From positions 310,001 to 374,000 of the forward strand of contig NZ_FOTR01000004.1 of assembly GCF_900114645.1 (NCBI RefSeq): a DNA stretch of 64,000 bases. Reading direction: 5' to 3'. The notes below the pieces were generated by a model. It saw nothing but the letters and a program-made list of their open reading frames with translations, was not told the DNA's origin and did not search any database. Origin of the DNA: Gracilibacillus orientalis (GTDB lineage Bacteria; Bacillota; Bacilli; Bacillales; Amphibacillaceae). The position numbers were made by a program, and so were the translations under genes. This document shows, piece by piece, positions 1 to 64,000 of the stretch (positions are counted from its first letter, which is position 1; the number at the start of each line of letters is the position of its first letter).

Positions 1-2344
1 TTAATTGGCTGACCTGTGGAAGTTCTTCCGTTTCTTCTTCTGGAACTTCAACTGTTACTGTCGCTGGATCACTTTCCATATCATCAGTAACGGCAATAAC
101 TTCAATAGTATAAGTTGTTCCTTTATCTACATTAGAAATTTCTACTTCTTTGTTATCAGTTGTGGTTAAATCATTTAATGAACCATCTGTACCAGCTGAA
201 ACCTTGAATTGTACATCATCTTCTTCATGATCCCATTCTGCTGTAATCCTGTTATTTTCTCCATCATATGAAGCACTTAGATTACTCACTGTTTCAAGTT
301 CATCAAATTTTTCAGAGACCGCACTAGGTTCTGTTCCTTTAACGAATAGCTCAGAGACAATTTCAGAATCTGGTGTATATTCACTAGGTCTCTTCGCAGG
401 GTTAGAACCTTTTTCGACTTGTACTTCCACAACAGAATCTGGTTTCACAAAATTTTGTGTCTCCATATCTTGCGAAATAAAACTCATCGTTTCCCTGAAT
501 AAATCATGTGCTATCTTGGTATTGTTAAGTGCTTTACGCTCTTTATCATTGCCGGTCCAAACGGCCACTGTATAATTGGTAGTATATCCTGCAAACCATG
601 AATCTGGACTTCCGTCACCTTCTTCTTCAGTAAGGTTGGTTGTACCTGTTTTACCAGCAAGTTGTAATCCTGAAACATTAGCTCTTGTACCTGTTCCTTC
701 TGTCACTACAGATTTTAACATATCAGTAATCATGTAAGCAGTGCTGTCTGCCATAGCCACTTCGGACTCTGATTCTAACTCATCTGAACGGCGATCAGGA
801 TAATCAACACGAATAACGGAAAATGGTTCATGATAAATACCTTCATTACCAAAGGCAGTATAGGCACCAGCCATTTCTAAAGGAGTAACACCATTACCTG
901 TTCCTCCGATAGTATCGCCTATTGTTAAATCTTCTTCAAAGTCGATGCCTAAACCTTCTGCAAATGATCTAGCATCACTCATACCAACTTCATCAAATGT
1001 TTTTACTGCAGGTACGTTTAATGATTGTTGTAGGGCATACCTTGCAGTCATCCAGCCTTGATAACTTCCATTCCAATTTGTGATCACGCTGTCTGTTCCT
1101 GCGATTGGATATGGTTTATCATCGTTTAGTTGATGATAAGTAGACCATTCTAAATATTCTATAGCTGGTCCATAAGCCAATAGGGGTTTCATAACAGAAC
1201 CACCTTGACGACCGTTACCATCTATTGCATAGTTCCAACCATCATTTTCACGATTTCTACCTGGTCCAATTGCTCTGATAGCACCTGTTTTTGTATCAAG
1301 CACTGTTAGACCAACCTGCATATCTTCGTCATCACTATAATCAATCGGATTATCGTCTGCATCACTTAATAAAAACTCAACCTGTTCTTGTGCGTCTGGA
1401 TCTAATGTGGTGTGGACATCTAAACTATCTTTATAAATATCCGCGCCGGTTTTTTCTTCGACTTCTTTACGGACTTGTTGTATAAAGCCTTCATATTTCA
1501 CAAAGTCTGGTTTCTTATCTGTCAATAAATCTTCAATATTAACCTCTCTAGCTTCATTCGCTTCTTCTTCACTAATTTTGTTGTGCTGCACCATTAAGTT
1601 TAGCACAGTATTCATTCTTTCTTTTGTTAAATCAGGGTTTGCAAATGGATCATACGCAGTAGGTCGTTGTGGTAAACCAGCTAAAATTGCTGCCTCTGCG
1701 AGAGTTAATTCACTTAGGTCTGTTTTTCCAAAATACACTTCTGCTGCCATTGCCACACCGTAGGCTCCAGCCCCATAGTAAATCTTGTTGACATACATTT
1801 CCATAATCTGTTCTTTTGTATATTCTCGATCTAATTTTAATGCAAGCCATTGTTCCTGAACTTTTCTTTTCAATTTCTTGTCATTTGACAGAAATGACCC
1901 CTTCACAACCTGTTGGGTAATCGTACTCGCACCTTGAGCTCCAAATCCATCTCGGAAGTTGGCAATAATAGCTCCACCAATACGCCTGAAGTCAATTCCG
2001 ATATGATCTTGGAAACGGACATCTTCTGTAGCTAATATAGCATTCAATAACTCAGGAGGCATATCATCATATTCTATTTTTGTTCGCTTCTCTGCTCCTA
2101 GTTTTGCAAAGACATCACCATTAATGTCATAAAGATTGGTTGATGCTGGATCAGACAATAAGTCGGCTTCCAAGTCTGGAGCTGTAGCAAGATAATACGT
2201 GAATAATACACCAATGCCTAAACCGATTAATAATACGGCAATTAGAGCATATTTCATTATTTTTTTCCATATTGGTGTTTTCTTTGAATTGTTTTGTTTT
2301 AACTGTTTTCTTCTTTCCATTCTTGATTGGCTTTTATCTGCCAT
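1..2344 (-). CDS. ponA: Class A penicillin-binding protein 1 (bifunctional), 3' end outside window
   Basis: Membrane-anchored glycosyltransferase/transpeptidase that polymerises and crosslinks peptidoglycan. The 781 codons in the window have no stop, so the C-terminus runs off the left edge. Visible: a basic cytoplasmic N-terminus, one TM segment near residues 30-52, a GT51 domain with the ATEDxRFxxHxG and GAStITQQ motifs, then the transpeptidase with GGSVMK (active Ser383), SLN and KTGTTN. After the transpeptidase comes a fibronectin type III-like segment rich in Asp/Glu, as in Bacillus PonA. The start overlaps the recU 3' end by 11 bp, the usual recU-ponA operon. The SxxK context GGS replaces the more common PGS. 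Confidence 0.96.
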   Translation of the reverse strand, partial: MADKSQSRMERRKQLKQNNSKKTPIWKKIMKYALIAVLLIGLGIGVLFTYYLATAPDLEADLLSDPASTNLYDINGDVFAKLGAEKRTKIEYDDMPPELLNAILATEDVRFQDHIGIDFRRIGGAIIANFRDGFGAQGASTITQQVVKGSFLSNDKKLKRKVQEQWLALKLDREYTKEQIMEMYVNKIYYGAGAYGVAMAAEVYFGKTDLSELTLAEAAILAGLPQRPTAYDPFANPDLTKERMNTVLNLMVQHNKISEEEANEAREVNIEDLLTDKKPDFVKYEGFIQQVRKEVEEKTGADIYKDSLDVHTTLDPDAQEQVEFLLSDADDNPIDYSDDEDMQVGLTVLDTKTGAIRAIGPGRNRENDGWNYAIDGNGRQGGSVMKPLLAYGPAIEYLEWSTYHQLNDDKPYPIAGTDSVITNWNGSYQGWMTARYALQQSLNVPAVKTFDEVGMSDARSFAEGLGIDFEEDLTIGDTIGGTGNGVTPLEMAGAYTAFGNEGIYHEPFSVIRVDYPDRRSDELESESEVAMADSTAYMITDMLKSVVTEGTGTRANVSGLQLAGKTGTTNLTEEEGDGSPDSWFAGYTTNYTVAVWTGNDKERKALNNTKIAHDLFRETMSFISQDMETQNFVKPDSVVEVQVEKGSNPAKRPSEYTPDSEIVSELFVKGTEPSAVSEKFDELETVSNLSASYDGENNRITAEWDHEEDDVQFKVSAGTDGSLNDLTTTDNKEVEISNVDKGTTYTIEVIAVTDDMESDPATVTVEVPEEETEELPQVSQL

Positions 2345-2948
2345 TTTTTGTTCCTCCGTTCTCCATATAATACTGGTCAATAACAGCCAAGTAATCTACT
2401 TTTGCTTGGTATCGAATGGGTATTATATAACCACGCTTTTTCACAGTTTCATAACGAATAGATTTCCTACCACCATTATTCTGCTGTTCCCAGTAAGAAA
2501 ATAACATTTCAGCAGGGAATAGGAATGTTTCTTGACTTAGACTAAACCGAATTAATAGAAAGCAGATTCCACCATGATGCACAATCTGTTTCATATGGTC
2601 TATCTGATGTTGATGAATGTTACTGAGCGGAAAAGATTGTTTGTTTTTTGTTTCCTTCGCTTCAAAATCAATATGCTCTCCTTTATATAGTCCATTATAA
2701 TCCGTTGTCGATGCCTGTTTAAAGTATGCTTCTTTGATTACTGCTGCACTTCTTTTCGGATAATCTACATGTACAATTTGAACAGGCGTTGGTTTCTTAT
2801 GAATAATCGCGATATCGTGAGTTAAATAATATTGATTTGTATCATTTATATCATCTTCCAGTGACATTCCTCGGTTACTGTACACAGTTTGTCCAGTATG
2901 ATTAAGTTTTGTGAAAGCTGATGATTTTCTCCCGTTTGGATATTGCAT
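2334..2948 (-). CDS. recU: Holliday junction resolvase RecU
   Basis: Endonuclease that resolves Holliday junctions during recombinational repair and chromosome segregation. At 204 aa it is close to family length. The conserved SNRGMSLEDDIN start, the KKPTPVQIVHVDYPKR segment, the STTDYNG metal-binding region and the catalytic EAKET motif are all present. It precedes ponA with an 11-bp overlap, implying co-transcription and translational coupling. The start ATG follows a good ribosome binding site (GGAGGGAG on the minus strand). Confidence 0.97.
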   Translation of the reverse strand: MQYPNGRKSSAFTKLNHTGQTVYSNRGMSLEDDINDTNQYYLTHDIAIIHKKPTPVQIVHVDYPKRSAAVIKEAYFKQASTTDYNGLYKGEHIDFEAKETKNKQSFPLSNIHQHQIDHMKQIVHHGGICFLLIRFSLSQETFLFPAEMLFSYWEQQNNGGRKSIRYETVKKRGYIIPIRYQAKVDYLAVIDQYYMENGGTKNGR

Positions 2949-3135
2949 AGACTCCCTCCTATATCATCAACACATCCATCATATCATGGATAAATATATC
3001 ATACGCTAAGCTATTGAAATCTTCAATCAAAAAGTACAATAAAAGCTGATACAACAGCAAATTCCTAACTTAAAATTTCGAAAATTGTAACATTTATATG
3101 GGGGGCTGATAAATAATCTATATCATTTATTCATA

Positions 3136-3170
3136 AAAAGTCGACATTACGAGAAGCAATGTCGACTTTT
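3136..3170. terminator. Rho-independent terminator downstream of sspM
   Basis: A perfect 13-bp inverted repeat (AAAAGTCGACATT with its complement) around a 9-base loop. It lies 4 bp beyond the sspM stop and ends in T-runs on both strands, so it may also stop transcription coming the other way. Confidence 0.85.
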
Positions 3171-3173
3171 GTG

Positions 3174-3287
3174 CTAAGTTGATGGACGATTAGGTCCATT
3201 TAATTTTTTGTCATTTTGTGTCGGTATCTCTTTGTTATGCTGCTTTTCCCGCCCGTTATTCATCTTTCTTTTTTTATTTACACGCAT
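3174..3287 (-). CDS. sspM: Small acid-soluble spore protein M
   Basis: A minor SASP of the forespore core, 37 aa, very basic, ending DKKLNGPNRPST; B. subtilis SspM ends almost identically (LDKKLGGPNRPST). The start is the ATG at 3287, preceded by AAAGGAGGGATTGTG. A longer in-frame extension upstream lacks a ribosome binding site. Position between recU and yppE matches the B. subtilis order. Expression in the forespore (SigG) is expected from the family; no convincing SigG promoter was identified by eye. Confidence 0.88.
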   Translation of the reverse strand: MRVNKKRKMNNGREKQHNKEIPTQNDKKLNGPNRPST

Positions 3288-3445
3288 CACAATCCCTCCT
3301 TTGCTTATAGTTTGACTATTTTTGTATATATCATACGTATATTGAGAAATTAATGTCAGCTTATTTCTAGTTTTGTCAAGGGCAAGGAATTTCAAACCTC
3401 ATCATCGAATACAGTTAATAATAAATAAATTCAGGAGGGATACGT

Positions 3446-3613
3446 ATGAGTACCAATCATGAAATTTTTACGAAAGAGGACTGTGAAAAAAAATTAGGTG
3501 AATTAATGGAGCTTGTTGAAGATATCGAACAACAATGGGAATTAAAAACAACAAAAGGGATTCCGGATCAGTATTGGGTACTTAACGACATATACAAGAA
3601 AGAGGGGGCATAA
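3446..3613 (+). CDS. Small acidic protein of unknown function
   Basis: A 55-codon gene with a strong ribosome binding site (AGGAGGG, 6 bases before ATG). The product is predicted mostly helical and acidic, with the core ELMELVEDIEQQWELK, and ends in a GIPDQYWVLNDIYK segment. It sits between sspM and yppE, where B. subtilis carries small ypp genes; it may be a divergent counterpart of YppD/YppF, but I do not recognise it with certainty. It is divergent from sspM and upstream of yppE. Confidence 0.7.
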   Translation: MSTNHEIFTKEDCEKKLGELMELVEDIEQQWELKTTKGIPDQYWVLNDIYKKEGA

Positions 3614-3682
3614 TAGAATTATTTTAAAAATCATGTTACAGTAATGATGGCTATTACAGTTACAGAAAGGCGGTTTTAATAG

Positions 3683-4039
3683 TTGTTACTGTTAACATAT
3701 ATAGAAGAATTAGAAAAAGAGTTACTAAGGTTAAAAGAATATTATCTCGCTCATGAACGTCCAGAAAATAAGAGGGATCCGGAATTTTTTGCGTTTGTTA
3801 AGGAAAATACGGAACCGATTTTTGAGAAGGTTGACCATTGGAATGAAGAAGCATTAAATTTTGTGAAGAACAGGAATGTTAAAGTACACCCTCAACAGGT
3901 TGAATCAACAGAGGAAAACATAAAATTATTGTTACTCCACAGTTATTATGTAGATGTGAAAAGAAAAAGATACATGGAATTATATCAATCAGTACTGTAT
4001 GTTTTCGATTCATTAAAAAATGATTTCCATAATCTTTAA
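3683..4039 (+). CDS. yppE: YppE family protein (DUF1798)
   Basis: Soluble helical protein of 118 aa with unknown molecular function. The length and the pattern of a helical bundle (ELEKELLRLKEYY, FDSLKNDF) fit the YppE/DUF1798 family, and the position between sspM and cotD matches B. subtilis. The start is TTG, preceded by AAAGGCGG at about 9 bases. Confidence 0.8.
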   Translation: MLLLTYIEELEKELLRLKEYYLAHERPENKRDPEFFAFVKENTEPIFEKVDHWNEEALNFVKNRNVKVHPQQVESTEENIKLLLLHSYYVDVKRKRYMELYQSVLYVFDSLKNDFHNL

Positions 4040-4071
4040 AAAAACATCAATATCGTAGGTTGATGTCTTAG

Positions 4072-4099
4072 ACAATCCTCACTATCGTGACATACGCTA
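4072..4099 (+). promoter_or_regulatory. SigK-type promoter of cotD
   Basis: AC at 4072-4073, a 17-base spacer, then CATACGCTA at 4091-4099. This fits the mother-cell SigK consensus (AC, 16-17 bases, CATANNNTA). The predicted transcription start lies about 25 bases before the cotD ATG. SigK control of cotD is established in B. subtilis. Confidence 0.65.
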
Positions 4100-4131
4100 G
4101 TATAGAATAATAATTAGTGAGGTGACTATAA

Positions 4132-4446
4132 ATGAGACATCGAAGACCTTTTGGCTGTGGAATGCCAACACCGACAGTAGTATATCCAACAAAGTCTAAT
4201 GAGGTGCACACTTGTAGTGAAAGTGAAGTAAAGCACATCCATCCTTCTCATACTACTTGTGTTAACCACCATTTAGTGAAAAATACTCATTATTATCCGC
4301 ATACAACCTCTAATCAGAACACAGTTGATCAAGTCAATGTATATGGTGGACCAATGCAAGGACCATTTAATACACCACCAGGCAATCAACCAGGTCCAGG
4401 TCCAAGACCAGGACAATGGAATCCACAAAACATGATGCCAAGATAA
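4132..4446 (+). CDS. cotD: Spore coat protein CotD family
   Basis: Inner spore coat protein, 104 aa. It is rich in His, Thr, Pro and Tyr, with the CotD pattern PTxVVYPTK near the N-terminus and paired His motifs (HTCSESEVKHIHPSHTT). The C-terminal third is a Gly/Pro/Asn-rich tail that is longer than in B. subtilis CotD. GAGGTG lies 8 bases before the ATG. Assembly in the mother cell late in sporulation is inferred from the family and the SigK-like promoter. Confidence 0.88.
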   Translation: MRHRRPFGCGMPTPTVVYPTKSNEVHTCSESEVKHIHPSHTTCVNHHLVKNTHYYPHTTSNQNTVDQVNVYGGPMQGPFNTPPGNQPGPGPRPGQWNPQNMMPR

Positions 4447-4544
4447 GCAAAAGATGAGAGACATTCAATTTAATGTACTAATAAACAATGTTAGATGACT
4501 AGACTAAATTAAAAGTTAATAGCCGTGAAAATTTACGCGAAACA

Positions 4545-4578
4545 AACTGTCATGAAGATAATTCATGGCAGTTTTTTC
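4545..4578 (+). terminator. Rho-independent terminator after cotD
   Basis: A 12-bp stem (AACTGTCATGAA / TTCATGGCAGTT, one G-U pair) with a 5-base loop, followed by a T-run. Confidence 0.85.
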
Positions 4579-4737
4579 TTTGCAAGATTATAAAAAATAT
4601 AACATTTGCGTATTTGTCTAGCTATGCGGTTTTCTTATATAGAGTAAACGAGAAGATCTTCGGGATTTTGATCACATGCTGATGAATATTCCTGAATTTA
4701 TTGTTTCATACTATATAGAAGGCAAGGAGTAGGGAGG

Positions 4738-5032
4738 GAGCATATTAAGCCAAAAGAACATCTCAACTATTAGAAATTTTGCATAAACAAAACATGATTA
4801 TGTTTGAAAGAGACTGTAAAAATAATCAATTGTGGAAGTTTAATGCCGATAGAATAGCTGTTTATAAGTTATATAATCTTATTTAAGTATTTGGTGACTG
4901 GTATGAACAAGAATCTGATTTAAAAGTGTTAGGTGTGTTAAATATTAAACTTTCTGACGAGAATATGGTGAAAGCACGGTCAGCTTCTTTAAACGCTGCA
5001 GAGGTTATTTCATTAAATTGGGATATTGGTTA
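4738..5032 (+). pseudogene. Degraded reading frames, family not recognised
   Basis: The stretch between the cotD terminator and the sdhB-like gene has no intact gene. Two open segments look like fragments of one former protein: LLEILHKQNMIMFERD...LYNLI (about 4768-4885) ending in a stop, then GDWYEQESDLKVLGVLNIKL...SLNWDIG to 5032. Neither has a start codon with a ribosome binding site. I do not recognise the family; noncoding sequence is the alternative. Confidence 0.35.
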
Positions 5033-5060
5033 ATTTATAAAATGAATGGGGAGAAATACA

Positions 5061-5801
5061 ATGGAAAATATTCGAGTAATTGTTCAAAGACAAGATGATC
5101 CACACTCCAATCCATATGAAGAAGAATTTCTCATTCCCTATCGTTCCAATATGAATATTATCTCCGTCTTAATGTCGATTAGAAGTTATCCAGTTAATAA
5201 ACAAGGAAAACATATCGCTCCGGTGCAATGGGACATGAACTGTTTGGAAGAAGTTTGTGGAGCTTGCTCTATGATTATAAACGGTACACCACGACAAGCT
5301 TGTTCAACTTTAGTAGATCGATTAGAACAACCCATTAGATTAAAGCCGATGGAAACTTTTCCAGTTATTCGTGATTTAGTCATTGAGAGGGAGAGAATGT
5401 TTCAGGCATTACAAAGGGTACAGGCATGGATTCCGATAGATGGTACATATGATATCGGTTCTGGGCCACGTATGGATGAATCAACACGTCAATGGGGATA
5501 TGAGCTGTCGAAATGTTTCACCTGTGGTATTTGCTTAGAAGCATGCCCTAATGTAAATGATAACTCCGAGTTTTTAGGGCCTTTTGTATTCGCTCAAATC
5601 GATTTAAAAAATATACATCCAACCGGGGCAATGCATAAACAGGAGCGGCTGGAAGCGTTCATGGGCGATGGTGGATTAGAATCATGTGGAAATTCACAAA
5701 ACTGTGTACAAGTCTGTCCGAAAGGTGTGCCGTTAACTACCTCGATTGCAAAAATCAATCGCGAAGCAACTTTCAAGTCTTTTGTTGACTTTTTTGGTTA
5801 A
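5061..5801 (+). CDS. SdhB-like succinate dehydrogenase/fumarate reductase iron-sulfur protein (orphan)
   Basis: Electron-transfer subunit type protein. All three cluster motifs of Bacillus SdhB are intact: CLEEVCGACSM with a downstream Cys ([2Fe-2S]), CFTCGICLEACP ([4Fe-4S]) and CGNSQNCVQVCPKG ([3Fe-4S]). The rest of the chain is very close to B. subtilis SdhB in length and sequence (246 aa from the ATG at 5061, which has GGGGAG 7 bases upstream). No sdhC or sdhA lies next to it, which is unusual. It may be a second copy of SdhB or a subunit recruited by another flavoprotein. Confidence 0.9.
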   Translation: MENIRVIVQRQDDPHSNPYEEEFLIPYRSNMNIISVLMSIRSYPVNKQGKHIAPVQWDMNCLEEVCGACSMIINGTPRQACSTLVDRLEQPIRLKPMETFPVIRDLVIERERMFQALQRVQAWIPIDGTYDIGSGPRMDESTRQWGYELSKCFTCGICLEACPNVNDNSEFLGPFVFAQIDLKNIHPTGAMHKQERLEAFMGDGGLESCGNSQNCVQVCPKGVPLTTSIAKINREATFKSFVDFFG

Positions 5802-5874
5802 AAGTTAGAATAGATAACGATAATTTTATTATGTAAACAAAAGCTGAGAATATTGGATCAACAGGAGGAAACCG

Positions 5875-6240
5875 TTGAATAATTTAGATTGGTTAACGTA
5901 TTTCATTATTATTTTAGCAAGTTATCGTCTAACACATTTAATTGTATTTGATAAAATAACTGAATTTATTAGAAAACCTTTTTTAAAGAAGGAAAAAGTT
6001 ATAGATGATAAAGGAAGCGAGCATATAAAAAATGTCCCCACATCAAAATTTGGATACCTACTTAACTGTTATTGGTGTGCAGGCATTTGGAGTGCTATTA
6101 TAATCGCGGTCTCTTATATGTTTATTCCAGCCATCGCTTGGCCGATTATCTTTATTTTATCAATAGCTGGTGCACAGGCCATCATCGAAACATTTGTTGG
6201 TGTAGGAACAAAAGTGACGAAATGGTTCAGTGAACAATAA
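5875..6240 (+). CDS. DUF1360 family membrane protein
   Basis: A 121-aa integral membrane protein. The family hallmarks ASYRLTHLIVFDKI near the N-terminus and LLNCYWCAGIWSA (CxWCxGxW) before two C-terminal TM segments are present, as in B. subtilis YngL. Function unknown; several family members are linked to spores or the envelope. TTG start with AGGAGG eight bases before it. Confidence 0.85.
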   Translation: MNNLDWLTYFIIILASYRLTHLIVFDKITEFIRKPFLKKEKVIDDKGSEHIKNVPTSKFGYLLNCYWCAGIWSAIIIAVSYMFIPAIAWPIIFILSIAGAQAIIETFVGVGTKVTKWFSEQ

Positions 6241-6360
6241 TTTATGTGCTACTTGTCCTCAAGCGTTATTTGAAGGCAATTGTAGTAGCTCCAACATGTT
6301 GCAAGCTTTAATTAACATTTGTAGGTTTCACTTCTAATATAGTTTTAAGGGAGTTCATGC

Positions 6361-6975
6361 ATGAAGAAAGGGATAATTATTGTCATTTTATATGGAATTA
6401 TTTTGTTCATAGCATACTTTTTCCATGAACCGTTAATAAATTGGTTAAATCGAAGTGAACCGTCACAGCTTCCCTTGATGTTTTTGCTTGCTGTTTTATT
6501 TGGAATTATTCCTGTTGTTCCATTTTCAGTCTTCGGCGCATTAATGGGTGCTAAATACGGGATTTTAATTGGTGCAGTAATTAATTGGACAGGATCAATA
6601 GGAGCATCTGCTATCTTATTTCTTTTTGCTCGTTTTGTTTTTGTGAAGGAATTCCAAAAGCTTATTACAAGATTTAAAAAGATTAAAAAGTTTGATGATC
6701 TTATTAATCATAATGCGTTTATCGCTGTGTTATTTAGTCGAATGATTCCGATTATCCCCCCACCTGTAATTAATATTTATTCTGGCCTAAGCTCTATACT
6801 ATTTAAAACCTATATTCTAGCAACCGCAATTGGCCAAATTCCCGGAATGATTGTTTATGCATTCATAGGTAATCAATTATTTGAATCTTTTTCTCATTTA
6901 TTAATGGGAATCTGTATCTATTTAGGTTTTCTAATTATCGTTATTCCCCTTTATCGCCGGTGGAGGACTTGTTAA
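6361..6975 (+). CDS. TVP38/TMEM64 (DedA-like) family membrane protein
   Basis: A 204-aa multi-spanning protein with the VTT-domain pattern: GxxxGAKYG..IG...NWTGSIGASAILFLFAR, then FSRMIPIIPPPVINIYSGLSS and GQIPGMIVYAFIGNQL. VTT/DedA proteins are linked to lipid flipping and membrane homeostasis. The stop lies 41 bases before the next gene's likely start, so the two are probably co-transcribed, linking it to an ectophosphatase. Confidence 0.85.
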   Translation: MKKGIIIVILYGIILFIAYFFHEPLINWLNRSEPSQLPLMFLLAVLFGIIPVVPFSVFGALMGAKYGILIGAVINWTGSIGASAILFLFARFVFVKEFQKLITRFKKIKKFDDLINHNAFIAVLFSRMIPIIPPPVINIYSGLSSILFKTYILATAIGQIPGMIVYAFIGNQLFESFSHLLMGICIYLGFLIIVIPLYRRWRTC

Positions 6976-7016
6976 ATTCGAATTTAAGAAGATTAAATGG
7001 AAGAGGGATTCATTCT

Positions 7017-8609
7017 ATGAAGAAAAGGAGATTGAATAAAGTGTTAAAACTAACTATTTCTATTCTCGTCATTTTATTAATACTTTCGCTTATTTATTTA
7101 TATTTAATTCAGCCAATCGTGAAAACAAATAAATTAACCCAGCCTTCAGATTATACATCTAAGCCTGTTGTTATGATTATTATTGATTCAATAATGGATG
7201 AACCATTACAAAATACAATAAAAGAAGGAAAAGCACCTGCATTAGAATTTTTAATGAATAATGGTAACTATTATCCAGATATGGTCAGTAGTTATCCTAC
7301 CATGTCGGTTACCATTGATAGTACATTGTTAACTGGAACATATCCAAATGAACATAAAATTCCTGGACTTGTTTGGTACGATGCACAAAATAAACAGTTT
7401 ATTAGTTATGGTAGTGCCAGACAGGAAATAATGAAAATAGGAATGAAACATGTTTTTCACAATAGCTTGTTTAGACTCAATCAGAATCACTTAAGTAAAG
7501 ATGTAACAACTATTCATGAAGAATTAGATGGACAGTCAGCTTCCATCAACACACTTGTATTCCGAGGAAACCATGAACAATTATTAAACGTACCTAGAAT
7601 TTTGAATATGAATGGCTTTTTAGAAAAGGGGGATTCGATAAATGGACCAAGATATTTTTCCTATGGACTATTATCAAGACTTAACCCAAATAATAACAAG
7701 ACTCATTTTTGGCAAGCCTTTGGTTTTAATAATGAGTTTTCAACAAAGGAACTTAAATTTTTAATAGAAGAAGATTATTTACCTTCTTTTTCACTCGTTT
7801 ATTTCTCTGATAATGATAAATTAGTACATAAAAACGGAGTGAAAGAAAGGAAGGGAATTGAAGAATCAGATAAACAATTGCAAGAAATACTTAATACTTA
7901 TCCGTCATGGGAAGAAGCGATACAGGATAATATATGGATCGTCATGGGGGATAGCGGACAAAGTGATATTGGGGAGGATAAGGAACAGGCACTGATTGAT
8001 TTAAGAAAATTGCTAAAAGAGTATAACGTACATCAAATTAGCGATCCTATTCAAGAACAAGATGAAATTGTTCTTGGATTAAATGAGCGAATGTCATTTA
8101 TTTACTTATTAGACAATAAGTTAGAGCAGAAGCATATTGCCAGACAATTAAAAAACGATGATCGCATTAATTTCATAGCTTGGAAACATGGTGATATGAT
8201 CCAAGTCATTTCAGGAGATGAGGAGGGTACGCTTTCGTTTAAACCTAACGGTACATACACTGATTCATATGGACAGAAATGGGAGTTGGAAGGAAACGAA
8301 AAAATATTAGATCTCTCGATAACTAAGGATAATAAGATATCTTATCGAGACTTTCCGGATGGACTTGCACGGTTGAATAGTTCTTTTTATTCGCAAACAG
8401 GAAGATATTTAATTGCAGACGCAAAACCTGGTTTTGAATTTGTTGGAGAAGGGTCACCGACTCATGTCAATGGCGCTAGCCACGGTTCGCTTTATAAGCA
8501 TGATTCCTATTTTCCCATGATTGTTACTGGAACTGAAATGGAACCAGAACATAAGCGAATGGTTGATTTAAAAGAATGGATTTTAAGAATATTAAACGAC
8601 GAAAACTAA
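7017..8609 (+). CDS. Membrane-anchored alkaline phosphatase superfamily (type I phosphodiesterase) protein
   Basis: A 530-aa protein with an N-terminal TM anchor (about residues 8-34), so the catalytic domain is probably extracellular. Superfamily motifs: MIIIDS (first metal Asp), SSYPTMSVTIDS with TGTYPNEH (Thr nucleophile region), SDNDKLVH (Asp/His metal pair) and NGASHGS (late metal His). The usual DHG motif reads GDSGQ, so one expected metal His is Ser. The start chosen is ATG 7017 (AAGAGGG upstream); an in-frame GTG at 6960 overlaps the previous gene. Substrate unknown; a phospholipid or teichoic-acid phosphoester is plausible from the neighbours. Confidence 0.83.
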   Translation: MKKRRLNKVLKLTISILVILLILSLIYLYLIQPIVKTNKLTQPSDYTSKPVVMIIIDSIMDEPLQNTIKEGKAPALEFLMNNGNYYPDMVSSYPTMSVTIDSTLLTGTYPNEHKIPGLVWYDAQNKQFISYGSARQEIMKIGMKHVFHNSLFRLNQNHLSKDVTTIHEELDGQSASINTLVFRGNHEQLLNVPRILNMNGFLEKGDSINGPRYFSYGLLSRLNPNNNKTHFWQAFGFNNEFSTKELKFLIEEDYLPSFSLVYFSDNDKLVHKNGVKERKGIEESDKQLQEILNTYPSWEEAIQDNIWIVMGDSGQSDIGEDKEQALIDLRKLLKEYNVHQISDPIQEQDEIVLGLNERMSFIYLLDNKLEQKHIARQLKNDDRINFIAWKHGDMIQVISGDEEGTLSFKPNGTYTDSYGQKWELEGNEKILDLSITKDNKISYRDFPDGLARLNSSFYSQTGRYLIADAKPGFEFVGEGSPTHVNGASHGSLYKHDSYFPMIVTGTEMEPEHKRMVDLKEWILRILNDEN

Positions 8610-8657
8610 AAGAACTTAGGCGTTATAAAATGAAAAAATATAACGGAGGACTACTTC

Positions 8658-9374
8658 ATGCATATCAAAGTGATGACTTATAATATTCATCATGGTAAAG
8701 GGTTAGATAAGAAAGTGAATCTTCACCGAATTTGTGATGTTATAGCTAACAGTAATGCAGATATTATCGGTCTAAATGAAGTAGATAGATATTTTTCAAA
8801 ACGAAGTCATTTTCTTGATCAAACAGAGTATCTAACAAATGAATTAAATTACTATGGTTTTTTCAGTCCTTCACTATCATTAAAACCAAGAAAGAATTGT
8901 GTAACTAGGCAATATGGGAATGCAATTCTATCTCGTTTTCCTATACATGCGTCAAATAGTTATGTCTTTAGCAATCGTCTTTGTTTTACTGAAGACAGAT
9001 CTATACTTGAGGCAATAATTCCATTAAATGATAAATTAGTGCATTTTTATGTTACACATTTAAGCTTAAACCCATGTATTCATAACAAACAAAGTGAGTT
9101 TATTATAAATAAAGCAAAGAGACCAGCAGTTATTATAGGTGATTGGAATATGAAAATGCAATCCAAGAGATGGAGAAGGGTTGTAGAAGTTTATAGAGAT
9201 GTATGGGACTCGGTTGAAAATCCAGCTGGGCTTACTTATCCATCCCAAAATCCTCGAAAAAGACTGGATTATATGTTTGTTAGTAACGATATTAAAATTC
9301 TGGATGTACAGGTTAATGATTTTATGCCAACAGCTTCAGATCATTTGCCTTTAGTATCTACTTTATCCATATAA
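8658..9374 (+). CDS. Endonuclease/exonuclease/phosphatase (EEP) family protein
   Basis: A 238-aa hydrolase of the DNase I/sphingomyelinase fold. Motifs: MTYNIHHGKG, ADIIGLNEVD (metal Glu), YVTHLSL, VIIGDWNM (Asp/Asn) and ASDHLPLVST (catalytic His). No signal peptide or TM is visible, so it is probably cytoplasmic. It follows the ectophosphatase by 48 bases, suggesting one operon. Such EEP proteins cleave phosphodiesters in lipids, nucleotides or nucleic acids; the substrate cannot be read from sequence. Confidence 0.85.
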   Translation: MHIKVMTYNIHHGKGLDKKVNLHRICDVIANSNADIIGLNEVDRYFSKRSHFLDQTEYLTNELNYYGFFSPSLSLKPRKNCVTRQYGNAILSRFPIHASNSYVFSNRLCFTEDRSILEAIIPLNDKLVHFYVTHLSLNPCIHNKQSEFIINKAKRPAVIIGDWNMKMQSKRWRRVVEVYRDVWDSVENPAGLTYPSQNPRKRLDYMFVSNDIKILDVQVNDFMPTASDHLPLVSTLSI

Positions 9375-9481
9375 CGGTCTCTTCCTCTCTGAATATCCTG
9401 AAAAGGTAACATCTTACAGAATAATCATTTGTACTCTTGACAAAATAATATTGGTATTACTTTATGAGAGGAAAAAAGCTA

Positions 9482-10054
9482 ATGAATATCAAATTATATG
9501 TCCTTACATTGTGGTTAGTCATTGATCCTATTTATTATATGTTTACTCGCCTTACCTACATTGATGATTCAAAGGGAAGTGATCAAAATGTTTTCAGGGT
9601 TCGTTTAACTCGCTATAAGGGGAGAGAATCGATACTAACTGATGGTACTGTTATCCAAAAAAATGATCTATTAATAAAAATTCATTTGCATAATGCACAG
9701 TTGATGAAAAGCATCAAAAATATCAAAGGCGATGTTAGAAAGGCTATGGTTATTCATCAAAATGTGGAAAGATCGTTACCTCAACTTGCTGAGTATGTGA
9801 ATAATCATTCCAACGCCACTGATATAAAAGGAATAATAGGTATAACCATGCTGAATCGAGGCAGTTCCAAATTAGGTTTTGACACTGTAGAGATTAGTAG
9901 CCCCTTTTATAAATACTTTAAATGTATGGCTTTACTTCCGATCTACTGGCTATCGGTTACTTCACTTTCCTCAAACAGTTTCAAAAAACATCATCCATGT
10001 TATTTATTCATGTCCAAAGGGAAGTTGTTACAAAAATATTTCCAGCAAATGTAG
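9482..10054 (+). CDS. YkoP-like protein
   Basis: About 190 aa from ATG 9482 (AGAGGAAA before it). It begins with a hydrophobic segment (LYVLTLWLVIDPIYYMFTRLTY), followed by a mixed alpha/beta domain and a C-terminal FMSKGKLLQKY segment. The pattern and its neighbours (a YkoQ-type phosphoesterase and a YkoN-type glycosyltransferase) match the B. subtilis ykoN-ykoP-ykoQ group. Biochemical function unknown. An earlier in-frame ATG at 9464 lacks a ribosome binding site. Confidence 0.68.
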   Translation: MNIKLYVLTLWLVIDPIYYMFTRLTYIDDSKGSDQNVFRVRLTRYKGRESILTDGTVIQKNDLLIKIHLHNAQLMKSIKNIKGDVRKAMVIHQNVERSLPQLAEYVNNHSNATDIKGIIGITMLNRGSSKLGFDTVEISSPFYKYFKCMALLPIYWLSVTSLSSNSFKKHHPCYLFMSKGKLLQKYFQQM

Positions 10055-10149
10055 GGTCACATAAGAAAAAAACAGACAAAACCCATCTAGGCCTGACCGT
10101 TTTATCTAATTCGAAATAGATACAAACTGCGCACTAATGGAAATTTTCT

Positions 10150-10262
10150 TTGGTAAGCTCCTTTCTTGAGTGAGGAGGCTCACCGGGTCACCCGCGGAAA
10201 GCGAAGTATGTTGCCGCAGCGTATCCCTAACACTCATTGCTAAGAAGAGGGAAGGAAGCAAA
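10150..10262. repeat. Probable Bacillaceae intergenic repeat remnant
   Basis: The stretch contains GCTCACCGGGTCACCCGCGG followed by AAAGCGAAGTATGTTGCCGC, more GC-rich than its surroundings. This wording resembles dispersed intergenic repeats I recall from Oceanobacillus/Virgibacillus-type genomes. No second copy was found in the window. The 10055-10439 gap holds this, a terminator and no credible gene; a 95-codon frame across it is hairpin and repeat read-through. Confidence 0.4.
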
Positions 10263-10329
10263 TCTAAGCGAAAGTTTTACTGCGTAGTTTATGTTTTATG
10301 TACAAAATTTCAACCATTCCTTACTTTAA

Positions 10330-10361
10330 AAAAGAACTCCTATCGCGATAGGAGTTCTTTT
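10330..10361. terminator. Bidirectional terminator between ykoP- and ykoQ-like genes
   Basis: A perfect 32-base palindrome, each arm AAAAGAACTCCTATCG or its complement, with T-runs both ways. It lies between two convergent genes. Confidence 0.85.
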
Positions 10362-10439
10362 GTTAGGTCAAAACCAAATATAGGAATGTATAGTCTATGT
10401 CATCCAATGAATAATAAACGTATGGAACCTAGAGCGAAA

Positions 10440-11297
10440 TTAAATAGCTGGATATAAATCGGAATTTTCCTTTGCCATAGGTAATTGATGAAGCGTTATT
10501 TCAGGTAGACTTCCAACCCTGATGTTTACACCAGTTTGACCCATTCCTTCACTGATATAGAAAGGTCGACCGTCTTGTGAATGAAGCCCTTTGATAATGT
10601 CCATTTTAGCAAGTTTGCCCATTTTGGCAAGATGATATGCTTTAGGATAACAAATTTGACCTCCATGAAAATGACCCGCTAACAAATAATCAAAATGGTA
10701 CCTTTTCATATCAAGTACAATATTAGGATCATGTGTCAATACTAGATTTGTCCCTTTTTTGATCGATTGATAAGAGCTGGCCAAGTCACTACGGTTCGTG
10801 CTGTAATCATCAACGCCAATAATGTTTAATGGCTGATTTTTAATATAAATGGTTTCACTGCTATTTTGCATTACATGACAATTATACTCATTAAGCGTGT
10901 CTATTAATGTTTGTAAATGAGCACCTTTTAACACATAATCATGATTACCTAAAACCGTGTATATGCCAAGCTTAGGCTGCAATTTATTAAAAACCTTTAA
11001 ATAAGGAATAAGCTTTGGAATCGTCTGCTTTCGATCAACAAAATCACCAGTTAAAGCAATTAAATCAATTGCTTCATCTTTTACCTTGTCATAAAGCATT
11101 TCAGGGGATATAGAGATATTTTCTAGATGTAAATCAGAAAGATGCAAAATATTTAAGGCTGAAACTGATTCTGTTTGGCTGTTATCTATCTTTATTTTTC
11201 TAACGACAATATTTTGTGTGTTTTTATACGCTTTGAAGATAACAATAGTCACTAGGATAATAAAACTAATTAATAATAACATGAACATATTCATCAC
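10440..11297 (-). CDS. ykoQ: YkoQ-like membrane metallophosphoesterase
   Basis: A 285-aa calcineurin-like phosphoesterase with an N-terminal TM segment (residues 3-22). Metal-binding motifs: LHLSDLHLE, LTGDFVDR, LGNHDYV, LTHDPN and GHFHGGQ. The family includes LpxH/YkuE-type enzymes acting on lipid phosphoesters. Start ATG with AGGAGTG upstream. It is divergent from the glycosyltransferase gene at 11403 and convergent to the YkoP-like gene, so the trio is conserved in content but rearranged in orientation. Confidence 0.85.
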   Translation of the reverse strand: MMNMFMLLLISFIILVTIVIFKAYKNTQNIVVRKIKIDNSQTESVSALNILHLSDLHLENISISPEMLYDKVKDEAIDLIALTGDFVDRKQTIPKLIPYLKVFNKLQPKLGIYTVLGNHDYVLKGAHLQTLIDTLNEYNCHVMQNSSETIYIKNQPLNIIGVDDYSTNRSDLASSYQSIKKGTNLVLTHDPNIVLDMKRYHFDYLLAGHFHGGQICYPKAYHLAKMGKLAKMDIIKGLHSQDGRPFYISEGMGQTGVNIRVGSLPEITLHQLPMAKENSDLYPAI

Positions 11298-11402
11298 TCC
11301 TCTGATCCTAATTATACAGGTTTTTATCCTTAATTGTTACGGCAATTCATGGATGTATTTCCAATATAATTTGTTTAAAATCTGACATTTATGAGGTGCA
11401 TC

Positions 11403-12515
11403 ATGACAATCAAATCAACCAAGATCTTATTTCTTCCATTTTTAAACATACCTTCTGGTCATCATCAAGTTGCAGATTCGCTTATGTATGAGATCGAATT
11501 AAATGAACCACGAATAAAATGTGAAAAAGCAGAAATACTTTCTTATAGCTATGGAAAATTAGAAGCTTTAGTATCAGGAATTTATCTTAAATGGATTCAT
11601 TTATTTCCTCATTTATATAATTGGATTTATCAACAAAGTGTATATAAAAACATAGAACAACATAAAAAATTCAGATTGTACGAATTACTTTTTTTAGCTC
11701 AAATGAAACAACTAATAAATGAGAAACAACCAGATTGTGTGATCTGTACGCATGCGTTACCTTCCTATATGTTAAATGTGATGAAAGAAAAAGGTATCAT
11801 CAATATTCCGGTGATTAATGTTTACACTGACTTTTTCATACATCGCTTTTGGGGCACTAATCATATCGACTTTCATTTTGTTTCATCTCCTAATATGAAA
11901 GAACTCTTAGAGAAAAAAGGAATACCAGAGGAGCGAATATGGTTTACGGGCATTCCCGTTCATCATGAGATTAAGCCAGACAGGAAGCCAGTTATGAAAC
12001 ATCATTCCTCATGTTTATCCATTATGGTGACAGGTGGAAATTTAGGGGTTGGTGCGATGGAAGATTTATTAAACAATATAAAAACAAGTGGTAAAATAAA
12101 ATTTTATGTGTTATGTGGAAAAAACAACCTGCTATATCGAAAATTGCAGAGATTAAATAACACTAACATTATCCCTTTAAAATATATTACATGTAGGAAG
12201 GAAATGAATGAACTATATGATTCGATAGACGGTATTCTAACCAAACCAGGTGGAGTAACGATAAGTGAATGTTTAAGAAAAAGAAAACCAACTTTTATAT
12301 ATCATGCACTGCCAGGACAAGAGGTTATAAACCTTGATCAATTACAACAATTGGGAGTGGTTTTTTACCTAAGCGATTGGAGGGATATCGAGAGTCAACT
12401 ATTCACCTTTTTTGACAATAATGAACACCTTGTAGAAATGAATTCAAGTCTAGAGAGTTACCACCGTCAACTAGTGGATAAAAGAATATCTGAACTGATC
12501 CAGCAAATATTGTGA
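11403..12515 (+). CDS. ykoN: YkoN-like processive diacylglycerol glucosyltransferase / MGDG synthase family protein
   Basis: A GT28-type glycosyltransferase of 370 aa. The N-terminal acceptor domain starts with LFLPFLNIPSGHHQVADSL (MGDG-synthase motif, glycine loop and GHHQ). The C-terminal UDP-sugar domain has MVTGGNLGVGAM, and TKPGGVTISECL precedes the donor-site PGQEVINLDQL. Members transfer glucose or galactose to diacylglycerol at the inner membrane face; the exact sugar is not readable. The start is ATG 11403, with GAGGTG immediately upstream, rather than the ATG at 11391 that would contain that site. Confidence 0.85.
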   Translation: MTIKSTKILFLPFLNIPSGHHQVADSLMYEIELNEPRIKCEKAEILSYSYGKLEALVSGIYLKWIHLFPHLYNWIYQQSVYKNIEQHKKFRLYELLFLAQMKQLINEKQPDCVICTHALPSYMLNVMKEKGIINIPVINVYTDFFIHRFWGTNHIDFHFVSSPNMKELLEKKGIPEERIWFTGIPVHHEIKPDRKPVMKHHSSCLSIMVTGGNLGVGAMEDLLNNIKTSGKIKFYVLCGKNNLLYRKLQRLNNTNIIPLKYITCRKEMNELYDSIDGILTKPGGVTISECLRKRKPTFIYHALPGQEVINLDQLQQLGVVFYLSDWRDIESQLFTFFDNNEHLVEMNSSLESYHRQLVDKRISELIQQIL

Positions 12516-12635
12516 GATAGTTTTATTAATCCATGCTTACCTTATGGTCGATTTCATCATCGTTTTATTATAGTATAAGTATACAATGGTGATCGCCATA
12601 TTTTTTGAATATAACAAAGGAAGCTGGTAATAAAA

Positions 12636-13511
12636 ATGGATTACAGTCATTTATATGCTATGTATAAACCGCTGCTTTTCACGGTTGCTTATCGAATGTT
12701 AGGTTCTATCAAGGATGCAGAGGATATTGTCCATGATGTTTTCATGCATTTAGAAAAGCTAGATCTATCTACTATTGATGATCCAAAGGCATATTTGGCA
12801 AAAATGACGACAAATAAAAGCTTGAATTATCTTCAATCTTCTACAAAAAAACGCGAAGTTTACCCAGGTCCATGGCTGCCAGAGCCTATTGTTAATCCTG
12901 ATGCAAATGCTCCTCTAGAAAATCTTTTAAAAGAAGAATCTATTTCTTATGCTTTTGTTGTTCTCTTACATCAACTTACAGAACTTGAACGGTGTATTTA
13001 TATATTGAGGGTAGTGCTCACATTTGACTATGCCTTCATTTCATCGATTTTAAATCGATCAGAGCAAAGTTGTAGAAAAGTATATAGTAGAGCAAAGCAA
13101 AAATTACAGCAAAATAAATCATTCAATAAAGCAACTAAAGAGGAAGCAAACGAACTGGCCAAGATATTCCTACGCGCGGTGGAAAGTGGTCAGTTTGATC
13201 CTTTCATTGATTACTTATCAAAAGATGTGGTGCTTGTATCCGATGGTGGCGGAAAAGTATTGTCTGCTATGTATCCGATTATTAGCAAAAAGCGGGTTGT
13301 TGCATTTCTACAGGGAATTCATAAGAGAGGGACTTTTCAAGGGCAGCTTAGTATAGTAAAAGTCAATGAAGAGATCGGAATTCTCCAGCAACAACATGAC
13401 AAGCCTGCAAAGTTGCTAACGTTTGATTACACGGAGGCTGGTGTTCAAAATATTTATATTGTGATGAACCCAAATAAATTAAAAGAAATAGGTCACAATT
13501 TCTCCTTTTAA
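12636..13511 (+). CDS. ECF41-type sigma factor with SnoaL-like C-terminal domain
   Basis: A 291-aa RNA polymerase sigma factor. Region 2 (residues 5-70, DAEDIVHDVFMHLEKL) and region 4 (residues 105-160) are followed by a NTF2/SnoaL-like domain of about 120 aa that acts in cis as anti-sigma/activator. The ECF41 signatures are all present: WLPEP at 80-84, DGGGK at 203-207 (usually DGGGR) and NPNKL at 278-282 (usually NPDKL). No separate anti-sigma gene is expected. The gene precedes an AhpD-like gene by 41 bases, the typical ECF41 target pairing. Confidence 0.92.
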   Translation: MDYSHLYAMYKPLLFTVAYRMLGSIKDAEDIVHDVFMHLEKLDLSTIDDPKAYLAKMTTNKSLNYLQSSTKKREVYPGPWLPEPIVNPDANAPLENLLKEESISYAFVVLLHQLTELERCIYILRVVLTFDYAFISSILNRSEQSCRKVYSRAKQKLQQNKSFNKATKEEANELAKIFLRAVESGQFDPFIDYLSKDVVLVSDGGGKVLSAMYPIISKKRVVAFLQGIHKRGTFQGQLSIVKVNEEIGILQQQHDKPAKLLTFDYTEAGVQNIYIVMNPNKLKEIGHNFSF

Positions 13512-13552
13512 TTTGTCTTATATGTGAAAGCCAAAAAAAGGAGGAATAAAAT

Positions 13553-13990
13553 ATGGAACAAAGAATCAATTATATGGAGGTAGCACCTGATTTAGTTAAA
13601 CTCATTGGACAATTGGAAATGTACAAAAAGCAGACGGAATTTGATGAGAAACTGATTGAATTGGTAAAGATTCGTGCATCCCAGCTCAATAATTGTGCGT
13701 ATTGTATTAATATGCACACGAAGGATGCCAGAGCATTAGGAGAAACAGAACAAAGAATTTATTGCCTGAGTGCTTGGAGAGAAACAGACTTCTATACAGA
13801 AAGTGAAAAAGCTGCACTTGAATTGACGGAAGCAATAACTAAAATTTCTGAGCAAGGTGTGCCTGATAAAGTGTATCAAAAAGCTTGCAAGCAATTTGAT
13901 GAAAAGCAATATATCGATTTAGTGGGGCTTATTATTACAATCAACTGCTGGAACCGATTATCAATCGCCAATCATAATGTTCCAGAATAA
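13553..13990 (+). CDS. AhpD-like carboxymuconolactone decarboxylase family protein
   Basis: A 145-aa protein with the AhpD-core motif CAYCINMHTKDAR (CxxCxxxHxxxxR) around residues 47-60, the pattern of alkylhydroperoxidase-type thiol enzymes. AGGAGG lies 8 bases upstream of the ATG. Genes of this COE class are the usual partners of ECF41 sigma factors, which suggests control by the upstream gene product. The physiological substrate is unknown. Confidence 0.9.
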   Translation: MEQRINYMEVAPDLVKLIGQLEMYKKQTEFDEKLIELVKIRASQLNNCAYCINMHTKDARALGETEQRIYCLSAWRETDFYTESEKAALELTEAITKISEQGVPDKVYQKACKQFDEKQYIDLVGLIITINCWNRLSIANHNVPE

Positions 13991-14045
13991 AATTCTTTTA
14001 AGGCATTCCTAAAGCCCATATTATTAATGTATACTTGCTAAAAGG

Positions 14046-14086
14046 AAATACCCTAGTATATTCACACAAATATGCTAGGGTATTTT
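14046..14086 (+). terminator. Terminator after the ECF41/AhpD-like operon
   Basis: Stem AAATACCCTAG / CTAGGGTATTT with a long loop, then T-rich sequence. Confidence 0.75.
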
Positions 14087-14277
14087 ATTAGTCCAAACAG
14101 AGTAAGGTAATGACTAAAAAACTTTAGTAACGCTGGTTGAATCTGATTTATTGATTCCGTTACTTCAAGAACTCAATGCTATTGTTGGTAGTTCAACAGT
14201 TACTTGTATAGAAGGTGGCTGACAAATACCATCCCAAAAGGAGTAGGTTACTCTATAAAAAATCAATTTTTATTCAA
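14087..14277. other. Intergenic stretch with a short degraded frame
   Basis: No intact gene. A short open stretch at about 14130-14222 on the plus strand reads VESDLLIPLLQELNAIVGSS, then a stop. It has no start or ribosome binding site and looks like a remnant of unknown origin. Confidence 0.35.
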
Positions 14278-14299
14278 ATAATTGCAAAATGCAAATATT
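14278..14299 (+). promoter_or_regulatory. Putative MarR operator upstream of marR
   Basis: ATAATTGCAAAATGCAAATAT is an imperfect palindrome (TTGCA-AAA-TGCAA core, flanks extending symmetry). It lies about 35 bases before the MarR start. A nearly identical site lies just after the gene at 14793, supporting autoregulation and control of the downstream genes. Confidence 0.55.
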
Positions 14300-14330
14300 T
14301 AAGTTAAACTTTCTTATGAGGTGAAATTCC

Positions 14331-14780
14331 ATGGAAAATACACGTGAAATTTTTCAAATCATGACTCGTCGCTTTGGTCTTCTTAATAAAAGTTGCTGCT
14401 CTGCCGGTGGCATTGATATTTCATTAATTCAAAGTCATATCCTTTATGAAATTGACCATCAGCATAAACCTTCAGTCCAGAAAGTTGCGGAGGCTTTAGA
14501 TACAGATATCACGACCTTTAGTCGACAAATCCAATCGTTAATCAAAATGAATTTAGTGAAAAAGACACCCGACCCGGATGACCGGAGAGTCTATGTTCTC
14601 TCCTTAACGACGGAAGGTGCCTTTGTTGCGGCATCGATTGATCAGCAAATCAATGCTTATTTAAACGAAATTTTCTCTCAGATGAATGAATTCGAAAAAG
14701 ACACCGTTATTCGTTCCATCAAGCTATTAAATGATGCGATGGCGAAATCGAGCGTATGCTGCACATCCCCAATGGGGTGA
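14331..14780 (+). CDS. MarR family transcriptional regulator with Cys pairs
   Basis: A 149-aa winged-helix repressor: HTH at about residues 45-75 (VQKVAEALDTDITTFSRQIQSL) and wing motif TPDPDDRRVYVLSLT. Two vicinal Cys pairs stand out: KSCCSAGG near residue 20 and SVCCTSP at the C-terminus. Together with an ArsI-type gene downstream these suggest a thiophilic ligand such as As(III), which is inference. GAGGTG lies before the ATG. Confidence 0.85.
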   Translation: MENTREIFQIMTRRFGLLNKSCCSAGGIDISLIQSHILYEIDHQHKPSVQKVAEALDTDITTFSRQIQSLIKMNLVKKTPDPDDRRVYVLSLTTEGAFVAASIDQQINAYLNEIFSQMNEFEKDTVIRSIKLLNDAMAKSSVCCTSPMG

Positions 14781-14789
14781 TTTCTTTTA

Positions 14790-14807
14790 TACTTGCAAAA
14801 TACAAAT
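14790..14807 (+). promoter_or_regulatory. Second MarR-type operator copy
   Basis: TTGCAAAATACAA at 14793-14805 differs by one base from the palindrome upstream of marR. It lies between the MarR gene and the decayed oxidoreductase. Confidence 0.5.
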
Positions 14808-14834
14808 GAAATCAAAAGGTGGGCTTAGGAAGAA

Positions 14835-15161
14835 TAGAGTTTTTGATTCCATACGATATGAGGTGATTCGTTACTTGGAGGATTACATGAAACAATTTTT
14901 TGCTTGTCGTTACAAATCAACGGAGGTAAAGGATTACACGGGAAAGAATTGGTGTTAGCCATAGCGATTGGAGGGCTCAGAACATTCGTATCGAGCCGGG
15001 GTTTGAATCAATACACAATCAGCGAACTAACTAAGCCTATACAGGCGACGGCGAATTTAACAGGAATGTATTTCCTATCTCATTTTTACAACACGGTACT
15101 GTCACTGTCAAAGAGGCAGACATCTGAAGCTTATGTGAAGTATATTACCATGAAGGGTTAA
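14835..15161 (+). pseudogene. Decayed NAD(P)H oxidoreductase (flavodoxin fold) fragment
   Basis: Two frames together resemble the C-terminal half of a KefF/MdaB-type quinone reductase. The first frame ends YLEDYMKQFFA; a frameshift near 14905-14920 leads to NGGKGLHGKELVLAIAIGG, then LTKPIQATANLTGMYFLSHF to the stop at 15161. The family N-terminal half with the FMN loop is absent. Its place between two MarR-type operators and arsI suggests a once-regulated gene that has decayed. Confidence 0.5.
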
Positions 15162-15268
15162 ACCACTAATCCGTATTAGTAACAAGGCCTAAGTTCCTAG
15201 TTTATCAACTCTTTAATCTAAGCGTGTCAAATTTTCTTATAAAATAAATAACTCTAGGAGGATTTTAA

Positions 15269-15697
15269 ATGTTAAATGCACATGTTGGGTTGAACGTAAC
15301 AAATTTGGAGAATAGCATTGAATTTTATACAAAGGTATTTGGACTTGATCCTGTGAAAGTGAAAGAAGGTTATGCAAAGTTTTTACTCAAACAACCCGGG
15401 TTAAACTTTACCTTAAACCAAAGCAATAAAGTCGAAGGAAATCAAGTTGGACATTTTGGTTTTCAAATAGAGTCAGCTGAAGAAGTATTATCGCAAAAAG
15501 AAAGACTTGAAAAAGAAGGTTTCTTTGCGAGAGATGAAATGGATACAACGTGTTGTTATGCGGTTCAAGATAAATTTTGGGTAACAGATCCTGACGGCAA
15601 TGAGTGGGAGTTTTTCTATACTAAGGCAGACGCCGAAGTTCACTCCAGCACAGCATCTACAGAAAGTACTACTTCAGGTACTTGCTGCAACAACTAG
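15269..15697 (+). CDS. arsI: ArsI/CadI-type glyoxalase-superfamily protein (C-As lyase family)
   Basis: A 142-aa vicinal oxygen chelate protein. Metal and substrate residues of ArsI are visible: His5 (LNAHVGLN), a second His in VGHFGFQ, Glu in GNEWEFFYT and the vicinal cysteines in DTTCCYAVQD that bind trivalent organoarsenicals. The tail ends GTCCNN, a second Cys pair. ArsI is a non-haem Fe(II) dioxygenase that cleaves the C-As bond of methylarsenite; CadI-type metal binding is the alternative. AGGAGG before the ATG; linked to the MarR gene. Confidence 0.87.
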   Translation: MLNAHVGLNVTNLENSIEFYTKVFGLDPVKVKEGYAKFLLKQPGLNFTLNQSNKVEGNQVGHFGFQIESAEEVLSQKERLEKEGFFARDEMDTTCCYAVQDKFWVTDPDGNEWEFFYTKADAEVHSSTASTESTTSGTCCNN

Positions 15698-15699
15698 TG

Positions 15700-15741
15700 A
15701 AAAGACTAATTCTCCATAAGTAAGGAGAATTAGTCTTTTTG
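15700..15741 (+). terminator. Rho-independent terminator after arsI
   Basis: A 16-bp stem (AAAAGACTAATTCTCC and its complement) with a short loop and a T-run. Confidence 0.9.
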
Positions 15742-15941
15742 ATTCCGGAAATTTCCTTATCGTAGACTAAACAAAGCTGGTTATAATATAGAATATTGAC
15801 ATCACTAGAATATAATGGTCATTTCCTTTATACTAGTACATACAGTGTCGTAATTAGAAAAATCGACTTATCTCCAAGTCCTTTAGTTTTGCTGCTTATA
15901 CTATTAATCAAAAGAATAGTGCAAAAAAGGTAGTGTTAAAG

Positions 15942-16502
15942 ATGAAAGTTATCACAGTTACTGGAAACAAACCGACGGAATTAAATATACAAAATGAAAA
16001 TGATTCACGGATTTCTTTTATAAAGATCGCTCTGAAACAAAGATTGATTTCATTAATCGATGAAGGATTAGAATGGGTTATTATGTCTGGTCAAATGGGA
16101 ATTGAACTATGGGCAGCACAAGTGGTAGTAGAACTAAAAGAGGACTATTCAATAAAACTAGGTATATTCCCACCATTTGTAGAATATGAATCTAGATGGC
16201 CGGAAGTTTATCAAGAAGCATTTCTTCAAATCATGGAACAAGCTGATTTTTACCAACCGCTGTACAATGAACCTTATAAAGCGCCATATCAGTTTATTAA
16301 TAAAGATTTTTGGTTAATCGATAAAACAGATGGGTGTTTAGCGCTGGTCGATGAGGAGTATCCAGGCAGTGCCGGTTATATATTGGAAAAGATGAAAAAA
16401 GCTGTAGAATTTTCAAACTATTCAATTTGGTATATTACACCGAATGATCTAGAAGACATTGTCAGGGATCAGCATGAATATAATGAAAGTCATTCAGATT
16501 AA
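15942..16502 (+). CDS. ypsA: YpsA family protein (DUF1273)
   Basis: A 186-aa cytoplasmic protein with the SLOG/Rossmann pattern of YpsA: VTGNKPTEL at the N-terminus, VIMSGQMGIELWAA (glycine-rich nucleotide loop) and LVDEEYPGSAGY near the end. YpsA is linked to cell division and oxidative stress in Bacillus. ATG 15942 is preferred over GTG 15933, which sits directly on the AAAAGG ribosome site. Directly upstream of gpsB, as in B. subtilis. Confidence 0.92.
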   Translation: MKVITVTGNKPTELNIQNENDSRISFIKIALKQRLISLIDEGLEWVIMSGQMGIELWAAQVVVELKEDYSIKLGIFPPFVEYESRWPEVYQEAFLQIMEQADFYQPLYNEPYKAPYQFINKDFWLIDKTDGCLALVDEEYPGSAGYILEKMKKAVEFSNYSIWYITPNDLEDIVRDQHEYNESHSD

Positions 16503-16564
16503 AAATTGACAACTTATATCTTTTTTGAAAAAATGATAAGTAATGATTAAATGAGGTGGAAATA

Positions 16565-16852
16565 ATGGCAAATCAACTGAGTGGAAAAGATATTTTAGAG
16601 AAAAATTTCAAAACTGGAATGAGAGGTTATAATCAAGAAGAAGTGGACGAGTATTTAGATGTTATTATTCAGGACTATGAATATTTTCAAGAAGAAATGA
16701 ATCGACTGCAACAAGAAAATGAACGATTAAGAAAACAGTCTGATCATACACGTATTCGTCCAAGTACGTCTAATCATCAAGTTAATTATGACATTTTGAA
16801 ACGACTTTCTAATCTGGAAAAAGCAGTCTTTGGAAAGAAATATGAAGAATAA
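16565..16852 (+). CDS. gpsB: Cell division protein GpsB
   Basis: A 95-aa DivIVA-like coiled-coil adaptor that couples PBP1 to division and elongation sites. The membrane-binding head has the conserved [14 protein letters not shown] motif, followed by a coiled coil (about residues 35-60) and a C-terminal trimerisation segment ([11 protein letters not shown]). The start is ATG 16565, 6 bases after GAGGTG. Its partner PBP1 is encoded at the left end of the window. Confidence 0.96.
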
Positions 16853-16878
16853 TCTACCATTCTATCTTTAGATTTCCA

Positions 16879-16906
16879 TTGACTATTGCTTCATTCGTGT
16901 TACAAT
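16879..16906 (+). promoter_or_regulatory. SigA-type promoter of rnpB
   Basis: TTGACT at 16879-16884, a 16-base spacer, TACAAT at 16901-16906. It is positioned about 20 bases before the RNA 5' end. Confidence 0.7.
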
Positions 16907-16926
16907 AATGAAGGCTTAAATAAGAG

Positions 16927-17323
16927 GAATGAATGTTGAAGTAATCGCTGCACATACTATATGTGTAGAGGAAAGTCCATGCTCACACAGGCTGTGATGC
17001 CTGTAGTGTTCGTGCTTGACGAAATCATAAGTCAGGGTAACCTTTTTAGGTTAACGGCAGGGAAAACACCTACGTCTTTGGATATGGTGTGAATACCTTG
17101 AAAGTGCCACAGTGACGTAGCTAAATAGGAAACTATTTAGGTGGAACGCGGTAAACCCCTCGAGTGAGCAACCCAAATATTGGTAGGGGCATCTTCCATT
17201 AGGGAATTCAACCGAACGAAGGACAAGCTTTTGGCTTGTAGACAGATGATTACTCCTTTGGTACGAGGCTGACCACCGCTGGCAGTACGAAAAGGACAGA
17301 ACATGGCTTACTGACATTCATTC
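16927..17323 (+). ncRNA. rnpB: RNase P RNA, type B
   Basis: Catalytic RNA that matures tRNA 5' ends. Conserved blocks are visible: GTAATCGCTGC and AGAGGAAAGTCCATGCTC near the 5' end, GAAAGTGCCACAGTGACG, GGAACGCGGTAAACCCCTCG and ACAGAACATGGCTTA near the 3' end. The ends pair with each other (GAATGAATGTT with GACATTCATTC). The layout is the Bacillus type B form, and the gene lies between gpsB and ypsC as in B. subtilis. Confidence 0.97.
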
Positions 17324-17342
17324 TGGTCGTAAATAGGATTCT

Positions 17343-17372
17343 AAACCCCTTTCTTCATAAAAGGGGTTTTGT
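17343..17372 (+). terminator. Terminator of rnpB
   Basis: AAACCCCTTT / AAAGGGGTTT stem with an 8-base loop and T-run. Confidence 0.85.
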
Positions 17373-17484
17373 TGTACATAATGATATATGAACGAGAATT
17401 CATTCAGCAGCTTATATCTTAAAACTATGTGAGAAACCACTTATATCTCTTCAAGTAAGGGAGCAAAAAGAAAGGATTTTATAA

Positions 17485-18621
17485 ATGAAAAATACAGTTA
17501 CCTTAATTGCGACAGCAGCGATGGGACTAGAGGCAGTTGTGGCAAATGAAGTACGCCAATTAGGGTATAAAGACGCTACTGTTGAAAATGGCAAAGTAAT
17601 CTTTGAAGCAGATCATGATGCCATTGCACGTTGTAATCTTTGGTTACGAACAGCGGATCGTGTGAAATTACTGATAGGGGAATTTGAAGCAAGAACTTAT
17701 GATGAATTGTTTGAAGGAACTAAAGCTTTACCGTGGGAACAGTATATTCCGGAAGATGGAAAGTTCCCGGTGACTGGAAAATCACATAAATCTACATTAT
17801 ACAGTGTTCCAGATTGCCAATCGATCGTTAAAAAAGCTATCGTTGAAAAATTAAAACAAAAATATGGAATTGCTAACTGGTTAGAGGAATCAGGTTCAGA
17901 ACATAAAATAGAAGCTGCACTACTAAAGGATAAAGTAACGATAACATTAGACACATCTGGTGCCGGCTTACATAAAAGAGGATACCGTGTAGGACAGGGT
18001 GATGCACCATTGAAAGAAACACTTGCTGCAGCATTAGTCCAATTAACCAACTGGCGTGTAGATGAGCCGTTTTTTGATTTATTTTGTGGTTCAGGAACGA
18101 TTCCTATTGAAGCAGCATTAATTGGGCAAAATATTGCACCTGGTTTTAACCGATCCTTTTCCGCGGAAGAGTGGACATTTATTAACTCGTCTATTTGGGA
18201 CAAGGCTTTGGAAGAAGCAGAGGATTTAGCTAATTATGATCAACCGCTTGCGATTTACGGATCTGATCTGGATCCTAAGATGATCAACATTGCTCGAGAT
18301 AATGCGATGGAAGCAGGACTTGCTGATTTAGTGCAATGGAAACAAATGAATGCTGCAGACTTTCATTCGAAAGAAGACGTGGGTTACATTGTTAGCAATC
18401 CTCCGTATGGGGAGAGGATTGGTGACAAGAAGGAAGTAGAGGCGATATATCAAAAGCTTGGTGCAGTGCTAAAAGATTATCCAGCATGGAGTAAATATAT
18501 TCTCACTGCAAATGAAAATTTTGAAGCATTATTCGGTCAAAAAGCCTCCAAGAAGCGAAAGCTGTTTAATGCGTTTATAAAAACGGATTATTATCAGTAT
18601 TTCGGAAAAAAGTCTAAGTAA
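17485..18621 (+). CDS. ypsC: THUMP-domain class I SAM RNA methyltransferase (RlmL-like)
   Basis: A 378-aa methyltransferase. The N-terminal THUMP domain (about residues 45-155) is followed by a Rossmann methyltransferase with DLFCGSGTIPIEAAL (SAM motif I), YGSDLDPKMI and the catalytic SNPPYGERIG (NPPY for N-methylation of guanine). Family members make m2G in 23S rRNA; the precise target site is inferred. AAAGGA before the ATG; preceded by rnpB as in B. subtilis ypsC. Confidence 0.93.
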   Translation: MKNTVTLIATAAMGLEAVVANEVRQLGYKDATVENGKVIFEADHDAIARCNLWLRTADRVKLLIGEFEARTYDELFEGTKALPWEQYIPEDGKFPVTGKSHKSTLYSVPDCQSIVKKAIVEKLKQKYGIANWLEESGSEHKIEAALLKDKVTITLDTSGAGLHKRGYRVGQGDAPLKETLAAALVQLTNWRVDEPFFDLFCGSGTIPIEAALIGQNIAPGFNRSFSAEEWTFINSSIWDKALEEAEDLANYDQPLAIYGSDLDPKMINIARDNAMEAGLADLVQWKQMNAADFHSKEDVGYIVSNPPYGERIGDKKEVEAIYQKLGAVLKDYPAWSKYILTANENFEALFGQKASKKRKLFNAFIKTDYYQYFGKKSK

Positions 18622-18692
18622 AACCCAATATTATCAAGGGTTTGAAGCTTTTTTCTATGTAGTTGTAAGAAAAACAAAATATATTATTTGTT

Positions 18693-18730
18693 ACCGCACT
18701 AATCCAAAATTGGAAAGGTGCGGTTTTTTT
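18693..18730 (+). terminator. Terminator after ypsC
   Basis: ACCGCAC / GTGCGGT outer stem, with an inner TCCAA/TTGGA pairing, followed by TTTTTTT. Confidence 0.8.
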
Positions 18731-18938
18731 GTTGCTGAAATTCGATATTAAAGATTTTAGATGATCGAATTTAATGGAATGCAAGGATAATGGAAATAAG
18801 ACAAGTATGTTAAACAGTAAATGAAGAACATTCGATTATTTTCAATTACATGCCCAATGAAGAAATTTATGATAGCCGTGAATCTCCTCGTTTATCTTGA
18901 CTTGACTAATGTGGTAGATCAAATACTAGGGTTAAATG

Positions 18939-18967
18939 GTACAGTTACTTATGCGACTGTACTTTTT
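18939..18967 (+). terminator. Possible terminator in the ypsC-amidase gap
   Basis: GTACAGT / ACTGTAC with a 10-base loop, followed by TTTTT. The surrounding gap 18731-19107 contains no convincing gene. Confidence 0.5.
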
Positions 18968-19110
18968 GTGTATTGCCGAGAACTTAGCTGAGGTTGGCGT
19001 GTTGGTGCCGTCCAATCTAGCAATCAAACTAAAGCATATAAATAAAGAAAGTAGTAAAAGGGGCACGGAAGGAATATAAGGGAGTTTAACGATAAAGAGG
19101 AGGAAAGATG

Positions 19111-20028
19111 ATGGTTAAAATTTATATTGATCCAGGTCATGGTGGCAATGATCCAGGAGCAACCGGCAATGGATTAAAAGAAAAAGATTTAACCTTGGCC
19201 ATTTCGCTTAAAATGAGAGAAAAACTTGCAAAATATCAAGGTGTTTCTGTTCGTCTAAGTCGTACCAATGATAAAACTTTATCTTTAAGCCAGCGTACTA
19301 ATGACGCTAATAGATGGGGAGCAGATTACCTTATTAGTGTACATGTTAATGCTGGTGGAGGTACCGGATATGAAGATTATATCTATAATGGCTTATCTTC
19401 AAGTTCAAGCGCTGCTAAAAAACGAGACACTATGCACACTGAAATAATTACTAAAATTAACATGCCAAACAGAGGAAAGAAGAAAGAAAATTTCCACATG
19501 GTAAGAGAATCCAAGATGCCAGCAATTTTAACGGAAAATGGATTTATTGATACAGTCGATGATGCAGCTCGATTATCAAAAGGTTCTTTCTTAGATGACA
19601 TCGCTCAAGGCCATGTGAGTGGATTGATAAAGATTTTTAACTTAAAGAAAAAAGTAAAGGCAACAAATCCAGATGCGGTTATTGGAAGGGAAAAGACGGC
19701 TAATTTAAAAGTAGATGGCTATTGGGGTAGCAAGACGACAAAAGAATTACAACAAGCACTTGGAACGATCGTTGATGGTGTGATTAGTAATCAATCTAGA
19801 AATAAGGTAACTAATAGAATAGTTTCTGGTATCACATTTGGAACGGGTGGCAGCTTAGTTATTAAAGCTTTGCAGCGTAAGATTGGCGCCAAAACTGACG
19901 GTTATTTAGGACCACAGACAATTAGGAAATTACAAGCTTATCTTGGTACTCCACAAGATGGTGTATTAAGTAAACCATCTCTTGTAGTGAAGGAGTTACA
20001 ACGTCGTCTTAATAAAGGCACATTATAA
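19111..20028 (+). CDS. N-acetylmuramoyl-L-alanine amidase (Amidase_3) with peptidoglycan-binding repeats
   Basis: A zinc amidase of about 305 aa that cuts the lactyl-amide bond of peptidoglycan. The catalytic domain (residues 1-180) shows IYIDPGHGG (Zn His), GLKEKDLTL (Zn Glu), SVHVNAG (Zn His) and LTENGFID (catalytic Glu). The C-terminal part has two peptidoglycan-binding-like repeats (VDGYWGSKTTKELQ, TDGYLGPQTIRKLQ). No signal peptide is visible, which is typical of phage-type or spore lysins that need a holin or other route. ATG 19111 lies 7 bases after AGGAGG; ATG 19108 is the alternative. Confidence 0.9.
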   Translation: MVKIYIDPGHGGNDPGATGNGLKEKDLTLAISLKMREKLAKYQGVSVRLSRTNDKTLSLSQRTNDANRWGADYLISVHVNAGGGTGYEDYIYNGLSSSSSAAKKRDTMHTEIITKINMPNRGKKKENFHMVRESKMPAILTENGFIDTVDDAARLSKGSFLDDIAQGHVSGLIKIFNLKKKVKATNPDAVIGREKTANLKVDGYWGSKTTKELQQALGTIVDGVISNQSRNKVTNRIVSGITFGTGGSLVIKALQRKIGAKTDGYLGPQTIRKLQAYLGTPQDGVLSKPSLVVKELQRRLNKGTL

Positions 20029-20214
20029 GCTAATACCATATATCTATGAATCATCTTGATAGTAATTATTTGTTTTATTAGTATTTTTAAAATGGCTGCA
20101 TATTGAATAGTTATTAATCAAAATTCATTGAAATACTTTACAATAGACCTGATGATTATTATAATTATGGTTGATTAGAATAGTTCGGTTAACAACTTAG
20201 TTGCTAATTTAACA

Positions 20215-20255
20215 AAAAACCCGTTTCATATAATATAAAATGAAACGGGTTTTTT
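20215..20255 (+). terminator. Terminator after the amidase gene
   Basis: AAACCCGTTTCA / TGAAACGGGTTT stem with a 12-base loop and a T-run. The rest of the 20029-20450 gap shows no gene. Confidence 0.9.
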
Positions 20256-20450
20256 CCTGTTAACAATGAGGGTTTAGATAATAAGTTATGATATATCCAA
20301 AAATGAGGTTGGGATTACTTCCTTTATTTACTTTCTGAATGAATTAATAGAATACTAGACTTATAATCTAAAAAAATCTATACTAGCGATAGAAATAATT
20401 TCGTATTCAAGATAAAAATAAAAAGTTTGTACAAGAGTGAGGGATTTCTA

Positions 20451-20726
20451 GTGAAAGACAGTGAAATATTGGCTTATTTCTTAGAAAATTTATGGACAAA
20501 AGGGTTTAAATTAGCAGACGAAGAAGTAAACTTTATATATTTTGGGCAAAAATTTACGGATACTTCAATAGAACATGTCAAGTTAGCGTTATCATTTACT
20601 TTACAACTGCAAATGTCATTTGACAGAAGTTTTTATATCAGTTTATTGGAGTTATTTAGTCGGCATAATATTCAAAATAAAAAAGAAGCCATCTTGCTTT
20701 TAAAACAAAATGGCTTAATGAATTAG
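20451..20726 (+). CDS. DUF6123-like small protein
   Basis: A 91-aa soluble protein with the pattern KGFKLADEEVNFIYFGQKFTD and SFYISLLELFSRHNI, resembling the Bacillus family DUF6123; function unknown. The start is GTG 20451, 7 bases after GTGAGGG. The stop codon abuts the end of the convergent RNase H-like gene with no spacer. Confidence 0.7.
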   Translation: MKDSEILAYFLENLWTKGFKLADEEVNFIYFGQKFTDTSIEHVKLALSFTLQLQMSFDRSFYISLLELFSRHNIQNKKEAILLLKQNGLMN

Positions 20727-21116
20727 TTAATTCAATTTTAGAGCTTTTCGCGCTAATTCATCCGCATGTTTATTTTGTTTCTCAGGAATCCATTTTATAA
20801 AAAAATAGGGAAAAGAACTTGATAATTGATTAATCTGATTTAAATATGACTGAAATATATCATTTTTTACATACTCGTTTTCAATTGCATCTACCACAAC
20901 TTTTGCATCGGATCTAAAGGAAATAATCTCATCTGGAAAGCGCTCCTTGCATAACTCCAATGCTTTAATAACTGCTATAAATTCCGCTTCGTGATTGGAA
21001 TATTCACCGATAAATAAATATTCTTCCATTTGCTGTTGTCCAGTTTTTATATATATGCCAATGCCACTTGGACCTGGATTTCCTTGACTGGCTGCATCTG
21101 TATAGACTTCAATCAT
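20727..21116 (-). CDS. ypdQ: RNase H-like (reverse transcriptase-like) family protein
   Basis: A 129-aa RNase HI-fold protein. Active-site carboxylates are in place: YTDAASQGNPGPSG (Asp), NHEAEFIAVIKAL (Glu), FRSDAKVVVDAI (Asp) and NKHADELARKAL (last Asp). It lacks the basic protrusion of E. coli RNase HI, like B. subtilis YpdQ. It is 21 bases downstream of ypdP and co-oriented, as in B. subtilis. Confidence 0.88.
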   Translation of the reverse strand: MIEVYTDAASQGNPGPSGIGIYIKTGQQQMEEYLFIGEYSNHEAEFIAVIKALELCKERFPDEIISFRSDAKVVVDAIENEYVKNDIFQSYLNQINQLSSSFPYFFIKWIPEKQNKHADELARKALKLN

Positions 21117-21137
21117 TATAATACCCCTAACATTTAC

Positions 21138-21824
21138 TTATTTATATTCGATCTTAGGTTTCATTTTCTTTGCGATATATAAGAATGGTGTGTCTAAAGC
21201 AGATACAACAAATTTTATAATATAAGTTGTAAATAAAATGCTGAGCCATGCATCCCATTCATGCACATCATAAAATGCAATAGAACAGAAGATAAGTGTA
21301 TCAATAAACTGACTGATCATCGTGCTACCGTTATTCCGGATCCATAAATACTTATTGGAAGGTAACAACTGTTTTAACTTACCATAAATCCAGACATCAA
21401 TATATTGACTGACAACATATGCCAACATACTTCCGATGGCGATATTTGGAATCAATTCAAAAATGGTTTCAAGTGCCCCTTGCGCAAAGTCATCTGAATG
21501 CGGAGTGAATCGTAACACAAATTGCATCACAATGGTCATAATGAGCAGGGAAGAGAACCCCATCCATACAGCTTTTTTCGCTTCTTTTTTACCGTGATTT
21601 TCATTTAATATATCCGTAGCTAAAAATACTGTTCCATACGTAATATTACCCAGTGTAGCTACTAATCCGAGCATTTCAACTGTTTTTAACACCTGGATAT
21701 TTGCGATTACAGTAGACATTCCTATCCACACAAATAAGCCGGCTTTTCCAAACAGACGATACATAATTAATAATAACGCAAAATTAATAATAGCAAATAT
21801 AATCCACAATAGTTCGTTTGGCAA
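21138..21824 (-). CDS. ypdP: Queuosine precursor transporter (YhhQ/VUT_1 family)
   Basis: A 228-aa membrane protein of six TM segments. It carries the VUT_1 motif ATDILNENHGKKEAKKAVW and the QFIDTLIFCSIAF region. Family members import queuine/preQ-type bases for tRNA modification. No preQ1 riboswitch was recognised in the 140 bases upstream. Followed by ypdQ. Confidence 0.9.
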   Translation of the reverse strand: MPNELLWIIFAIINFALLLIMYRLFGKAGLFVWIGMSTVIANIQVLKTVEMLGLVATLGNITYGTVFLATDILNENHGKKEAKKAVWMGFSSLLIMTIVMQFVLRFTPHSDDFAQGALETIFELIPNIAIGSMLAYVVSQYIDVWIYGKLKQLLPSNKYLWIRNNGSTMISQFIDTLIFCSIAFYDVHEWDAWLSILFTTYIIKFVVSALDTPFLYIAKKMKPKIEYK

Positions 21825-21927
21825 TATTTGTTCCTACCTTTCTTCGTAATATATTTTGTAGTCAATAAATAAAATTACCATAGTTTCAGGATTTATGTAA
21901 ATATAAAAATATATTAGAGCAATATAA

Positions 21928-21953
21928 AAGGCGATGATTGGATCATCGCCTTG
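21928..21953 (-). terminator. Terminator of the cold-shock gene
   Basis: AAGGCGATGA / TCATCGCCTT stem with a T-run on the minus strand. Confidence 0.8.
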
Positions 21954-21964
21954 TTCATTTTCAT

Positions 21965-22165
21965 TTATTTTTTTTCAACATTAGCAGCTTGTGGGCCTCT
22001 TTCGCCTTCAACGATTTCAAAAGATACGTCTTGACCTTCTTCTAGTGTTTTGAAACCTTCTTGTTGGATAGCGGAGTAATGTACAAATACATCATTTCCT
22101 TCTTCCAATTGAATAAATCCATACCCTTTTTCTGCGTTAAACCATTTTACTACACCGTTTTCCAT
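21965..22165 (-). CDS. Cold shock protein (Csp family)
   Basis: A 66-aa OB-fold single-stranded RNA/DNA chaperone. RNP1 (KGYGFIQ) and RNP2 (VFVHYSAI) are intact, ending [11 protein letters not shown]. The start is the ATG at 22165, 6 bases after AGGAGGAAAG on the minus strand; a longer frame reads into the leader. A leader of over 80 bases lies upstream, as expected for cold-regulated csp mRNAs. Confidence 0.96.
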
Positions 22166-22465
22166 GTTATCTTTCCTCCTAAAACCTTTCACGCAAAAAC
22201 GTGTTAATACAAAAAAGATGGTGGATAATGAAAAAGGTAGCAACTACAGAAGTATAGGATCACCATTCCATTTACTTCTATAGAAGCTACCTGATAATAA
22301 TGAACCCAAAACATCTTCTTTGCTTGTACCAACTATAGCTTATTTTACCAATTCCGTCAAGATATTCATGGCATAGAAATCCTTTGTTTATAAGGACTAA
22401 AACCTTTTCATCATCACGTGAACATGATATTGTAATAACAGAATTTTCATTTTGAGGTGTTACGA

Positions 22466-23317
22466 TTGACAATACTAATTGGGTTAACAGGTTGGGGTGA
22501 TCATCACTCACTTTACGATAATGCAAAGGATAGACAATACAAATTAACTGCCTACAGTTCACATTTTCCAGTTGTTGAAGTAGACAGCTCTTTTTATGCT
22601 ATCCAATCTACAGAAAATTATCAAAAATGGGTGAGCGAAACACCAGATGCGTTCTCTTTTGTTATTAAAGCATATCAAAGCTTAACAGGTCATGACCGTA
22701 AATATTTAACCAACCGAGAGGCAAAAGAATTAGTGGATGCTTTTATCAGCTCCATTCAACCAGTGATTCAGGCCAACAAATTAAATACTGTATTATTTCA
22801 GTTTCCGCCGTGGTTTGATATCAAGCAACGGAATATAAATAAAATCAAAAAAATTAAACAGTGGATGGGCGATATACCAATAGCTATTGAATTCAGAAAT
22901 CGAACTTGGTTTGAAGGTCATCAACAAGAAACATTGGCATTTCTAAAAGACCTAGGAATAACACACGTCATTTGTGATGAACCACAGGCTGGGAAAGGAT
23001 CTGTTCCAACCGTTTTAGAAACAACAAGTGACCGTGTATTAATCCGATTCCATGGAAGAAACATTCATGGCTGGAATAATCACGGTCAAGAAAATTGGAG
23101 AGAGGTTCGTTTTTTATACCGTTATAATCAAACCGAATTACAGGAATGGGTGAAGCGTATACATACACTTCAAAAACAAGCAAAAGAAATAACTATATTA
23201 TTTAATAATAACTCTGGAGGGGATGCAGCTGATAATGCTAAACAATTATTAGAATTACTGGATATTACATATCAAGGATTACATCCCAAACAAATTGATT
23301 TTTTTGACTTAATGTAG
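22466..23317 (+). CDS. DUF72 (YecE/YunF) family protein
   Basis: A 283-aa TIM-barrel protein of unknown activity. Hallmarks: GLTGWGDH, YSSHFPVVEVDSSFY, FVIKAYQSLTGH, QFPPWF, AIEFRNRTWF and YIYFNN-like ITILFNNNSGG near the end. The start is TTG 22466 with GAGGTG before it. Its 3' end overlaps the convergent NlpC/P60 gene by 9 bases. Confidence 0.9.
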   Translation: MTILIGLTGWGDHHSLYDNAKDRQYKLTAYSSHFPVVEVDSSFYAIQSTENYQKWVSETPDAFSFVIKAYQSLTGHDRKYLTNREAKELVDAFISSIQPVIQANKLNTVLFQFPPWFDIKQRNINKIKKIKQWMGDIPIAIEFRNRTWFEGHQQETLAFLKDLGITHVICDEPQAGKGSVPTVLETTSDRVLIRFHGRNIHGWNNHGQENWREVRFLYRYNQTELQEWVKRIHTLQKQAKEITILFNNNSGGDAADNAKQLLELLDITYQGLHPKQIDFFDLM

Positions 23318-24373
23318 TGATACTCGTTTGGCACCTAAGTATCTTTCTGACCAATAGCTTACGTTTAATTCACTTATTTCTACACCATTGGATTCACCAG
23401 CATGAATAAACTTGCCATCCCCTAAGTAAATACCGGCATGGGATGGACCTGGTTTGTATGTTTCAAAAAATACTAAATCTCCCACAGATGGCTGGTCAAT
23501 ATGCTTGGTTGCATTCCATATTTCACTCACTGTTCGTGGTAGGTTTACATCTAGTTGATTATATACATACTGTAAATAACCACTACAATCAAATCCTGAA
23601 GTGGATGTTCCACCCCATCGGTATGGTGTGCCAATATGTTCTTTAGCGCTAGAGATGATTTGACTGGCACTTACCGATGATTTAGAAGTTGAGGTATTTT
23701 CTTTCTTTACAGGTGTTTCTTTATTCGCTTCGGCTTCTTCTTGATTCGTTTCATCTGATTTTTCGTTGGATTCCTGCTCGGTTACTTCTACTGATGCTAC
23801 TTGAGGTGCTTCAACTGTCTTTTCATGTATTTCTGCTTCAATATGGTGAATTTCCTCACCTGTATCCTGTTTATATGCTTCTATTGCTTCATTTGATTTT
23901 TCACCATATATACCGTCGATATTCGCACGGTAGTAACCAAAATAGAATAAAGCTTCCTGTACCTCTTTGACATCTTCCCCGCGATCACCCATTGAAAATG
24001 TTAGTTCATGTTGTTGTAATAAGTTTTCATAATATTCTTCTTCTTCATTTATAATGGCTTTTACTGTTTTTTCATTTGCTTTTCCATTTTGCTCTAACAA
24101 ATGCTCTTGTTGAAATTTCGTTAACGCATATTCTGTCAAAACGCCAAACTCTCCGTCAATAGATGAATCATAGTATGATAATTTTTGTAATTTGTGTTGC
24201 AGCATTCGAACCGATTCATGCTGCATACCGAATTGCAGCATGTTTGATTGTTCTAATACCTCGTTTTGCATCAATGGATAGGCATCGACATAAAAAGCAA
24301 ATGGCTGGCTAAATGCAAAGCTGTAAGCGACGGAGTGTTTTACTACTCGTGATATTTGATCTTGCAACATCAT
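23309..24373 (-). CDS. NlpC/P60 endopeptidase with two peptidoglycan-binding domains
   Basis: A 354-aa D,L-endopeptidase of cell wall. Order: hydrophobic N-terminus that is not a clean signal peptide, two PG_binding_1 domains (residues about 45-105 and 125-170), an acidic Glu/Thr linker (about 175-235), then NlpC/P60 with GFDCSGYLQYVY (catalytic Cys), SHAGIYLGDGKFIHAG (catalytic His and polar residue). Resembles B. subtilis LytE/CwlO-class enzymes in catalytic domain but not in binding modules. Confidence 0.9.
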   Translation of the reverse strand: MMLQDQISRVVKHSVAYSFAFSQPFAFYVDAYPLMQNEVLEQSNMLQFGMQHESVRMLQHKLQKLSYYDSSIDGEFGVLTEYALTKFQQEHLLEQNGKANEKTVKAIINEEEEYYENLLQQHELTFSMGDRGEDVKEVQEALFYFGYYRANIDGIYGEKSNEAIEAYKQDTGEEIHHIEAEIHEKTVEAPQVASVEVTEQESNEKSDETNQEEAEANKETPVKKENTSTSKSSVSASQIISSAKEHIGTPYRWGGTSTSGFDCSGYLQYVYNQLDVNLPRTVSEIWNATKHIDQPSVGDLVFFETYKPGPSHAGIYLGDGKFIHAGESNGVEISELNVSYWSERYLGAKRVSLH

Positions 24374-24495
24374 AAAACCACCCCTTACGAAATTATTACT
24401 TACAGAAAAATTTATGTTAAAATAGGGGAAATATGATTTTTAGTTACATTTGTTATGTATTTGTAATAAACGCTGGTCAGGGAGGAAGATTAAAG

Positions 24496-25449
24496 ATGTC
24501 AATGAGTGAACAAAACTATTTGAATTTATGTAAAAAAGTACTTGCAGAAGGAACAAAAAAAGATGATCGCACAAATACAGGTACTTTATCGATATTCGGC
24601 CATCAAATGCGCTTTGATTTACAGGAAGGATTCCCGTTACTAACAACTAAAAAAGTACCCTTTCGTTTAATTGTTAGTGAATTATTGTGGTTTATCAAAG
24701 GTGATACGAATATTCGTTACCTTTTAAAACATAATAACAATATTTGGAATGAATGGGCATTTAAAAATTGGGTGGAGAGCGATGAGTACAAAGGACCGGA
24801 TATGACGGATTTTGGCCATCGTTCAATACAGGATCCTGACTTTAAGAAAGAATATGATCAGCAAATGGATATTTTCAAAACTAACATTCTAGAAGATGAC
24901 GCTTTTGCAGCCAAGTTTGGTGATTTAGGTTCGGTTTATGGTAAACAATGGCGTGCCTGGAAAACGTCACATGGAGAAACGATTGATCAATTCAAAGATG
25001 TGATCGAAGCGATTAAACATAATCCATATTCAAGAAGGCATATTGTTTCTGCGTGGAATCCGGAAGATGTTCCAAGTATGGCGCTACCCCCATGTCATAC
25101 GATCTTTCAATTTTATGTAGCGGATGGAAAATTAAGTTGTCAGTTGTATCAGCGGAGTGGTGATATCTTTTTAGGTGTACCTTTTAATATTGCCAGTTAT
25201 GGATTGCTAACACTGTTGATTGCTAACGAATGTGGATTAGAACCAGGTGAATTTATCCACACGTTTGGTGATGCACATATCTATGCCAATCATCTTGAAC
25301 AGGTGGAAACACAACTGAAACGTGAACCAAGAACGTTACCAACTGTTTCTATCAAGGAAGGTTTATCTATTTTTGATATTGAAATAGAAGACATTAAACT
25401 GGAAAATTATCAACCACATCCAGCTATTAAAGCACCAGTAGCAGTATAA
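24496..25449 (+). CDS. thyA: Thymidylate synthase (ThyA type, long form)
   Basis: Makes dTMP from dUMP with methylene-THF. 317 aa, with catalytic Cys200 in [14 protein letters not shown], the [11 protein letters not shown] and [16 protein letters not shown] motifs. It carries the roughly 50-residue insert (about residues 88-140) of the Lactobacillus casei-type enzyme, absent in E. coli ThyA. Start ATG 24496 after GGAGG. Located 13 bases before dfrA, forming a folate-cycle operon. Confidence 0.97.
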
Positions 25450-25462
25450 AAGGAGGAACAAA

Positions 25463-25957
25463 ATGATTTCACTATTATTTGCAATGGGAAAAAACAGAGT
25501 GATCGGAAAAGATAATACGTTACCGTGGCATTTACCTAAAGATCTTACATTTTTCAAAGAATTAACCACGTCTGAATCCATTATTATGGGACGAAAAACA
25601 TTTGAGTCGATGAATGGCCCTTTGCCAAAGCGTGAAAATATTGTATTAACCACCAGGCAAGAGTTTGCTCATGATAATTGTAAAGTGATTCATTCAATAG
25701 ATGAGATTAAAGAAATGGACCAGGTGAATCCCGAGAAAGAATGGTTTGTCATCGGTGGTGAAGAAATCTTTAAACAAGTGCTCGATTTTGCAGATCGAAT
25801 CTATATGACTTATATTGATGAAGTGTTTGAAGGTGACACATTTTTCCCTGTTTTTGATGGAACAGAGTGGAATGTAACTAAGAAAGAAAAAGGGAAAAAG
25901 GACGAGAAAAATATATATGATTATTACTTTATTCAATATGATCGGAAAAAGTCATAA
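25463..25957 (+). CDS. dfrA: Dihydrofolate reductase
   Basis: Regenerates tetrahydrofolate consumed by ThyA. 164 aa with KNRVIGKDNTLPWHLPKDL (substrate site), IMGRKTFESM (NADPH) and VIGGEEIFKQ. AGGAGG lies in the 13-base gap after thyA; the pair is the standard coupling. Confidence 0.97.
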   Translation: MISLLFAMGKNRVIGKDNTLPWHLPKDLTFFKELTTSESIIMGRKTFESMNGPLPKRENIVLTTRQEFAHDNCKVIHSIDEIKEMDQVNPEKEWFVIGGEEIFKQVLDFADRIYMTYIDEVFEGDTFFPVFDGTEWNVTKKEKGKKDEKNIYDYYFIQYDRKKS

Positions 25958-26048
25958 TATTTTTATCGTTAATAAAGACAAGCATGTGAAATCATGATAA
26001 GATAAAAGGTAATGATAATCTGATTATACATAAAGGGGCGCATAAAAT

Positions 26049-26228
26049 ATGTTATCTTCTATTGGTATTCCCGGGCTAATCTTAATATTAGTTATTGCAT
26101 TAGTGGTTTTTGGGCCGAAAAAATTGCCTGAAATTGGTAAGGCAACAGGGGAAACGTTACGTGAATTTAAAAACTCTGCACGTGATTTGACAGATGAAGA
26201 AAATGAACAAAAGGAAAATAAATCGTAA
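26049..26228 (+). CDS. tatA: Twin-arginine translocase subunit TatA, copy 1
   Basis: A 59-aa single-TM pore protein of the Tat exporter. It shows the [23 protein letters not shown] core (TM, hinge FGPxKLPEIG, amphipathic helix) and an acidic tail. AAGGGG precedes the ATG. First of three tat genes. Confidence 0.95.
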
Positions 26229-26260
26229 TTTTTTATTGATCAATAAACGAGGTGAACGTC

Positions 26261-26434
26261 ATGTTATCTAATATTGGCTTTCCAGGATTATTTTTAATTT
26301 TAGTTATTGCGTTGGTTATTTTTGGTCCTTCTAAATTACCAGAAATAGGTAAAGCTGTTGGCAACTCTTTACGCGAGTTTAAAAAAGCAACCAATGATAT
26401 TATGGATGAAGATAAAGATAAATCAGGCAAATAA
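26261..26434 (+). CDS. tatA: Twin-arginine translocase subunit TatA, copy 2
   Basis: A 57-aa TatA paralogue of the preceding gene, nearly identical through the TM and hinge ([23 protein letters not shown]) but diverging after the amphipathic helix. Start ATG 26261 with GAGGTG before it. Tandem tatA copies before one tatC are uncommon; recent duplication is inferred. Confidence 0.94.
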
Positions 26435-26473
26435 GGAAAGAAAATTTTAAAATTTGACCATGTGGATAAAGTT

Positions 26474-26592
26474 AAGCGCAAGAAGCTACGTCCAGCAACT
26501 AGCAAACTTCCCTCACCGATAAGTCAACATCGATCCATTCTTGTTGCACGAGCGCAGTTTTGTACATTGCTAATCGGGAGCTTGCGCTTTTG
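26474..26592. repeat. Dispersed intergenic repeat element between tatA and tatC
   Basis: A roughly 120-base segment bounded by inverted ends: AAGCGCAAGAAGCT at 26474 and AGCTTGCGCTTTT at 26579. It resembles dispersed AAGCGCAAG...CTTGCGCTT elements I recall from Oceanobacillus/Halobacillus-type genomes. It sits inside the tat operon; the frame reading through it upstream of tatC is not coding. Confidence 0.55.
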
Positions 26593-26632
26593 TTCTCATG
26601 TAACATTGGCTTATGATGAAGGGACGTTTAAA

Positions 26633-27385
26633 ATGAAGCAAGACAAATCATTACCAAATGAGAAGGAAATGGGGTATTTAGACCATTTCGCTGAATTACG
26701 TAATCGCTTGTTATGGACCGCACTAGTATTTGTAGTATTTTTTATCGGCGGTCTTTATTTTGTGGAAAATATTAGAGATTTCTTTTTAAATGATATAGAT
26801 ATCACATTAAATCTGATTTCTCCAGAAGAAATTATTTGGATCATCTTCATGATTGCCTTTGTAGTTGCACTTGCTGCAACATTACCATTTCTTTGTATAC
26901 AATTATGGTTATTTGTTAAACCAGGCCTAACGAAACGTGAGCAACGAATTTCATTGGCTTATATTCCAGTTATTTTCATTTTGTTCGTATCTGGACTTGC
27001 CTTTGGATACTTCATTTTTATACAGCTCATTCTGCCATTTGTATTATCATTGAATGATGGATTGTTTGATACGATGTTCACAGTTGAAAACTATTTCCGC
27101 TTTATATTTAGAGTGACATTACCGTTTGCTGTATTTTTTGAAGTCCCGGTTATTACCATGTTTTTAACTAGTTTAGGTATGGTTACACCACAATTTTTAA
27201 GTAAAACGAGGAAGTACGGTTATTTTATCCTTGTTATTATCGGAACTATGATTTCACCGCCAGATTTTATATTGCAAATAGTAGTTGCTATTCCATTAAT
27301 CGTACTATATGAAATCAGTATCTTGCTATCGCGAATTGTTTATCGCAAAAAACAAGAGAAACATCGTAAATTTATGGGAAATTAA
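26633..27385 (+). CDS. tatC: Twin-arginine translocase subunit TatC
   Basis: A 250-aa six-TM receptor for twin-arginine signal peptides. The N-terminal DHFAELRNRLLW motif, an F-x-VKPGLTKREQR loop (PGLTKREQR) and TMISPPDFILQ are conserved. Start ATG 26633 after AAGGGA; the open frame upstream is within the repeat element. Functions with the two upstream TatA proteins. Confidence 0.95.
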   Translation: MKQDKSLPNEKEMGYLDHFAELRNRLLWTALVFVVFFIGGLYFVENIRDFFLNDIDITLNLISPEEIIWIIFMIAFVVALAATLPFLCIQLWLFVKPGLTKREQRISLAYIPVIFILFVSGLAFGYFIFIQLILPFVLSLNDGLFDTMFTVENYFRFIFRVTLPFAVFFEVPVITMFLTSLGMVTPQFLSKTRKYGYFILVIIGTMISPPDFILQIVVAIPLIVLYEISILLSRIVYRKKQEKHRKFMGN

Positions 27386-27406
27386 TACAAAGGATTGAGG
27401 GGAAGT

Positions 27407-27628
27407 ATGAAGTCATTTTATCAATTTATGATGCGTTACCGTGGAAATAAACAACTAGATGATGCTCGAAGGTTAGCTGATTGGATGTTTTATGACCATG
27501 GCTTTCCAAAGCATTCTCATGATTATTATGAAATTAGTAGTTATCTTGAATGGCAAACTCCTTTTCCAGAAGCAGTTGCAACTTATGATGACTTATGGGA
27601 GGAGTATATAGATGAAGTAAAGCCATGA
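27407..27628 (+). CDS. yozE: YozE family protein (UPF0346)
   Basis: A 73-aa SAM-like helical protein of unknown function: MKSFYQFMMRYRG at the N-terminus, DHGFPKHSHDYYEISSYLE and AVATYDDLWEEY match YozE. GAGGGG before the ATG. The last codons lie inside the downstream terminator stem. Confidence 0.92.
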   Translation: MKSFYQFMMRYRGNKQLDDARRLADWMFYDHGFPKHSHDYYEISSYLEWQTPFPEAVATYDDLWEEYIDEVKP

Positions 27629-27651
27629 GTGCCTGGGACACTCATGGCTTT
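27621..27651. terminator. Bidirectional terminator containing the yozE stop codon
   Basis: AGCCATGAGTG / CACTCATGGCT, an 11-bp stem. The yozE TGA is within the left arm. Serves yozE and possibly the convergent yolD-like gene. Confidence 0.85.
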
Positions 27652-27654
27652 TAC

Positions 27655-27987
27655 CTACTCATTCAATAGCTCTATAGCTACAATATTGTCGAATGGCACC
27701 TTGCTAATCATAGATGCTTCTTGAACGGTTATCTTTCTTTCGTTGGGATGCATCTTAATAATATGGCCAATAATCGGATTAAATGAACCATATTGATAAT
27801 AATCTAATCTCACCTTTTGCTTAGTGTGTATCACCTGTTGTACGGTTGATTCCATTTCATTGACATAATCTTCACTTAAAACCGGCTTTTCCTTAGGGGG
27901 TTCTTCGGAAAAGAAATCTTGGAGCATTTCAACATGCTCTGGCAACATTAAAGAAGCCCATTTTATTTTACCTCGATCATGTACCAA
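27655..27987 (-). CDS. YolD-like family protein
   Basis: A 110-aa protein: DRGKIKWASLMLPEHVEMLQDFF at the N-terminus is the YolD-like signature, with a C-terminal Sm/LSm-like beta fold (GHIIKMHPNERKITVQ). Family members accompany Y-family polymerases (UvrX/DinB) and are SOS-induced. Here no polymerase lies beside it, but a LexA box sits in its promoter. Start TTG 27987 with GAGGTG 7 bases upstream; a 121-aa frame reads further into the promoter. Confidence 0.86.
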   Translation of the reverse strand: MVHDRGKIKWASLMLPEHVEMLQDFFSEEPPKEKPVLSEDYVNEMESTVQQVIHTKQKVRLDYYQYGSFNPIIGHIIKMHPNERKITVQEASMISKVPFDNIVAIELLNE

Positions 27988-28005
27988 ACAAATCACCTCA
28001 ATAAT

Positions 28006-28034
28006 ATTGTACACGAACATTCGTTCTTTAACAA
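28006..28034 (-). promoter_or_regulatory. Promoter of the yolD-like gene with LexA box
   Basis: On the minus strand TTGTTA, 17 bases, TACAAT. The palindrome CGAACATTCGTTC (28014-28026), matching the Bacillus LexA/DinR box GAAC-N4-GTTC, fills the spacer, the ideal repression position. Confidence 0.8.
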
Positions 28035-28063
28035 TAGACTTCGATCACTTGTTCGTGTATAAT
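28035..28063 (+). promoter_or_regulatory. Promoter of sbcDC
   Basis: TAGACT at 28035-28040, 17-base spacer, TATAAT at 28058-28063. It is back to back with the LexA-controlled yolD promoter; the LexA box ends 8 bases before this -35. Confidence 0.6.
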
Positions 28064-28098
28064 AATAGTGAAAATATGGAAGGGATGGTGAATACTAT

Positions 28099-29250
28099 AT
28101 GAAAATTTTACATACAGCAGATTGGCACTTAGGAAAAATCGTTCACGGATTGCATATGACAGAAGATCAAGGTATGGTCCTGCAGCGTCTTATTGATATT
28201 ATTCAAGCAGAACAACCAGATGTTATCATCATTGCAGGCGACCTTTATGATCGAGCGGTTCCACCAAGGGAAGCCGTTGAATTATTAAACTCATTTTTTA
28301 CTACTGTATCCGTTGAAATGGAGATTCCAATTGTTGCTATTTCTGGTAATCATGATAGCCCTGATCGACTCGGATTCGGAGCAAGTTTGTTTCAATCCAA
28401 GCATTTATATTTAGCAACAGCTATGGAGGATGTGTTTAAACCAATACATTTTAATGATGGGGATAAAGATGTTTATTTTCATTTAGTTCCTTATTTGGAA
28501 CCAGAACAAGTAAGACACTATTTTCAAGAGGAAGCAATCCAAACACACCAAGATGCAATGGAGCGGATCGTGAGACAAATTGAAGAAGAAATGATAAATC
28601 ATGCTCAGCATATTTTAGTAGGGCACGCCTTTATTGCTGGCGGTATGGAATCGGAGTCTGAAGAAAGACTTACGATGATTGGCGGTACTCCTTATATCGA
28701 TGCTTCTATATTTAAATCTTTTGATTACATTGCCTTAGGACATCTACATCAACCTCAAAAAATTAATAGTGATTTTATCCGTTATTGCGGCTCTATCATG
28801 AAATATTCCTTTTCCGAAGCAAACCATAAAAAATCTGTAACTATCTTAGAACTAGATGAGAATGAGAAAACTGTAACTACTATCCCCTTAAAAGCTCCAA
28901 AGGACTTACGTATTGCAGAGGGTTACTTTGAAGAATTATTAGAGGGGAAAGTAATGGAAGCAACAATTGACTACTTGCAAATTCGATTGCTAGATGATGG
29001 ACAAATCATTGATCCTGTCACAAAGTTGCGCAAGCTTTTTCCAAATATTTTACGCTTAGAACGTAAACATCATTTAGTACATCATTCACTTAAAGAGATC
29101 CAATCGATAAAGAAAAAACAGAAAATGACCCATGAACAACTATTTGCATCTTTTTATAAAGAGATAAAAGGATCGGAACTTTCTGAAGAACGGGCGAAAT
29201 ATGTACAAGATGTCATACAAAAAGTTATGGTAGAAGAGAGGGAGAAGTAA
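28099..29250 (+). CDS. sbcD: Exonuclease SbcCD subunit D
   Basis: Mre11-type nuclease subunit, 383 aa. Metal motifs HTADWHLGK, IAGDLYDRAV, ISGNHDSPDRL, VGHAFIAGG and ALGHLHQPQ are intact. It processes hairpins and protein-blocked DNA ends with SbcC. The stop is separated from sbcC by one base. Confidence 0.96.
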   Translation: MKILHTADWHLGKIVHGLHMTEDQGMVLQRLIDIIQAEQPDVIIIAGDLYDRAVPPREAVELLNSFFTTVSVEMEIPIVAISGNHDSPDRLGFGASLFQSKHLYLATAMEDVFKPIHFNDGDKDVYFHLVPYLEPEQVRHYFQEEAIQTHQDAMERIVRQIEEEMINHAQHILVGHAFIAGGMESESEERLTMIGGTPYIDASIFKSFDYIALGHLHQPQKINSDFIRYCGSIMKYSFSEANHKKSVTILELDENEKTVTTIPLKAPKDLRIAEGYFEELLEGKVMEATIDYLQIRLLDDGQIIDPVTKLRKLFPNILRLERKHHLVHHSLKEIQSIKKKQKMTHEQLFASFYKEIKGSELSEERAKYVQDVIQKVMVEEREK

Positions 29251-29251
29251 T

Positions 29252-32200
29252 ATGCGTGCATTAAGCCTCGAACTAACTGCATTTGGACCCTATCGAGAGA
29301 AGCAACGGATAAATTTTACCGATTTAGGAGATGAACCGATATTTTTGATTACCGGTCCAACTGGTGCTGGAAAAACAACTATTTTTGATGCAATTTGTTT
29401 CAGTTTATATGGGAAAGCCAATGGTACTGACCGTGATCAAGATGGTTTTCGTAGTCATTTTGCCAATGTATCTGAACTAACTTCAGTCAGTTTTACCTTT
29501 GTATTGCATCAAAAAACATATTGTGTCATGCGTAGCCCAAAACAACAAAAGCCTAAAGCGCGAGGAGAAGGGTATACAGAGGAAGCGGCTAGCGCTAGTC
29601 TTTATGTTTACAATCACGAACAACAATGGGAATTAATAGTTTCCAAGATTAAAGATGTGAATGAAACTATCGAAGAAATGATTGGACTTGATTATGAACA
29701 ATTCAAGAAAATGATTATGATTCCCCAAGGTGAGTTTAGAAAATTAATCTCTGAAAATAGTAAAGAACGTGAAGAAGTCTTACAAAAAATATTCCGGACT
29801 TATTTCTATAAAAATATGACTGAAAAATTAAAAGAAGAAGCAAAATCTTTAAAGGAACAATGGGAAAAGCGAGATTGGCAATATCAACAAGAATTAGAAA
29901 AGCTTCCTGATGAGACTATCGATCCTGACTCTCATAAAAAGGTGAAAGAACAGCTAGAAGACCGTTACCTCAATCTAGAAGAAAAAAAGGCTTCACTAAA
30001 TAAAGAATTAGATCAAGTAAGCAAACAATTATCTGTGTTTCAAGAGCAATATTATCAGCAAAAAAAGCTAGTAGATCATTTTCATGAGTATGAACAGTTG
30101 CTAGATAAACAAAATCAATTGCAGCTGAACCAAAAAGAAATAGATACATTACATGAAAAACTCGAACTCGCAAAAACAGCTGAGAAAATAAAACCGATAG
30201 AAGAATTAATGCAAACAAGAAAACAGGAATGGCAGTTTCAACATCAGAAATTTGAAGATATAGCCAAACAACAAAAAGACATACAGATTCTATTTGAACA
30301 ATCTAAAGTTAAATATGAAGAAGAACAAAAGAAAGAAAAAGAACGTGAATCCTTACAATTCCAATTGAAGGAACACCAACAATTACTAGCGAAAATGGAT
30401 GAATTTGAAACTACAGGAAATGAATTAAATAAATTGGACGAAACATTTAAGAGCACACAGGAAAAACAAACCTTATTGGAGAACAAAATCAAAGAACTAG
30501 ACAAAAAGAAAGAAACGAGTTACGAGATCAGAGATAAGATCCATGAATCAGACAGCACTTTGCAAAAACTAAAACATGAAATAGAGCAGCTGCGGCGAAA
30601 AGCGACAAATATGCAGGATTTAAAGAAAGAATATCAAGAACTATTAGTGTTAAGAAAAGATTATCAGCAATATAAAAATGTCGCTGATAAGCTACAAACA
30701 GCAGCTGATGCACAAGCAAAGAGATGTGAACAGCTAGAACAGGAAAGAAAAAAACATTTTGCAAGTCATTTGGCAGCATCATTAGACGATGGAAATGCAT
30801 GCCCTGTATGTGGCTCCATTCATCATCCTGATCTCGCCAAGATAAAAGATTCAAGTATTTCCGATGAATTGATGGATAAAGAGACCAAATCTCTAACTTC
30901 ATTACAAGAAGAAACTCAAAACATGCAAATGACACTCCTGCAAATTAAAGAACAAGGAGAAGGGAAAAAACAACTCGTTACGCGATTAATCCAATCATTA
31001 GAAATGGATAAGGAACAAATCACACATGAACAACTGCAACAAATCGATACATCCTTACTCGAAAGCATCCAGCATAATAAAAAAGAATCACAAAAGCATC
31101 AACATACGGTTCAAGAATTACAAAGTCAATTTAAACAAATTCAAACGGCCATGCAGGATTATGATCGGTTAAAGCAAGAATTAGCACGAATACAAGAAAA
31201 GCAGCAGGAAATAAGTAAAGATTATCATAAAGTACATGCTCAATATTCACAACTTAAAGCGCAACTTCCTGATGGTGTGGAATCACCTACAGCCTTTAAA
31301 CAACAAGTTATTATGTTAGAACAAGAACTGAATAAAAAAATGCAGCAGTGGAAAGACGTACAAGCACATTATGAAAAAGCGATTGAAGATAAGAACAAGG
31401 CAGAAACTAAATATCAGGAAGCAAATCAGTTTACTAATCAATTAAAGCAAAAATCCAACGAGCAAGAAAAGAAATTTAATCAAGCACTTGTTGATTATCA
31501 ATTTGTCTCGATTACAGAATATAAACAAGCACTTCTACCTCTTAAAAAACAGCAGGAAATAGCAAATGACATATCAAAACATGACGAACAAAAAAATGTA
31601 GTGAAAAATCGTTTAATTAATCTAGCAGAATGGATAAAAGATGTTGAAAAACCAGATTTAACAAAACTGGAAGAAAAAATAGCCGATGTTGAAAAAGACA
31701 AAGATGAAAAAAATAAACAGATGCAATCTATTGCATTTCATATCGATTTATTCATTGCTACGATTCGGAAAACGAATGAATTAGAAAAACAAATGAAGGA
31801 AATAAACGATGATTATTTCCATATTGGGGAATTGGCTGATCTAGCCAGAGGTGACAACACTGCAAGACTCTCCTTTGAGCGGTTTGTATTATCGACCTTT
31901 TTAGATGAGATATTGTTACAGGCAAATATACGCCTTGACCAAATGACAGACCATCGTTATCAATTAATTCGAAGTGAAGAGTTAGCAAAGCGTGGTGCGC
32001 AAAGTGGTCTCGATCTTGAAGTACTTGACCATTACACTGGTAGGAAAAGATCAGTAAATACACTTTCTGGTGGTGAAGGCTTCAAAGCAGCTCTTAGCTT
32101 GGCGTTAGGAATGGCTGATATTGTCCAAGCTCATGCAGGTGGTGTACAATTAGACACCCTATTTATTGATGAAGGATTTGGTACCCTTGACGAAGTATCA

Positions 32201-32356
32201 CTGGAACAAGCAATTAAATGTTTAAAAGAATTACAGCAAGATCATCGTATGATTGGTGTTATTTCCCATGTAGCACAATTAAAAGAAGAAATTAAAGCAA
32301 AATTAGTAATAGAAGCATCGCATACCGGTTCTACGGCAAAGTTCAAAATAGGATAA
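29252..32356 (+). CDS. sbcC: Exonuclease SbcCD subunit C (Rad50-like ATPase)
   Basis: SMC-like ATPase, 1034 aa. Walker A GPTGAGKTTIFDAI near residue 35, long coiled coils, a zinc hook CPVCGSIHHP near the middle, ABC signature LSGGEGFKAALSLALG and Walker B DTLFIDEGFGTLDE at the C-terminus. Forms a complex with SbcD for end processing in repair. Confidence 0.96.
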   Translation: MRALSLELTAFGPYREKQRINFTDLGDEPIFLITGPTGAGKTTIFDAICFSLYGKANGTDRDQDGFRSHFANVSELTSVSFTFVLHQKTYCVMRSPKQQKPKARGEGYTEEAASASLYVYNHEQQWELIVSKIKDVNETIEEMIGLDYEQFKKMIMIPQGEFRKLISENSKEREEVLQKIFRTYFYKNMTEKLKEEAKSLKEQWEKRDWQYQQELEKLPDETIDPDSHKKVKEQLEDRYLNLEEKKASLNKELDQVSKQLSVFQEQYYQQKKLVDHFHEYEQLLDKQNQLQLNQKEIDTLHEKLELAKTAEKIKPIEELMQTRKQEWQFQHQKFEDIAKQQKDIQILFEQSKVKYEEEQKKEKERESLQFQLKEHQQLLAKMDEFETTGNELNKLDETFKSTQEKQTLLENKIKELDKKKETSYEIRDKIHESDSTLQKLKHEIEQLRRKATNMQDLKKEYQELLVLRKDYQQYKNVADKLQTAADAQAKRCEQLEQERKKHFASHLAASLDDGNACPVCGSIHHPDLAKIKDSSISDELMDKETKSLTSLQEETQNMQMTLLQIKEQGEGKKQLVTRLIQSLEMDKEQITHEQLQQIDTSLLESIQHNKKESQKHQHTVQELQSQFKQIQTAMQDYDRLKQELARIQEKQQEISKDYHKVHAQYSQLKAQLPDGVESPTAFKQQVIMLEQELNKKMQQWKDVQAHYEKAIEDKNKAETKYQEANQFTNQLKQKSNEQEKKFNQALVDYQFVSITEYKQALLPLKKQQEIANDISKHDEQKNVVKNRLINLAEWIKDVEKPDLTKLEEKIADVEKDKDEKNKQMQSIAFHIDLFIATIRKTNELEKQMKEINDDYFHIGELADLARGDNTARLSFERFVLSTFLDEILLQANIRLDQMTDHRYQLIRSEELAKRGAQSGLDLEVLDHYTGRKRSVNTLSGGEGFKAALSLALGMADIVQAHAGGVQLDTLFIDEGFGTLDEVSLEQAIKCLKELQQDHRMIGVISHVAQLKEEIKAKLVIEASHTGSTAKFKIG

Positions 32357-32537
32357 AAATAATCAAAAAGGTACAAAAATCAACACCAACTAAATATATC
32401 CTGTCAAAACATGCGCTTGCCCAGGAAATATTATTTGTCATCAACTGTTCATTTCCTTAGATGTCATCTGTGATATTTGTATTACTAGGCAAAAGAAAAA
32501 AGGAAATATTTTTGGCCTGCTCCTTTTCAAAGCCTAT

Positions 32538-32565
32538 ACCATTCTAGACAAACGAACATATACTA
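32538..32565 (+). promoter_or_regulatory. SigK-type promoter of yqfQ-like gene
   Basis: AC at 32538-32539, 17-base spacer, CATATACTA at 32557-32565. Same architecture as the cotD promoter. Confidence 0.55.
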
Positions 32566-32596
32566 TCTCAACATGCTATACGGAAGGAGAATGTAT

Positions 32597-33073
32597 ATGT
32601 TTCGACCGCCAAACCAACCACCGATGTTCTCGCAACAGAATATACCAACACAGGGGTTATTTCCCCGTGGTCCTGTTCCAAATCAAATGACGAATCCGAC
32701 CGGACTACAAGGATTATTGCAACGTTTCTTACCATCACAAGCTTCTAATATGACCACCCAGGCAACAAATGTGGCAACAGGTGGAGGCTCAAATTTAATG
32801 GGAACGATTAATAATGTACAACAAGTTTTAAAAGTCGCACAACAGGCCACGCCATTAATTAAAGAATACGGTCCAATGATTAAAAACGCTCCGAAATTAA
32901 TCAATATGATGAAGGCTTTAAACGAGATAAATGATGATGACGAGGAAGTACAAGGGGAAGAGGAAGCGGAAGAATTGGATATAACGGAAAGTACACCGAC
33001 GTCAAAAAAACAAGTGAGTACAAATTCTGCTCCAATTCGTACGAGTGAATCTCAGCCAAAGTTGTTTATTTAA
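32597..33073 (+). CDS. YqfQ/VrrA-like spore-associated protein
   Basis: A 158-aa protein with a Pro/Gln-rich N-terminus (MFRPPNQPPMFSQQNIP), a helical core MGTINNVQQVLKVAQQ...IKEYGPMIKNAPKLINMMKAL that matches the YqfQ-like family, and an acidic C-terminal tail. The YqfQ family is linked to the spore coat. Start ATG 32597, six bases after GGAAGGAGA; ATG 32591 would touch the ribosome site. Confidence 0.78.
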   Translation: MFRPPNQPPMFSQQNIPTQGLFPRGPVPNQMTNPTGLQGLLQRFLPSQASNMTTQATNVATGGGSNLMGTINNVQQVLKVAQQATPLIKEYGPMIKNAPKLINMMKALNEINDDDEEVQGEEEAEELDITESTPTSKKQVSTNSAPIRTSESQPKLFI

Positions 33074-33155
33074 ATTTCTTTAAAAACAGTCCACTTGCAT
33101 TTTTTAGACACTAAGAGCACAATAAAAGTAATCACGTTTAGTAGGAGGCTTTTTC

Positions 33156-34118
33156 ATGACAAAGCAATCTCTCGAGAAAGCAATTTTTGCAGGTGGCTGT
33201 TTTTGGTGCATGGTAGAACCATTTGATGAACAACCTGGCATTGAAAAGGTTGTTTCTGGTTACACAGGTGGAAACATGCCTAATCCAACATATGAAGAAG
33301 TGTGTACCAATACAACAGGACATCGCGAAGCAGTTGAAATTACGTTCAACCCAGAAATATTTTCATATCAAAGATTATTAGAGATATTTTGGCAACAAAT
33401 CGATCCCACTGATCCCGGTGGCCAATTCCACGATCGTGGTGAGTCCTATAAAACCGGTATTTTTTATACTAATGATCAACAAAAAAAATTAGCTGAGCAA
33501 TCTAAACAGACATTAGAAGATAGTGGTAAGTTTAATGAACCTATCGCAACAGACATATTACCAGCAAAACCTTTTTATCCAGCAGAAGAACAACATCAAG
33601 ATTACTACAAAAAACAAAGCTTCCATTATCAAATGTATAAAAAAGGTTCAGGTAGAGCGGATTTTATTAAAAGAACTTGGGGTAAAAATTATTCAAAAGA
33701 AGAGTTGAAAGAGCGCTTAACTCCAATTCAATATCATGTAACACAAGAAAATGGCACAGAAAGACCATTTGATAATGAATATTGGAATAACCAGGGAGAA
33801 GGTTTATATGTAGACATTATCAGTGGTGAACCACTGTTTTCAACTGCAGACCAATATGATGCAGGATGCGGATGGCCAAGTTTTACTAAACCTGTAAACC
33901 GTAGCCGGGTTGAAGACAAACTGGATACTTCACATGGTATGAGAAGAATTGAAGTAAGAAGTAACGAAGCTGATTCTCATCTCGGTCATGTATTTGATGA
34001 TGGGCCGGTTGAAAATGGTGGCATGAGATATTGTATTAATTCCGCTGCCTTAAGATTTATTCCAAAGCATAAGTTAAAAGACGAAGGTCTTGAGGAGTAC
34101 CTGGCACTATTCGATTAA
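33156..34118 (+). CDS. msrAB: Bifunctional methionine sulfoxide reductase MsrA-MsrB
   Basis: A 320-aa fusion that repairs both diastereomers of methionine sulfoxide. MsrA (residues 7-155) has catalytic Cys15 in GGCFWC. MsrB (residues about 170-315) has GCGWPSF and catalytic Cys293 in [11 protein letters not shown]. The zinc CxxC motifs of many MsrB proteins are not present. Bacillus usually encodes MsrA and MsrB as two genes; a fusion resembles that in streptococci. Confidence 0.95.
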
Positions 34119-34145
34119 CTTCCCGTTATTGTGCCGGGAGTTTTT
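34118..34145 (+). terminator. Terminator after msrAB
   Basis: CTTCCCG / CGGGAG stem immediately after the stop, then TTTTT. Confidence 0.7.
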
Positions 34146-34166
34146 ACATATAAGAGGGCGTGTATT

Positions 34167-35210
34167 ATGGTCAGAAATATAAGTTATCTTTTGTTAATGT
34201 ATACCGTTTCATTAATAATAACCGGATTATTCCTTCTTTTACATTTCCCACTTCCATGGATATTAGGACCACTGGTAGCTGTATTTATTCTGAATTGGTT
34301 AATAAGCCAACCACTTGCACAAAACAATACGATATTGCAAATCAGCTTTTTGCTTACGGGAGCGCAAATAGGCTCAACATTTACAGCTAGCACGCTAAGT
34401 AAAGTAATTCCATATTTTATTCCGTTTTTAGTTATTACTTTATTATTGATATATGTATGTATGAAAAGCGGCGAATTATTAGCTAAATATGCAAAAATAG
34501 AATCATCAACTGGTGTGTTGGGAAGTATCCCTGGTGGGTTATCCGTTATGGTAGCAATGAGCGATTCAATGAATGCTAACACTGGATTAGTAGCAATTTT
34601 TCACACTATCAGACTAATGGCCGTCTTGTTTCTTGTACCACTTATGGCATCCTTTATGTTTGCTCAGACGGATACACAGCAAATGCTCAGTAATACAGCT
34701 ATCGAATTAAACGTTTGGACAGTACTGTTGTATTTACTGTTATTCGGATTTGCTTATCTGTTACGCTATAAAATACCGGCCCCTTATGTATTGATCCCCA
34801 TGCTAGTAATTGCAAGTCTCAAACTACTATCTATACCAGTAAGTGATGTGCCAGTTAGCTTATATCACATAGCTCAGCTGTCAATTGGTATTCATCTAGG
34901 CTTATCGATAACGATAACAGATTTGAAGAAAGTAGGTAATTTCTCCTGGATCTTCCTTTTATTCACCTGCGTTATTATAATGATATCAACCGTCTTGGGA
35001 TACATATTTGCCAAACTGTCCGATCTCAGTTTCGCTACGGCAATGCTTAGCCTTGCACCAGGTGGATTGGTGGAAATGGCGATTACTGCTGGTGAGGTAG
35101 GGGCAGATCCATCAATTGTGGGATCACTGCAATTGATACGACTGTTATTTATTATCATCGTATTGCCGTTTATTCTTAAAAAGATGACAATTTCTTTTAA
35201 TAAACCATAA
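34167..35210 (+). CDS. AbrB-duplication (Gtr/AbrB) family membrane protein
   Basis: A 347-aa membrane protein with about ten TM segments in two homologous halves. The family motif is repeated: GSIPGGLSVMVAMSDS in the first half and SLAPGGLVEMAITAGE in the second. Often mislabelled ammonia monooxygenase or AbrB; probably a transporter, with unknown substrate (glutamate has been proposed for a B. subtilis homologue). Start ATG 34167 after AGAGGG. Confidence 0.85.
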   Translation: MVRNISYLLLMYTVSLIITGLFLLLHFPLPWILGPLVAVFILNWLISQPLAQNNTILQISFLLTGAQIGSTFTASTLSKVIPYFIPFLVITLLLIYVCMKSGELLAKYAKIESSTGVLGSIPGGLSVMVAMSDSMNANTGLVAIFHTIRLMAVLFLVPLMASFMFAQTDTQQMLSNTAIELNVWTVLLYLLLFGFAYLLRYKIPAPYVLIPMLVIASLKLLSIPVSDVPVSLYHIAQLSIGIHLGLSITITDLKKVGNFSWIFLLFTCVIIMISTVLGYIFAKLSDLSFATAMLSLAPGGLVEMAITAGEVGADPSIVGSLQLIRLLFIIIVLPFILKKMTISFNKP

Positions 35211-35286
35211 TAGTATTATGTCAACTTCGCAAAATCCCTTGTGTAAAAGTCAATAAATGTTATGATAGAAGGAAGGAGGGACATAA

Positions 35287-35490
35287 ATGATTCACCAAAA
35301 TTGGGAAAACAATCGTACAATTAAAAATATTAAATGTGTCCATACTAATGCAAAAAAATATAAAGTAAATTCTGTTTTAACAGAAGGAAAAATATATGAC
35401 GTAAAAAACGAAACAGATGAATTTTATTTTGTTATTGACAATACCAATCGAATAGCTGGTTTTAAAAAGGATTACTTCGAACTTGTTTAA
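35287..35490 (+). CDS. DUF6501 family small protein
   Basis: A 67-aa protein with KCVHTNAKKYKVNSVLTEGK and the SH3-like YDVKNETDEFYFVIDN segment. Strong GGAAGGAGG before the ATG. Function unknown. Confidence 0.75.
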   Translation: MIHQNWENNRTIKNIKCVHTNAKKYKVNSVLTEGKIYDVKNETDEFYFVIDNTNRIAGFKKDYFELV

Positions 35491-35588
35491 CCATGTTTAT
35501 TAATAGCATTTATTGGGAAAACATAAACAATAAGGGTTTTTATGTTTAATATTAGACTTTTCAAAGATTCTCCATAGGAGCTGATAAA

Positions 35589-36158
35589 ATGAAAAGAATA
35601 CTTTTAATCCGTCATTGCCAGGCTTTAGGACAACACAGTGATTCTCCTTTGTCAAAGAAAGGCATACAAAAAGCGTATGAATTAGCAAGACAACTCGAAA
35701 GACTAACCTTTCAAATAGATCGTATCATTACAAGCCCTTATATGCGTGCAGAGGAAAGCATCAAACCATTTGCATCTCGTCAAGGTATACCAGTTGAAAC
35801 AGACGAGAGATTAAAGGAACGCTTACTAAGCGAACAGCCTGTAGATGATTGGATCGATATTTTAGAAGAATCTTTTCAAAATTTCCATTTTAAGCTACCA
35901 GGTGGGGAATCGTCGAACGAAGCCTATAAACGTGCAGAAGAAGTCTTGGATGAGTGTATGAAAGAGGAGTTAAATGAGAACATTATAATTGTAACACATG
36001 GAAACTTACTTGCTCTTATGTTGAAAAAATTTCATGTAGATTTTGGCTTTCATGAATGGAAAACACTAACAAATCCTGACGCCTTTTTAATTCAACGTAT
36101 TGGCGGCGAATATATAACTGAGAGAATTTGGGAAGAAAATGAATCTCATTTTTATTAA
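35589..36158 (+). CDS. Histidine phosphatase family protein
   Basis: A 189-aa phosphoglycerate-mutase-like phosphatase. LIRHCQALG (catalytic His; RHC in place of RHG), SPLSKKGIQKA, ITSPYMRAEES and IVTHGN (second His) are in place. Substrate unknown. Ribosome site AGGAG before the ATG. Confidence 0.9.
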   Translation: MKRILLIRHCQALGQHSDSPLSKKGIQKAYELARQLERLTFQIDRIITSPYMRAEESIKPFASRQGIPVETDERLKERLLSEQPVDDWIDILEESFQNFHFKLPGGESSNEAYKRAEEVLDECMKEELNENIIIVTHGNLLALMLKKFHVDFGFHEWKTLTNPDAFLIQRIGGEYITERIWEENESHFY

Positions 36159-36273
36159 CATGATTTGAAAACTCTATGAAATACGCTATAATGGTATTCG
36201 AACTTTGAAAAATATGATAGAATATGTATGTATAGAGATACATAACGATTAATCGTTAAAGGAGGGGACCGTC

Positions 36274-36513
36274 TTGGCTTTTGTAATTACTTCGCCTTGT
36301 GAAGAAGAAAAAGCAGGCGAATGCGTAGAAGTTTGCCCTGTAGATTGTATAGAGGAAGGAAAAGATATGTTCTATATCGATCCTGATATTTGTATCGATT
36401 GCGGTGCTTGTGAGGCTGTATGCCCTGTAGAAGCAATTTATATGGAAGATGAAGTACCAGATAAAGAAAATGAATATATCTCATTAAATCGCAAGTTCTT
36501 TGAAGAAAGTTAA
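36274..36513 (+). CDS. Ferredoxin (FdxA-like, 7Fe/8Fe type)
   Basis: A 79-aa acidic electron carrier. First cluster: C-x7-C-x3-CPVDC; second cluster: CIDCGACEAVCP. Layout matches FdxA-type ferredoxins. TTG start with AGGAGGGG upstream. Confidence 0.93.
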   Translation: MAFVITSPCEEEKAGECVEVCPVDCIEEGKDMFYIDPDICIDCGACEAVCPVEAIYMEDEVPDKENEYISLNRKFFEES

Positions 36514-36527
36514 GAACATTCAAATTT

Positions 36528-36556
36528 AAAACCGCTATTTGTAATAGCGGTTTTTT
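36528..36556. terminator. Bidirectional terminator between ferredoxin and acylphosphatase genes
   Basis: AAAACCGCTATT / AATAGCGGTTTT around a 4-5 base loop; the acyP stop touches its right end. Confidence 0.88.
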
Positions 36557-36830
36557 AATACTTAATTTCAAAATTTTTAAATGTATTTTCTATTTCCTTT
36601 TCTGTAATTTCGATATTTTTTACTTTAGCAAAGAAAGAAGGACCTTTTTTAACTTGATTAAAAAATTTTTCAACCTTATCATCTTTACCCTGTGCTTCTA
36701 TTTCAACAGACCCATCATCAAGATTCTTCACCCATCCTACAACATCATTCTCCATAGCAACTTGTTGCGTAAAGGAACGAAAACCAACACCTTGTACACG
36801 ACCTGAAACGATTACATGAACTTGTCTCAA
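36555..36830 (-). CDS. acyP: Acylphosphatase
   Basis: A 91-aa hydrolase of acyl phosphates. The catalytic Arg lies in GRVQGVGFRSF and the Asn in GWVKNLDDGSVEIEA. Start TTG 36830 (MRQVHVIVSG), 6 bases after GAGGTG; an upstream ATG at 36848 lies before that site. Confidence 0.93.
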   Translation of the reverse strand: MRQVHVIVSGRVQGVGFRSFTQQVAMENDVVGWVKNLDDGSVEIEAQGKDDKVEKFFNQVKKGPSFFAKVKNIEITEKEIENTFKNFEIKY

Positions 36831-37243
36831 TATTATCACCTCTTTCATATGATAGTATCACTGAATATTTCACAATTCAAAAGTTAAGAAAGTAGACATA
36901 AATGAAAACGCTTAATAATAACCTTAATTTGGTTATGAAAGCAGATATCGGTTATGCCCAGTTATGAAATGGTACTTTTTCAAACTGCAGGAATCTTCGA
37001 CAGAAAAAAATATCAATAAATATCTAACTCAGACATAGTATTATCACAAGCAGGACAATCATCACAAATGAAAAAAATAGTTTCCATTGCACAAGATGGA
37101 CTTGTCAAAAACGATAAATCCTTCGCATGAACTTATGGATGGGGATACAAGATTTGTATTGTCAGGATGCTTGTTGCAAAGTTGTAAAAGTGGCAATAGC
37201 AAAGTCTGTGATATATCGTAAAAAACCAACTGGAGTGTTGCTT
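36831..37243. other. Intergenic stretch, no recognised gene
   Basis: AT-rich, with a short open segment on the plus strand (about 37047-37128, SQAGQSSQMKKIVSIAQDG, then a stop) without start or ribosome site. It may be a remnant. Confidence 0.4.
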
Positions 37244-37417
37244 ATGCATTGGAAAAAATACATTGTGTTATTAATACCCTTTGTCGTCTTAGGATTAGCA
37301 CTTATCTATTTTCTGCCTCGAAGTCAAAATCATAATACAATTATAGCAGCTCTTATTTTTTGGATTATTTATTATGGGTGGGTATATATGGCAGATAAAC
37401 GAAAGGGAAATAGGTGA
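37244..37417 (+). CDS. Small membrane protein of unknown function
   Basis: A 57-aa protein with two hydrophobic segments (YIVLLIPFVVLGLALIYFL and IIAALIFWIIYYGWVYM) and a basic C-terminus. ATG 37244 has GGAGTG about 7 bases upstream. I do not recognise the family. Precedes the Rieske oxidoreductase by about 100 bases. Confidence 0.6.
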   Translation: MHWKKYIVLLIPFVVLGLALIYFLPRSQNHNTIIAALIFWIIYYGWVYMADKRKGNR

Positions 37418-37521
37418 AAAGAAATATATATTAATTTGAGACAGAGAAATGATAAAACTGTGATATTCCCTTGCTTTTTGGAAAAGCTAGAAACAGTTTA
37501 TAAAAGGAAGGGATTTTTGCC

Positions 37522-39024
37522 ATGGCACAATCAATTTGGTTAACAAACAATATAAAATCCTTTGATTCATTAAATGAAAGCCTTGAAACAGATGTAACCA
37601 TTGTCGGTGGTGGTATTACCGGAATTCTATCTGCATACCTTTTGTCTGAAAATGGTGTTCAAGTTGTATTATTAGAAAGAGGAAGATTACTTCATGGTAC
37701 AACTGGTCACACAACAGCTAAAGTAACGGCACAACATGGTTTAATATATAATGAATTAATGGAACATTTTGGTCTAGAAAATACTCAAAAATATTATCAA
37801 AGTCAAGTTGAAGCAATTCAATTTATTAAAAGAATGACCGAACAATATCAAATAGCTTGTCAATTTGATCAACAAGATGCCATTTTATATACAAATTCTG
37901 ATCAAAACTATAAAAAATTAGAAGACGAGGCAAATGCATATCAAAAATTAAATATTTCTGCGGATTTAATGAAGGAGATACCATTTGAAATCCCTCATAA
38001 GGCAGCATTAACAATGCGTCAGCAAGCACAATTTCATCCGACTGATTTTTTAAAAGTTATCATCGATAAGATTATAGAAAACGGTGGTAAGATATATGAA
38101 AACACAACTGCTGTGGACATTGACTATCAAAATAAAGTTACGTTAAGAACAGCTCGTAATCATAATGTCTTATCCGATAATGTTATCGTTGCAACTCAGT
38201 TTCCGTTCTATGAAGGGCAAGCTTTTTACAGCACCAGAATGTATCCTTCTAGATCGTATGTCATTGGTTTAACTTCCAACCGTGATTATCCTGGTGGCAT
38301 GTATTTGGATGTTGATCAACCAAAACGTTCAATTCGTTATGTGAAGCAAAAGGATGAAACAATTTGGTTATTAGGTGGAGAATCACATAAAACAGGTCAG
38401 TATAAGAAAGAGAATACAAACCCATATCGTGATCTGCAAAGCTTTGGTTCACAATACCTGGATGTAAAGGATTGGCACTATAAATGGTCGACACAAGACT
38501 ATACTACGTTAGATAAACTTCCATATATCGGGTCCTTAAACAAGCGCCATCCCAATGTATATGTTGCGACAGGTTTCCGTAAATGGGGAATGACCAATAG
38601 TGTTGTGGCAGCACATTTGCTAACGGATCTCATAATGAATCGTGATAATCCATACAAAGAGCTGTATAAGCCACAGCGTTTTCATGCTGATCCAGATGTT
38701 AAGAAGTTTATCAGCTACAATTCAAATGTAACGAAGGAATTAGTAAAAGGAAAACTAAGTGTCAATAATAAACATGAACATTTAGAGCCCAAAACAGCGA
38801 CAAAAACAAATCATAATGGACAAACTATTGGAATTTACAAAGATGAACGTCATCAATTACATGCAGTCGATACAACATGTACACATTTAGGATGCGAATG
38901 TAACTGGAATCATGCTGATAAGAGTTGGGATTGTCCATGTCACGGATCAAGGTTTTCCTATGATGGTACAATTATTGAAGGTCCAGCAACAAAACACTTA
39001 AAGAAATTTGATCTCGAAAATTAA
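37522..39024 (+). CDS. yhfW: FAD-dependent oxidoreductase with C-terminal Rieske domain (YhfW-like)
   Basis: A 500-aa protein. The DAO-type FAD domain starts with DVTIVGGGITGILSAYLLSENG and ERGRLLHGTTGHTTAKVTAQHG. The C-terminus carries a Rieske [2Fe-2S] domain: CTHLGCECNWNHADKSWDC with CPCHGSRFSYDG. Same architecture as B. subtilis YhfW. Substrate unknown. Confidence 0.93.
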   Translation: MAQSIWLTNNIKSFDSLNESLETDVTIVGGGITGILSAYLLSENGVQVVLLERGRLLHGTTGHTTAKVTAQHGLIYNELMEHFGLENTQKYYQSQVEAIQFIKRMTEQYQIACQFDQQDAILYTNSDQNYKKLEDEANAYQKLNISADLMKEIPFEIPHKAALTMRQQAQFHPTDFLKVIIDKIIENGGKIYENTTAVDIDYQNKVTLRTARNHNVLSDNVIVATQFPFYEGQAFYSTRMYPSRSYVIGLTSNRDYPGGMYLDVDQPKRSIRYVKQKDETIWLLGGESHKTGQYKKENTNPYRDLQSFGSQYLDVKDWHYKWSTQDYTTLDKLPYIGSLNKRHPNVYVATGFRKWGMTNSVVAAHLLTDLIMNRDNPYKELYKPQRFHADPDVKKFISYNSNVTKELVKGKLSVNNKHEHLEPKTATKTNHNGQTIGIYKDERHQLHAVDTTCTHLGCECNWNHADKSWDCPCHGSRFSYDGTIIEGPATKHLKKFDLEN

Positions 39025-39119
39025 ATTTTGTCTCAGTGTCTCAAGTATACTTTGTGTTTGAGATGTTGAGACTCCCTTCATGAATAACTTCCTATAATAT
39101 ATATTATGTTAACTAGAAT

Positions 39120-39518
39120 TTAAAAAGAAACTAAACCATCCTATCTTAAGTCCAGCTGTCTGTCTGTCCGACGACACAAACTTCCCCTGCTTATAGAGCT
39201 TTACGTCATTGGACTTTATTTTAATCAATTTCTGTAAATTTATCATAATTTCCATTGAAGTGTATATTTCTGCGCCAACTTCTAATATATGATTTTCTTT
39301 TGGTATTACTTCTTTATCTACTTTTTATTAACTTCTCCAATTTTATCTGCAGTTGTGAATTCATTATCTTCAATATCACCTTGTCATGTGCATGTGTACT
39401 GTTTTCGTCATTTATCAAATAGCCACTATATGAATCTTCTGACCTTCCAATATCAACCAGACAACACACCTAACAGTAAAATAGATATTAGTAAACATAG
39501 AATCACTTTTCTAAGCAT
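39120..39518 (-). pseudogene. Decayed lipoprotein gene
   Basis: From ATG 39518 (AGGAGG upstream) the minus strand encodes MLRKVILCLLISILLLGVLSG, then TGA exactly where the lipobox Cys would be. Later frames continue: IGRSEDSYSGYLINDENS, then after a shift EFTTADKIGEVNKK, then after a second shift KVDKEVIPKENHILEVGAEIY through to about 39120. At least three disruptions. The intact ribosome site and signal peptide argue for a former lipoprotein. Confidence 0.65.
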
Positions 39519-39621
39519 ATCAATACCTCCTTCACCGAATTAGACGATGAAATTCTATAATGGTTTCAAAATATTGCTATTTATTGCATTTTTATGAAAA
39601 TACATGTTTTAAAAGTCACTA

Positions 39622-40521
39622 TTAACCCTTTAAAAAACTAGAATTCATATATTTCGGATTGGGATATTTGTAGAACCCTTCCCCAGTTAATTTTCCGAGT
39701 TTTCCTTTATCAATTAACTCTGTTTTTAACAGATTTGCCATTTTCTTTAATTGTTGATCCCCTGTTTCAGACGCTTTTGCTAGTTCAATATTGTATGAGG
39801 TTGTGATACCTATGATGTCCAAAATGGCAAATGGACCTAACGGAGAACTAGTTGCTTTCATCCATGCTTTATCAATAGTTTGTGGATCCGCCACTTTATT
39901 TAACCAAAGCAACATAGCAGCTTCTAAAAAAGGGCCCAGCAAAGAATTCAATATATAACCCGGTTGTTCTTTATATAGAGGTAAAGCAATCATTCCAATG
40001 TCTTTTGCAAATGTAATAACATCATCAAATACTTTCATATTTGTTCCAGGATGTTTCATAATTTCTGCGGTATTATTGATCCAAATTTCATTTGCGAAAT
40101 GCAAAGCTAAAAACTTTTCTGGTCTACCTGTCACTTCAGCAAATTGACTAGGTAATAACACAGAAGAGTTTGTTAAGAAAATGGTCTTCTCTGGAGCTAC
40201 TTTACTTAATTCTGTGTAAAATTTAGTCTTAATATTTACCACTTCAGGTATAGCTTCAATCACCAAGTCAGCTTCTGATACAGCTTTTAATAAACTGCAA
40301 GAGAAAGATATACGCTGAAAAGCAGCATTTACCTCTTTTCTTGTAGCCCCTAAGTCTTCTTGATAACGCTCCATCAAAACCACGATTTTATTTTTTCCAC
40401 TGTCTAACGCTTCATCATTTATGTCATAAACCGAAACTTGAAATCCTTTGAAAGCAATTTGAAAAGCAATTTGACTCCCCAAAACGCCAATACCAGCAAC
40501 CATTATATTCTTATATAACAT
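39622..40521 (-). CDS. 3-hydroxyacyl-CoA dehydrogenase family protein
   Basis: A 299-aa NAD-dependent dehydrogenase. Rossmann motif VAGIGVLGSQIAFQIAFKG, then ADLVIEAIPE, LTNSSVLLPSQ and LHFANEIW (catalytic His), and a C-terminal domain with GPFAILDIIG and GKLGKLTGEGFYKYPNP. Functions in fatty acid or butyrate-type metabolism. Third gene of the ArsR-led group (ArsR, oxidoreductase, dehydrogenase), all on the minus strand. Confidence 0.9.
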   Translation of the reverse strand: MLYKNIMVAGIGVLGSQIAFQIAFKGFQVSVYDINDEALDSGKNKIVVLMERYQEDLGATRKEVNAAFQRISFSCSLLKAVSEADLVIEAIPEVVNIKTKFYTELSKVAPEKTIFLTNSSVLLPSQFAEVTGRPEKFLALHFANEIWINNTAEIMKHPGTNMKVFDDVITFAKDIGMIALPLYKEQPGYILNSLLGPFLEAAMLLWLNKVADPQTIDKAWMKATSSPLGPFAILDIIGITTSYNIELAKASETGDQQLKKMANLLKTELIDKGKLGKLTGEGFYKYPNPKYMNSSFLKG

Positions 40522-40573
40522 AGTAAATTTCTCCTTTCAAATTTAAAGAAATATTTCCTATGGAAAAATAATT

Positions 40574-41146
40574 TTATAACTTAGAAGGTAATGAATATAA
40601 AAATTTCACTCGATTTTCGTTCTTGGCTAGGGATACATATCCACAGTGTATCCATTGAATGTTTTTCATTCCCACTGCTTTCAATGTAGACTTAATAAAT
40701 GTTTTTTTGATCCCGTTTCCCGCTAAAAATTGAATATACCATTTAGGAGCTTGACCAGTTGTAATAACTTTTACGGATTGGATATTCGTGAGCAGCCCTT
40801 TCATCGTACCATTCTTATTTTCTATATATGCAAAATCTTTCAGTAGGACTTTATCTAGAAATCCCTTTAAAATAGCTGGAACATTATACCACCAGACCGG
40901 GAATATAAAAATCAACTCATTACTAGAATTTAACATTGATTGATACTTACCTACTAATTTATTCTCATACTTCCCCCTTGAATATAATTTTAATTCACTT
41001 GCGTGATAAGTTGGATCAAATTCATCTTGGTACAAATCAATAATTTGATATTTCTGATTTCTTTCTTTAAATGTTTCTACTACTTTAGTTAAAATGGCAT
41101 GATTATAACTACCATTCCACGGGTGATTATATACAATCGTTTTCAT
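40574..41146 (-). CDS. NAD(P)H-dependent flavodoxin-fold oxidoreductase
   Basis: A 190-aa quinone-reductase type protein (KefF/MdaB class). IVYNHPWNGSYNHAIL, FIFPVWWYNVPAILKGFLDKV (FMN and dimer region) and VITTGQAPKW are conserved. Start ATG 41146 after GGGAGGG. Lies between the ArsR regulator and the dehydrogenase, suggesting redox-regulated co-expression. Confidence 0.88.
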   Translation of the reverse strand: MKTIVYNHPWNGSYNHAILTKVVETFKERNQKYQIIDLYQDEFDPTYHASELKLYSRGKYENKLVGKYQSMLNSSNELIFIFPVWWYNVPAILKGFLDKVLLKDFAYIENKNGTMKGLLTNIQSVKVITTGQAPKWYIQFLAGNGIKKTFIKSTLKAVGMKNIQWIHCGYVSLAKNENRVKFLYSLPSKL

Positions 41147-41229
41147 ACTTTTCCCTCCCTTAGTTTTTACGGGGTTCAAATAAGTGCATTAGTGCGTACA
41201 TTTGCATTTATAGAGTAAAAAAATCAAGG

Positions 41230-41556
41230 TTAGCAACTGTTTAAAAGTTTTTCTAATTGATCAGTAGTTAATTTAAACTTATCAAATATCATTTGGCTAT
41301 TTACTTCGTAGAAAATATTTCTGCCTATTTTTGTTTTTGATACGATTTCGAACTTATGCATTAAATCTAAATGCCTTGAAATAACCGATCTATCCTGTGG
41401 GAGATTTTCAGCAATTTCAGTTATATTTTTGGCTCCAAAAACAGCTAAATATCTAATTATTTCAATTCTGCTAGGATCAAATAATGCTTTATAAAAGTCA
41501 AAATCTATAGCGTTATTAATTTCTATTGAACATTTAATCTCTTCATCTCGACTCAT
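41230..41556 (-). CDS. ArsR family winged-helix regulator
   Basis: A 108-aa repressor-type protein: ALFDPSRIEIIRYLAVFG, NITEIAENLPQDRSVISRHLDLMHKFEIV (HTH) and TKIGRNIFYEV (wing). Start ATG 41556 after AGGAGGTGAGAC. First gene before the oxidoreductase. No ArsR-type metal CxC motif in the HTH; a Cys at residue 9 and one at the end. Confidence 0.88.
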   Translation of the reverse strand: MSRDEEIKCSIEINNAIDFDFYKALFDPSRIEIIRYLAVFGAKNITEIAENLPQDRSVISRHLDLMHKFEIVSKTKIGRNIFYEVNSQMIFDKFKLTTDQLEKLLNSC

Positions 41557-42230
41557 ATTTGTCTCACCTCCTGTACACAGGATACATGCATAAACATGCA
41601 CGCGTCAAGTTAAAAAATATGATTTTCAATTTCTTATCATTCTAATGATAAAGAAGCATGCTGCCTTATTATTTTCGTGAATTTCCTCCTCTATTCCTGT
41701 ATAGGAATCGCCTTGATAAAGGAATTAAAAAACTCAGAGGATTGTCAATATCCATTGGAACCGGGTAACAAGTCCCTTTCATGAACACACTTTTTCTTAG
41801 AAGTCTTGAAAGAAGAGAAAACATGGAATGAAATCTCTTCTGAACATGGAATCCATGTCATGCTCCCCTCCTCAATTCTTCAAATGTTAAAGAAATATCT
41901 CCAATCTTCATAGTGTATTAAGAAATGCTTCTGATTTATATCAAGCCTAAATCGTTCCGTATTCTATTCCAAGTCTCATATGGAAACAAATTCAGTTTAT
42001 GATTATTTATGTTAATATTAGAATAAATTGATACTCTTATACCAAGTAGTGAATTATATTTTCCCATATTAGCTCCCTCATACTTCCGATCATTCGTTGG
42101 CAACAATGTAATTCTTTATTTCATGATAACCTACATACGTATCCATTTTTTAACACTAATATAGATAAAATATACTATTATAGAGTTAAAATAAGGAAGT
42201 CAAAGATTACTTATGGTATTCTAAAAGAAA
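41557..42230. other. Intergenic region, mostly featureless
   Basis: AT-rich stretch between the ArsR gene and the Spo0E-like gene. Contains an IS3-type relic at about 41813 and no intact gene. Confidence 0.5.
41813..41872 (+). pseudogene. Possible IS3-family OrfA relic
   Basis: VLKEEKTWNEISSEHGIHV in one frame resembles the helix-turn-helix of IS3-type transposase OrfA (EKTLNEIASEYGIHP). No ends, no OrfB, and the frame is lost afterwards. Confidence 0.4.
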
Positions 42231-42446
42231 ATGTCAATTGTAAGGATGTTGTTATTGTATATAAGAAAATTAGAAGCTGAAATCCGTTTATTACAAAGCC
42301 AATTATACGAATTAGGGAAAGATACAAACCAGTATTCCATCGGGGAGATTCTAAGATTAAGTGAATTATTAGATGAAAAAATTATACTTTATCAAAAGTT
42401 GAAATTAAATAATAAAAACAAATCTGATTGTAGCGATATTGAATAA
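42231..42446 (+). CDS. Spo0E family aspartyl-phosphate phosphatase
   Basis: A 71-codon two-helix protein with the Spo0E signature LSELLDEKIILYQKL (SxxLD). Family members dephosphorylate Spo0A~P and delay sporulation. The start is uncertain: the ATG at 42231 has no clear ribosome site; ATG/TTG codons at 42246 and 42255 follow GTAAGGA. Immediately upstream of a sensor kinase. Confidence 0.8.
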   Translation: MSIVRMLLLYIRKLEAEIRLLQSQLYELGKDTNQYSIGEILRLSELLDEKIILYQKLKLNNKNKSDCSDIE

Positions 42447-42495
42447 TTGTTAAAATTCAATTATATTTTCTTCACTAGTATATAGGAGGCATTTA

Positions 42496-44091
42496 ATGAA
42501 AGACTTCGATACATACATACGAGATTCTAAAATAAATTGTGAAATGGTCTATAACTTGAAGCCTGATGAAGTCCCTTTTTTGAAATTTGGACTTACTAAG
42601 AAGGAGTTACAATATAGAAAACACAGGTTTGCTAAGGAACTGAGTGTCGTGCACCACTTTATGAAAAAACTGATTCAGAATATGGAAGGAATCCCAACTT
42701 TAATTATTACAACAGACAATCAGGGCTATATATTAGATATATATGGAGATCAAAGTATTAAAGAAATGGTAGATTCCCTAGGCATAAAACTAGGCACTAG
42801 ATTTAAAGAAAAGGATGTTGGCACAAATTCAGTTTCACTAGCACTAAAACATCAAAAGCCCATTGCATTAATTGGTAAGGACCATTTTCATGATTGCTTA
42901 TCTGAAACAGCATGTTATTCTGCTCCTTTTTGTTTTTCATCTAATGGTAGTTTAGTTGGTACTGTCTCCATGATGACAACGGTTAACTACGCTAGTAATT
43001 TTCATCTCGGACTTTTATCGTCTGCCGTTGATACAATTGAAAGAGAAATTCAACTTCAAGAGCAAAATCACACTCTTCATTTATTAAATCAAGTGTTAAC
43101 AGATTCGACTCCTCTGGGAATAGTGATGACCGACAAAAAAGGCAAACCACTAGAATTCAATTCTAGTGCTGAAGAAATAATTTGTATGCAAAGAGAAAAA
43201 ATTATAGATAACGGTATAGCACATATAGGTAAAATAGGAGAATATATTAATTATGTTCTTGAGACTGGAAAAAAGGTAGAAAATGCTGAATTTTCGTTTT
43301 CGCTTATAGAAAACGATCAGTCTAAAAACCTCCTTTTGGATGTGTTACCTCTTTTTGATGAGGATCATTTGATTGGGGCCTTTGCTCAGTTTAGAGACAT
43401 GACCAATTACCATGAATTACAACAGAAGCTCATAGAATCAGAAAAATTATCTGCAATAGGAAAGTTAGGAGCCGGGTTAGCACATGAAATAAGAAATCCG
43501 CTCACATCCATTATCGGCCTCACCCACTTAATGAAAGAAAATAACCATAAAAAGGAATATCTTGATATCATCATAGCTGAATTAGAAAGAATGGAAAATT
43601 TAGTGAATCAGTTTGTTTCATACGGAAAACCATCCTCCATAGAACGAGTACATTGTAATTTGAACGATCTAATTGCTGATACAGTTGAATTAATGAACAG
43701 TAATGCCAGCCTTCATAATGTTGATATTTACATTGAACCTACTAATATAAATGCCAAAATCTATATTGATGAATCTAAAATCAAACAAATTCTAATTAAT
43801 TTTATAAAAAATGCCTTTGAGGCTATGCCCAAAGGAGGTGATGTTTGTATTCAATTAGAATCAGACTATAAAAAGGAAGAAGTCCACATCTCTATCAAGG
43901 ACGAAGGACTAGGTATGACGAAGGAGCAAGTGAACAATCTAGGTACACCTTTTTTTACCACAAAAGAGAACGGGCTTGGTATGGGATTACCTATTTGTTT
44001 TGATATCATACAAGCTCATGAAGGGAAGATAAACTTTCATTCTGAAAAAGGAAAAGGAACTGAAGTACATATCATTCTACCTCTTAATTAA
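42496..44091 (+). CDS. Soluble GAF-PAS sensor histidine kinase (sporulation-kinase type)
   Basis: A 531-aa kinase without TM segments. N-terminal GAF domain (about residues 60-165), similar to the sensor of AcoR-type regulators, with a DCLSETACYSAPFC Cys cluster. PAS domain (about 205-305), then HisKA with AHEIRNPLTS (His330), ATPase with IKNAFEAM, DEGLGM and GLGMGLPICFDII. No response regulator adjacent, so it may feed the Spo0F/Spo0A phosphorelay (inference). GGAGG before the ATG. Confidence 0.88.
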   Translation: MKDFDTYIRDSKINCEMVYNLKPDEVPFLKFGLTKKELQYRKHRFAKELSVVHHFMKKLIQNMEGIPTLIITTDNQGYILDIYGDQSIKEMVDSLGIKLGTRFKEKDVGTNSVSLALKHQKPIALIGKDHFHDCLSETACYSAPFCFSSNGSLVGTVSMMTTVNYASNFHLGLLSSAVDTIEREIQLQEQNHTLHLLNQVLTDSTPLGIVMTDKKGKPLEFNSSAEEIICMQREKIIDNGIAHIGKIGEYINYVLETGKKVENAEFSFSLIENDQSKNLLLDVLPLFDEDHLIGAFAQFRDMTNYHELQQKLIESEKLSAIGKLGAGLAHEIRNPLTSIIGLTHLMKENNHKKEYLDIIIAELERMENLVNQFVSYGKPSSIERVHCNLNDLIADTVELMNSNASLHNVDIYIEPTNINAKIYIDESKIKQILINFIKNAFEAMPKGGDVCIQLESDYKKEEVHISIKDEGLGMTKEQVNNLGTPFFTTKENGLGMGLPICFDIIQAHEGKINFHSEKGKGTEVHIILPLN

Positions 44092-44117
44092 AATAATCAA
44101 AAAGGGAGAAATGTATA

Positions 44118-45755
44118 ATGAAAAAAGTTTCTACAGTATTGGTCGAAAATCTTAAACGATTAGGAATTTCTCATGTATTTGGAATACCAGGTAAAGCTAT
44201 CGTTCCATTATTAGTTGAGTGTGAGATTCAGGATTTACAATTTGTTCTCTCAAGACATGAATCAGGATCAGGTTTTGCAGCTGCAGGCTATGCTCAAACA
44301 AAAGGTTTAGGGGTAGCTTTAGGTACATCAGGTCCCGGTGGAACTAATCTATTAACATCTGCTGGCCAAGCGAAAGCTTATCACTCCCCTACTTTGTTTA
44401 TAACTGGACAACCATCTGCGAAAGATACTGGTAAAGCACAAGGACAAGACTCATCTATCTTTGGTACGGATCTTGTCAGAATGTTTGAGTCTGTAACATT
44501 GTTTAGTGCACGTGTAGATAGAGGTGATCAACTGGAGGTGTTCCTTAAGCATGCTATTGAAAAGGCAACAAATGGTGTAAAAGGACCGGTGCATCTTTCT
44601 ATACCTATGGACGTTTTACAAGAAGAAATTTCAGATTTTATAGTTGAAATTCCTACTTTAAAGTCTTCTGTAATTTCCAATCAAATTGAGACTGTTATAT
44701 CAAAGCTTAATGAGGCAGGAAAACCTGTTTTATTATTGGGAAAAGGAGTTCATCTATCAAAAGCTTATAAAGAAGTAAGGTGGTTGGTAGAACAATGGCA
44801 AGTTCCAGTAATGACTACTCCAGGTGGTAAAGGGACTTTTCCTACTAATCACCCTCTATCTTTAGGTGCGTATGGCTTGGGAGGTAACGAAAAAGCAACA
44901 AAATATCTGAAAAAAAGAGTAGATCAAATGATTGTAATTGGTAGTAAGCTGAGTGATATGTCCTTAGCAGGATTTTCGGAAGCAGTTTATCCGAAACACC
45001 TCATTCATTTTGATTTAGATCCTACGTTTATACAAAAATCTATTCCGATTCCTACTTTGTATATTCAAGGGGATATTAAAGCTAATCTAGTTGAAATACA
45101 GCGTAAAACTAAATTAGATAGAATAGATATAAAAAGAGTTTCTCTTTTTAGCGAAGAAAATGAAAATTTAGATGATATTCAAGAAAGCGAAACATATCTA
45201 TCAGCCAAAGTAGCTATAAAAGAACTGCGAAAGTATTTACCAAATGATGCAGTACTGTTCGGGGATGATGGAAGTCATACCTTTTATGCAATTAAATACT
45301 ATGACATTTATGAACCTGGAACGTTTTATTTTGATGATGTATTTGGAACAATGGGGCATGCAATTGGATATTCCATTGGTGCAAAAGTGGCGTCACCAGA
45401 TAAAACTGTTGTGTGCTTAACTGGTGATGGTTGTACATTTATGCACGGTACTGAGATTGCAACAGCTGTAGATCAAAATCTTCCTGTCATATTTATAGTA
45501 TTTAATAACGTCGCTCTTGATATGGTTGATAAAGGGATGAAAAAGATGTTGGGACACTCAATCGGTGCTACCTACCAACACGCGTTAGATGTTAAACTGT
45601 TCGCATCATCATTGGGTGCTGCTTCTTATAGATGTCGTAAAACCGAAGATATTGAAAACGCAATTGGACAAGCATTAAAAAACTACACTGGTCCCACTGT
45701 AATTGAGATAATGGTTGATCCAGAAGAAATTCCGCCTATCTTAAATAGAGTTTAA
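44118..45755 (+). CDS. Thiamine diphosphate-dependent enzyme, acetolactate synthase/pyruvate oxidase-like
   Basis: A 545-aa ThDP enzyme. N-terminal PYR domain with RHESGSGFAAAGYAQ (activating Glu), central domain, and C-terminal PP domain with LTGDGCTFMHGTEIATA ending VFNN (GDG-NN ThDP-Mg motif). Belongs to the acetolactate synthase/indolepyruvate/oxalyl group; the substrate is not certain. 26 bases downstream of the sensor kinase, suggesting co-transcription. Confidence 0.85.
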   Translation: MKKVSTVLVENLKRLGISHVFGIPGKAIVPLLVECEIQDLQFVLSRHESGSGFAAAGYAQTKGLGVALGTSGPGGTNLLTSAGQAKAYHSPTLFITGQPSAKDTGKAQGQDSSIFGTDLVRMFESVTLFSARVDRGDQLEVFLKHAIEKATNGVKGPVHLSIPMDVLQEEISDFIVEIPTLKSSVISNQIETVISKLNEAGKPVLLLGKGVHLSKAYKEVRWLVEQWQVPVMTTPGGKGTFPTNHPLSLGAYGLGGNEKATKYLKKRVDQMIVIGSKLSDMSLAGFSEAVYPKHLIHFDLDPTFIQKSIPIPTLYIQGDIKANLVEIQRKTKLDRIDIKRVSLFSEENENLDDIQESETYLSAKVAIKELRKYLPNDAVLFGDDGSHTFYAIKYYDIYEPGTFYFDDVFGTMGHAIGYSIGAKVASPDKTVVCLTGDGCTFMHGTEIATAVDQNLPVIFIVFNNVALDMVDKGMKKMLGHSIGATYQHALDVKLFASSLGAASYRCRKTEDIENAIGQALKNYTGPTVIEIMVDPEEIPPILNRV

Positions 45756-45778
45756 ACGTTTAGCTGGATGCAAGCTGT

Positions 45779-45818
45779 AGTTCTGCACCTGTTATACTTT
45801 TACTATAGGTGCAGAACT
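45779..45818. terminator. Bidirectional terminator between ThDP enzyme and CMD genes
   Basis: AGTTCTGCACCT / AGGTGCAGAACT perfect 12-bp stem with a loop of 16 bases, between convergent genes. Confidence 0.8.
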
Positions 45819-45839
45819 AATTTAATTACAAAACTACAG

Positions 45840-46220
45840 TCATTTGTTTTCATTCTCAAATTCACTATATGCTTTTTTGAAATGAGACAAAGAAGATATT
45901 GCTTTTGGAAACCCTACATAACCACTACAATGATTTATCACTTCTAGAATTTCTTCCTTTGATAATCCTACTTTAAGTGCTATTTTAAAATGGAAAGTTA
46001 ATGCAGTTCCTTGATCACCTTGTGAGATAAGAGAAGATAAAGTGATCATAGCCCGTTGTTTCAAATCCAGCGTATCATCAGAATAAATGTCTCCATACCC
46101 AAATTCCACTGCCATTTTTGCTAGTCTTGGAGAAAAATCTTGTACTTCTTCCATCGTTTTTACACCTTGCTCACCAGCAATTTCCTCGATTCTATTCCAT
46201 CCAACTTGTATTTTATCCAT
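45840..46220 (-). CDS. Carboxymuconolactone decarboxylase family protein
   Basis: A 126-aa CMD-fold protein of the decarboxylase-like branch: DLKQRAMITLSSLISQGDQGTALTFHFKIALKVGLSKEEILEVINH. It lacks the AhpD CxxC, so is not an alkylhydroperoxidase. AGGAAGG before the ATG. Function unknown. Confidence 0.85.
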   Translation of the reverse strand: MDKIQVGWNRIEEIAGEQGVKTMEEVQDFSPRLAKMAVEFGYGDIYSDDTLDLKQRAMITLSSLISQGDQGTALTFHFKIALKVGLSKEEILEVINHCSGYVGFPKAISSLSHFKKAYSEFENENK

Positions 46221-46342
46221 TTTTTTCCTTCCTCTCTATTCTATTTGGAATTTAAATTGAATTGTTAGCATTCTTCTCTTGGGAACTATAAGCTCAATAG
46301 CAGTTGGAATGATGGTTTCGTCTAAGGTTACATGCTCCTACA

Positions 46343-47242
46343 TTATGATAAACCGATCATGAAATCTATTTTGTCAGCGTATTGCGGAAAATCGATTAGG
46401 GGATTTCTATTCTTTTGAATGATATAGATTTCTTTGTTTCGATGTTTTTCATAAAGAGAGACTTGAAAAGTTCGATGCCAATCTAGTAATATTTCAATAT
46501 CATGATCATTGTACTGGCTAACTTCTTCTGGATATCTTATCAAAAAATACAATGTTGCTCTAGCAACCTCACCTTTTCCGCTTTCAGGTTCAAATTTTTC
46601 TTCTTCGTATTTTCCACAATACGTTCTAATTGTTTTTATCTCCATCTCAGGAGTGTAATTATCGAAGTCAAAATAGGGATAATTGGACCTTGTGGAATTA
46701 CAATCTTTTTCACATGTGAAAAGATGATGTAAATCACCCCTCATTGGATTATCCTCATCAAACCATGATTGAGGTACGACGTGTTCACAGTTATACATAT
46801 TTTCACTTTCAATGATTGCTGTAGCTTTTCTCAACTCATCGTTATTTTTTGAGTTACTTTTAAACAACTTGTCATACTCTTCTTTCCTTTTTATTTCTGC
46901 GTCATGATCTTCTCTTATGACTTGTTCAGGATCCTTTTGTTTTCCAGAATAAATGCTTTTCAGGTTCCCATCCATACGGAGGTCAACTGCTGAATAAAGG
47001 TAATCACGGGTTTCTGAGTTATAAGGAAGCTGATTTTCATGTGTATTCGTAATTAATTGATTTAATTGCTTAAATATATTTGTTTTGTCCCCTTCATTAA
47101 AATCTATGTTCTGATAATAATCTTGGATGAACTTGGCATCCTCTTCTTCGTCATAATATTCTTTTTCATTTTGAATCATCTTTTGGTAATTCTTTAGTGT
47201 CAACAAAGCGTTATTATGTTCCGTTCCATTTTTTTCTTGCAT
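46343..47242 (-). CDS. Endonuclease I family nuclease without signal peptide
   Basis: A 299-aa beta-beta-alpha-metal nuclease. Active-site block NCEHVVPQSWFDE (His as general base), DLHHLFTCEKDCNSTRSNYPYFDF. The family (E. coli EndA, B. subtilis YurI/BsnA) is normally secreted, but this chain begins MQEKNGTEHNNALL with no hydrophobic leader. It is next to an intracellular subtilisin, also on the minus strand. Confidence 0.88.
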   Translation of the reverse strand: MQEKNGTEHNNALLTLKNYQKMIQNEKEYYDEEEDAKFIQDYYQNIDFNEGDKTNIFKQLNQLITNTHENQLPYNSETRDYLYSAVDLRMDGNLKSIYSGKQKDPEQVIREDHDAEIKRKEEYDKLFKSNSKNNDELRKATAIIESENMYNCEHVVPQSWFDEDNPMRGDLHHLFTCEKDCNSTRSNYPYFDFDNYTPEMEIKTIRTYCGKYEEEKFEPESGKGEVARATLYFLIRYPEEVSQYNDHDIEILLDWHRTFQVSLYEKHRNKEIYIIQKNRNPLIDFPQYADKIDFMIGLS

Positions 47243-47370
47243 AGGTTCCTCTCCCCTTTCATGTTTGTTACAAGAAAACGGACAGGGATAAGAGATTAAA
47301 CAGCTTACCTGCCCATTTTTAGTTGACGAAATTATGTTAGTTAAAAATTCTTATATAATATATCTAGTTA

Positions 47371-48351
47371 TTATGGTTGTCTATCATTCTTACTTAAACT
47401 TGGAGTATTGATTCTATCTAATTGTTCAACAAGATTAAGTAGTAGAAAACCATTCCCTTCAGCGGTTTTTTGGTAATCTAGTGGTAGTGTTCGTCTGATA
47501 AGTTGGGCATAAATCTCTGATTCAATGAGAGATCTATCAAACTCTTTTTCACTTAATTTGATGATTAAGGCTAAAGCACCTGCTACATGTGGAGCGGCCA
47601 TAGAGGTTCCTGATAGTCTAGCAAATTTATTATCTATATAGGTTGATAGGACATCTACACCCGGAGCTACAAGATCCACTTCATTATGGGTGTTCGAAAA
47701 TGGAGCAAGCTGTAAGTCCATATCTACAGCACCAACAGAAATGACTTCGTTATAAGCTCCAGGATAGGCATGCTCAATGGTATCCTCTTGCCCATCTCCT
47801 TCATTTCCAGCAGCAACTACTACGGATACACCTTGATTAACCGCATGTTGAATCGCTTCATGCATTTCCGGTACATCATTAGGACCACCAAGTGACATGC
47901 AAATCACTCGAGCTCGTTCATTGTTAGGACCACTCCATTCAACTGCATAGTTTATCGCATCTATGATCCAGTCATACTCACCAGAACCTCCACCTGTTAA
48001 CGCTTTAAGGCTTAATATTTTAGCTTTTGGGGCAATTCCTACAACACCATCATCATTAAAGCTTGCTGCAATGGTCCCCGATACGTGTGTTCCGTGACCG
48101 TTATTGTCTTCAAAGTTGCCTTGATCTCCATTGTAATCTGATGTAAAATTTCTTCCACCAATTATTTGTTCCTCAAGATCTGGATGATTTGACTCAATAC
48201 CAGTGTCTATAACCGCAATGACGATTTCTTCTCCTTCGTAGCCTTTTTCCCATACGGCAGGAGCCTGTACCAGTTGAACACCTTCTGGGGTCTCATTTTT
48301 TGAATCTTCAATCGACTGAATAGTATAAGGTATCAAATTAACTTGTGCCAT
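47371..48351 (-). CDS. isp: Intracellular subtilisin-type serine protease
   Basis: A 326-aa S8 protease without signal peptide. Starts [11 protein letters not shown] (the LIPY propeptide of intracellular subtilisins), catalytic Asp49 (AVIDTG), His86 (NGHGTH) and Ser250 (SGTSMAAPH), with the same numbering as B. subtilis IspA. It is the major intracellular protease in stationary phase. AGGAGG before the ATG. 128 bases upstream of the endonuclease gene. Confidence 0.95.
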
Positions 48352-48561
48352 AGTTTATCCTCCTCAAAAATATTTCCTCTATCTCTATAGTATATGTAAT
48401 TGACGTGCAAAAGTTTACTAGTTTTACTATATTTAATATTTTTGTAATATTTGACATTTTATGTTTGCATTGGAAGTTTATCTATATCGACATACAAAGT
48501 CCGGTATATAAATTATGCTTTGTTATATATATAACCTAATTGGGTTATGTGTAAACAATAA

Positions 48562-48607
48562 AAAAATGGAGACTTATCACCTAGTAATGACTATAAGCCT
48601 CCGTTTT
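48562..48607. terminator. Possible bidirectional hairpin terminator
   Basis: AAAATGGAGACTTA pairs with TAAGCCTCCGTTTT with mismatches; T-rich both ways. Marks the boundary between the protease locus and the relic region. Confidence 0.5.
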
Positions 48608-48682
48608 ACTATACTTTGTAGATTCTACATTTTCACTACTTTGTAAATTAAACTCCTGCTTTAATCTGGTTCCAGACTCGGA

Positions 48683-48880
48683 CTAGAGTTTTAACAGAGT
48701 GATGCTGTAGGCGATGATCCAAATGATCCATCCAATCCATCCGATCAGGCCAACCAGCGCGATCCGATTAATACCATTCACGTTGTAGGGCTAGCCGACG
48801 AGGAAAGAAATAGCAATGCGGCGCTTAAGTATCCTATCCAGCCATGCCAACTGGGGATGAGATCAATAGTCACGCCAGCG
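48683..48880 (-). pseudogene. Decayed small membrane protein gene
   Basis: On the minus strand GINRIALVGLIGWIGWIIWI leads to IAYSITLLKL and a stop at 48683. An upstream frame reads LIPSWHGWIGYLSAALLFLSS, joined only by a shift. GC content is higher than in the flanks, hinting at transfer. Family not recognised. Confidence 0.45.
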
Positions 48881-49007
48881 CAGTAAAATATGAGACGCTC
48901 TTAACTATGATTTTATCAGTCTCCTACACTTATATCGATAGAGTACACTCTTTTGATATATAATTAAACTAATTAACTGAATAATTACAGAAATGAGATG
49001 ATACTGT

Positions 49008-49115
49008 ATGAAAATTGCGAGAGGTAGGGAATTGCTTACACCAGAACAGCGGCAGGCCCTTATGCAAATTCCTGTGCCCTATGGGCTTAAGCAATGTGCT
49101 GTTCGGATTCAATAA
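49008..49115 (+). pseudogene. Tn3-family transposase N-terminal fragment
   Basis: MKIARGRELLTPEQRQALMQ is the N-terminus of Tn3-type TnpA. After 22 residues it is fused to unrelated sequence and stops at codon 36. The rest of the roughly 1000-aa transposase is missing. Confidence 0.72.
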
Positions 49116-49118
49116 GGA

Positions 49119-49460
49119 ATGGATATTATTTTTGAAGAAAAAGTTTCCGGAGCAACAAAAGATCGTGAGCAACTTCAAAAAATGTTAGAGGATATACATG
49201 AACGTGATATCATTTATGTTACGAACTTAACTCAGATTACTCGTAGTACACAAGATTTATTTGAATTAATCGATAACATACGGAGTAAAAAGGCAAATTT
49301 AAAATCCTTAAAATATACATGGCTAGATTTGTCAGAAGATAATCCCTACAGCCAATGCTTAATTACGGTTATGGCGGGTGTAAACCAATTAGAACGTGAT
49401 CTTATCCGTATGCGGCAGCGTGAAGAGATTGAATTGGCTAAGAAAGAAGGAACTATATAG
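49119..49460 (+). pseudogene. Serine resolvase fragment of a Tn3-type element
   Basis: Reads FEEKVSGATKDREQLQKMLE, then YVTNLTQITRSTQDLFELID and VMAGVNQLERDLIRMRQREE, the core of a Tn3 resolvase (113 codons). The N-terminus with the catalytic Ser (YARVSTxxQ) and the C-terminal HTH are absent. Confidence 0.8.
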
Positions 49461-49548
49461 AAAGCTATCGGAAAGGAACAGTTGATGAGTTATACCAAAA
49501 ATCGGAAATGTATAATAGAAAATAAATTTCATATAGAGGTGGAAGTGT

Positions 49549-50511
49549 ATGCCTAAAATTGACAATATGTTAGCAATTCTATGGATGCTTCGTTCAGGAG
49601 AAAAAATTACTGCAAAACAAATTTCAGAAAAGCTAGAGATGAATATAAGGACTGTGTATCGTTATATTGATACACTTTCAATAAGTGGTGTACCAATAAT
49701 TTCAGACGCAGGACATAACGGTGGATACACTTTATTGAACAATTTTATTGAAGCTCCTCTTTTTTTTGATTTTGAGGAGCAAACCTCGCTATTTCACGCT
49801 GCTGTTTTTGCAGAAGAAGCCGGGTATTATGGAGGTGAAGCACTAAATAGGGCTATTTCAAAGCTAAGAAAATATTCGAATCAAGAGCAGGAAACAAAGA
49901 TAGATCAACATTTAACCAGTCTTGAAGTAATAAGTCGATTAAGTTCCCTCGCTATGGAACCTTTTTTGAAGGAGTTGGAGCAGGGCGTAGCTGACGGATA
50001 CTCTGTAAAAATTCTATACCATAAAAGTGGCGAAGAGCAATCAAAGTATAGAGTGGTGGATCCGTACAGAATTATTTATTGGAATAATAAGTGGTATGTG
50101 ATTGGATTTTGTCATCTTAGGAATGATATCCGTAGTTTTAGAGTAGATCGAATGGAAAGTCTAACGCTAACCGAAAATAAGTTTAACCGACCAGAAAATT
50201 TTTCAGCACGTGACTTTTTTATGAAAAACCTCCTTCCAACTATAGAAGATAAGGAAGGGATTATTTCTTTGGTTATTAATGGGGATAAAAGTGTATTGGC
50301 TGATATTTGCCAACATTGGTTTTTAGGACATTATTTACAAGAGCGGACTTCAAATCAAGCAGTATTTCTTCTTGAGAAAGATATGATACATACATATGTA
50401 CCTTATTTACTTTTAATGTACGGTAAATCTATTCGAGTTATTGAGCCAATCAGCCTTAAGAAAAGAATGATTGAAGTTTTGTCGGAATTAATAAAATTTC
50501 ATCAAATTTGA
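49549..50511 (+). CDS. YafY-type HTH-WYL transcriptional regulator
   Basis: A 320-aa regulator: N-terminal HTH_11 (residues 5-60, ITAKQISEKLEMNIRTVYRYIDTL), WYL domain (about 145-215) with YRVVDPYRIIYWNNKWYVIGF and RSFRVDRM, and the WCX extension. WYL domains bind nucleotide or nucleic-acid ligands. GAGGTGGAAGTG before the ATG. Precedes the DJ-1/PfpI gene, its probable target. Confidence 0.9.
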   Translation: MPKIDNMLAILWMLRSGEKITAKQISEKLEMNIRTVYRYIDTLSISGVPIISDAGHNGGYTLLNNFIEAPLFFDFEEQTSLFHAAVFAEEAGYYGGEALNRAISKLRKYSNQEQETKIDQHLTSLEVISRLSSLAMEPFLKELEQGVADGYSVKILYHKSGEEQSKYRVVDPYRIIYWNNKWYVIGFCHLRNDIRSFRVDRMESLTLTENKFNRPENFSARDFFMKNLLPTIEDKEGIISLVINGDKSVLADICQHWFLGHYLQERTSNQAVFLLEKDMIHTYVPYLLLMYGKSIRVIEPISLKKRMIEVLSELIKFHQI

Positions 50512-50545
50512 TTAATTCCCTGACGCTAGGTGTCAGGGAATTAAT
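50511..50545. promoter_or_regulatory. Perfect hairpin between WYL regulator and DJ-1 gene
   Basis: ATTAATTCCCTGAC / GTCAGGGAATTAAT, 14-bp perfect arms with a 7-base loop; no T-run follows. It could be an operator, an attenuator, or a terminator variant. Confidence 0.5.
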
Positions 50546-50586
50546 GTTATAGTTGGATATATCAATTGTGATTGGAGTGTTATTGG

Positions 50587-51219
50587 ATGCAAACAAAAAA
50601 AGTTCTTCTATATGTATTTAATACAATGTCGGACTGGGAATATGGATATTTAATTGCTGAACTAAACTCAGGAAGATATTTCAAAAAAGATTTAGCACCT
50701 TTAAAAGTAATTACAGTAGGAGCTAATAAAGAAATTATTACTACTATGGGAGGACTGAGCATAAAACCAGATATTTCCCTTGATGAATGTACTCTTGAAA
50801 GTAAAGATCTTTTAATTTTACCAGGAGGGACTACTTGGAGTGAAGAAATTCATCAACCTATCTTGGAAAGAATTGGCCAAGCTTTAAAGCTTGGCACTAT
50901 TGTTGCTGCAATTTGTGGTGCAACTGAGGGCCTCGCGAATATGGGATACTTAGATACTAGAAAGCATACAAGTAATAACTTAGAATATACTAAAATGGTA
51001 TGTCCTAACTATAAAGGAGAAAAGTTCTATGAGTTGGGATCTGCCGTATCTGATGCGAATTTAGTTACTGCATCAGGAATAGCTCCTCTGGAATTTGCAA
51101 TGGAGGTACTGAAAAAAATAGATGTATTTACACCAGATGCATTACATTCATGGTATAACCTAAATAAGACTCATAAACCTGAATACTTCTTCCATCTAAT
51201 GGATTCAATAAATAGATGA
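50587..51219 (+). CDS. DJ-1/PfpI family protein (YdeA-like)
   Basis: A 210-aa glutamine-amidotransferase-fold protein. LLILPGGTTWSEE and VAAICGATEGLA place the nucleophile Cys at the elbow; TASGIAPLEFAMEVLKKI is conserved. Start ATG 50587 after GGAGTG. Follows the WYL regulator; stress-related protease/deglycase-type activity cannot be told from sequence. Confidence 0.88.
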   Translation: MQTKKVLLYVFNTMSDWEYGYLIAELNSGRYFKKDLAPLKVITVGANKEIITTMGGLSIKPDISLDECTLESKDLLILPGGTTWSEEIHQPILERIGQALKLGTIVAAICGATEGLANMGYLDTRKHTSNNLEYTKMVCPNYKGEKFYELGSAVSDANLVTASGIAPLEFAMEVLKKIDVFTPDALHSWYNLNKTHKPEYFFHLMDSINR

Positions 51220-51327
51220 GCTAAAAAAAGCAATTTAGCAGATTCATATTATTAAATAATTACCATGCTTTAGAGAATGTCAAAGCATGGTTTTTGAATA
51301 TAACTTAAAAATGCTTATGGAGTAATG

Positions 51328-51374
51328 AAAAAGCCCGATTTCTCTATTAATTAACGGTGAAGTTGGGCTTTTTA
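51328..51374 (+). terminator. Terminator after the DJ-1/PfpI gene
   Basis: AAAAAGCCCGATTT pairs with AAGTTGGGCTTTTT; long loop; T-runs both strands. Confidence 0.75.
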
Positions 51375-51462
51375 GTATTGAAAATTCCTTAACGTTGTAA
51401 ATCCACATTTTCCTGACGGTACCCCTATTTGAATAAATATTAATCTAAAGCTCCTGATTATA

Positions 51463-52410
51463 CTAGTCGTTGATGATTTCTATCTCTTCCCCTTCTGCTA
51501 AATCCGATCGAATTTGTAGATTTGTTACGTCTGTTGGTAATGCATCAAATCGAATTTCAAATTCATAGTCACCTCTCCACTTACTGCTATAGCTACTACC
51601 AAGTTGTTGAATCTTTTTTCCATCTGCTACAAGTACAATCTGATTGAACGAAAGTTGGTCCACCGTTTCTTTATTTGATGTACCCTTTATTACTGTTGCG
51701 GTTGGTGACGCTGTAATCGTCTTAAAATGCAGATATCCAGTATCCATTGGCATCCTTTTATCGACTTTTTGTCTTAAACTAGATCCCATGGCTTTGTTTG
51801 GATCATATTCGAATGTAAGTGTCTTGACTGATTGTTGAAAATGTAATGTTAATTCCTTAGCAAATCCATTTGGTGGTTCAAAAGAATACGTACCCTTTAT
51901 TGTGCTTTCATCTTCACTTACATTCCCTGCCCCACTGTTCATATGTGATTTGGTAAGAAAACCGGTAATTCTCATCGGCGTGAAATCTAACTCAGGGTTA
52001 TCTATGTTATTCGTTTCACTAGTTGCGGTATAGTAAATAATCAACTGATTATCGTCAACCATCACTCCATTAACAGTAAACGTTACGCCATTTTCAAATG
52101 TTATACTTTCGTTAAGGCTTTGACCATTTCCCATTTCATTTAAGTTTTGTAATGTATCTGAAATAACATCCACGTCTTCAAATCCAATGATCTTTTTACC
52201 ATAATAAGCTAATCCTTGATAGTTATAACCAATTAATATCGAGCACAATAAAAAAGCTGCAACTAATTTCCATACAAAGTATTTTCTGGAAGAATTTCTT
52301 GTTTGTTGACTTTTTAAAGCATTATGCAAACGATATTCTAGTTGATCTGGGGCTTGGAGAGATTCCAACTGCTGCTTTTCCTTTAGCATCTGTTTCTTTA
52401 AGTTACTCAT
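51463..52410 (-). CDS. Transmembrane anti-sigma factor-like protein (DUF4179/DUF5643)
   Basis: A 315-aa protein: an N-terminal cytoplasmic segment, one TM helix (about residues 45-63, WKLVAAFLLCSILIGYNY) and an extracellular DUF4179/DUF5643-type beta domain. It overlaps the sigma gene by 8 bases, the arrangement of an ECF sigma with its membrane anti-sigma. Start ATG 52410 after GAGGTG. Confidence 0.85.
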   Translation of the reverse strand: MSNLKKQMLKEKQQLESLQAPDQLEYRLHNALKSQQTRNSSRKYFVWKLVAAFLLCSILIGYNYQGLAYYGKKIIGFEDVDVISDTLQNLNEMGNGQSLNESITFENGVTFTVNGVMVDDNQLIIYYTATSETNNIDNPELDFTPMRITGFLTKSHMNSGAGNVSEDESTIKGTYSFEPPNGFAKELTLHFQQSVKTLTFEYDPNKAMGSSLRQKVDKRMPMDTGYLHFKTITASPTATVIKGTSNKETVDQLSFNQIVLVADGKKIQQLGSSYSSKWRGDYEFEIRFDALPTDVTNLQIRSDLAEGEEIEIIND

Positions 52411-52933
52411 TTCGATCACCTCGATACAAAGTATGTAACCTTTTCAGACCATAAAATACTCGTGATTTGATCGTTCCTACAGAAGTATCAGTAATCTTAG
52501 CAATGGTCTGAAATTCAAGATCGTTAAAATACCTCAGTCTAATCGCTTCAGCTTGCTTTTCATTAAGATGTGAAAGCAAAATATTAATATCTATCTCACT
52601 TTCTATTTGGTCAAATACATTATGCTCACCTTTCAACTTGTCTTCTATAACCTGTTGATCTAATAAAACAGTTCTATTTTTATTACGATAAGCTGTATGG
52701 CAACAGTTAACCAAAATTTTATTACTCCAACTGTAAAAGGATGTATTGTTTTGTAATAAATGAATATTCTCATAAAGTTTTACAATCATATCTTCCATGA
52801 CATCTAAAGCATCCTCTTCCTTTTTCATATAGGAAAATGCTAATCTATAATAATCATCTTTCCTACGCAATATTAGACTTAGTAGTGCTTCTTTGTCACC
52901 CTTTTTTGCTTTCTTTACTAGTCTTACATTCAT
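52403..52933 (-). CDS. ECF RNA polymerase sigma factor (with DUF4179 partner)
   Basis: A 176-aa sigma-70 family protein: region 2 with YYRLAFSYMKKEEDALDVMEDMIVKLY, region 4 with LNEKQAEAIRLRYFNDLEFQTIAKITDTSVGTIKSRVFYGLKRL. Its 3' end overlaps the anti-sigma gene. Target regulon unknown. Confidence 0.92.
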   Translation of the reverse strand: MNVRLVKKAKKGDKEALLSLILRRKDDYYRLAFSYMKKEEDALDVMEDMIVKLYENIHLLQNNTSFYSWSNKILVNCCHTAYRNKNRTVLLDQQVIEDKLKGEHNVFDQIESEIDINILLSHLNEKQAEAIRLRYFNDLEFQTIAKITDTSVGTIKSRVFYGLKRLHTLYRGDRNE

Positions 52934-53144
52934 TACTGCTTTCCCCCTCCCCTACATATAAGAGTAATTACGAATACAATAAGTTCATTAATAAATAAAA
53001 AAAATTAAATAAAATAAGATAATTGCAGAGGGACTGCTTAAAAACGTAGCGATTGTGCCCCTGGTTATCCTTAAGGCGATTCGGATGTAGCCGCTTGGGA
53101 TTAGACAATACACCTAATTTTATACTTTCCTATCTCATAAAAAA

Positions 53145-53184
53145 AGATAAAACTTATTCCGATTTAAGAATAAGTTTTATCTTC
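53145..53184 (-). terminator. Terminator of the sigma/anti-sigma/TM-repeat operon
   Basis: A 16-bp stem AAGATAAAACTTATTC and its complement, 8-base loop, T-rich on both strands. Ends the minus-strand operon 53218-55269. Confidence 0.85.
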
Positions 53185-53217
53185 AATTTACTGATGATCA
53201 GTTCAGATATTAAAATT

Positions 53218-54294
53218 TTAATCTTCAGTAGCATTCTTTGTTTTTTTATGATTAACTGCCAGTCCGATGCCACCGCCAATCAGTAACAAGCAGATAATTG
53301 ATACTTGGAAATATTGGTGATAGAACTGCCAAATGTTGATATTAAAATAGGTTTCAAATTGGCCTGCAAAGACTGGCATTAAGACCGAATCGAATAAATA
53401 GAATAAACCGAGTAAAATTAATCCGAAGCCTATCCATTTTTGATAATTGGCCAGATACTTTATAATTGGAACATCTTCCAGCACCTCATATTCAAAGCGA
53501 TTTGCTAACTGAAGTGCATCAAAGAAACTAAAGAACCAAATCAATGGAATTAAAAATAAGAAAAGAGATAAGTTTAAAACATCTAAAATATAGATCGAAA
53601 ATAGAAAGGATGCCATTAACTGAATACCTCTTTTTTGCAAGCCTAAATATAAATGGCCTGCTCCAGGAAAAATGGATAATATAGTAGCGGTCATCTTACT
53701 TTTTCTTTCATTATCGCGTGCCCGGTTGAAATCGTCCATTATCGTTTTATCCTCTAACTCTTTTCCTGATTGCTTTTGATTTAATAGCTGGATAATATCA
53801 AACATGCAATATATCCAAATGATCGGAAGTGCTAATAAGAATATTAAAAACACAGCACTTGTCAAAAAACTAACAAAGAATACCATAATAATAATCCCAA
53901 AAAAGGCAGCAAGCAACGTTAGGCCACGATAGGATAGTCCTAAATAAAAATGTCCCATACCAGGTATAATGGACAACAGCATTGTGGTTACTCGCTCGTT
54001 AGATACTTCCATAGATGCATCTTCATCCTTGCTTACTTTTTTCGTATTTGGATCAGTTTTTGATAGTAGTAAAGTTATCGTAATATCCAGCATATTAATG
54101 CCCCAGATAAGTGCTGCAAATGCTACTAACAAAATAGAGTGATTGAAACCAACAATCACTGTAAAAAAACCTAGTGCAAGAGCTCCTATAAAGGCTAGTG
54201 TATAAAGAACTCCACGAACTTTATGCCCCCAATAAATATGACCAATTCCAGGAATTAGTCCCAGAAAAAATGCTGCTAATGCTGATTTATTCAT
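53218..54294 (-). CDS. Multi-spanning protein with three TM2-like repeats
   Basis: A 358-aa membrane protein. Three copies of a LGLIPGIGHIYWGHKVRG-type motif: residues about 11-28, a second copy LSIIPGMGHFYLGLSYRG and a third LSIFPGAGHLYLGLQKRG. Each is followed by hydrophobic helices; a fourth unit and C-terminal TM pair follow. The motif resembles TM2-domain helical hairpins. Overlaps the anti-sigma gene by 8 bases, so it belongs to that operon. Function unknown; a membrane stress or lipid role is inference. Confidence 0.75.
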   Translation of the reverse strand: MNKSALAAFFLGLIPGIGHIYWGHKVRGVLYTLAFIGALALGFFTVIVGFNHSILLVAFAALIWGINMLDITITLLLSKTDPNTKKVSKDEDASMEVSNERVTTMLLSIIPGMGHFYLGLSYRGLTLLAAFFGIIIMVFFVSFLTSAVFLIFLLALPIIWIYCMFDIIQLLNQKQSGKELEDKTIMDDFNRARDNERKSKMTATILSIFPGAGHLYLGLQKRGIQLMASFLFSIYILDVLNLSLFLFLIPLIWFFSFFDALQLANRFEYEVLEDVPIIKYLANYQKWIGFGLILLGLFYLFDSVLMPVFAGQFETYFNINIWQFYHQYFQVSIICLLLIGGGIGLAVNHKKTKNATED

Positions 54295-54700
54295 TATGAT
54301 GAACCCCCTTCATTCCTTCTAATACATCATTCGTTTTAGTCATTAAATGCTCGGTTATCAATCCTGTGTTTTGCTTTTGCTGGATTTCTGTCACATTTAA
54401 TGCACCTTGAAACACACCTGTTAAAGTCAAAAAAATCGTTAATCCAGCTGCAACTAGATAATGGGTGACTACTTTATTTTGATTTGCTTTTGGAGGAGAA
54501 GGTAAGATCTTCTCCATTTGTTGAAGTGTAATGTCTGTGAAATCATCTGAAAGTTCACCATTAACCTCGATATCCTCTATTAGAGTGACATACATATTTG
54601 TACATGTTTCACATTCCAATAAATGATCCTCAATCATGTTCTCTTGATCAGAGTCAGAATTCATATAGGAGAGCAGAGCGTCTTTACCAATGTGAGTCAA
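54287..54700 (-). CDS. ZAS-type anti-sigma factor
   Basis: A 137-aa protein with the zinc anti-sigma motif His26-x3-Cys30-x2-Cys33 (HLLECETC) and one TM helix near residues 78-97 (LVAAGLTIFLTLTGVF). Overlaps the sigma gene by 4 bases (ATGA) and the next gene by 8. Sequesters the cognate ECF sigma until a membrane signal arrives (family knowledge). Confidence 0.85.
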   Translation of the reverse strand: MTHIGKDALLSYMNSDSDQENMIEDHLLECETCTNMYVTLIEDIEVNGELSDDFTDITLQQMEKILPSPPKANQNKVVTHYLVAAGLTIFLTLTGVFQGALNVTEIQQKQNTGLITEHLMTKTNDVLEGMKGVHHNE

Positions 54701-55269
54701 TTAAAATCCTCCTCCTTCCAATTTTCTTTCATCCATTTTCTTGCTCGATATAACCTCATTTTGACCGTGGTTTCTTCGATATTCAACTCTTGTGCAATCT
54801 GCTTATACGATAATTCCTGAAAATAATAAGCTTTCACTACTATTCGAAACTTCTCTGGCATCAAATTAATTTGTTGTTGAATCTTATTTGATTTATCTTT
54901 ACTAATAATTTGTTCGTCCGGATGTATTTCCGTACTCGCTGGCTCAAATTCTTCAAATGTTTCTAAGTCTTCTTTATGTCTTGTTATTTTTCGTTTATAA
55001 TCGATCGCTTTATGAAGGGCAATACGACTAATCCATGTTTTGAAGCCTTTATACTGATAAGAAGTAAGAGCATCAATCATTTTAATAAATGTTTCTTGTG
55101 CTAAATCTTCTGCGATTTTTTCATCATGGACGACGCTATATATTACTTTAAATACATGATGTTTGTATCGTTCTATCAATAAGCGGATCGCATGTTGATT
55201 ACCGACTTTTATTTTTCTGATCAGTTGTTCGTCTTGAATGATGCTCCCCCCTCCCTTTTTATACCCCAT
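54697..55269 (-). CDS. ECF RNA polymerase sigma factor (SigW/SigY-like operon head)
   Basis: A sigma-70 family protein: region 2 VIYSVVHDEKIAEDLAQETFIKMIDAL, linker rich in acidic residues, region 4 LPEKFRIVVKAYY-type and QIAQELNIEETTVKMRLYRARKWM. The ATG at 55269 has no ribosome site, while GGGAGG lies inside the frame 7 bases before an ATC and 10 before an ATT, so the real start may be a rare ATC/ATT (about 181-182 residues). First gene of a three-gene operon. Confidence 0.9.
   Translation of the reverse strand: MGYKKGGGSIIQDEQLIRKIKVGNQHAIRLLIERYKHHVFKVIYSVVHDEKIAEDLAQETFIKMIDALTSYQYKGFKTWISRIALHKAIDYKRKITRHKEDLETFEEFEPASTEIHPDEQIISKDKSNKIQQQINLMPEKFRIVVKAYYFQELSYKQIAQELNIEETTVKMRLYRARKWMKENWKEEDFN
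55250..55255 (-). promoter_or_regulatory. Internal Shine-Dalgarno deciding the sigma gene start
   Basis: GGGAGG (minus strand, within GGGAGGGGGG) precedes ATC at 55242 by 7 bases and ATT at 55239 by 10. The upstream ATG at 55269 has no such site. Confidence 0.55.
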
Positions 55270-55391
55270 TCTAATTGACGCATAAAAAAAGTAAATGACT
55301 ACAAAAACATCAAATTTTTTTATTACTTATAAATACCAGCAATCATGATATAATGAAAGAGTAGAATACCGAAGAAGTCAGGAGTGAGGAT

Positions 55392-56516
55392 TTGCCCAAG
55401 ATAAGAACGATTGTTTTTTTCTTATTAATAGGAGTATTAATATGGTTTTTTTATGAAGATGATTATAAAGAAGGTGGATTGTCTGATGTCTGGTACGAGA
55501 TGAAAGATGATTTTAATAATTTGAAAAACAATAGCCAGATACGCAACACGATCACTAATCTTCGTTTGGGGTTAGAAAATTTATTTGACTCCGTAACAGA
55601 CAAAGAATCTGAAGTTTCCCCTTCTCCTAATATAGAATCACCAGATCTAACAAAACCTTCTGAGCAAACTTTTTCGATTCATAATATTGAAATTAACGAT
55701 TCGAAGTCAGAGGTTGAAAATATCCTTAATGACTCGAAACGAAGCTCATTAAATGAATATGGAGTTAATTGGCACACGTACCATGATCATTATCAGAATT
55801 TCGTAATGGTTGCTTATAACGAAGATAATGAGGTAACTGCATTATACACCAATCAAGACCTTATTAGTTCTAGTGTCGATTTAGCTCTAGAAAATGATAA
55901 GAATGATGTTAGAGATGCATTGGGAGAACCGCTTGATTCGATCACGAAAGGATATGTTAAATATCGTATTGATGATAATGATGACCAGGATACCTACTTA
56001 ATCGATGATAACTATGTCACCTTTTTTTATGATATTCATCAAGAGGATACGATAGCCGCTATACAAATCATTACAGAAAGTCTTGAAAATGAGAAAGATG
56101 ACTATTTTGCTTCTCCTGATAATGCATTAGCTGAAGGTTTAGAATATCAACTCTTTGACCTTACTAATGCAGCTAGAGTTAAATTCAATGAACCGATCTT
56201 GGAATGGCATGAGCCCTCCAAGGCTACCGCACAAAATCATAGTGAAGATATGGCAGAAAATAACTATTTTGGGCATACTAATTTAGATGGCCAATCTCCT
56301 TTTGATCGATTAGAAGATGATGATATCACGTTCCGTATGGCAGGAGAAAATCTAGCAGCAGGACAACCTAACAGTATTTATGCTCACCAAGGACTTATGA
56401 ATTCAAAAGGTCATCGGGATAATATTTTAAAATCTGATTTCAGGTTAATGTCTGTAGGCGTTGCTTTCCAAGAGGACGGGCAACCATTCTATACGGAAGC
56501 CTATTTAACGAAATAA
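55392..56516 (+). CDS. CAP-domain protein with CAP-associated N-terminal domain (YlbC-like)
   Basis: A 374-aa protein: N-terminal TM/signal anchor (residues 4-20), an acidic linker, a CAP-associated domain (about 95-235) and a C-terminal SCP/CAP domain with LFDLTNAARVKFNEPILEWH, NHSEDMAENNYFGHTN, AGENLAAGQ and GHRDNILKSDFRLMSVGVAF. YlbC-like; likely acts outside the membrane. TTG start. Confidence 0.88.
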   Translation: MPKIRTIVFFLLIGVLIWFFYEDDYKEGGLSDVWYEMKDDFNNLKNNSQIRNTITNLRLGLENLFDSVTDKESEVSPSPNIESPDLTKPSEQTFSIHNIEINDSKSEVENILNDSKRSSLNEYGVNWHTYHDHYQNFVMVAYNEDNEVTALYTNQDLISSSVDLALENDKNDVRDALGEPLDSITKGYVKYRIDDNDDQDTYLIDDNYVTFFYDIHQEDTIAAIQIITESLENEKDDYFASPDNALAEGLEYQLFDLTNAARVKFNEPILEWHEPSKATAQNHSEDMAENNYFGHTNLDGQSPFDRLEDDDITFRMAGENLAAGQPNSIYAHQGLMNSKGHRDNILKSDFRLMSVGVAFQEDGQPFYTEAYLTK

Positions 56517-56541
56517 TGCTTACCTTTATGAGGTAAGCATT
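56515..56541. terminator. Hairpin between CAP and YckD-like genes
   Basis: AATGCTTACC / GGTAAGCATT 10-bp stem with a 7-base loop at the convergent gene boundary. Confidence 0.6.
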
Positions 56542-56549
56542 ATCTTTAA

Positions 56550-56870
56550 TTATTCTGCTTCTTTATCCCGTTTCCTATGATGTTTATGATCCCATTTTGG
56601 AATAAAATTATTTTCTTCTAGCTTTTCATATTTTTTCTCCATGTGTTCGAGTATTTTCTGACCTTTTTCTTCCGTAAACACACCGTATTCTATATACTTC
56701 TCGATAATTTGCTTTTCTTTTTCCATTACTTCCTGTTTCAAAGTTCTGATTTCATCTATTTGCTCGTCAGATAGTTCCACTTCCTCTGTTTCTGCATGCA
56801 CAGATGACAGGAACAGTCCTCCTATTGAGATTGTTAATAAACAGGACATAAATAGTTTTCGTAAGCTCAT
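56550..56870 (-). CDS. Secreted DUF2680 (YckD-like) protein
   Basis: A 106-aa exported protein: signal peptide with cleavage after SVHA (about residue 26), then a highly charged helical mature chain (LSDEQIDEIRTLKQEVMEKEKQ, KGQKILEHMEKKYEKLEE) and a basic tail rich in His/Arg. Resembles B. subtilis YckD. AGTGGG before the ATG. Confidence 0.8.
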   Translation of the reverse strand: MSLRKLFMSCLLTISIGGLFLSSVHAETEEVELSDEQIDEIRTLKQEVMEKEKQIIEKYIEYGVFTEEKGQKILEHMEKKYEKLEENNFIPKWDHKHHRKRDKEAE

Positions 56871-56958
56871 ATGTTATCCCACTCCTTTTTCCCTTAGTAT
56901 GGCAGACTTTCCCTCACTTATACGAAAAATCAGAGTGGATAACACTACTTAAATAATG

Positions 56959-57753
56959 TTACCGTACATATTCAACCGGAAATACTATAAAGTGTTCGCT
57001 ACAAATAAATGCAAGAAATAACCAAACTACTAAGAAGATAGAAAATAGGACATCTTTATTCGTGTATCTTAAATGATAATAATAGGTTCTTTGACTATCC
57101 TTTGAAAATTTTTTCGCTTCCATAGCTACAGCGATCCGGTGTGCTCGTCGAATACTTTGAGCTAATAATGGAATGGCATATAACTTTATTTTTTCGTACA
57201 TCCCTTTTACCCCTTTGGAATATTGGACACCTCTCACTTTTAATGCTTGTCGCAGTGTTTGAAATTCTTCTACAATGATCGGAAGCATCCTTATTGCTGC
57301 CATAAAGCTGTATGCATACTTAGGTTTCAATTTTAATTGTTGCATTGTTGAGTAAAATAAATAAACAGGTCTAGTCGTTAAAGCAAATATTAAACTCAAT
57401 ATACCAAAGACAGAACTCCTGAGCCCTAAGTGAATGCCACGATAAAAGCTCTCCTCTGTTATATGTATTAAACCAAATTTAAACCAGGTAGTTTCACCTT
57501 CACCAAAAAAAATCATAGTTGTCGAAGAGGAGAGAAAAATGATCAATAATGGAACAGCTAACAATCCGACTACTTTCCATGAATGACCGGTACAAAAAAG
57601 ATATAGTAGAAGAGCACCAATAATCATGTATAACAAAAAGTTGGGATTGTGCACAAACAGCATTCCAATAAACAAAGCAGTTAATACCAATAATTTAAAA
57701 CTGGGATTTATTCGATGCAACCATGTAGGTTGGTAATTAATACTGATAGACAT
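56959..57753 (-). CDS. ykoC: ECF transporter transmembrane (T) component for thiamine precursor
   Basis: An integral membrane T-component of an energy-coupling factor importer, 264 aa. The EcfT signature lies in RMLPIIVEEFQTLRQALKVRG and RRAHRIAVAMEAKKF (Ala-Arg-Gly motifs). Start ATG 57753 after AAGGATG. Third gene of ykoEDC; 17-base overlap with ykoD. Confidence 0.92.
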   Translation of the reverse strand: MSISINYQPTWLHRINPSFKLLVLTALFIGMLFVHNPNFLLYMIIGALLLYLFCTGHSWKVVGLLAVPLLIIFLSSSTTMIFFGEGETTWFKFGLIHITEESFYRGIHLGLRSSVFGILSLIFALTTRPVYLFYSTMQQLKLKPKYAYSFMAAIRMLPIIVEEFQTLRQALKVRGVQYSKGVKGMYEKIKLYAIPLLAQSIRRAHRIAVAMEAKKFSKDSQRTYYYHLRYTNKDVLFSIFLVVWLFLAFICSEHFIVFPVEYVR

Positions 57754-59197
57754 AGATATCATCCTTCAACATATTTTCTGTCTGTTTGGAAAGATCAAAG
57801 ATATCTGTGATTTCTCCACCTTTTATTTTCCATTCCTTGGTAGCGTATAGTTCTACTATTTCAGGCTGATGAGTGACCATAACAATGGTGACACCGTTTT
57901 TTCTGCATTCTTCAAAAAGTTCGAGCATTTGAAAGGTGTTTTTGGCATCCTGGCCAAAAGTCGGTTCATCTAATAACAGAATATCAACATCTGCAATAGT
58001 TGCAGTTGCTACACTTAGACGTTTCTTCTGACCAACAGATAATTGATAGGGATGATGAGCTTTTACATGATACAAATTATATTTTGTCAGATGTTCTTCT
58101 ATTCTGTTCACAAACTGGTATTGCGGAACATTGCTATGCTTTAAAGAATGCTCAAGTTCTACATAGACACTATTTGTTACAAATTGCAGTTCTGGGTTTT
58201 GAAATACATAACCCATCTTTCGGTAATCACATCTTCTACTACTCTCCGATAAAAAATAGCTAATCTCTCCTGATGTTTTAATTAACTGCATCATTGCAAG
58301 CATAAGCGTGCTTTTACCAGAACCATTTTCACCAGTTATCGCAATCCAGTCTCCTCGATTTATCTCCGCATCCTCAACGTGCATTTTTATTTGTTTCAGA
58401 TAATAACCGTAAAAAGAATGCATGGTTATAATCGGTTGGTGACTTTTATCACCATGTGAATGATTTGGTAATTGACTTGCATAGTCATCCCAAATATTCG
58501 GATACCATATGCCGTATTGATAAAGTTTGCTACGGAATTGGCTGAAGATATGGTTGGGCTCCCCGTTGGCAACTATAGAACCAGTTTCATTCAGAATAAT
58601 AACTCGATCAACTAATGGTAATACGTGATCAATTTTGTGTTCTACAATCACCACTGTCTTATCCTCTGAAACTTCCTTCAAAGTGTCCCAAACTTGTTTG
58701 GTGCCAACCTGATCTAGCATAGCGGTCGGTTCATCTAAGAAAAGCACTTCAGGTTCTAAAGCTAAGACAGATGCTATTGCTAGACGTTGTTTCATTCCAC
58801 CTGATAATTGTTGGATCGAAACGTGATTATCATCCAATTGTAATCCGACCTGATCTAGGTATTGGTCAATAAAATCATCCATGTCTTGCTGAGGAGTTTT
58901 TCGATTTTCTAATACAAAAGCAATCTCTTCATCAACATAAGACATACAAAATTGAGCATCTGGGTCTTGAAAAACCATCCCGTACGATTCTGATATTTGT
59001 TGTTTATCTACTTTTATAGGCATTTCTATTACGTCTGGTATTAAGCCGGCCATTATTTGGAGTAACGTAGACTTCCCCGAACCTGATGGACCGACAAGTA
59101 ATACTTTCTCACCTTTATTAATGGATAATGAAAAATCTTTAAATAATAATGATGTTGCACTTGGATATTTCGCTCGCAGATTTTTAATTTCTAACAT
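57737..59197 (-). CDS. ykoD: ECF transporter double ATPase
   Basis: A 486-aa protein with two fused ABC ATPase domains, as in YkoD. Walker A GPSGSGKSTLL and GENGSGKSTLM; signatures LSGGMKQRLA and LSVGQKKRLS; Walker B LFLDEPTA and LLLDEPTF. Energises uptake by YkoE/YkoC. Confidence 0.94.
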   Translation of the reverse strand: MLEIKNLRAKYPSATSLLFKDFSLSINKGEKVLLVGPSGSGKSTLLQIMAGLIPDVIEMPIKVDKQQISESYGMVFQDPDAQFCMSYVDEEIAFVLENRKTPQQDMDDFIDQYLDQVGLQLDDNHVSIQQLSGGMKQRLAIASVLALEPEVLFLDEPTAMLDQVGTKQVWDTLKEVSEDKTVVIVEHKIDHVLPLVDRVIILNETGSIVANGEPNHIFSQFRSKLYQYGIWYPNIWDDYASQLPNHSHGDKSHQPIITMHSFYGYYLKQIKMHVEDAEINRGDWIAITGENGSGKSTLMLAMMQLIKTSGEISYFLSESSRRCDYRKMGYVFQNPELQFVTNSVYVELEHSLKHSNVPQYQFVNRIEEHLTKYNLYHVKAHHPYQLSVGQKKRLSVATATIADVDILLLDEPTFGQDAKNTFQMLELFEECRKNGVTIVMVTHQPEIVELYATKEWKIKGGEITDIFDLSKQTENMLKDDIYVYQY

Positions 59198-59203
59198 ATC
59201 ATT

Positions 59204-59800
59204 TTACCCCATCTCATCGTCCAACATTTTATAATCATCTTCAGTAATTGGCCGAATTGCCTTCGTTACCCCTGTTTTGTCCAATGCTTCTACTAAATAA
59301 TAAGCAAACACACCTGTAATCAATATCGATCCTATTAATCTGGCAGTTATCAATAATGTGAGATTCCAAACGGCTAATGAATCGATATATCCATAAAAAA
59401 CATCTAATATAAGAGATCCTACTGCTGCTCCTACTGCTGCCAAACAGGTAACATACAGACGATAACTTTTGTACCGATACATGGCAAAAATCAGTTCACA
59501 ACCTAACCCTTGTACAAGGCCATATAACAGTAGAGATATGCCCCATTGACCACCAAATAAAAATTCCCCCTGAGCAGCGGCAAGTTCTGCCAATATAGCT
59601 ACACCTGGCTTTCGAATAATAAGAAAAGCAACCGTCGCAGCCATGAACCACATTCCATAAATTAATTGATCCACATGTAAGCCAAACACTCCTACAATGC
59701 TGGATAATGGACCCCAAAGTTTATAAATCACACTAAAAATAAAGGCAATAACAATAGTAATTAAAATATCAGTTAATGTTAATGATTTCTTCATGTACAT
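59204..59800 (-). CDS. ykoE: ECF transporter substrate-capture (S) component, thiamine/HMP
   Basis: A 198-aa membrane protein of about six TM helices. Conserved YkoE segments IYKLWGPLSSIVGVFGLHVDQLIYGMWF and GGQWGISLLLYGLVQGLGCELIFAMYRYK. It binds hydroxymethylpyrimidine or thiamine (family knowledge), consistent with the TPP riboswitch upstream. Two ATGs (59800, 59794) follow AAGGAG. Confidence 0.93.
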   Translation of the reverse strand: MYMKKSLTLTDILITIVIAFIFSVIYKLWGPLSSIVGVFGLHVDQLIYGMWFMAATVAFLIIRKPGVAILAELAAAQGEFLFGGQWGISLLLYGLVQGLGCELIFAMYRYKSYRLYVTCLAAVGAAVGSLILDVFYGYIDSLAVWNLTLLITARLIGSILITGVFAYYLVEALDKTGVTKAIRPITEDDYKMLDDEMG

Positions 59801-59890
59801 ACATCTCCTTTTAAATTATGAATAAGTACTGATCTAGGATTACATATTCTACGCAGCCATCTGCGTTATGACGAACCTCCCTTTGAACAC

Positions 59891-59928
59891 AAAAAGCCAC
59901 TATCCATACATACGTAGAGATAGTGGCT
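59891..59928 (-). terminator. Terminator of the TPP riboswitch expression platform
   Basis: AGCCACTATC / GATAGTGGCT stem with a T-run on the minus strand, between the aptamer and ykoE. Confidence 0.85.
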
Positions 59929-59967
59929 ATACTTATCCATATAAAAGTATTGCTATATTAGATACTA

Positions 59968-60058
59968 GCCACTTCCCTACGCTGGTATTATCCAGATCAG
60001 GTTCTAAGGGTCTTAAAGTCTTACTTTAATCTCAGTCTTTAAAAGACACCCCTAGTGG
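59968..60058 (-). promoter_or_regulatory. TPP riboswitch (THI element)
   Basis: Minus strand: ACTAGGGGTGTC, an arm with CTGAGATT, then CCTTAGAACCTGATCTGGAT and AATACCAGCGTAGGGAAGT. These are the conserved blocks of the thiamine pyrophosphate aptamer. With the terminator at 59891-59928 it switches off ykoEDC when TPP is plentiful. Confidence 0.95.
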
Positions 60059-60221
60059 AATGTGTTTATAATATTTAATTTGACTTCATCATATCAAAGT
60101 TATCGATATTGTCAAGAAATTATTTTAACAAATCTGATTGCGCTAATTGATATTTTTTGTTATAGTTAATTACAATGAAAAACAATTAAATATTTTACTT
60201 CAATTTTTATTGAAGTGAGAA

Positions 60222-60395
60222 TAGAGGTGCAAAGACCATTAGTACATAGTCGAAGGCTGATGTAGCCAGTGAAGACAATGGAAAGGGGAATTTGCCGAAG
60301 TAATCTAAGGATAACATCAACTTATATTACTGGTCCTTCATTGAATAAATGCAGGGCTGTCATATAGTGACGAACTATATGGAGGGCTATCTCAC
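60222..60395 (+). promoter_or_regulatory. Lysine riboswitch (L-box)
   Basis: GAGGTGC at 60224, AGTACATAGTCGAAGG, AAAGGGGAATTTGCCGAAG, GCAGGGCTGTC and GGAGGGCTATCTC at about 60381. These are the five-way junction motifs of the lysine aptamer. The terminator at 60419-60457 completes the switch upstream of dapA. Confidence 0.95.
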
Positions 60396-60418
60396 GCATC
60401 GAATCCAATGTAAATCCA

Positions 60419-60457
60419 AGATGCAACAGTGAACCCTCATTGTTGCATCTTTTTTTA
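60419..60457 (+). terminator. Terminator of the lysine riboswitch
   Basis: AGATGCAACA / TGTTGCATCT stem, 12-13 base loop, then TTTTTTT. Confidence 0.92.
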
Positions 60458-60533
60458 TTGGTGATGGAGATACCCTCTATTCAATGGAAAATAGCTAAAT
60501 TGTTTTAAATCTTTGAATAGAGGTGGATGTATC

Positions 60534-61424
60534 ATGAACTTTGGACGTGTATTAACAGCAATGGTAACTCCTTTCAATCAAAATGGAGATATTGATTATG
60601 GAAAAACAGAACGATTAATAAGCTACTTACTGCAAAATGGAACAGATGCATTAGTTATAACAGGGACAACTGGTGAATCTCCGACATTATCAAAAGAAGA
60701 AAAAATATCCCTGATAAAATTCACCGTTAAAGTAGTTAATGGTCGAGTACCAGTTATTGCTGGAACCGGGTCAAACAACACTCGTGAATCTATCGAGTTG
60801 ACGAAAAAAGCGGAAACAATTGGTGTAGATGCCATTATGCTTGTGGCGCCTTATTATAACAAACCTTCACAGGAAGGCTTATATCAACACTTTGAAGTCA
60901 TTGCGGCTTCTACTACTCTACCTGTGATGTTATATAATATTCCAGGAAGAACGAGTATTAATGTTAATCCTGACACGATTATTCAACTTTCTAAAATTGA
61001 TAATATTGTGTCTGTGAAAGAAGCTAGTGGTAATCTCGATGCGATGACTAAAATTATCCGAGAAACTGATCAGGACTTTTCTTTATATAGCGGCGATGAT
61101 AATTTAACACTGCCGGCTGTTGCGATTGGAGCAAATGGAATTGTCTCTGTTTCTTCTCATATTATCGGAAACGAAATGAACGAAATGATTGCTGCTTGTC
61201 AACACGGTGATATGTTGCGAGCACAAGAATTACATCATTTCTTGCTACCCATTATGCATGCTATGTTTATGGCACCAAGTCCAACTCCAGTGAAAACTGC
61301 TTTAGGCATAAACGGTATTGATGTCGGAGGAGTTCGTTTACCGTTAATACCATTAAATGATGAAGAAATGCAATGGTTAAGACACCAGTTATATTTCCTA
61401 CAAGAAAATTATTATGCTGGATAA
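60534..61424 (+). CDS. dapA: 4-Hydroxy-tetrahydrodipicolinate synthase
   Basis: First committed enzyme of the lysine/diaminopimelate branch, 296 aa TIM barrel. GTTGESPTL, LYNIPGRT (Tyr134), and Schiff-base Lys162 in VSVKEASGN are present. ATG 60534 after GAGGTGG. Stands alone after the lysine riboswitch, likely a lysine-repressible copy; another copy for spore dipicolinate may exist elsewhere. Confidence 0.96.
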   Translation: MNFGRVLTAMVTPFNQNGDIDYGKTERLISYLLQNGTDALVITGTTGESPTLSKEEKISLIKFTVKVVNGRVPVIAGTGSNNTRESIELTKKAETIGVDAIMLVAPYYNKPSQEGLYQHFEVIAASTTLPVMLYNIPGRTSINVNPDTIIQLSKIDNIVSVKEASGNLDAMTKIIRETDQDFSLYSGDDNLTLPAVAIGANGIVSVSSHIIGNEMNEMIAACQHGDMLRAQELHHFLLPIMHAMFMAPSPTPVKTALGINGIDVGGVRLPLIPLNDEEMQWLRHQLYFLQENYYAG

Positions 61425-61427
61425 TAT

Positions 61428-61465
61428 AAAACCGCAGTTCACTGCTAAAGCGAGCTGCGGTTTTT
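61428..61465 (+). terminator. Terminator of dapA
   Basis: AAACCGCAG / CTGCGGTTT stem followed by T-run. Confidence 0.88.
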
Positions 61466-61597
61466 GTTTCTGTACAAATTCAGTGAATGATTCATCATCA
61501 CTCATGAGTAATATTTCTATAAGAAAGTCATACTATAACTTTATCGATTTTGCTATACTATTCCTACCTACTATTATTTGAGAATGGAGCGTATATC

Positions 61598-62035
61598 ATG
61601 AAAATATATGTAGATGCTGATGCTTGTCCTGTAACAGATATTATTATCGAAGAAGCCAAAACCTATCAAATCGATGTGATAGTAGTAAAAAGCTACAGTC
61701 ATTTTTCGATAAAAGAAACACCTGAACATGTAACAGTAAAATATGTAGATGACGGTGCTGATGCAGTTGACTATCGGATCGTGGAAATGGTAATGCCTAA
61801 TGATCTCGTGATCACCCAGGATTACGGGCTTGCAGCAATTTGTTTAGAGAAAGATTGCCATGTTATGCATCATGTTGGTTTTATTTATTCAAAAGAAAAA
61901 ATTAACCAAATGTTACAGGAACGGCATGTGAATGCTAAGGCCAGAAAAGCAGGCGTACGAACAAAAGGACCGAAAAAATTTACAGAAGACCAAAAAAATA
62001 GCTTCCGTTTGAAACTACGAAAGCTATTGGAATAA
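61598..62035 (+). CDS. yqxD: YaiI/YqxD family protein (UPF0178)
   Basis: A 145-aa PIN-like NYN domain protein: MKIYVDADACPVTDIIIEEA, VTQDYGLAAICLEKDC-like and a basic C-terminus RTKGPKKFTEDQK. Function unknown. Start ATG 61598; a longer open frame upstream lacks a ribosome site. Confidence 0.9.
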   Translation: MKIYVDADACPVTDIIIEEAKTYQIDVIVVKSYSHFSIKETPEHVTVKYVDDGADAVDYRIVEMVMPNDLVITQDYGLAAICLEKDCHVMHHVGFIYSKEKINQMLQERHVNAKARKAGVRTKGPKKFTEDQKNSFRLKLRKLLE

Positions 62036-62037
62036 TA

Positions 62038-62187
62038 TTAATTTGCTTTTTCCTCATCTTCAATGATTTCAGCAATTTTGCTAATTTGCCAGCGTTTTGC
62101 TGTTTCATCATTGATTTCATAAATTTTACCAGCTCGCAATAATTCTTTGTTATAGGTGGATTGTACGAGCATTTTTATTTTTGCCAT
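62038..62187 (-). CDS. 49-aa small protein, translationally coupled to an esterase
   Basis: Encodes MAKIKMLVQSTYNKELLRAG and then a charged helix ending EIIEDEEKAN. Its ATG overlaps the TAA of the upstream esterase (TAATG) and GAGGAAG lies just before, so translation is coupled. Too short for a standard ORF cut-off. I do not recognise the family. Confidence 0.6.
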   Translation of the reverse strand: MAKIKMLVQSTYNKELLRAGKIYEINDETAKRWQISKIAEIIEDEEKAN

Positions 62188-62966
62188 TAGTCTTCCTCAC
62201 TTTCTGTTATAAATGCCGTTAACCAGCGTATGCAAGCATTTTTCCAATCCATTGTATTAGGATGCTCCTCAGCTAGACCTAGACCATGTCTGCCATCTTG
62301 ATAAATATGTAATTCATAAGGAATATGACACCTTTGCAATGCTTCTGTATATTTTAAACTATTAAGCGATAATACTGATTGATCATTTGCGGTAGACCAG
62401 ATAAACGTTGGTGGTGTATCTTCATGTACAATTTTCTCACATGAATATTGGTCAATCAATTGCTGGTTTGGATTTTTACCAAGTAAATTTGCTTTGCTTC
62501 CTTCATGTGTAAATTCTCCCATTGTAATCACTGGATAACAAAGAATTTGAAAATCTGGTCTTGAGGAGTAACCACCTGATTCGGTGTAATGATTACTCAC
62601 CACAGCAGCAAGGTGCCCACCTGCCGAAAATCCTAACACGCCTACTTTATTTTGATCGTTCATACTCCAATCCTTTTTCTTCTTTTTAATTAATTGGATT
62701 GCCTGTTGTGCTTGTGCAATGGTTTCTTGTTTTGATATCGGTGCAACCTGGTACCTTAAAACACAGGCATGAATGCCATTCTGATTGAGCCATTTTGCTA
62801 CAGGTTCCCCCTCATGATAAGCACGGTGACCATACCCACCTCCTGGTATAACTAATATGATTGGTGCTACCTGCTTATCTGGTATTAAATACGGTGTAAT
62901 ACTTGGCACGTCTTGATGTAAAGACTGATCTTCCCAATTCACGTAATTTTCTTCGATTATTTTCAA
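62187..62966 (-). CDS. Alpha/beta hydrolase (BD-FAE-like esterase)
   Basis: A 259-aa serine esterase: oxyanion motif VIPGGGYGHRAYHEGEPVAKWL (PGGGY), nucleophile GFSAGGHLA, acid DQSVLSLNS-type region and catalytic His in DGRHGLGLAEEH. Start TTG 62966 (MKIIEENY) after AAGGTGG; GTG 62978 is the alternative. Resembles xylan/acetyl esterases; substrate unknown. Confidence 0.9.
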   Translation of the reverse strand: MKIIEENYVNWEDQSLHQDVPSITPYLIPDKQVAPIILVIPGGGYGHRAYHEGEPVAKWLNQNGIHACVLRYQVAPISKQETIAQAQQAIQLIKKKKKDWSMNDQNKVGVLGFSAGGHLAAVVSNHYTESGGYSSRPDFQILCYPVITMGEFTHEGSKANLLGKNPNQQLIDQYSCEKIVHEDTPPTFIWSTANDQSVLSLNSLKYTEALQRCHIPYELHIYQDGRHGLGLAEEHPNTMDWKNACIRWLTAFITESEED

Positions 62967-63037
62967 TGAACTAACCACCTTTTATAAATTATTTTACCAA
63001 AAATAGGTGAATATCCTATCCCCATTTGTAATTGGTG

Positions 63038-63046
63038 CATAGGCTA
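63038..63046 (+). promoter_or_regulatory. SigK/SigE-like -10 element
   Basis: CATAGGCTA fits CATANNNTA, about 43 bases before the ATG of the Pro-rich protein. No good -35 AC at the expected distance. Confidence 0.35.
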
Positions 63047-63088
63047 CTATCAAGTGATGAAAGTTTACAGAAGGAAGGGGAATGCTTT

Positions 63089-63355
63089 ATGCATCATCAC
63101 CGCTATCAGATGGCACCTCAACAGTTGCGCCATACACAACTACCACATCCACAAGAAAGGTTTTTCGGACCTATAGGGCCATTAGGGGCAGGTTTATTAG
63201 GTTTTGGGCTTGGTTATTTAGGAAGCGAAATCGCAGGTGGTCCTCCAGGGCCATACCCATATCCACCCTACCCACCATATTACGATCATCCACCGTACGG
63301 TCCACCGTTTCCACCAGGACCATATGGACCAGGGCCGTATTATGGACCATTCTAA
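63089..63355 (+). CDS. Pro/Gly/Tyr-rich protein, probable spore coat type
   Basis: An 88-aa protein: HHHRYQMAPQQLRH N-terminus, a Gly-rich hydrophobic segment (GPLGAGLLGFGLGYLGSEIAGG), then a tail of PPYPPYY, PPYGPPFPPGPYGPG repeats ending YYGPF. Such Pro/Gly/Tyr tails are typical of Bacillus spore coat and exosporium proteins. GGAAGGGGAAT before the ATG. No homologue recognised. Confidence 0.75.
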   Translation: MHHHRYQMAPQQLRHTQLPHPQERFFGPIGPLGAGLLGFGLGYLGSEIAGGPPGPYPYPPYPPYYDHPPYGPPFPPGPYGPGPYYGPF

Positions 63356-63448
63356 GTGTTTACAGTAAACTAGACCAGCTAGGTACTTTTCATTGATATG
63401 GTTTATGCTTAAAACTTGGCAATAGTATAAAATGCCAGCTTATAACAA

Positions 63449-63476
63449 AGAGATCAGTTTCTACTGATCTCTTTTA
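63449..63476. terminator. Terminator between the Pro-rich gene and cysK
   Basis: AAGAGATCAGT / ACTGATCTCTT stem with short loop and T-run. Confidence 0.85.
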
Positions 63477-63561
63477 GTATTTAGTGATTAAACGTTTTTT
63501 AAGCTTTTTGAATGAATTGAACACCCTTCATACTTTGGAGAATTAAATAAATCCTCGTGCA

Positions 63562-64000
63562 TTAGAATAAGTGCATACTTAAATATCTTTCTCCTGTATC
63601 AGGAGCAATACAGACTATCTTTTTACCTGCACCTAATTTTTTTGCTACTTGGATGGTAGCAAAAACGGCCGCTCCTGCAGATGGACCAACAAAAAGTCCT
63701 TCTTCTACTGCTAGACGTTTAAATGTGTTAATCGCGTCATCATCAGCGATTTGGATAATTTCATCGTAAATAGAAGTATTTAAAATATCTGGAACAAAAC
63801 CAGGGCTTGTGCCAACTAGCTTGTGTTTACCCGGTTTACCACCAGATAATACAGGTGAACCTTTTGGCTCCACTACAGCTATATGTAGATCCGGAAGTTG
63901 TTGTCTTAGTACTTCACCAGTACCTGTAATAGTCCCCCCAGTTCCGGCAGTTGCGACAAAGCCATCCAAATCATGATTCATTTGCTCTAATATTTCAAGA
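63562..64000 (-). CDS. cysK: Cysteine synthase (PLP-dependent), 5' end outside window
   Basis: The C-terminal 145 codons of an O-acetylserine sulfhydrylase-type protein; the start lies beyond the right edge, so the ATG at 63981 is internal. FVATAGTGGTITGTG (PLP phosphate loop), VEPKGSPVLSGG, GLFVGPSAGAAV (PLP pyridine Ser) and CIAPDTGERYLSMHLF fit CysK. Confidence 0.92.
   Translation of the reverse strand, partial: LEILEQMNHDLDGFVATAGTGGTITGTGEVLRQQLPDLHIAVVEPKGSPVLSGGKPGKHKLVGTSPGFVPDILNTSIYDEIIQIADDDAINTFKRLAVEEGLFVGPSAGAAVFATIQVAKKLGAGKKIVCIAPDTGERYLSMHLF

Follow-up and report, generated by a model that had tools for sequence, protein, structure and literature searches.

Do six neighboring genes in Gracilibacillus orientalis, a salt-loving relative of Bacillus, belong to one system and, if so, what might that system make? 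The genes lie at positions 6361–12515 of the 64,000-nucleotide stretch analyzed here (contig NZ_FOTR01000004.1; hereafter, the window). All six ORFs of the families named in a first-pass annotation are present, each above its Pfam cut-off: VTT, AP, EEP, and YkoP on the plus strand (gaps of 41, 48, and 107 nt), YkoQ on the minus strand, and a GT28 on the plus strand. The reading that we favor, at somewhat less than an even chance, is that bacilli carry a modular locus for membrane-lipid tailoring, built on ykoN-ykoP-ykoQ, that serves the synthesis, acylation, and turnover of a glyco(phospho)lipid.

Gene products and intergenic elements

ORFs were called with a simple longest-ORF script in place of a gene finder, and likely start codons were judged from ribosome-binding sites; some of the loci compared stop at contig ends, where neighbors can be missed. 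The first gene (6361–6975, plus strand) encodes a 204 aa VTT/DedA-type membrane protein (Pfam VTT_dom, 79.6 bits) with six hydrophobic segments, which falls below the NCBIfam cut-off for the undecaprenyl-phosphate transporter UptA (25.8 vs. 250 bits). The second (7017–8609, plus strand; longest ORF from 6960) encodes an NPP-type phosphodiesterase of the alkaline-phosphatase superfamily (AP; Phosphodiest, 66.7 bits, cut-off 23), to which hydrophobicity analysis assigns a single N-terminal anchor with an N-flank charge of +6. Its fold is that of ENPP/NPP proteins (Foldseek E 1.3e-16), to which the glycerophosphodiesterase ENPP6 also belongs. In the fold search, nucleotide phosphodiesterases rank first (venom PDE, ENPP1, and ENPP3) and the best PDB sequence match is ENPP4, therefore a nucleotide is as likely a candidate substrate as a lipid. 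An Asp-His pair is canonical in the second metal site of NPPs and appears as DHG in ENPP4; this pair is absent from AP, where D331 is followed by S or N in 34 of 34 aligned sequences. The third gene (8658–9374, plus strand) encodes an EEP-fold phosphatase/phosphodiesterase (Exo_endo_phos, 76.8 bits) with catalytic-motif residues kept across 15 sequences. The best matches to its profile are uncharacterized EEP proteins, followed by sphingomyelinase C and nocturnin; hydrophobicity analysis found no hydrophobic segment or anchor, and the enzyme is probably cytosolic.

YkoP (9482–10054, plus strand; longest ORF from 9464) matches PF22790 at 211.5 bits (gathering 27). Between YkoP and YkoQ lies a perfect palindrome (10330–10361; 14-bp hairpin, −17.8 kcal/mol, z −5.62), probably a bidirectional terminator for the two genes. 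YkoQ (10440–11297, minus strand; likely start 11288 or 11294) is a membrane-anchored calcineurin-like metallophosphoesterase (Metallophos, 53.2 bits) with intact motifs, and the positive flank after its anchor suggests that the catalytic domain is cytosolic. Its nearest NCBIfam models are LpxG (106.3 of 350 bits) and YaeI (101.5 of 188 bits), both below cut-off; a role like that of LpxG, a UDP-acylsugar hydrolase, is one candidate. The inverted repeat AATTGTTACGGCAATT (11332–11347), in the divergent YkoQ/GT28 promoter region, is a possible operator: it can be aligned between the window and three congeneric genomes, two of which carry one C/T difference, and it is present as a single copy in the window at ≤2 mismatches, a number also reached by 26 of 100 shuffles. 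An Rfam scan at gathering scores returned no match inside the cluster.

The last gene (11403–12515, plus strand) encodes an MGDG-synthase-type glycosyltransferase (MGDG_synth, 109.6 bits; Glyco_tran_28_C), and the start implied by the first-pass annotation agrees with our ribosome-binding-site judgement. YkoN is the name of the GT28 beside YkoP and YkoQ in the B. subtilis group. In our tree, the window GT28 falls within a 45-row YkoN clade (support 100/100) together with P0006 and the GT28 of L264, a GT28-YkoP-YkoQ locus of B. mojavensis, and lies across a 100/100 split from UgtP-like proteins; against the NCBIfam model of the diglucosyldiacylglycerol synthase UgtP (PRK13609) it scores 172.5 bits (cut-off 500). 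By its title, Matsuura 2007 (cited in PMC11500525) connects the YkoN protein of B. subtilis with ‘a new phospholipid’. The ykoN gene of B. subtilis is sigma-G dependent (PMC4703394); it was also among eight mutants tested for sporulation timing.

The first-pass annotation had proposed that the three phosphoesterases feed diacylglycerol, released from phospholipid, to the GT28, which would make a phosphate-free glycolipid in phosphate starvation. The AP and EEP folds do include hydrolases of phospholipid heads, and the GT28, the only MGDG_synth-family match in the G. orientalis genome, may be the sole synthase of its type. However, a scan with the PhoP-box consensus found no repeat in the intergenic stretches preceding 6361 and 9482, nor any on the minus strand ahead of YkoQ; near 11403, the single match (at 11270, 11/12) is at background level, being one of 63 such plus-strand matches in 64 kb. 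Given this lack of a PhoP box, the position of the GT28 away from UgtP, and the ties of YkoN to phospholipid (by title) and to sigma-G, the proposal that diacylglycerol is supplied in this way during phosphate starvation lacks support and appears very improbable. A parallel scan with the sigma-G consensus gave no convincing site, with similar strings starting at 9419 (plus strand, ending ~16 nt before 9464) and 12536 (minus strand).

Recurrence of the module in other genomes

The YkoP-YkoQ-GT28 core recurs widely. Across 120 genomes of the window’s family, YkoP was found in 56, a GT28 match in 58, and both in 52; YkoP loci of family f1 were mostly fetched for their GT28, so GT28 adjacency is biased in that set. 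In the same sample, AP was located ≤3.1 kb from YkoP or GT28 in 12 of 33 AP-holding genomes and not in the other 21. Among 79 named loci chosen by YkoP (the best 80 of 249 matches, minus L254, for which no YkoP ORF was called), AP was <6 kb from YkoP in 22 and EEP in 15, and the expected number of AP neighbors is ~0.09 (Poisson, with rough assumed prevalence and genome size and relatedness ignored). The 23 AP-holding loci in this set gave 15 gene-order strings, some of which differ just by a missing or split gene. AP is split in three loci (L020, L175, and L257). In strains of the B. paralicheniformis type, AP adjoins GT28. Outside the window’s family, we found EEP-AP-YkoP-GT28 in G534, AP-YkoP-GT28 in G566, and further co-location in G490, G488, and G418; in G586, from another family, cluster L175 holds all six families together, with its AP split. 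Weighing against the module, AP lies ≤5 kb from YkoP or GT28 in few genomes of the class sample outside the window’s family (at least 6 of 72 AP genomes, with at least 8 AP places, read by eye).

VTT is the weakest, loosely attached member. Of the 49 genomes in the class sample that have a VTT, just 2 have it near the core, and a VTT of >100 bits is <6 kb from YkoP in 5 of the 79 named loci (from the best 80 of 249 YkoP matches). The window VTT shares 52% identity with that of the G586 cluster. A B. velezensis DedA protein near YkoP was rejected as its counterpart (20% identity over 125 aa).

We reject a single conserved six-gene operon: the arrangement and orientation of the genes differ among loci, and VTT is seldom linked. 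In the window itself, YkoQ and GT28 do not run in one direction with the first four genes as a single operon. It could be argued that ykoP-ykoQ-ykoN is the real unit and that AP, EEP, and VTT are independent hitch-hikers in a variable region, as might be expected from AP and VTT lying away from the core in most of the sampled genomes where they occur and from VTT joining the core mainly within one genus. Yet a scrambled order with kept proximity, in many genera and another family, is hard to reach by hitch-hiking, and AP-EEP pairs travel together without YkoP or GT28 (G034 and G093); we regard this explanation as quite unlikely. The six-gene grouping goes beyond chance because the gaps among the first four genes are short and the families recur together in other genera. 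Since the parts recur together, shuffled, in many bacilli, the genes probably work together. The first-pass view that the genes belong together in an envelope-lipid context is therefore upheld by the G586 cluster and by AP and EEP, which are found next to the core again and again in differing gene orders, where an end of conservation at ykoN/P/Q would have spoken against it. Our literature search found no account of the six-gene set as one system, in line with that annotation.

YkoP and the candidate lipid chemistry

The literature search returned no described function for YkoP; B. subtilis ykoP has been linked to Fur/ResD/NsrR/Kre (PMC6212828). The AF2 model of YkoP (pLDDT 90.8) gave a best VIA-align Z of 8.4, just over the usual noise level, and a best Foldseek E of 0.07 (TM ~0.3). 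Among the matches listed (50 per structure listing), all are GNAT-type acyltransferases or relatives (e.g., LasI and FeeM), an identity taken from entry titles or our own reading; the title of the top match, 7byy, says merely ‘bacterial toxin’. A GNAT-like ‘GF’ is near-invariant (G138: 162/164; F139: 164/164). No GNAT family matched YkoP in Pfam, and its profile searched against PDB sequences returned noise alone. The predicted GNAT-like fold is thus borderline. Kinship of YkoP with the N-acyltransferase NodA was ruled out at the sequence level (hhalign probability 0.2%; one NodA and six).

The neighbors of YkoP in other groups point to a second possible chemistry. In a phylum-wide sample of 39 loci (40, covering most but not all of 47 YkoP matches, minus L166, which had no YkoP call), 23 encode a CE4 polysaccharide deacetylase in one protein with YkoP, and in 8 others a separate CE4 gene stands no more than three genes away. 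Because the CE4 model derives from those very fusions, its calls are circular; a later Pfam check, which left out the L118 protein (a peptidase from the wrong ORF; one of seven), confirmed the deacetylase in all 31. These loci suggest an acyl-aminosugar lipid pathway of NodC/NodB/NodA type, in which GT28 would add N-acetylhexosamine, CE4 would free the amine, and YkoP would N-acylate it with a fatty acid; in bacilli, the deacetylase would be unlinked or lost and the phosphoesterases would handle phospho-intermediates. Consistent with this pathway, GT28 is near in 12 of the 31 loci (a YkoN-clade GT28 adjoins deacetylase-YkoP in L148, L150, and L152), an MFS-type cluster is near YkoP in 14 of the 39 (six members Pfam-checked), and Thermomicrobium roseum carries deacetylase-GT-GT-YkoP. 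YkoP also has matches in the control genomes of Thermus composti and Deinobacterium chartae, and excerpts of two papers describe fatty-N-acyl-glucosaminyl glycolipids (PMC3398001) and a free-amine phosphoglycolipid (PMC9636437) in T. thermophilus. However, CE4 is near YkoP in 0 of the 79 named bacillar loci (from the best 80 of 249 matches) and in 1 of 58 YkoP loci of the window’s family, and no CE4, as in a HexSDF-type linkage, occurs within three genes of the window’s YkoP. With 13 of 23 fused cases lacking GT28 within three genes, no NodA kinship, and a borderline GNAT fold, we consider this pathway rather unlikely.

For the membrane-lipid tailoring locus that we favor, the module itself is well supported; every substrate, the step directions, the topologies, and an acyltransferase activity of YkoP are what we infer. 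The YkoN-type GT28 would glycosylate a membrane lipid at the cytosolic face, with a phospholipid head (for example, that of phosphatidylglycerol) as the likeliest acceptor, and the predicted GNAT-like YkoP would acylate the glycosylated product or its precursor. VTT may help the lipid cross between leaflets, and the phosphoesterases would either trim head groups attached through phosphodiesters or recycle them, with AP acting outside, EEP in the cytosol, and YkoQ at the membrane. We judge this the best explanation because the GT28 is in the clade of YkoN with its title-level tie to a new phospholipid, the AP fold group includes ENPP6, the EEP profile reaches sphingomyelinases, and the YkoP model matches GNAT-type chains and has the near-invariant ‘GF’. 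In addition, lipid-kinase genes adjoin AP or are one gene off in G119, G080, G093, and G066 (one representative checked, YegS/DAGK).

YkoP gains from this analysis a candidate fold and recurrent partners: GT28, a deacetylase, an MFS transporter, and two phosphodiesterases. If the favored reading is true, an overlooked class of acylated glyco(phospho)lipids exists in Gram-positive bacteria. A wider proposal, which we hold to be unlikely, is that YkoP founds an unrecognized GNAT-like acyltransferase family acylating lipid-linked sugars. In Gram-positive bacteria, GT28-MFS-[CE4+YkoP] loci would then make fatty-N-acyl-aminosugar lipids, with a logic like that of Nod factor or lipid A, and YkoN-YkoP-YkoQ-AP-EEP of Bacillaceae would be a phospholipid-based branch with three phosphoesterase folds in the deacetylase’s place.

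Comparison with known systems

HexSDF of Clostridioides difficile, as described in an excerpt of PMC10128005, resembles the window in its MGDG-synthase-type glycosyltransferase, lipid tailoring, and transporter slot; nothing in the window cluster corresponds to its deacetylase HexD, and its HexF is MprF-like, whereas the window has VTT. GpgSDF of Pseudomonas aeruginosa (excerpt of PMC12713373) is similar in that a glycosyltransferase modifying phosphatidylglycerol stands beside a modifier and a predicted flippase; unlike the window, it comprises a GT4 synthase, a COG3233 deacetylase, and a UPF0104 flippase in an operon that, in this excerpt, is without phosphoesterases. The rhizobial NodABC logic of glycosyltransferase, CE4 deacetylase, and acyltransferase is seen in the YkoP loci of other groups, but YkoP is without sequence kinship to NodA and the window cluster is without CE4. 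UgtP/YpfP and the window GT28 are both of the GT28/MGDG_synth family, although they stand on opposite sides of the 100/100 split and the window protein reaches 172.5 of 500 bits. With the B. subtilis three-gene set ykoN, ykoP, and ykoQ, the window has all three families in common. The B. mojavensis locus L264, unlike the window, has no AP or EEP <6 kb from YkoP; its GT28, YkoP, and YkoQ are adjacent, in the order GT28 (minus), YkoP (plus), and YkoQ (minus), compared with YkoP (plus), YkoQ (minus), and GT28 (plus) in the window.

Organization of the cluster

All six ORFs grouped as one set by the first-pass annotation (6361-12515) are present, and each scores above its Pfam cut-off. They comprise a VTT/DedA-type membrane protein (VTT), an NPP-type phosphodiesterase of the alkaline-phosphatase superfamily (AP), an EEP-fold phosphatase/phosphodiesterase (EEP), YkoP, the calcineurin-like metallophosphoesterase YkoQ (minus strand), and an MGDG-synthase-type GT28 (P0006), in the order VTT> AP> EEP> YkoP> <YkoQ GT28>. 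Gaps among the first four genes are 41, 48, and 107 nt (starts chosen by ribosome-binding sites), and a strong hairpin lies between YkoP and YkoQ. The 114-nt region between the divergent YkoQ and GT28 genes holds the inverted repeat AATTGTTACGGCAATT (11332-11347), a possible operator; the repeat aligns in the window and three same-genus genomes, with one base changed in two. A G+C-rich intergenic stretch (10150-10240) contains CACCCGCGGAAAGCGAAG (10189-10206), the sole copy in the window at ≤3 mismatches; we take the stretch to resemble a dispersed repeat. Directly downstream of GT28 (12636-13990) lie a sigma-70-family (ECF-like) factor and an AhpD-like protein (the latter identified by eye), a pair that also follows GT28 in three near genomes (G116, G073, and G109). 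Elsewhere, the window carries a class B RNase P RNA (16932-17315), a TPP riboswitch (59957-60063), and a lysine riboswitch (60214-60397).

Conservation of gene neighborhoods

Among 120 genomes of the window's family, YkoP was found in 56, a GT28 match in 58, and both in 52. The usual layout is YkoP> <YkoQ GT28>, flanked in many genera by ctpB/minJ-like and uvrB-uvrA genes (names by our reading). AP is present in 33 of these genomes and lies ≤3.1 kb from YkoP or GT28 in 12 of the 33, in the arrangements VTT-AP-EEP-YkoP, AP-YkoP-GT28, GT28-AP, AP-YkoQ-YkoP/GT28, and AP-EEP-YkoP/GT28. We also drew 80 named loci by YkoP (the best 80 of 249 matches) and counted the 79 with a YkoP ORF: within 6 kb, AP occurs in 22, EEP in 15, and a VTT scoring >100 bits in five. 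AP occurs somewhere in the fetched stretch of 23 named loci, and these represent 15 gene-order strings, some of which differ by just a missing or split gene; the string common to Bacillus haynesii, B. sonorensis, B. paralicheniformis, and B. changyiensis presumably represents one event. Random placement would give about 0.09 AP neighbors, a rough value that assumes prevalence and genome size and ignores relatedness.

Of 250 genomes sampled across the class, 73 carry AP, and at least 6 of the 72 besides the window's have it ≤5 kb from YkoP or GT28 (counted by eye). In one of these (G586, locus L175), a single contig carries members of all six families, arranged <YkoP GT28> <YkoQ AP> EEP> <VTT, with a split AP and a VTT 52% identical to that of the window. 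VTT lies near the core in 2 of 49 VTT-holding genomes of the class sample and adjoins YkoQ in three further named Bacillus/Cytobacillus loci; it is the weak member of the set. Lipid-kinase genes adjoin AP or sit one gene away in four family genomes (loci L016, L067, L070, and L091), paired in three of them and of the YegS/DAGK type (one representative checked). On B. velezensis DMB05 plasmid pDMB05-1 (L271), YkoP has no GT28 or YkoQ nearby and adjoins DNA ligase D and Ku genes, preceded by fbpA and a MarR gene, with a DedA gene of a different subfamily about 3 kb away.

Predicted functions of the encoded proteins

P0006, the only MGDG_synth match of the genome, falls within a clade of 45 (support 100/100) together with the B. 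mojavensis GT28 that adjoins YkoP and YkoQ (69-sequence tree, midpoint-rooted for drawing). Proteins near UgtP (e.g., L043, 448.7 of 500 bits) fall on the opposite side, and P0006 scores 172.5 bits against the 500-bit UgtP cut-off. B. subtilis YkoN is linked to 'production of a new phospholipid' by the title of Matsuura et al. 2007. The accessible text of one study includes ykoN, as a sigma-G gene, in a panel of eight mutants; a reduction in early spores applied to seven of the eight, a count for the panel and not for ykoN singly (PMC4703394). That of another describes the S477-ykoP operon as negatively regulated by, among others, Fur, ResD, NsrR, and Kre (PMC6212828). The earlier proposal that three phosphoesterases feed diacylglycerol to a glycolipid synthase under phosphate starvation is unsupported because a PhoP-box search upstream in the cluster gave no signal above background, the glycosyltransferase lies off the UgtP side, and the literature, as far as accessible, points to a phospholipid and sporulation.

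The alignment-based YkoP model is confident (pLDDT 90.8). By title or our reading, the 50 listed rows each of Foldseek and VIA-align are GNAT-type acyltransferases or relatives (e.g., LasI, FeeM), one of them an acyltransferase whose structure was determined with teicoplanin. The titles of a few rows leave this unsaid; that of the top VIA-align row, 7byy, speaks of a 'bacterial toxin'. Both searches score at the borderline (lowest Foldseek E 0.07; highest VIA-align Z 8.4), a Pfam search of YkoP gave no GNAT match, and no sequence kinship with NodA was found. All 164 sequences keep H74 and F139, and 162 keep G138; this Gly-Phe resembles the GNAT 'GF' motif. YkoP may be a GNAT-like acyltransferase.

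AP has a single N-terminal anchor whose N-flank is strongly positive, which makes an outward-facing catalytic domain probable. Its model has an ENPP fold (pLDDT 88.0; Foldseek best E 1.3e-16), with nucleotide phosphodiesterases topping the matches and ENPP6 lower. S116 aligns with the ENPP4 nucleophile (our reading of the profile alignment), the family (window 7017-8609 and 33 homologues) has a conserved PTMS motif at the nucleophile, and the metal ligand D331 is followed by Ser or Asn in 34 of 34 aligned sequences, versus His at this second metal site in NPPs. AP could equally act on nucleotides or on lipids. Three loci (L175, 9032-10468; L020; L257) have AP split into two ORFs, as if through ongoing loss in some lineages or sequencing error. 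EEP has no hydrophobic anchor and keeps its motif residues in 15 sequences; in YkoQ, a positive flank comes after the N-terminal hydrophobic segment, and the D-x-H, GD-x-x-D, GNHD, and GHxH motifs are retained.

Our preferred reading, which we rate somewhat short of probable, is a glyco(phospho)lipid tailoring module; the co-location and predicted folds are observed here, and every substrate is inferred. YkoN would add a sugar, YkoP would acylate, and VTT would assist translocation, and phosphodiester heads would be trimmed or recycled by AP on the outside, EEP in the interior, and YkoQ at the membrane.

The wider YkoP family and known systems

YkoP occurs in 44 of 299 genomes of a phylum-wide sample. 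Of the 39 YkoP loci examined there, 23 (L101, L105, L109, L113, L120, L128, plus 17 more from L130-L157) encode a polysaccharide deacetylase that ends in a YkoP domain; a separate deacetylase lies within three genes in eight, and none is near in eight. Pfam confirms the deacetylase in all 31 fused or near loci. GT28 lies within three genes in 12 of the 31 and next to or near 10 of the 23 fusions, and 14 of the 39 loci have an MFS-type cluster close to YkoP (six members checked). Thermomicrobium roseum has, by annotation, consecutive deacetylase, two glycosyltransferase, and YkoP genes (YkoP match 25-32% identical), and YkoP matches also occur in two control genomes, those of Thermus composti and Deinobacterium chartae. 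According to accessible text, Thermus thermophilus makes glycolipids whose glucosamine bears an amide-bound fatty acid (PMC3398001), as well as an amino phosphoglycolipid (PMC9636437). A deacetylase accompanies YkoP in 31 of 39 phylum loci, versus none of the 79 named loci and one of the 58 YkoP loci from the window's family; an amino-sugar reading therefore suits the wider family more than it does the window. The fused deacetylase-YkoP gene marks a widespread candidate glycolipid-modification locus for which we found no published description.

Within the literature searched, we found no paper pairing any two of YkoP, YkoQ, deacetylase, and the YkoP family PF22790, and the accessible text of papers mentioning ykoN, ykoP, or ykoQ gave no description of the six-gene set, in line with the first-pass annotation, which knew of no such description. 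The nearest characterized systems, according to the accessible parts of their reports, are HexSDF (MGDG-synthase-type glycosyltransferase, deacetylase, and MprF-like flippase; PMC10128005) and GpgSDF (GlcNAc-PG synthase, deacetylase, and predicted flippase; PMC12713373). The window cluster shares their synthase-modifier-transporter plan; unlike them, it has no deacetylase, and its addition is the three phosphoesterase folds.
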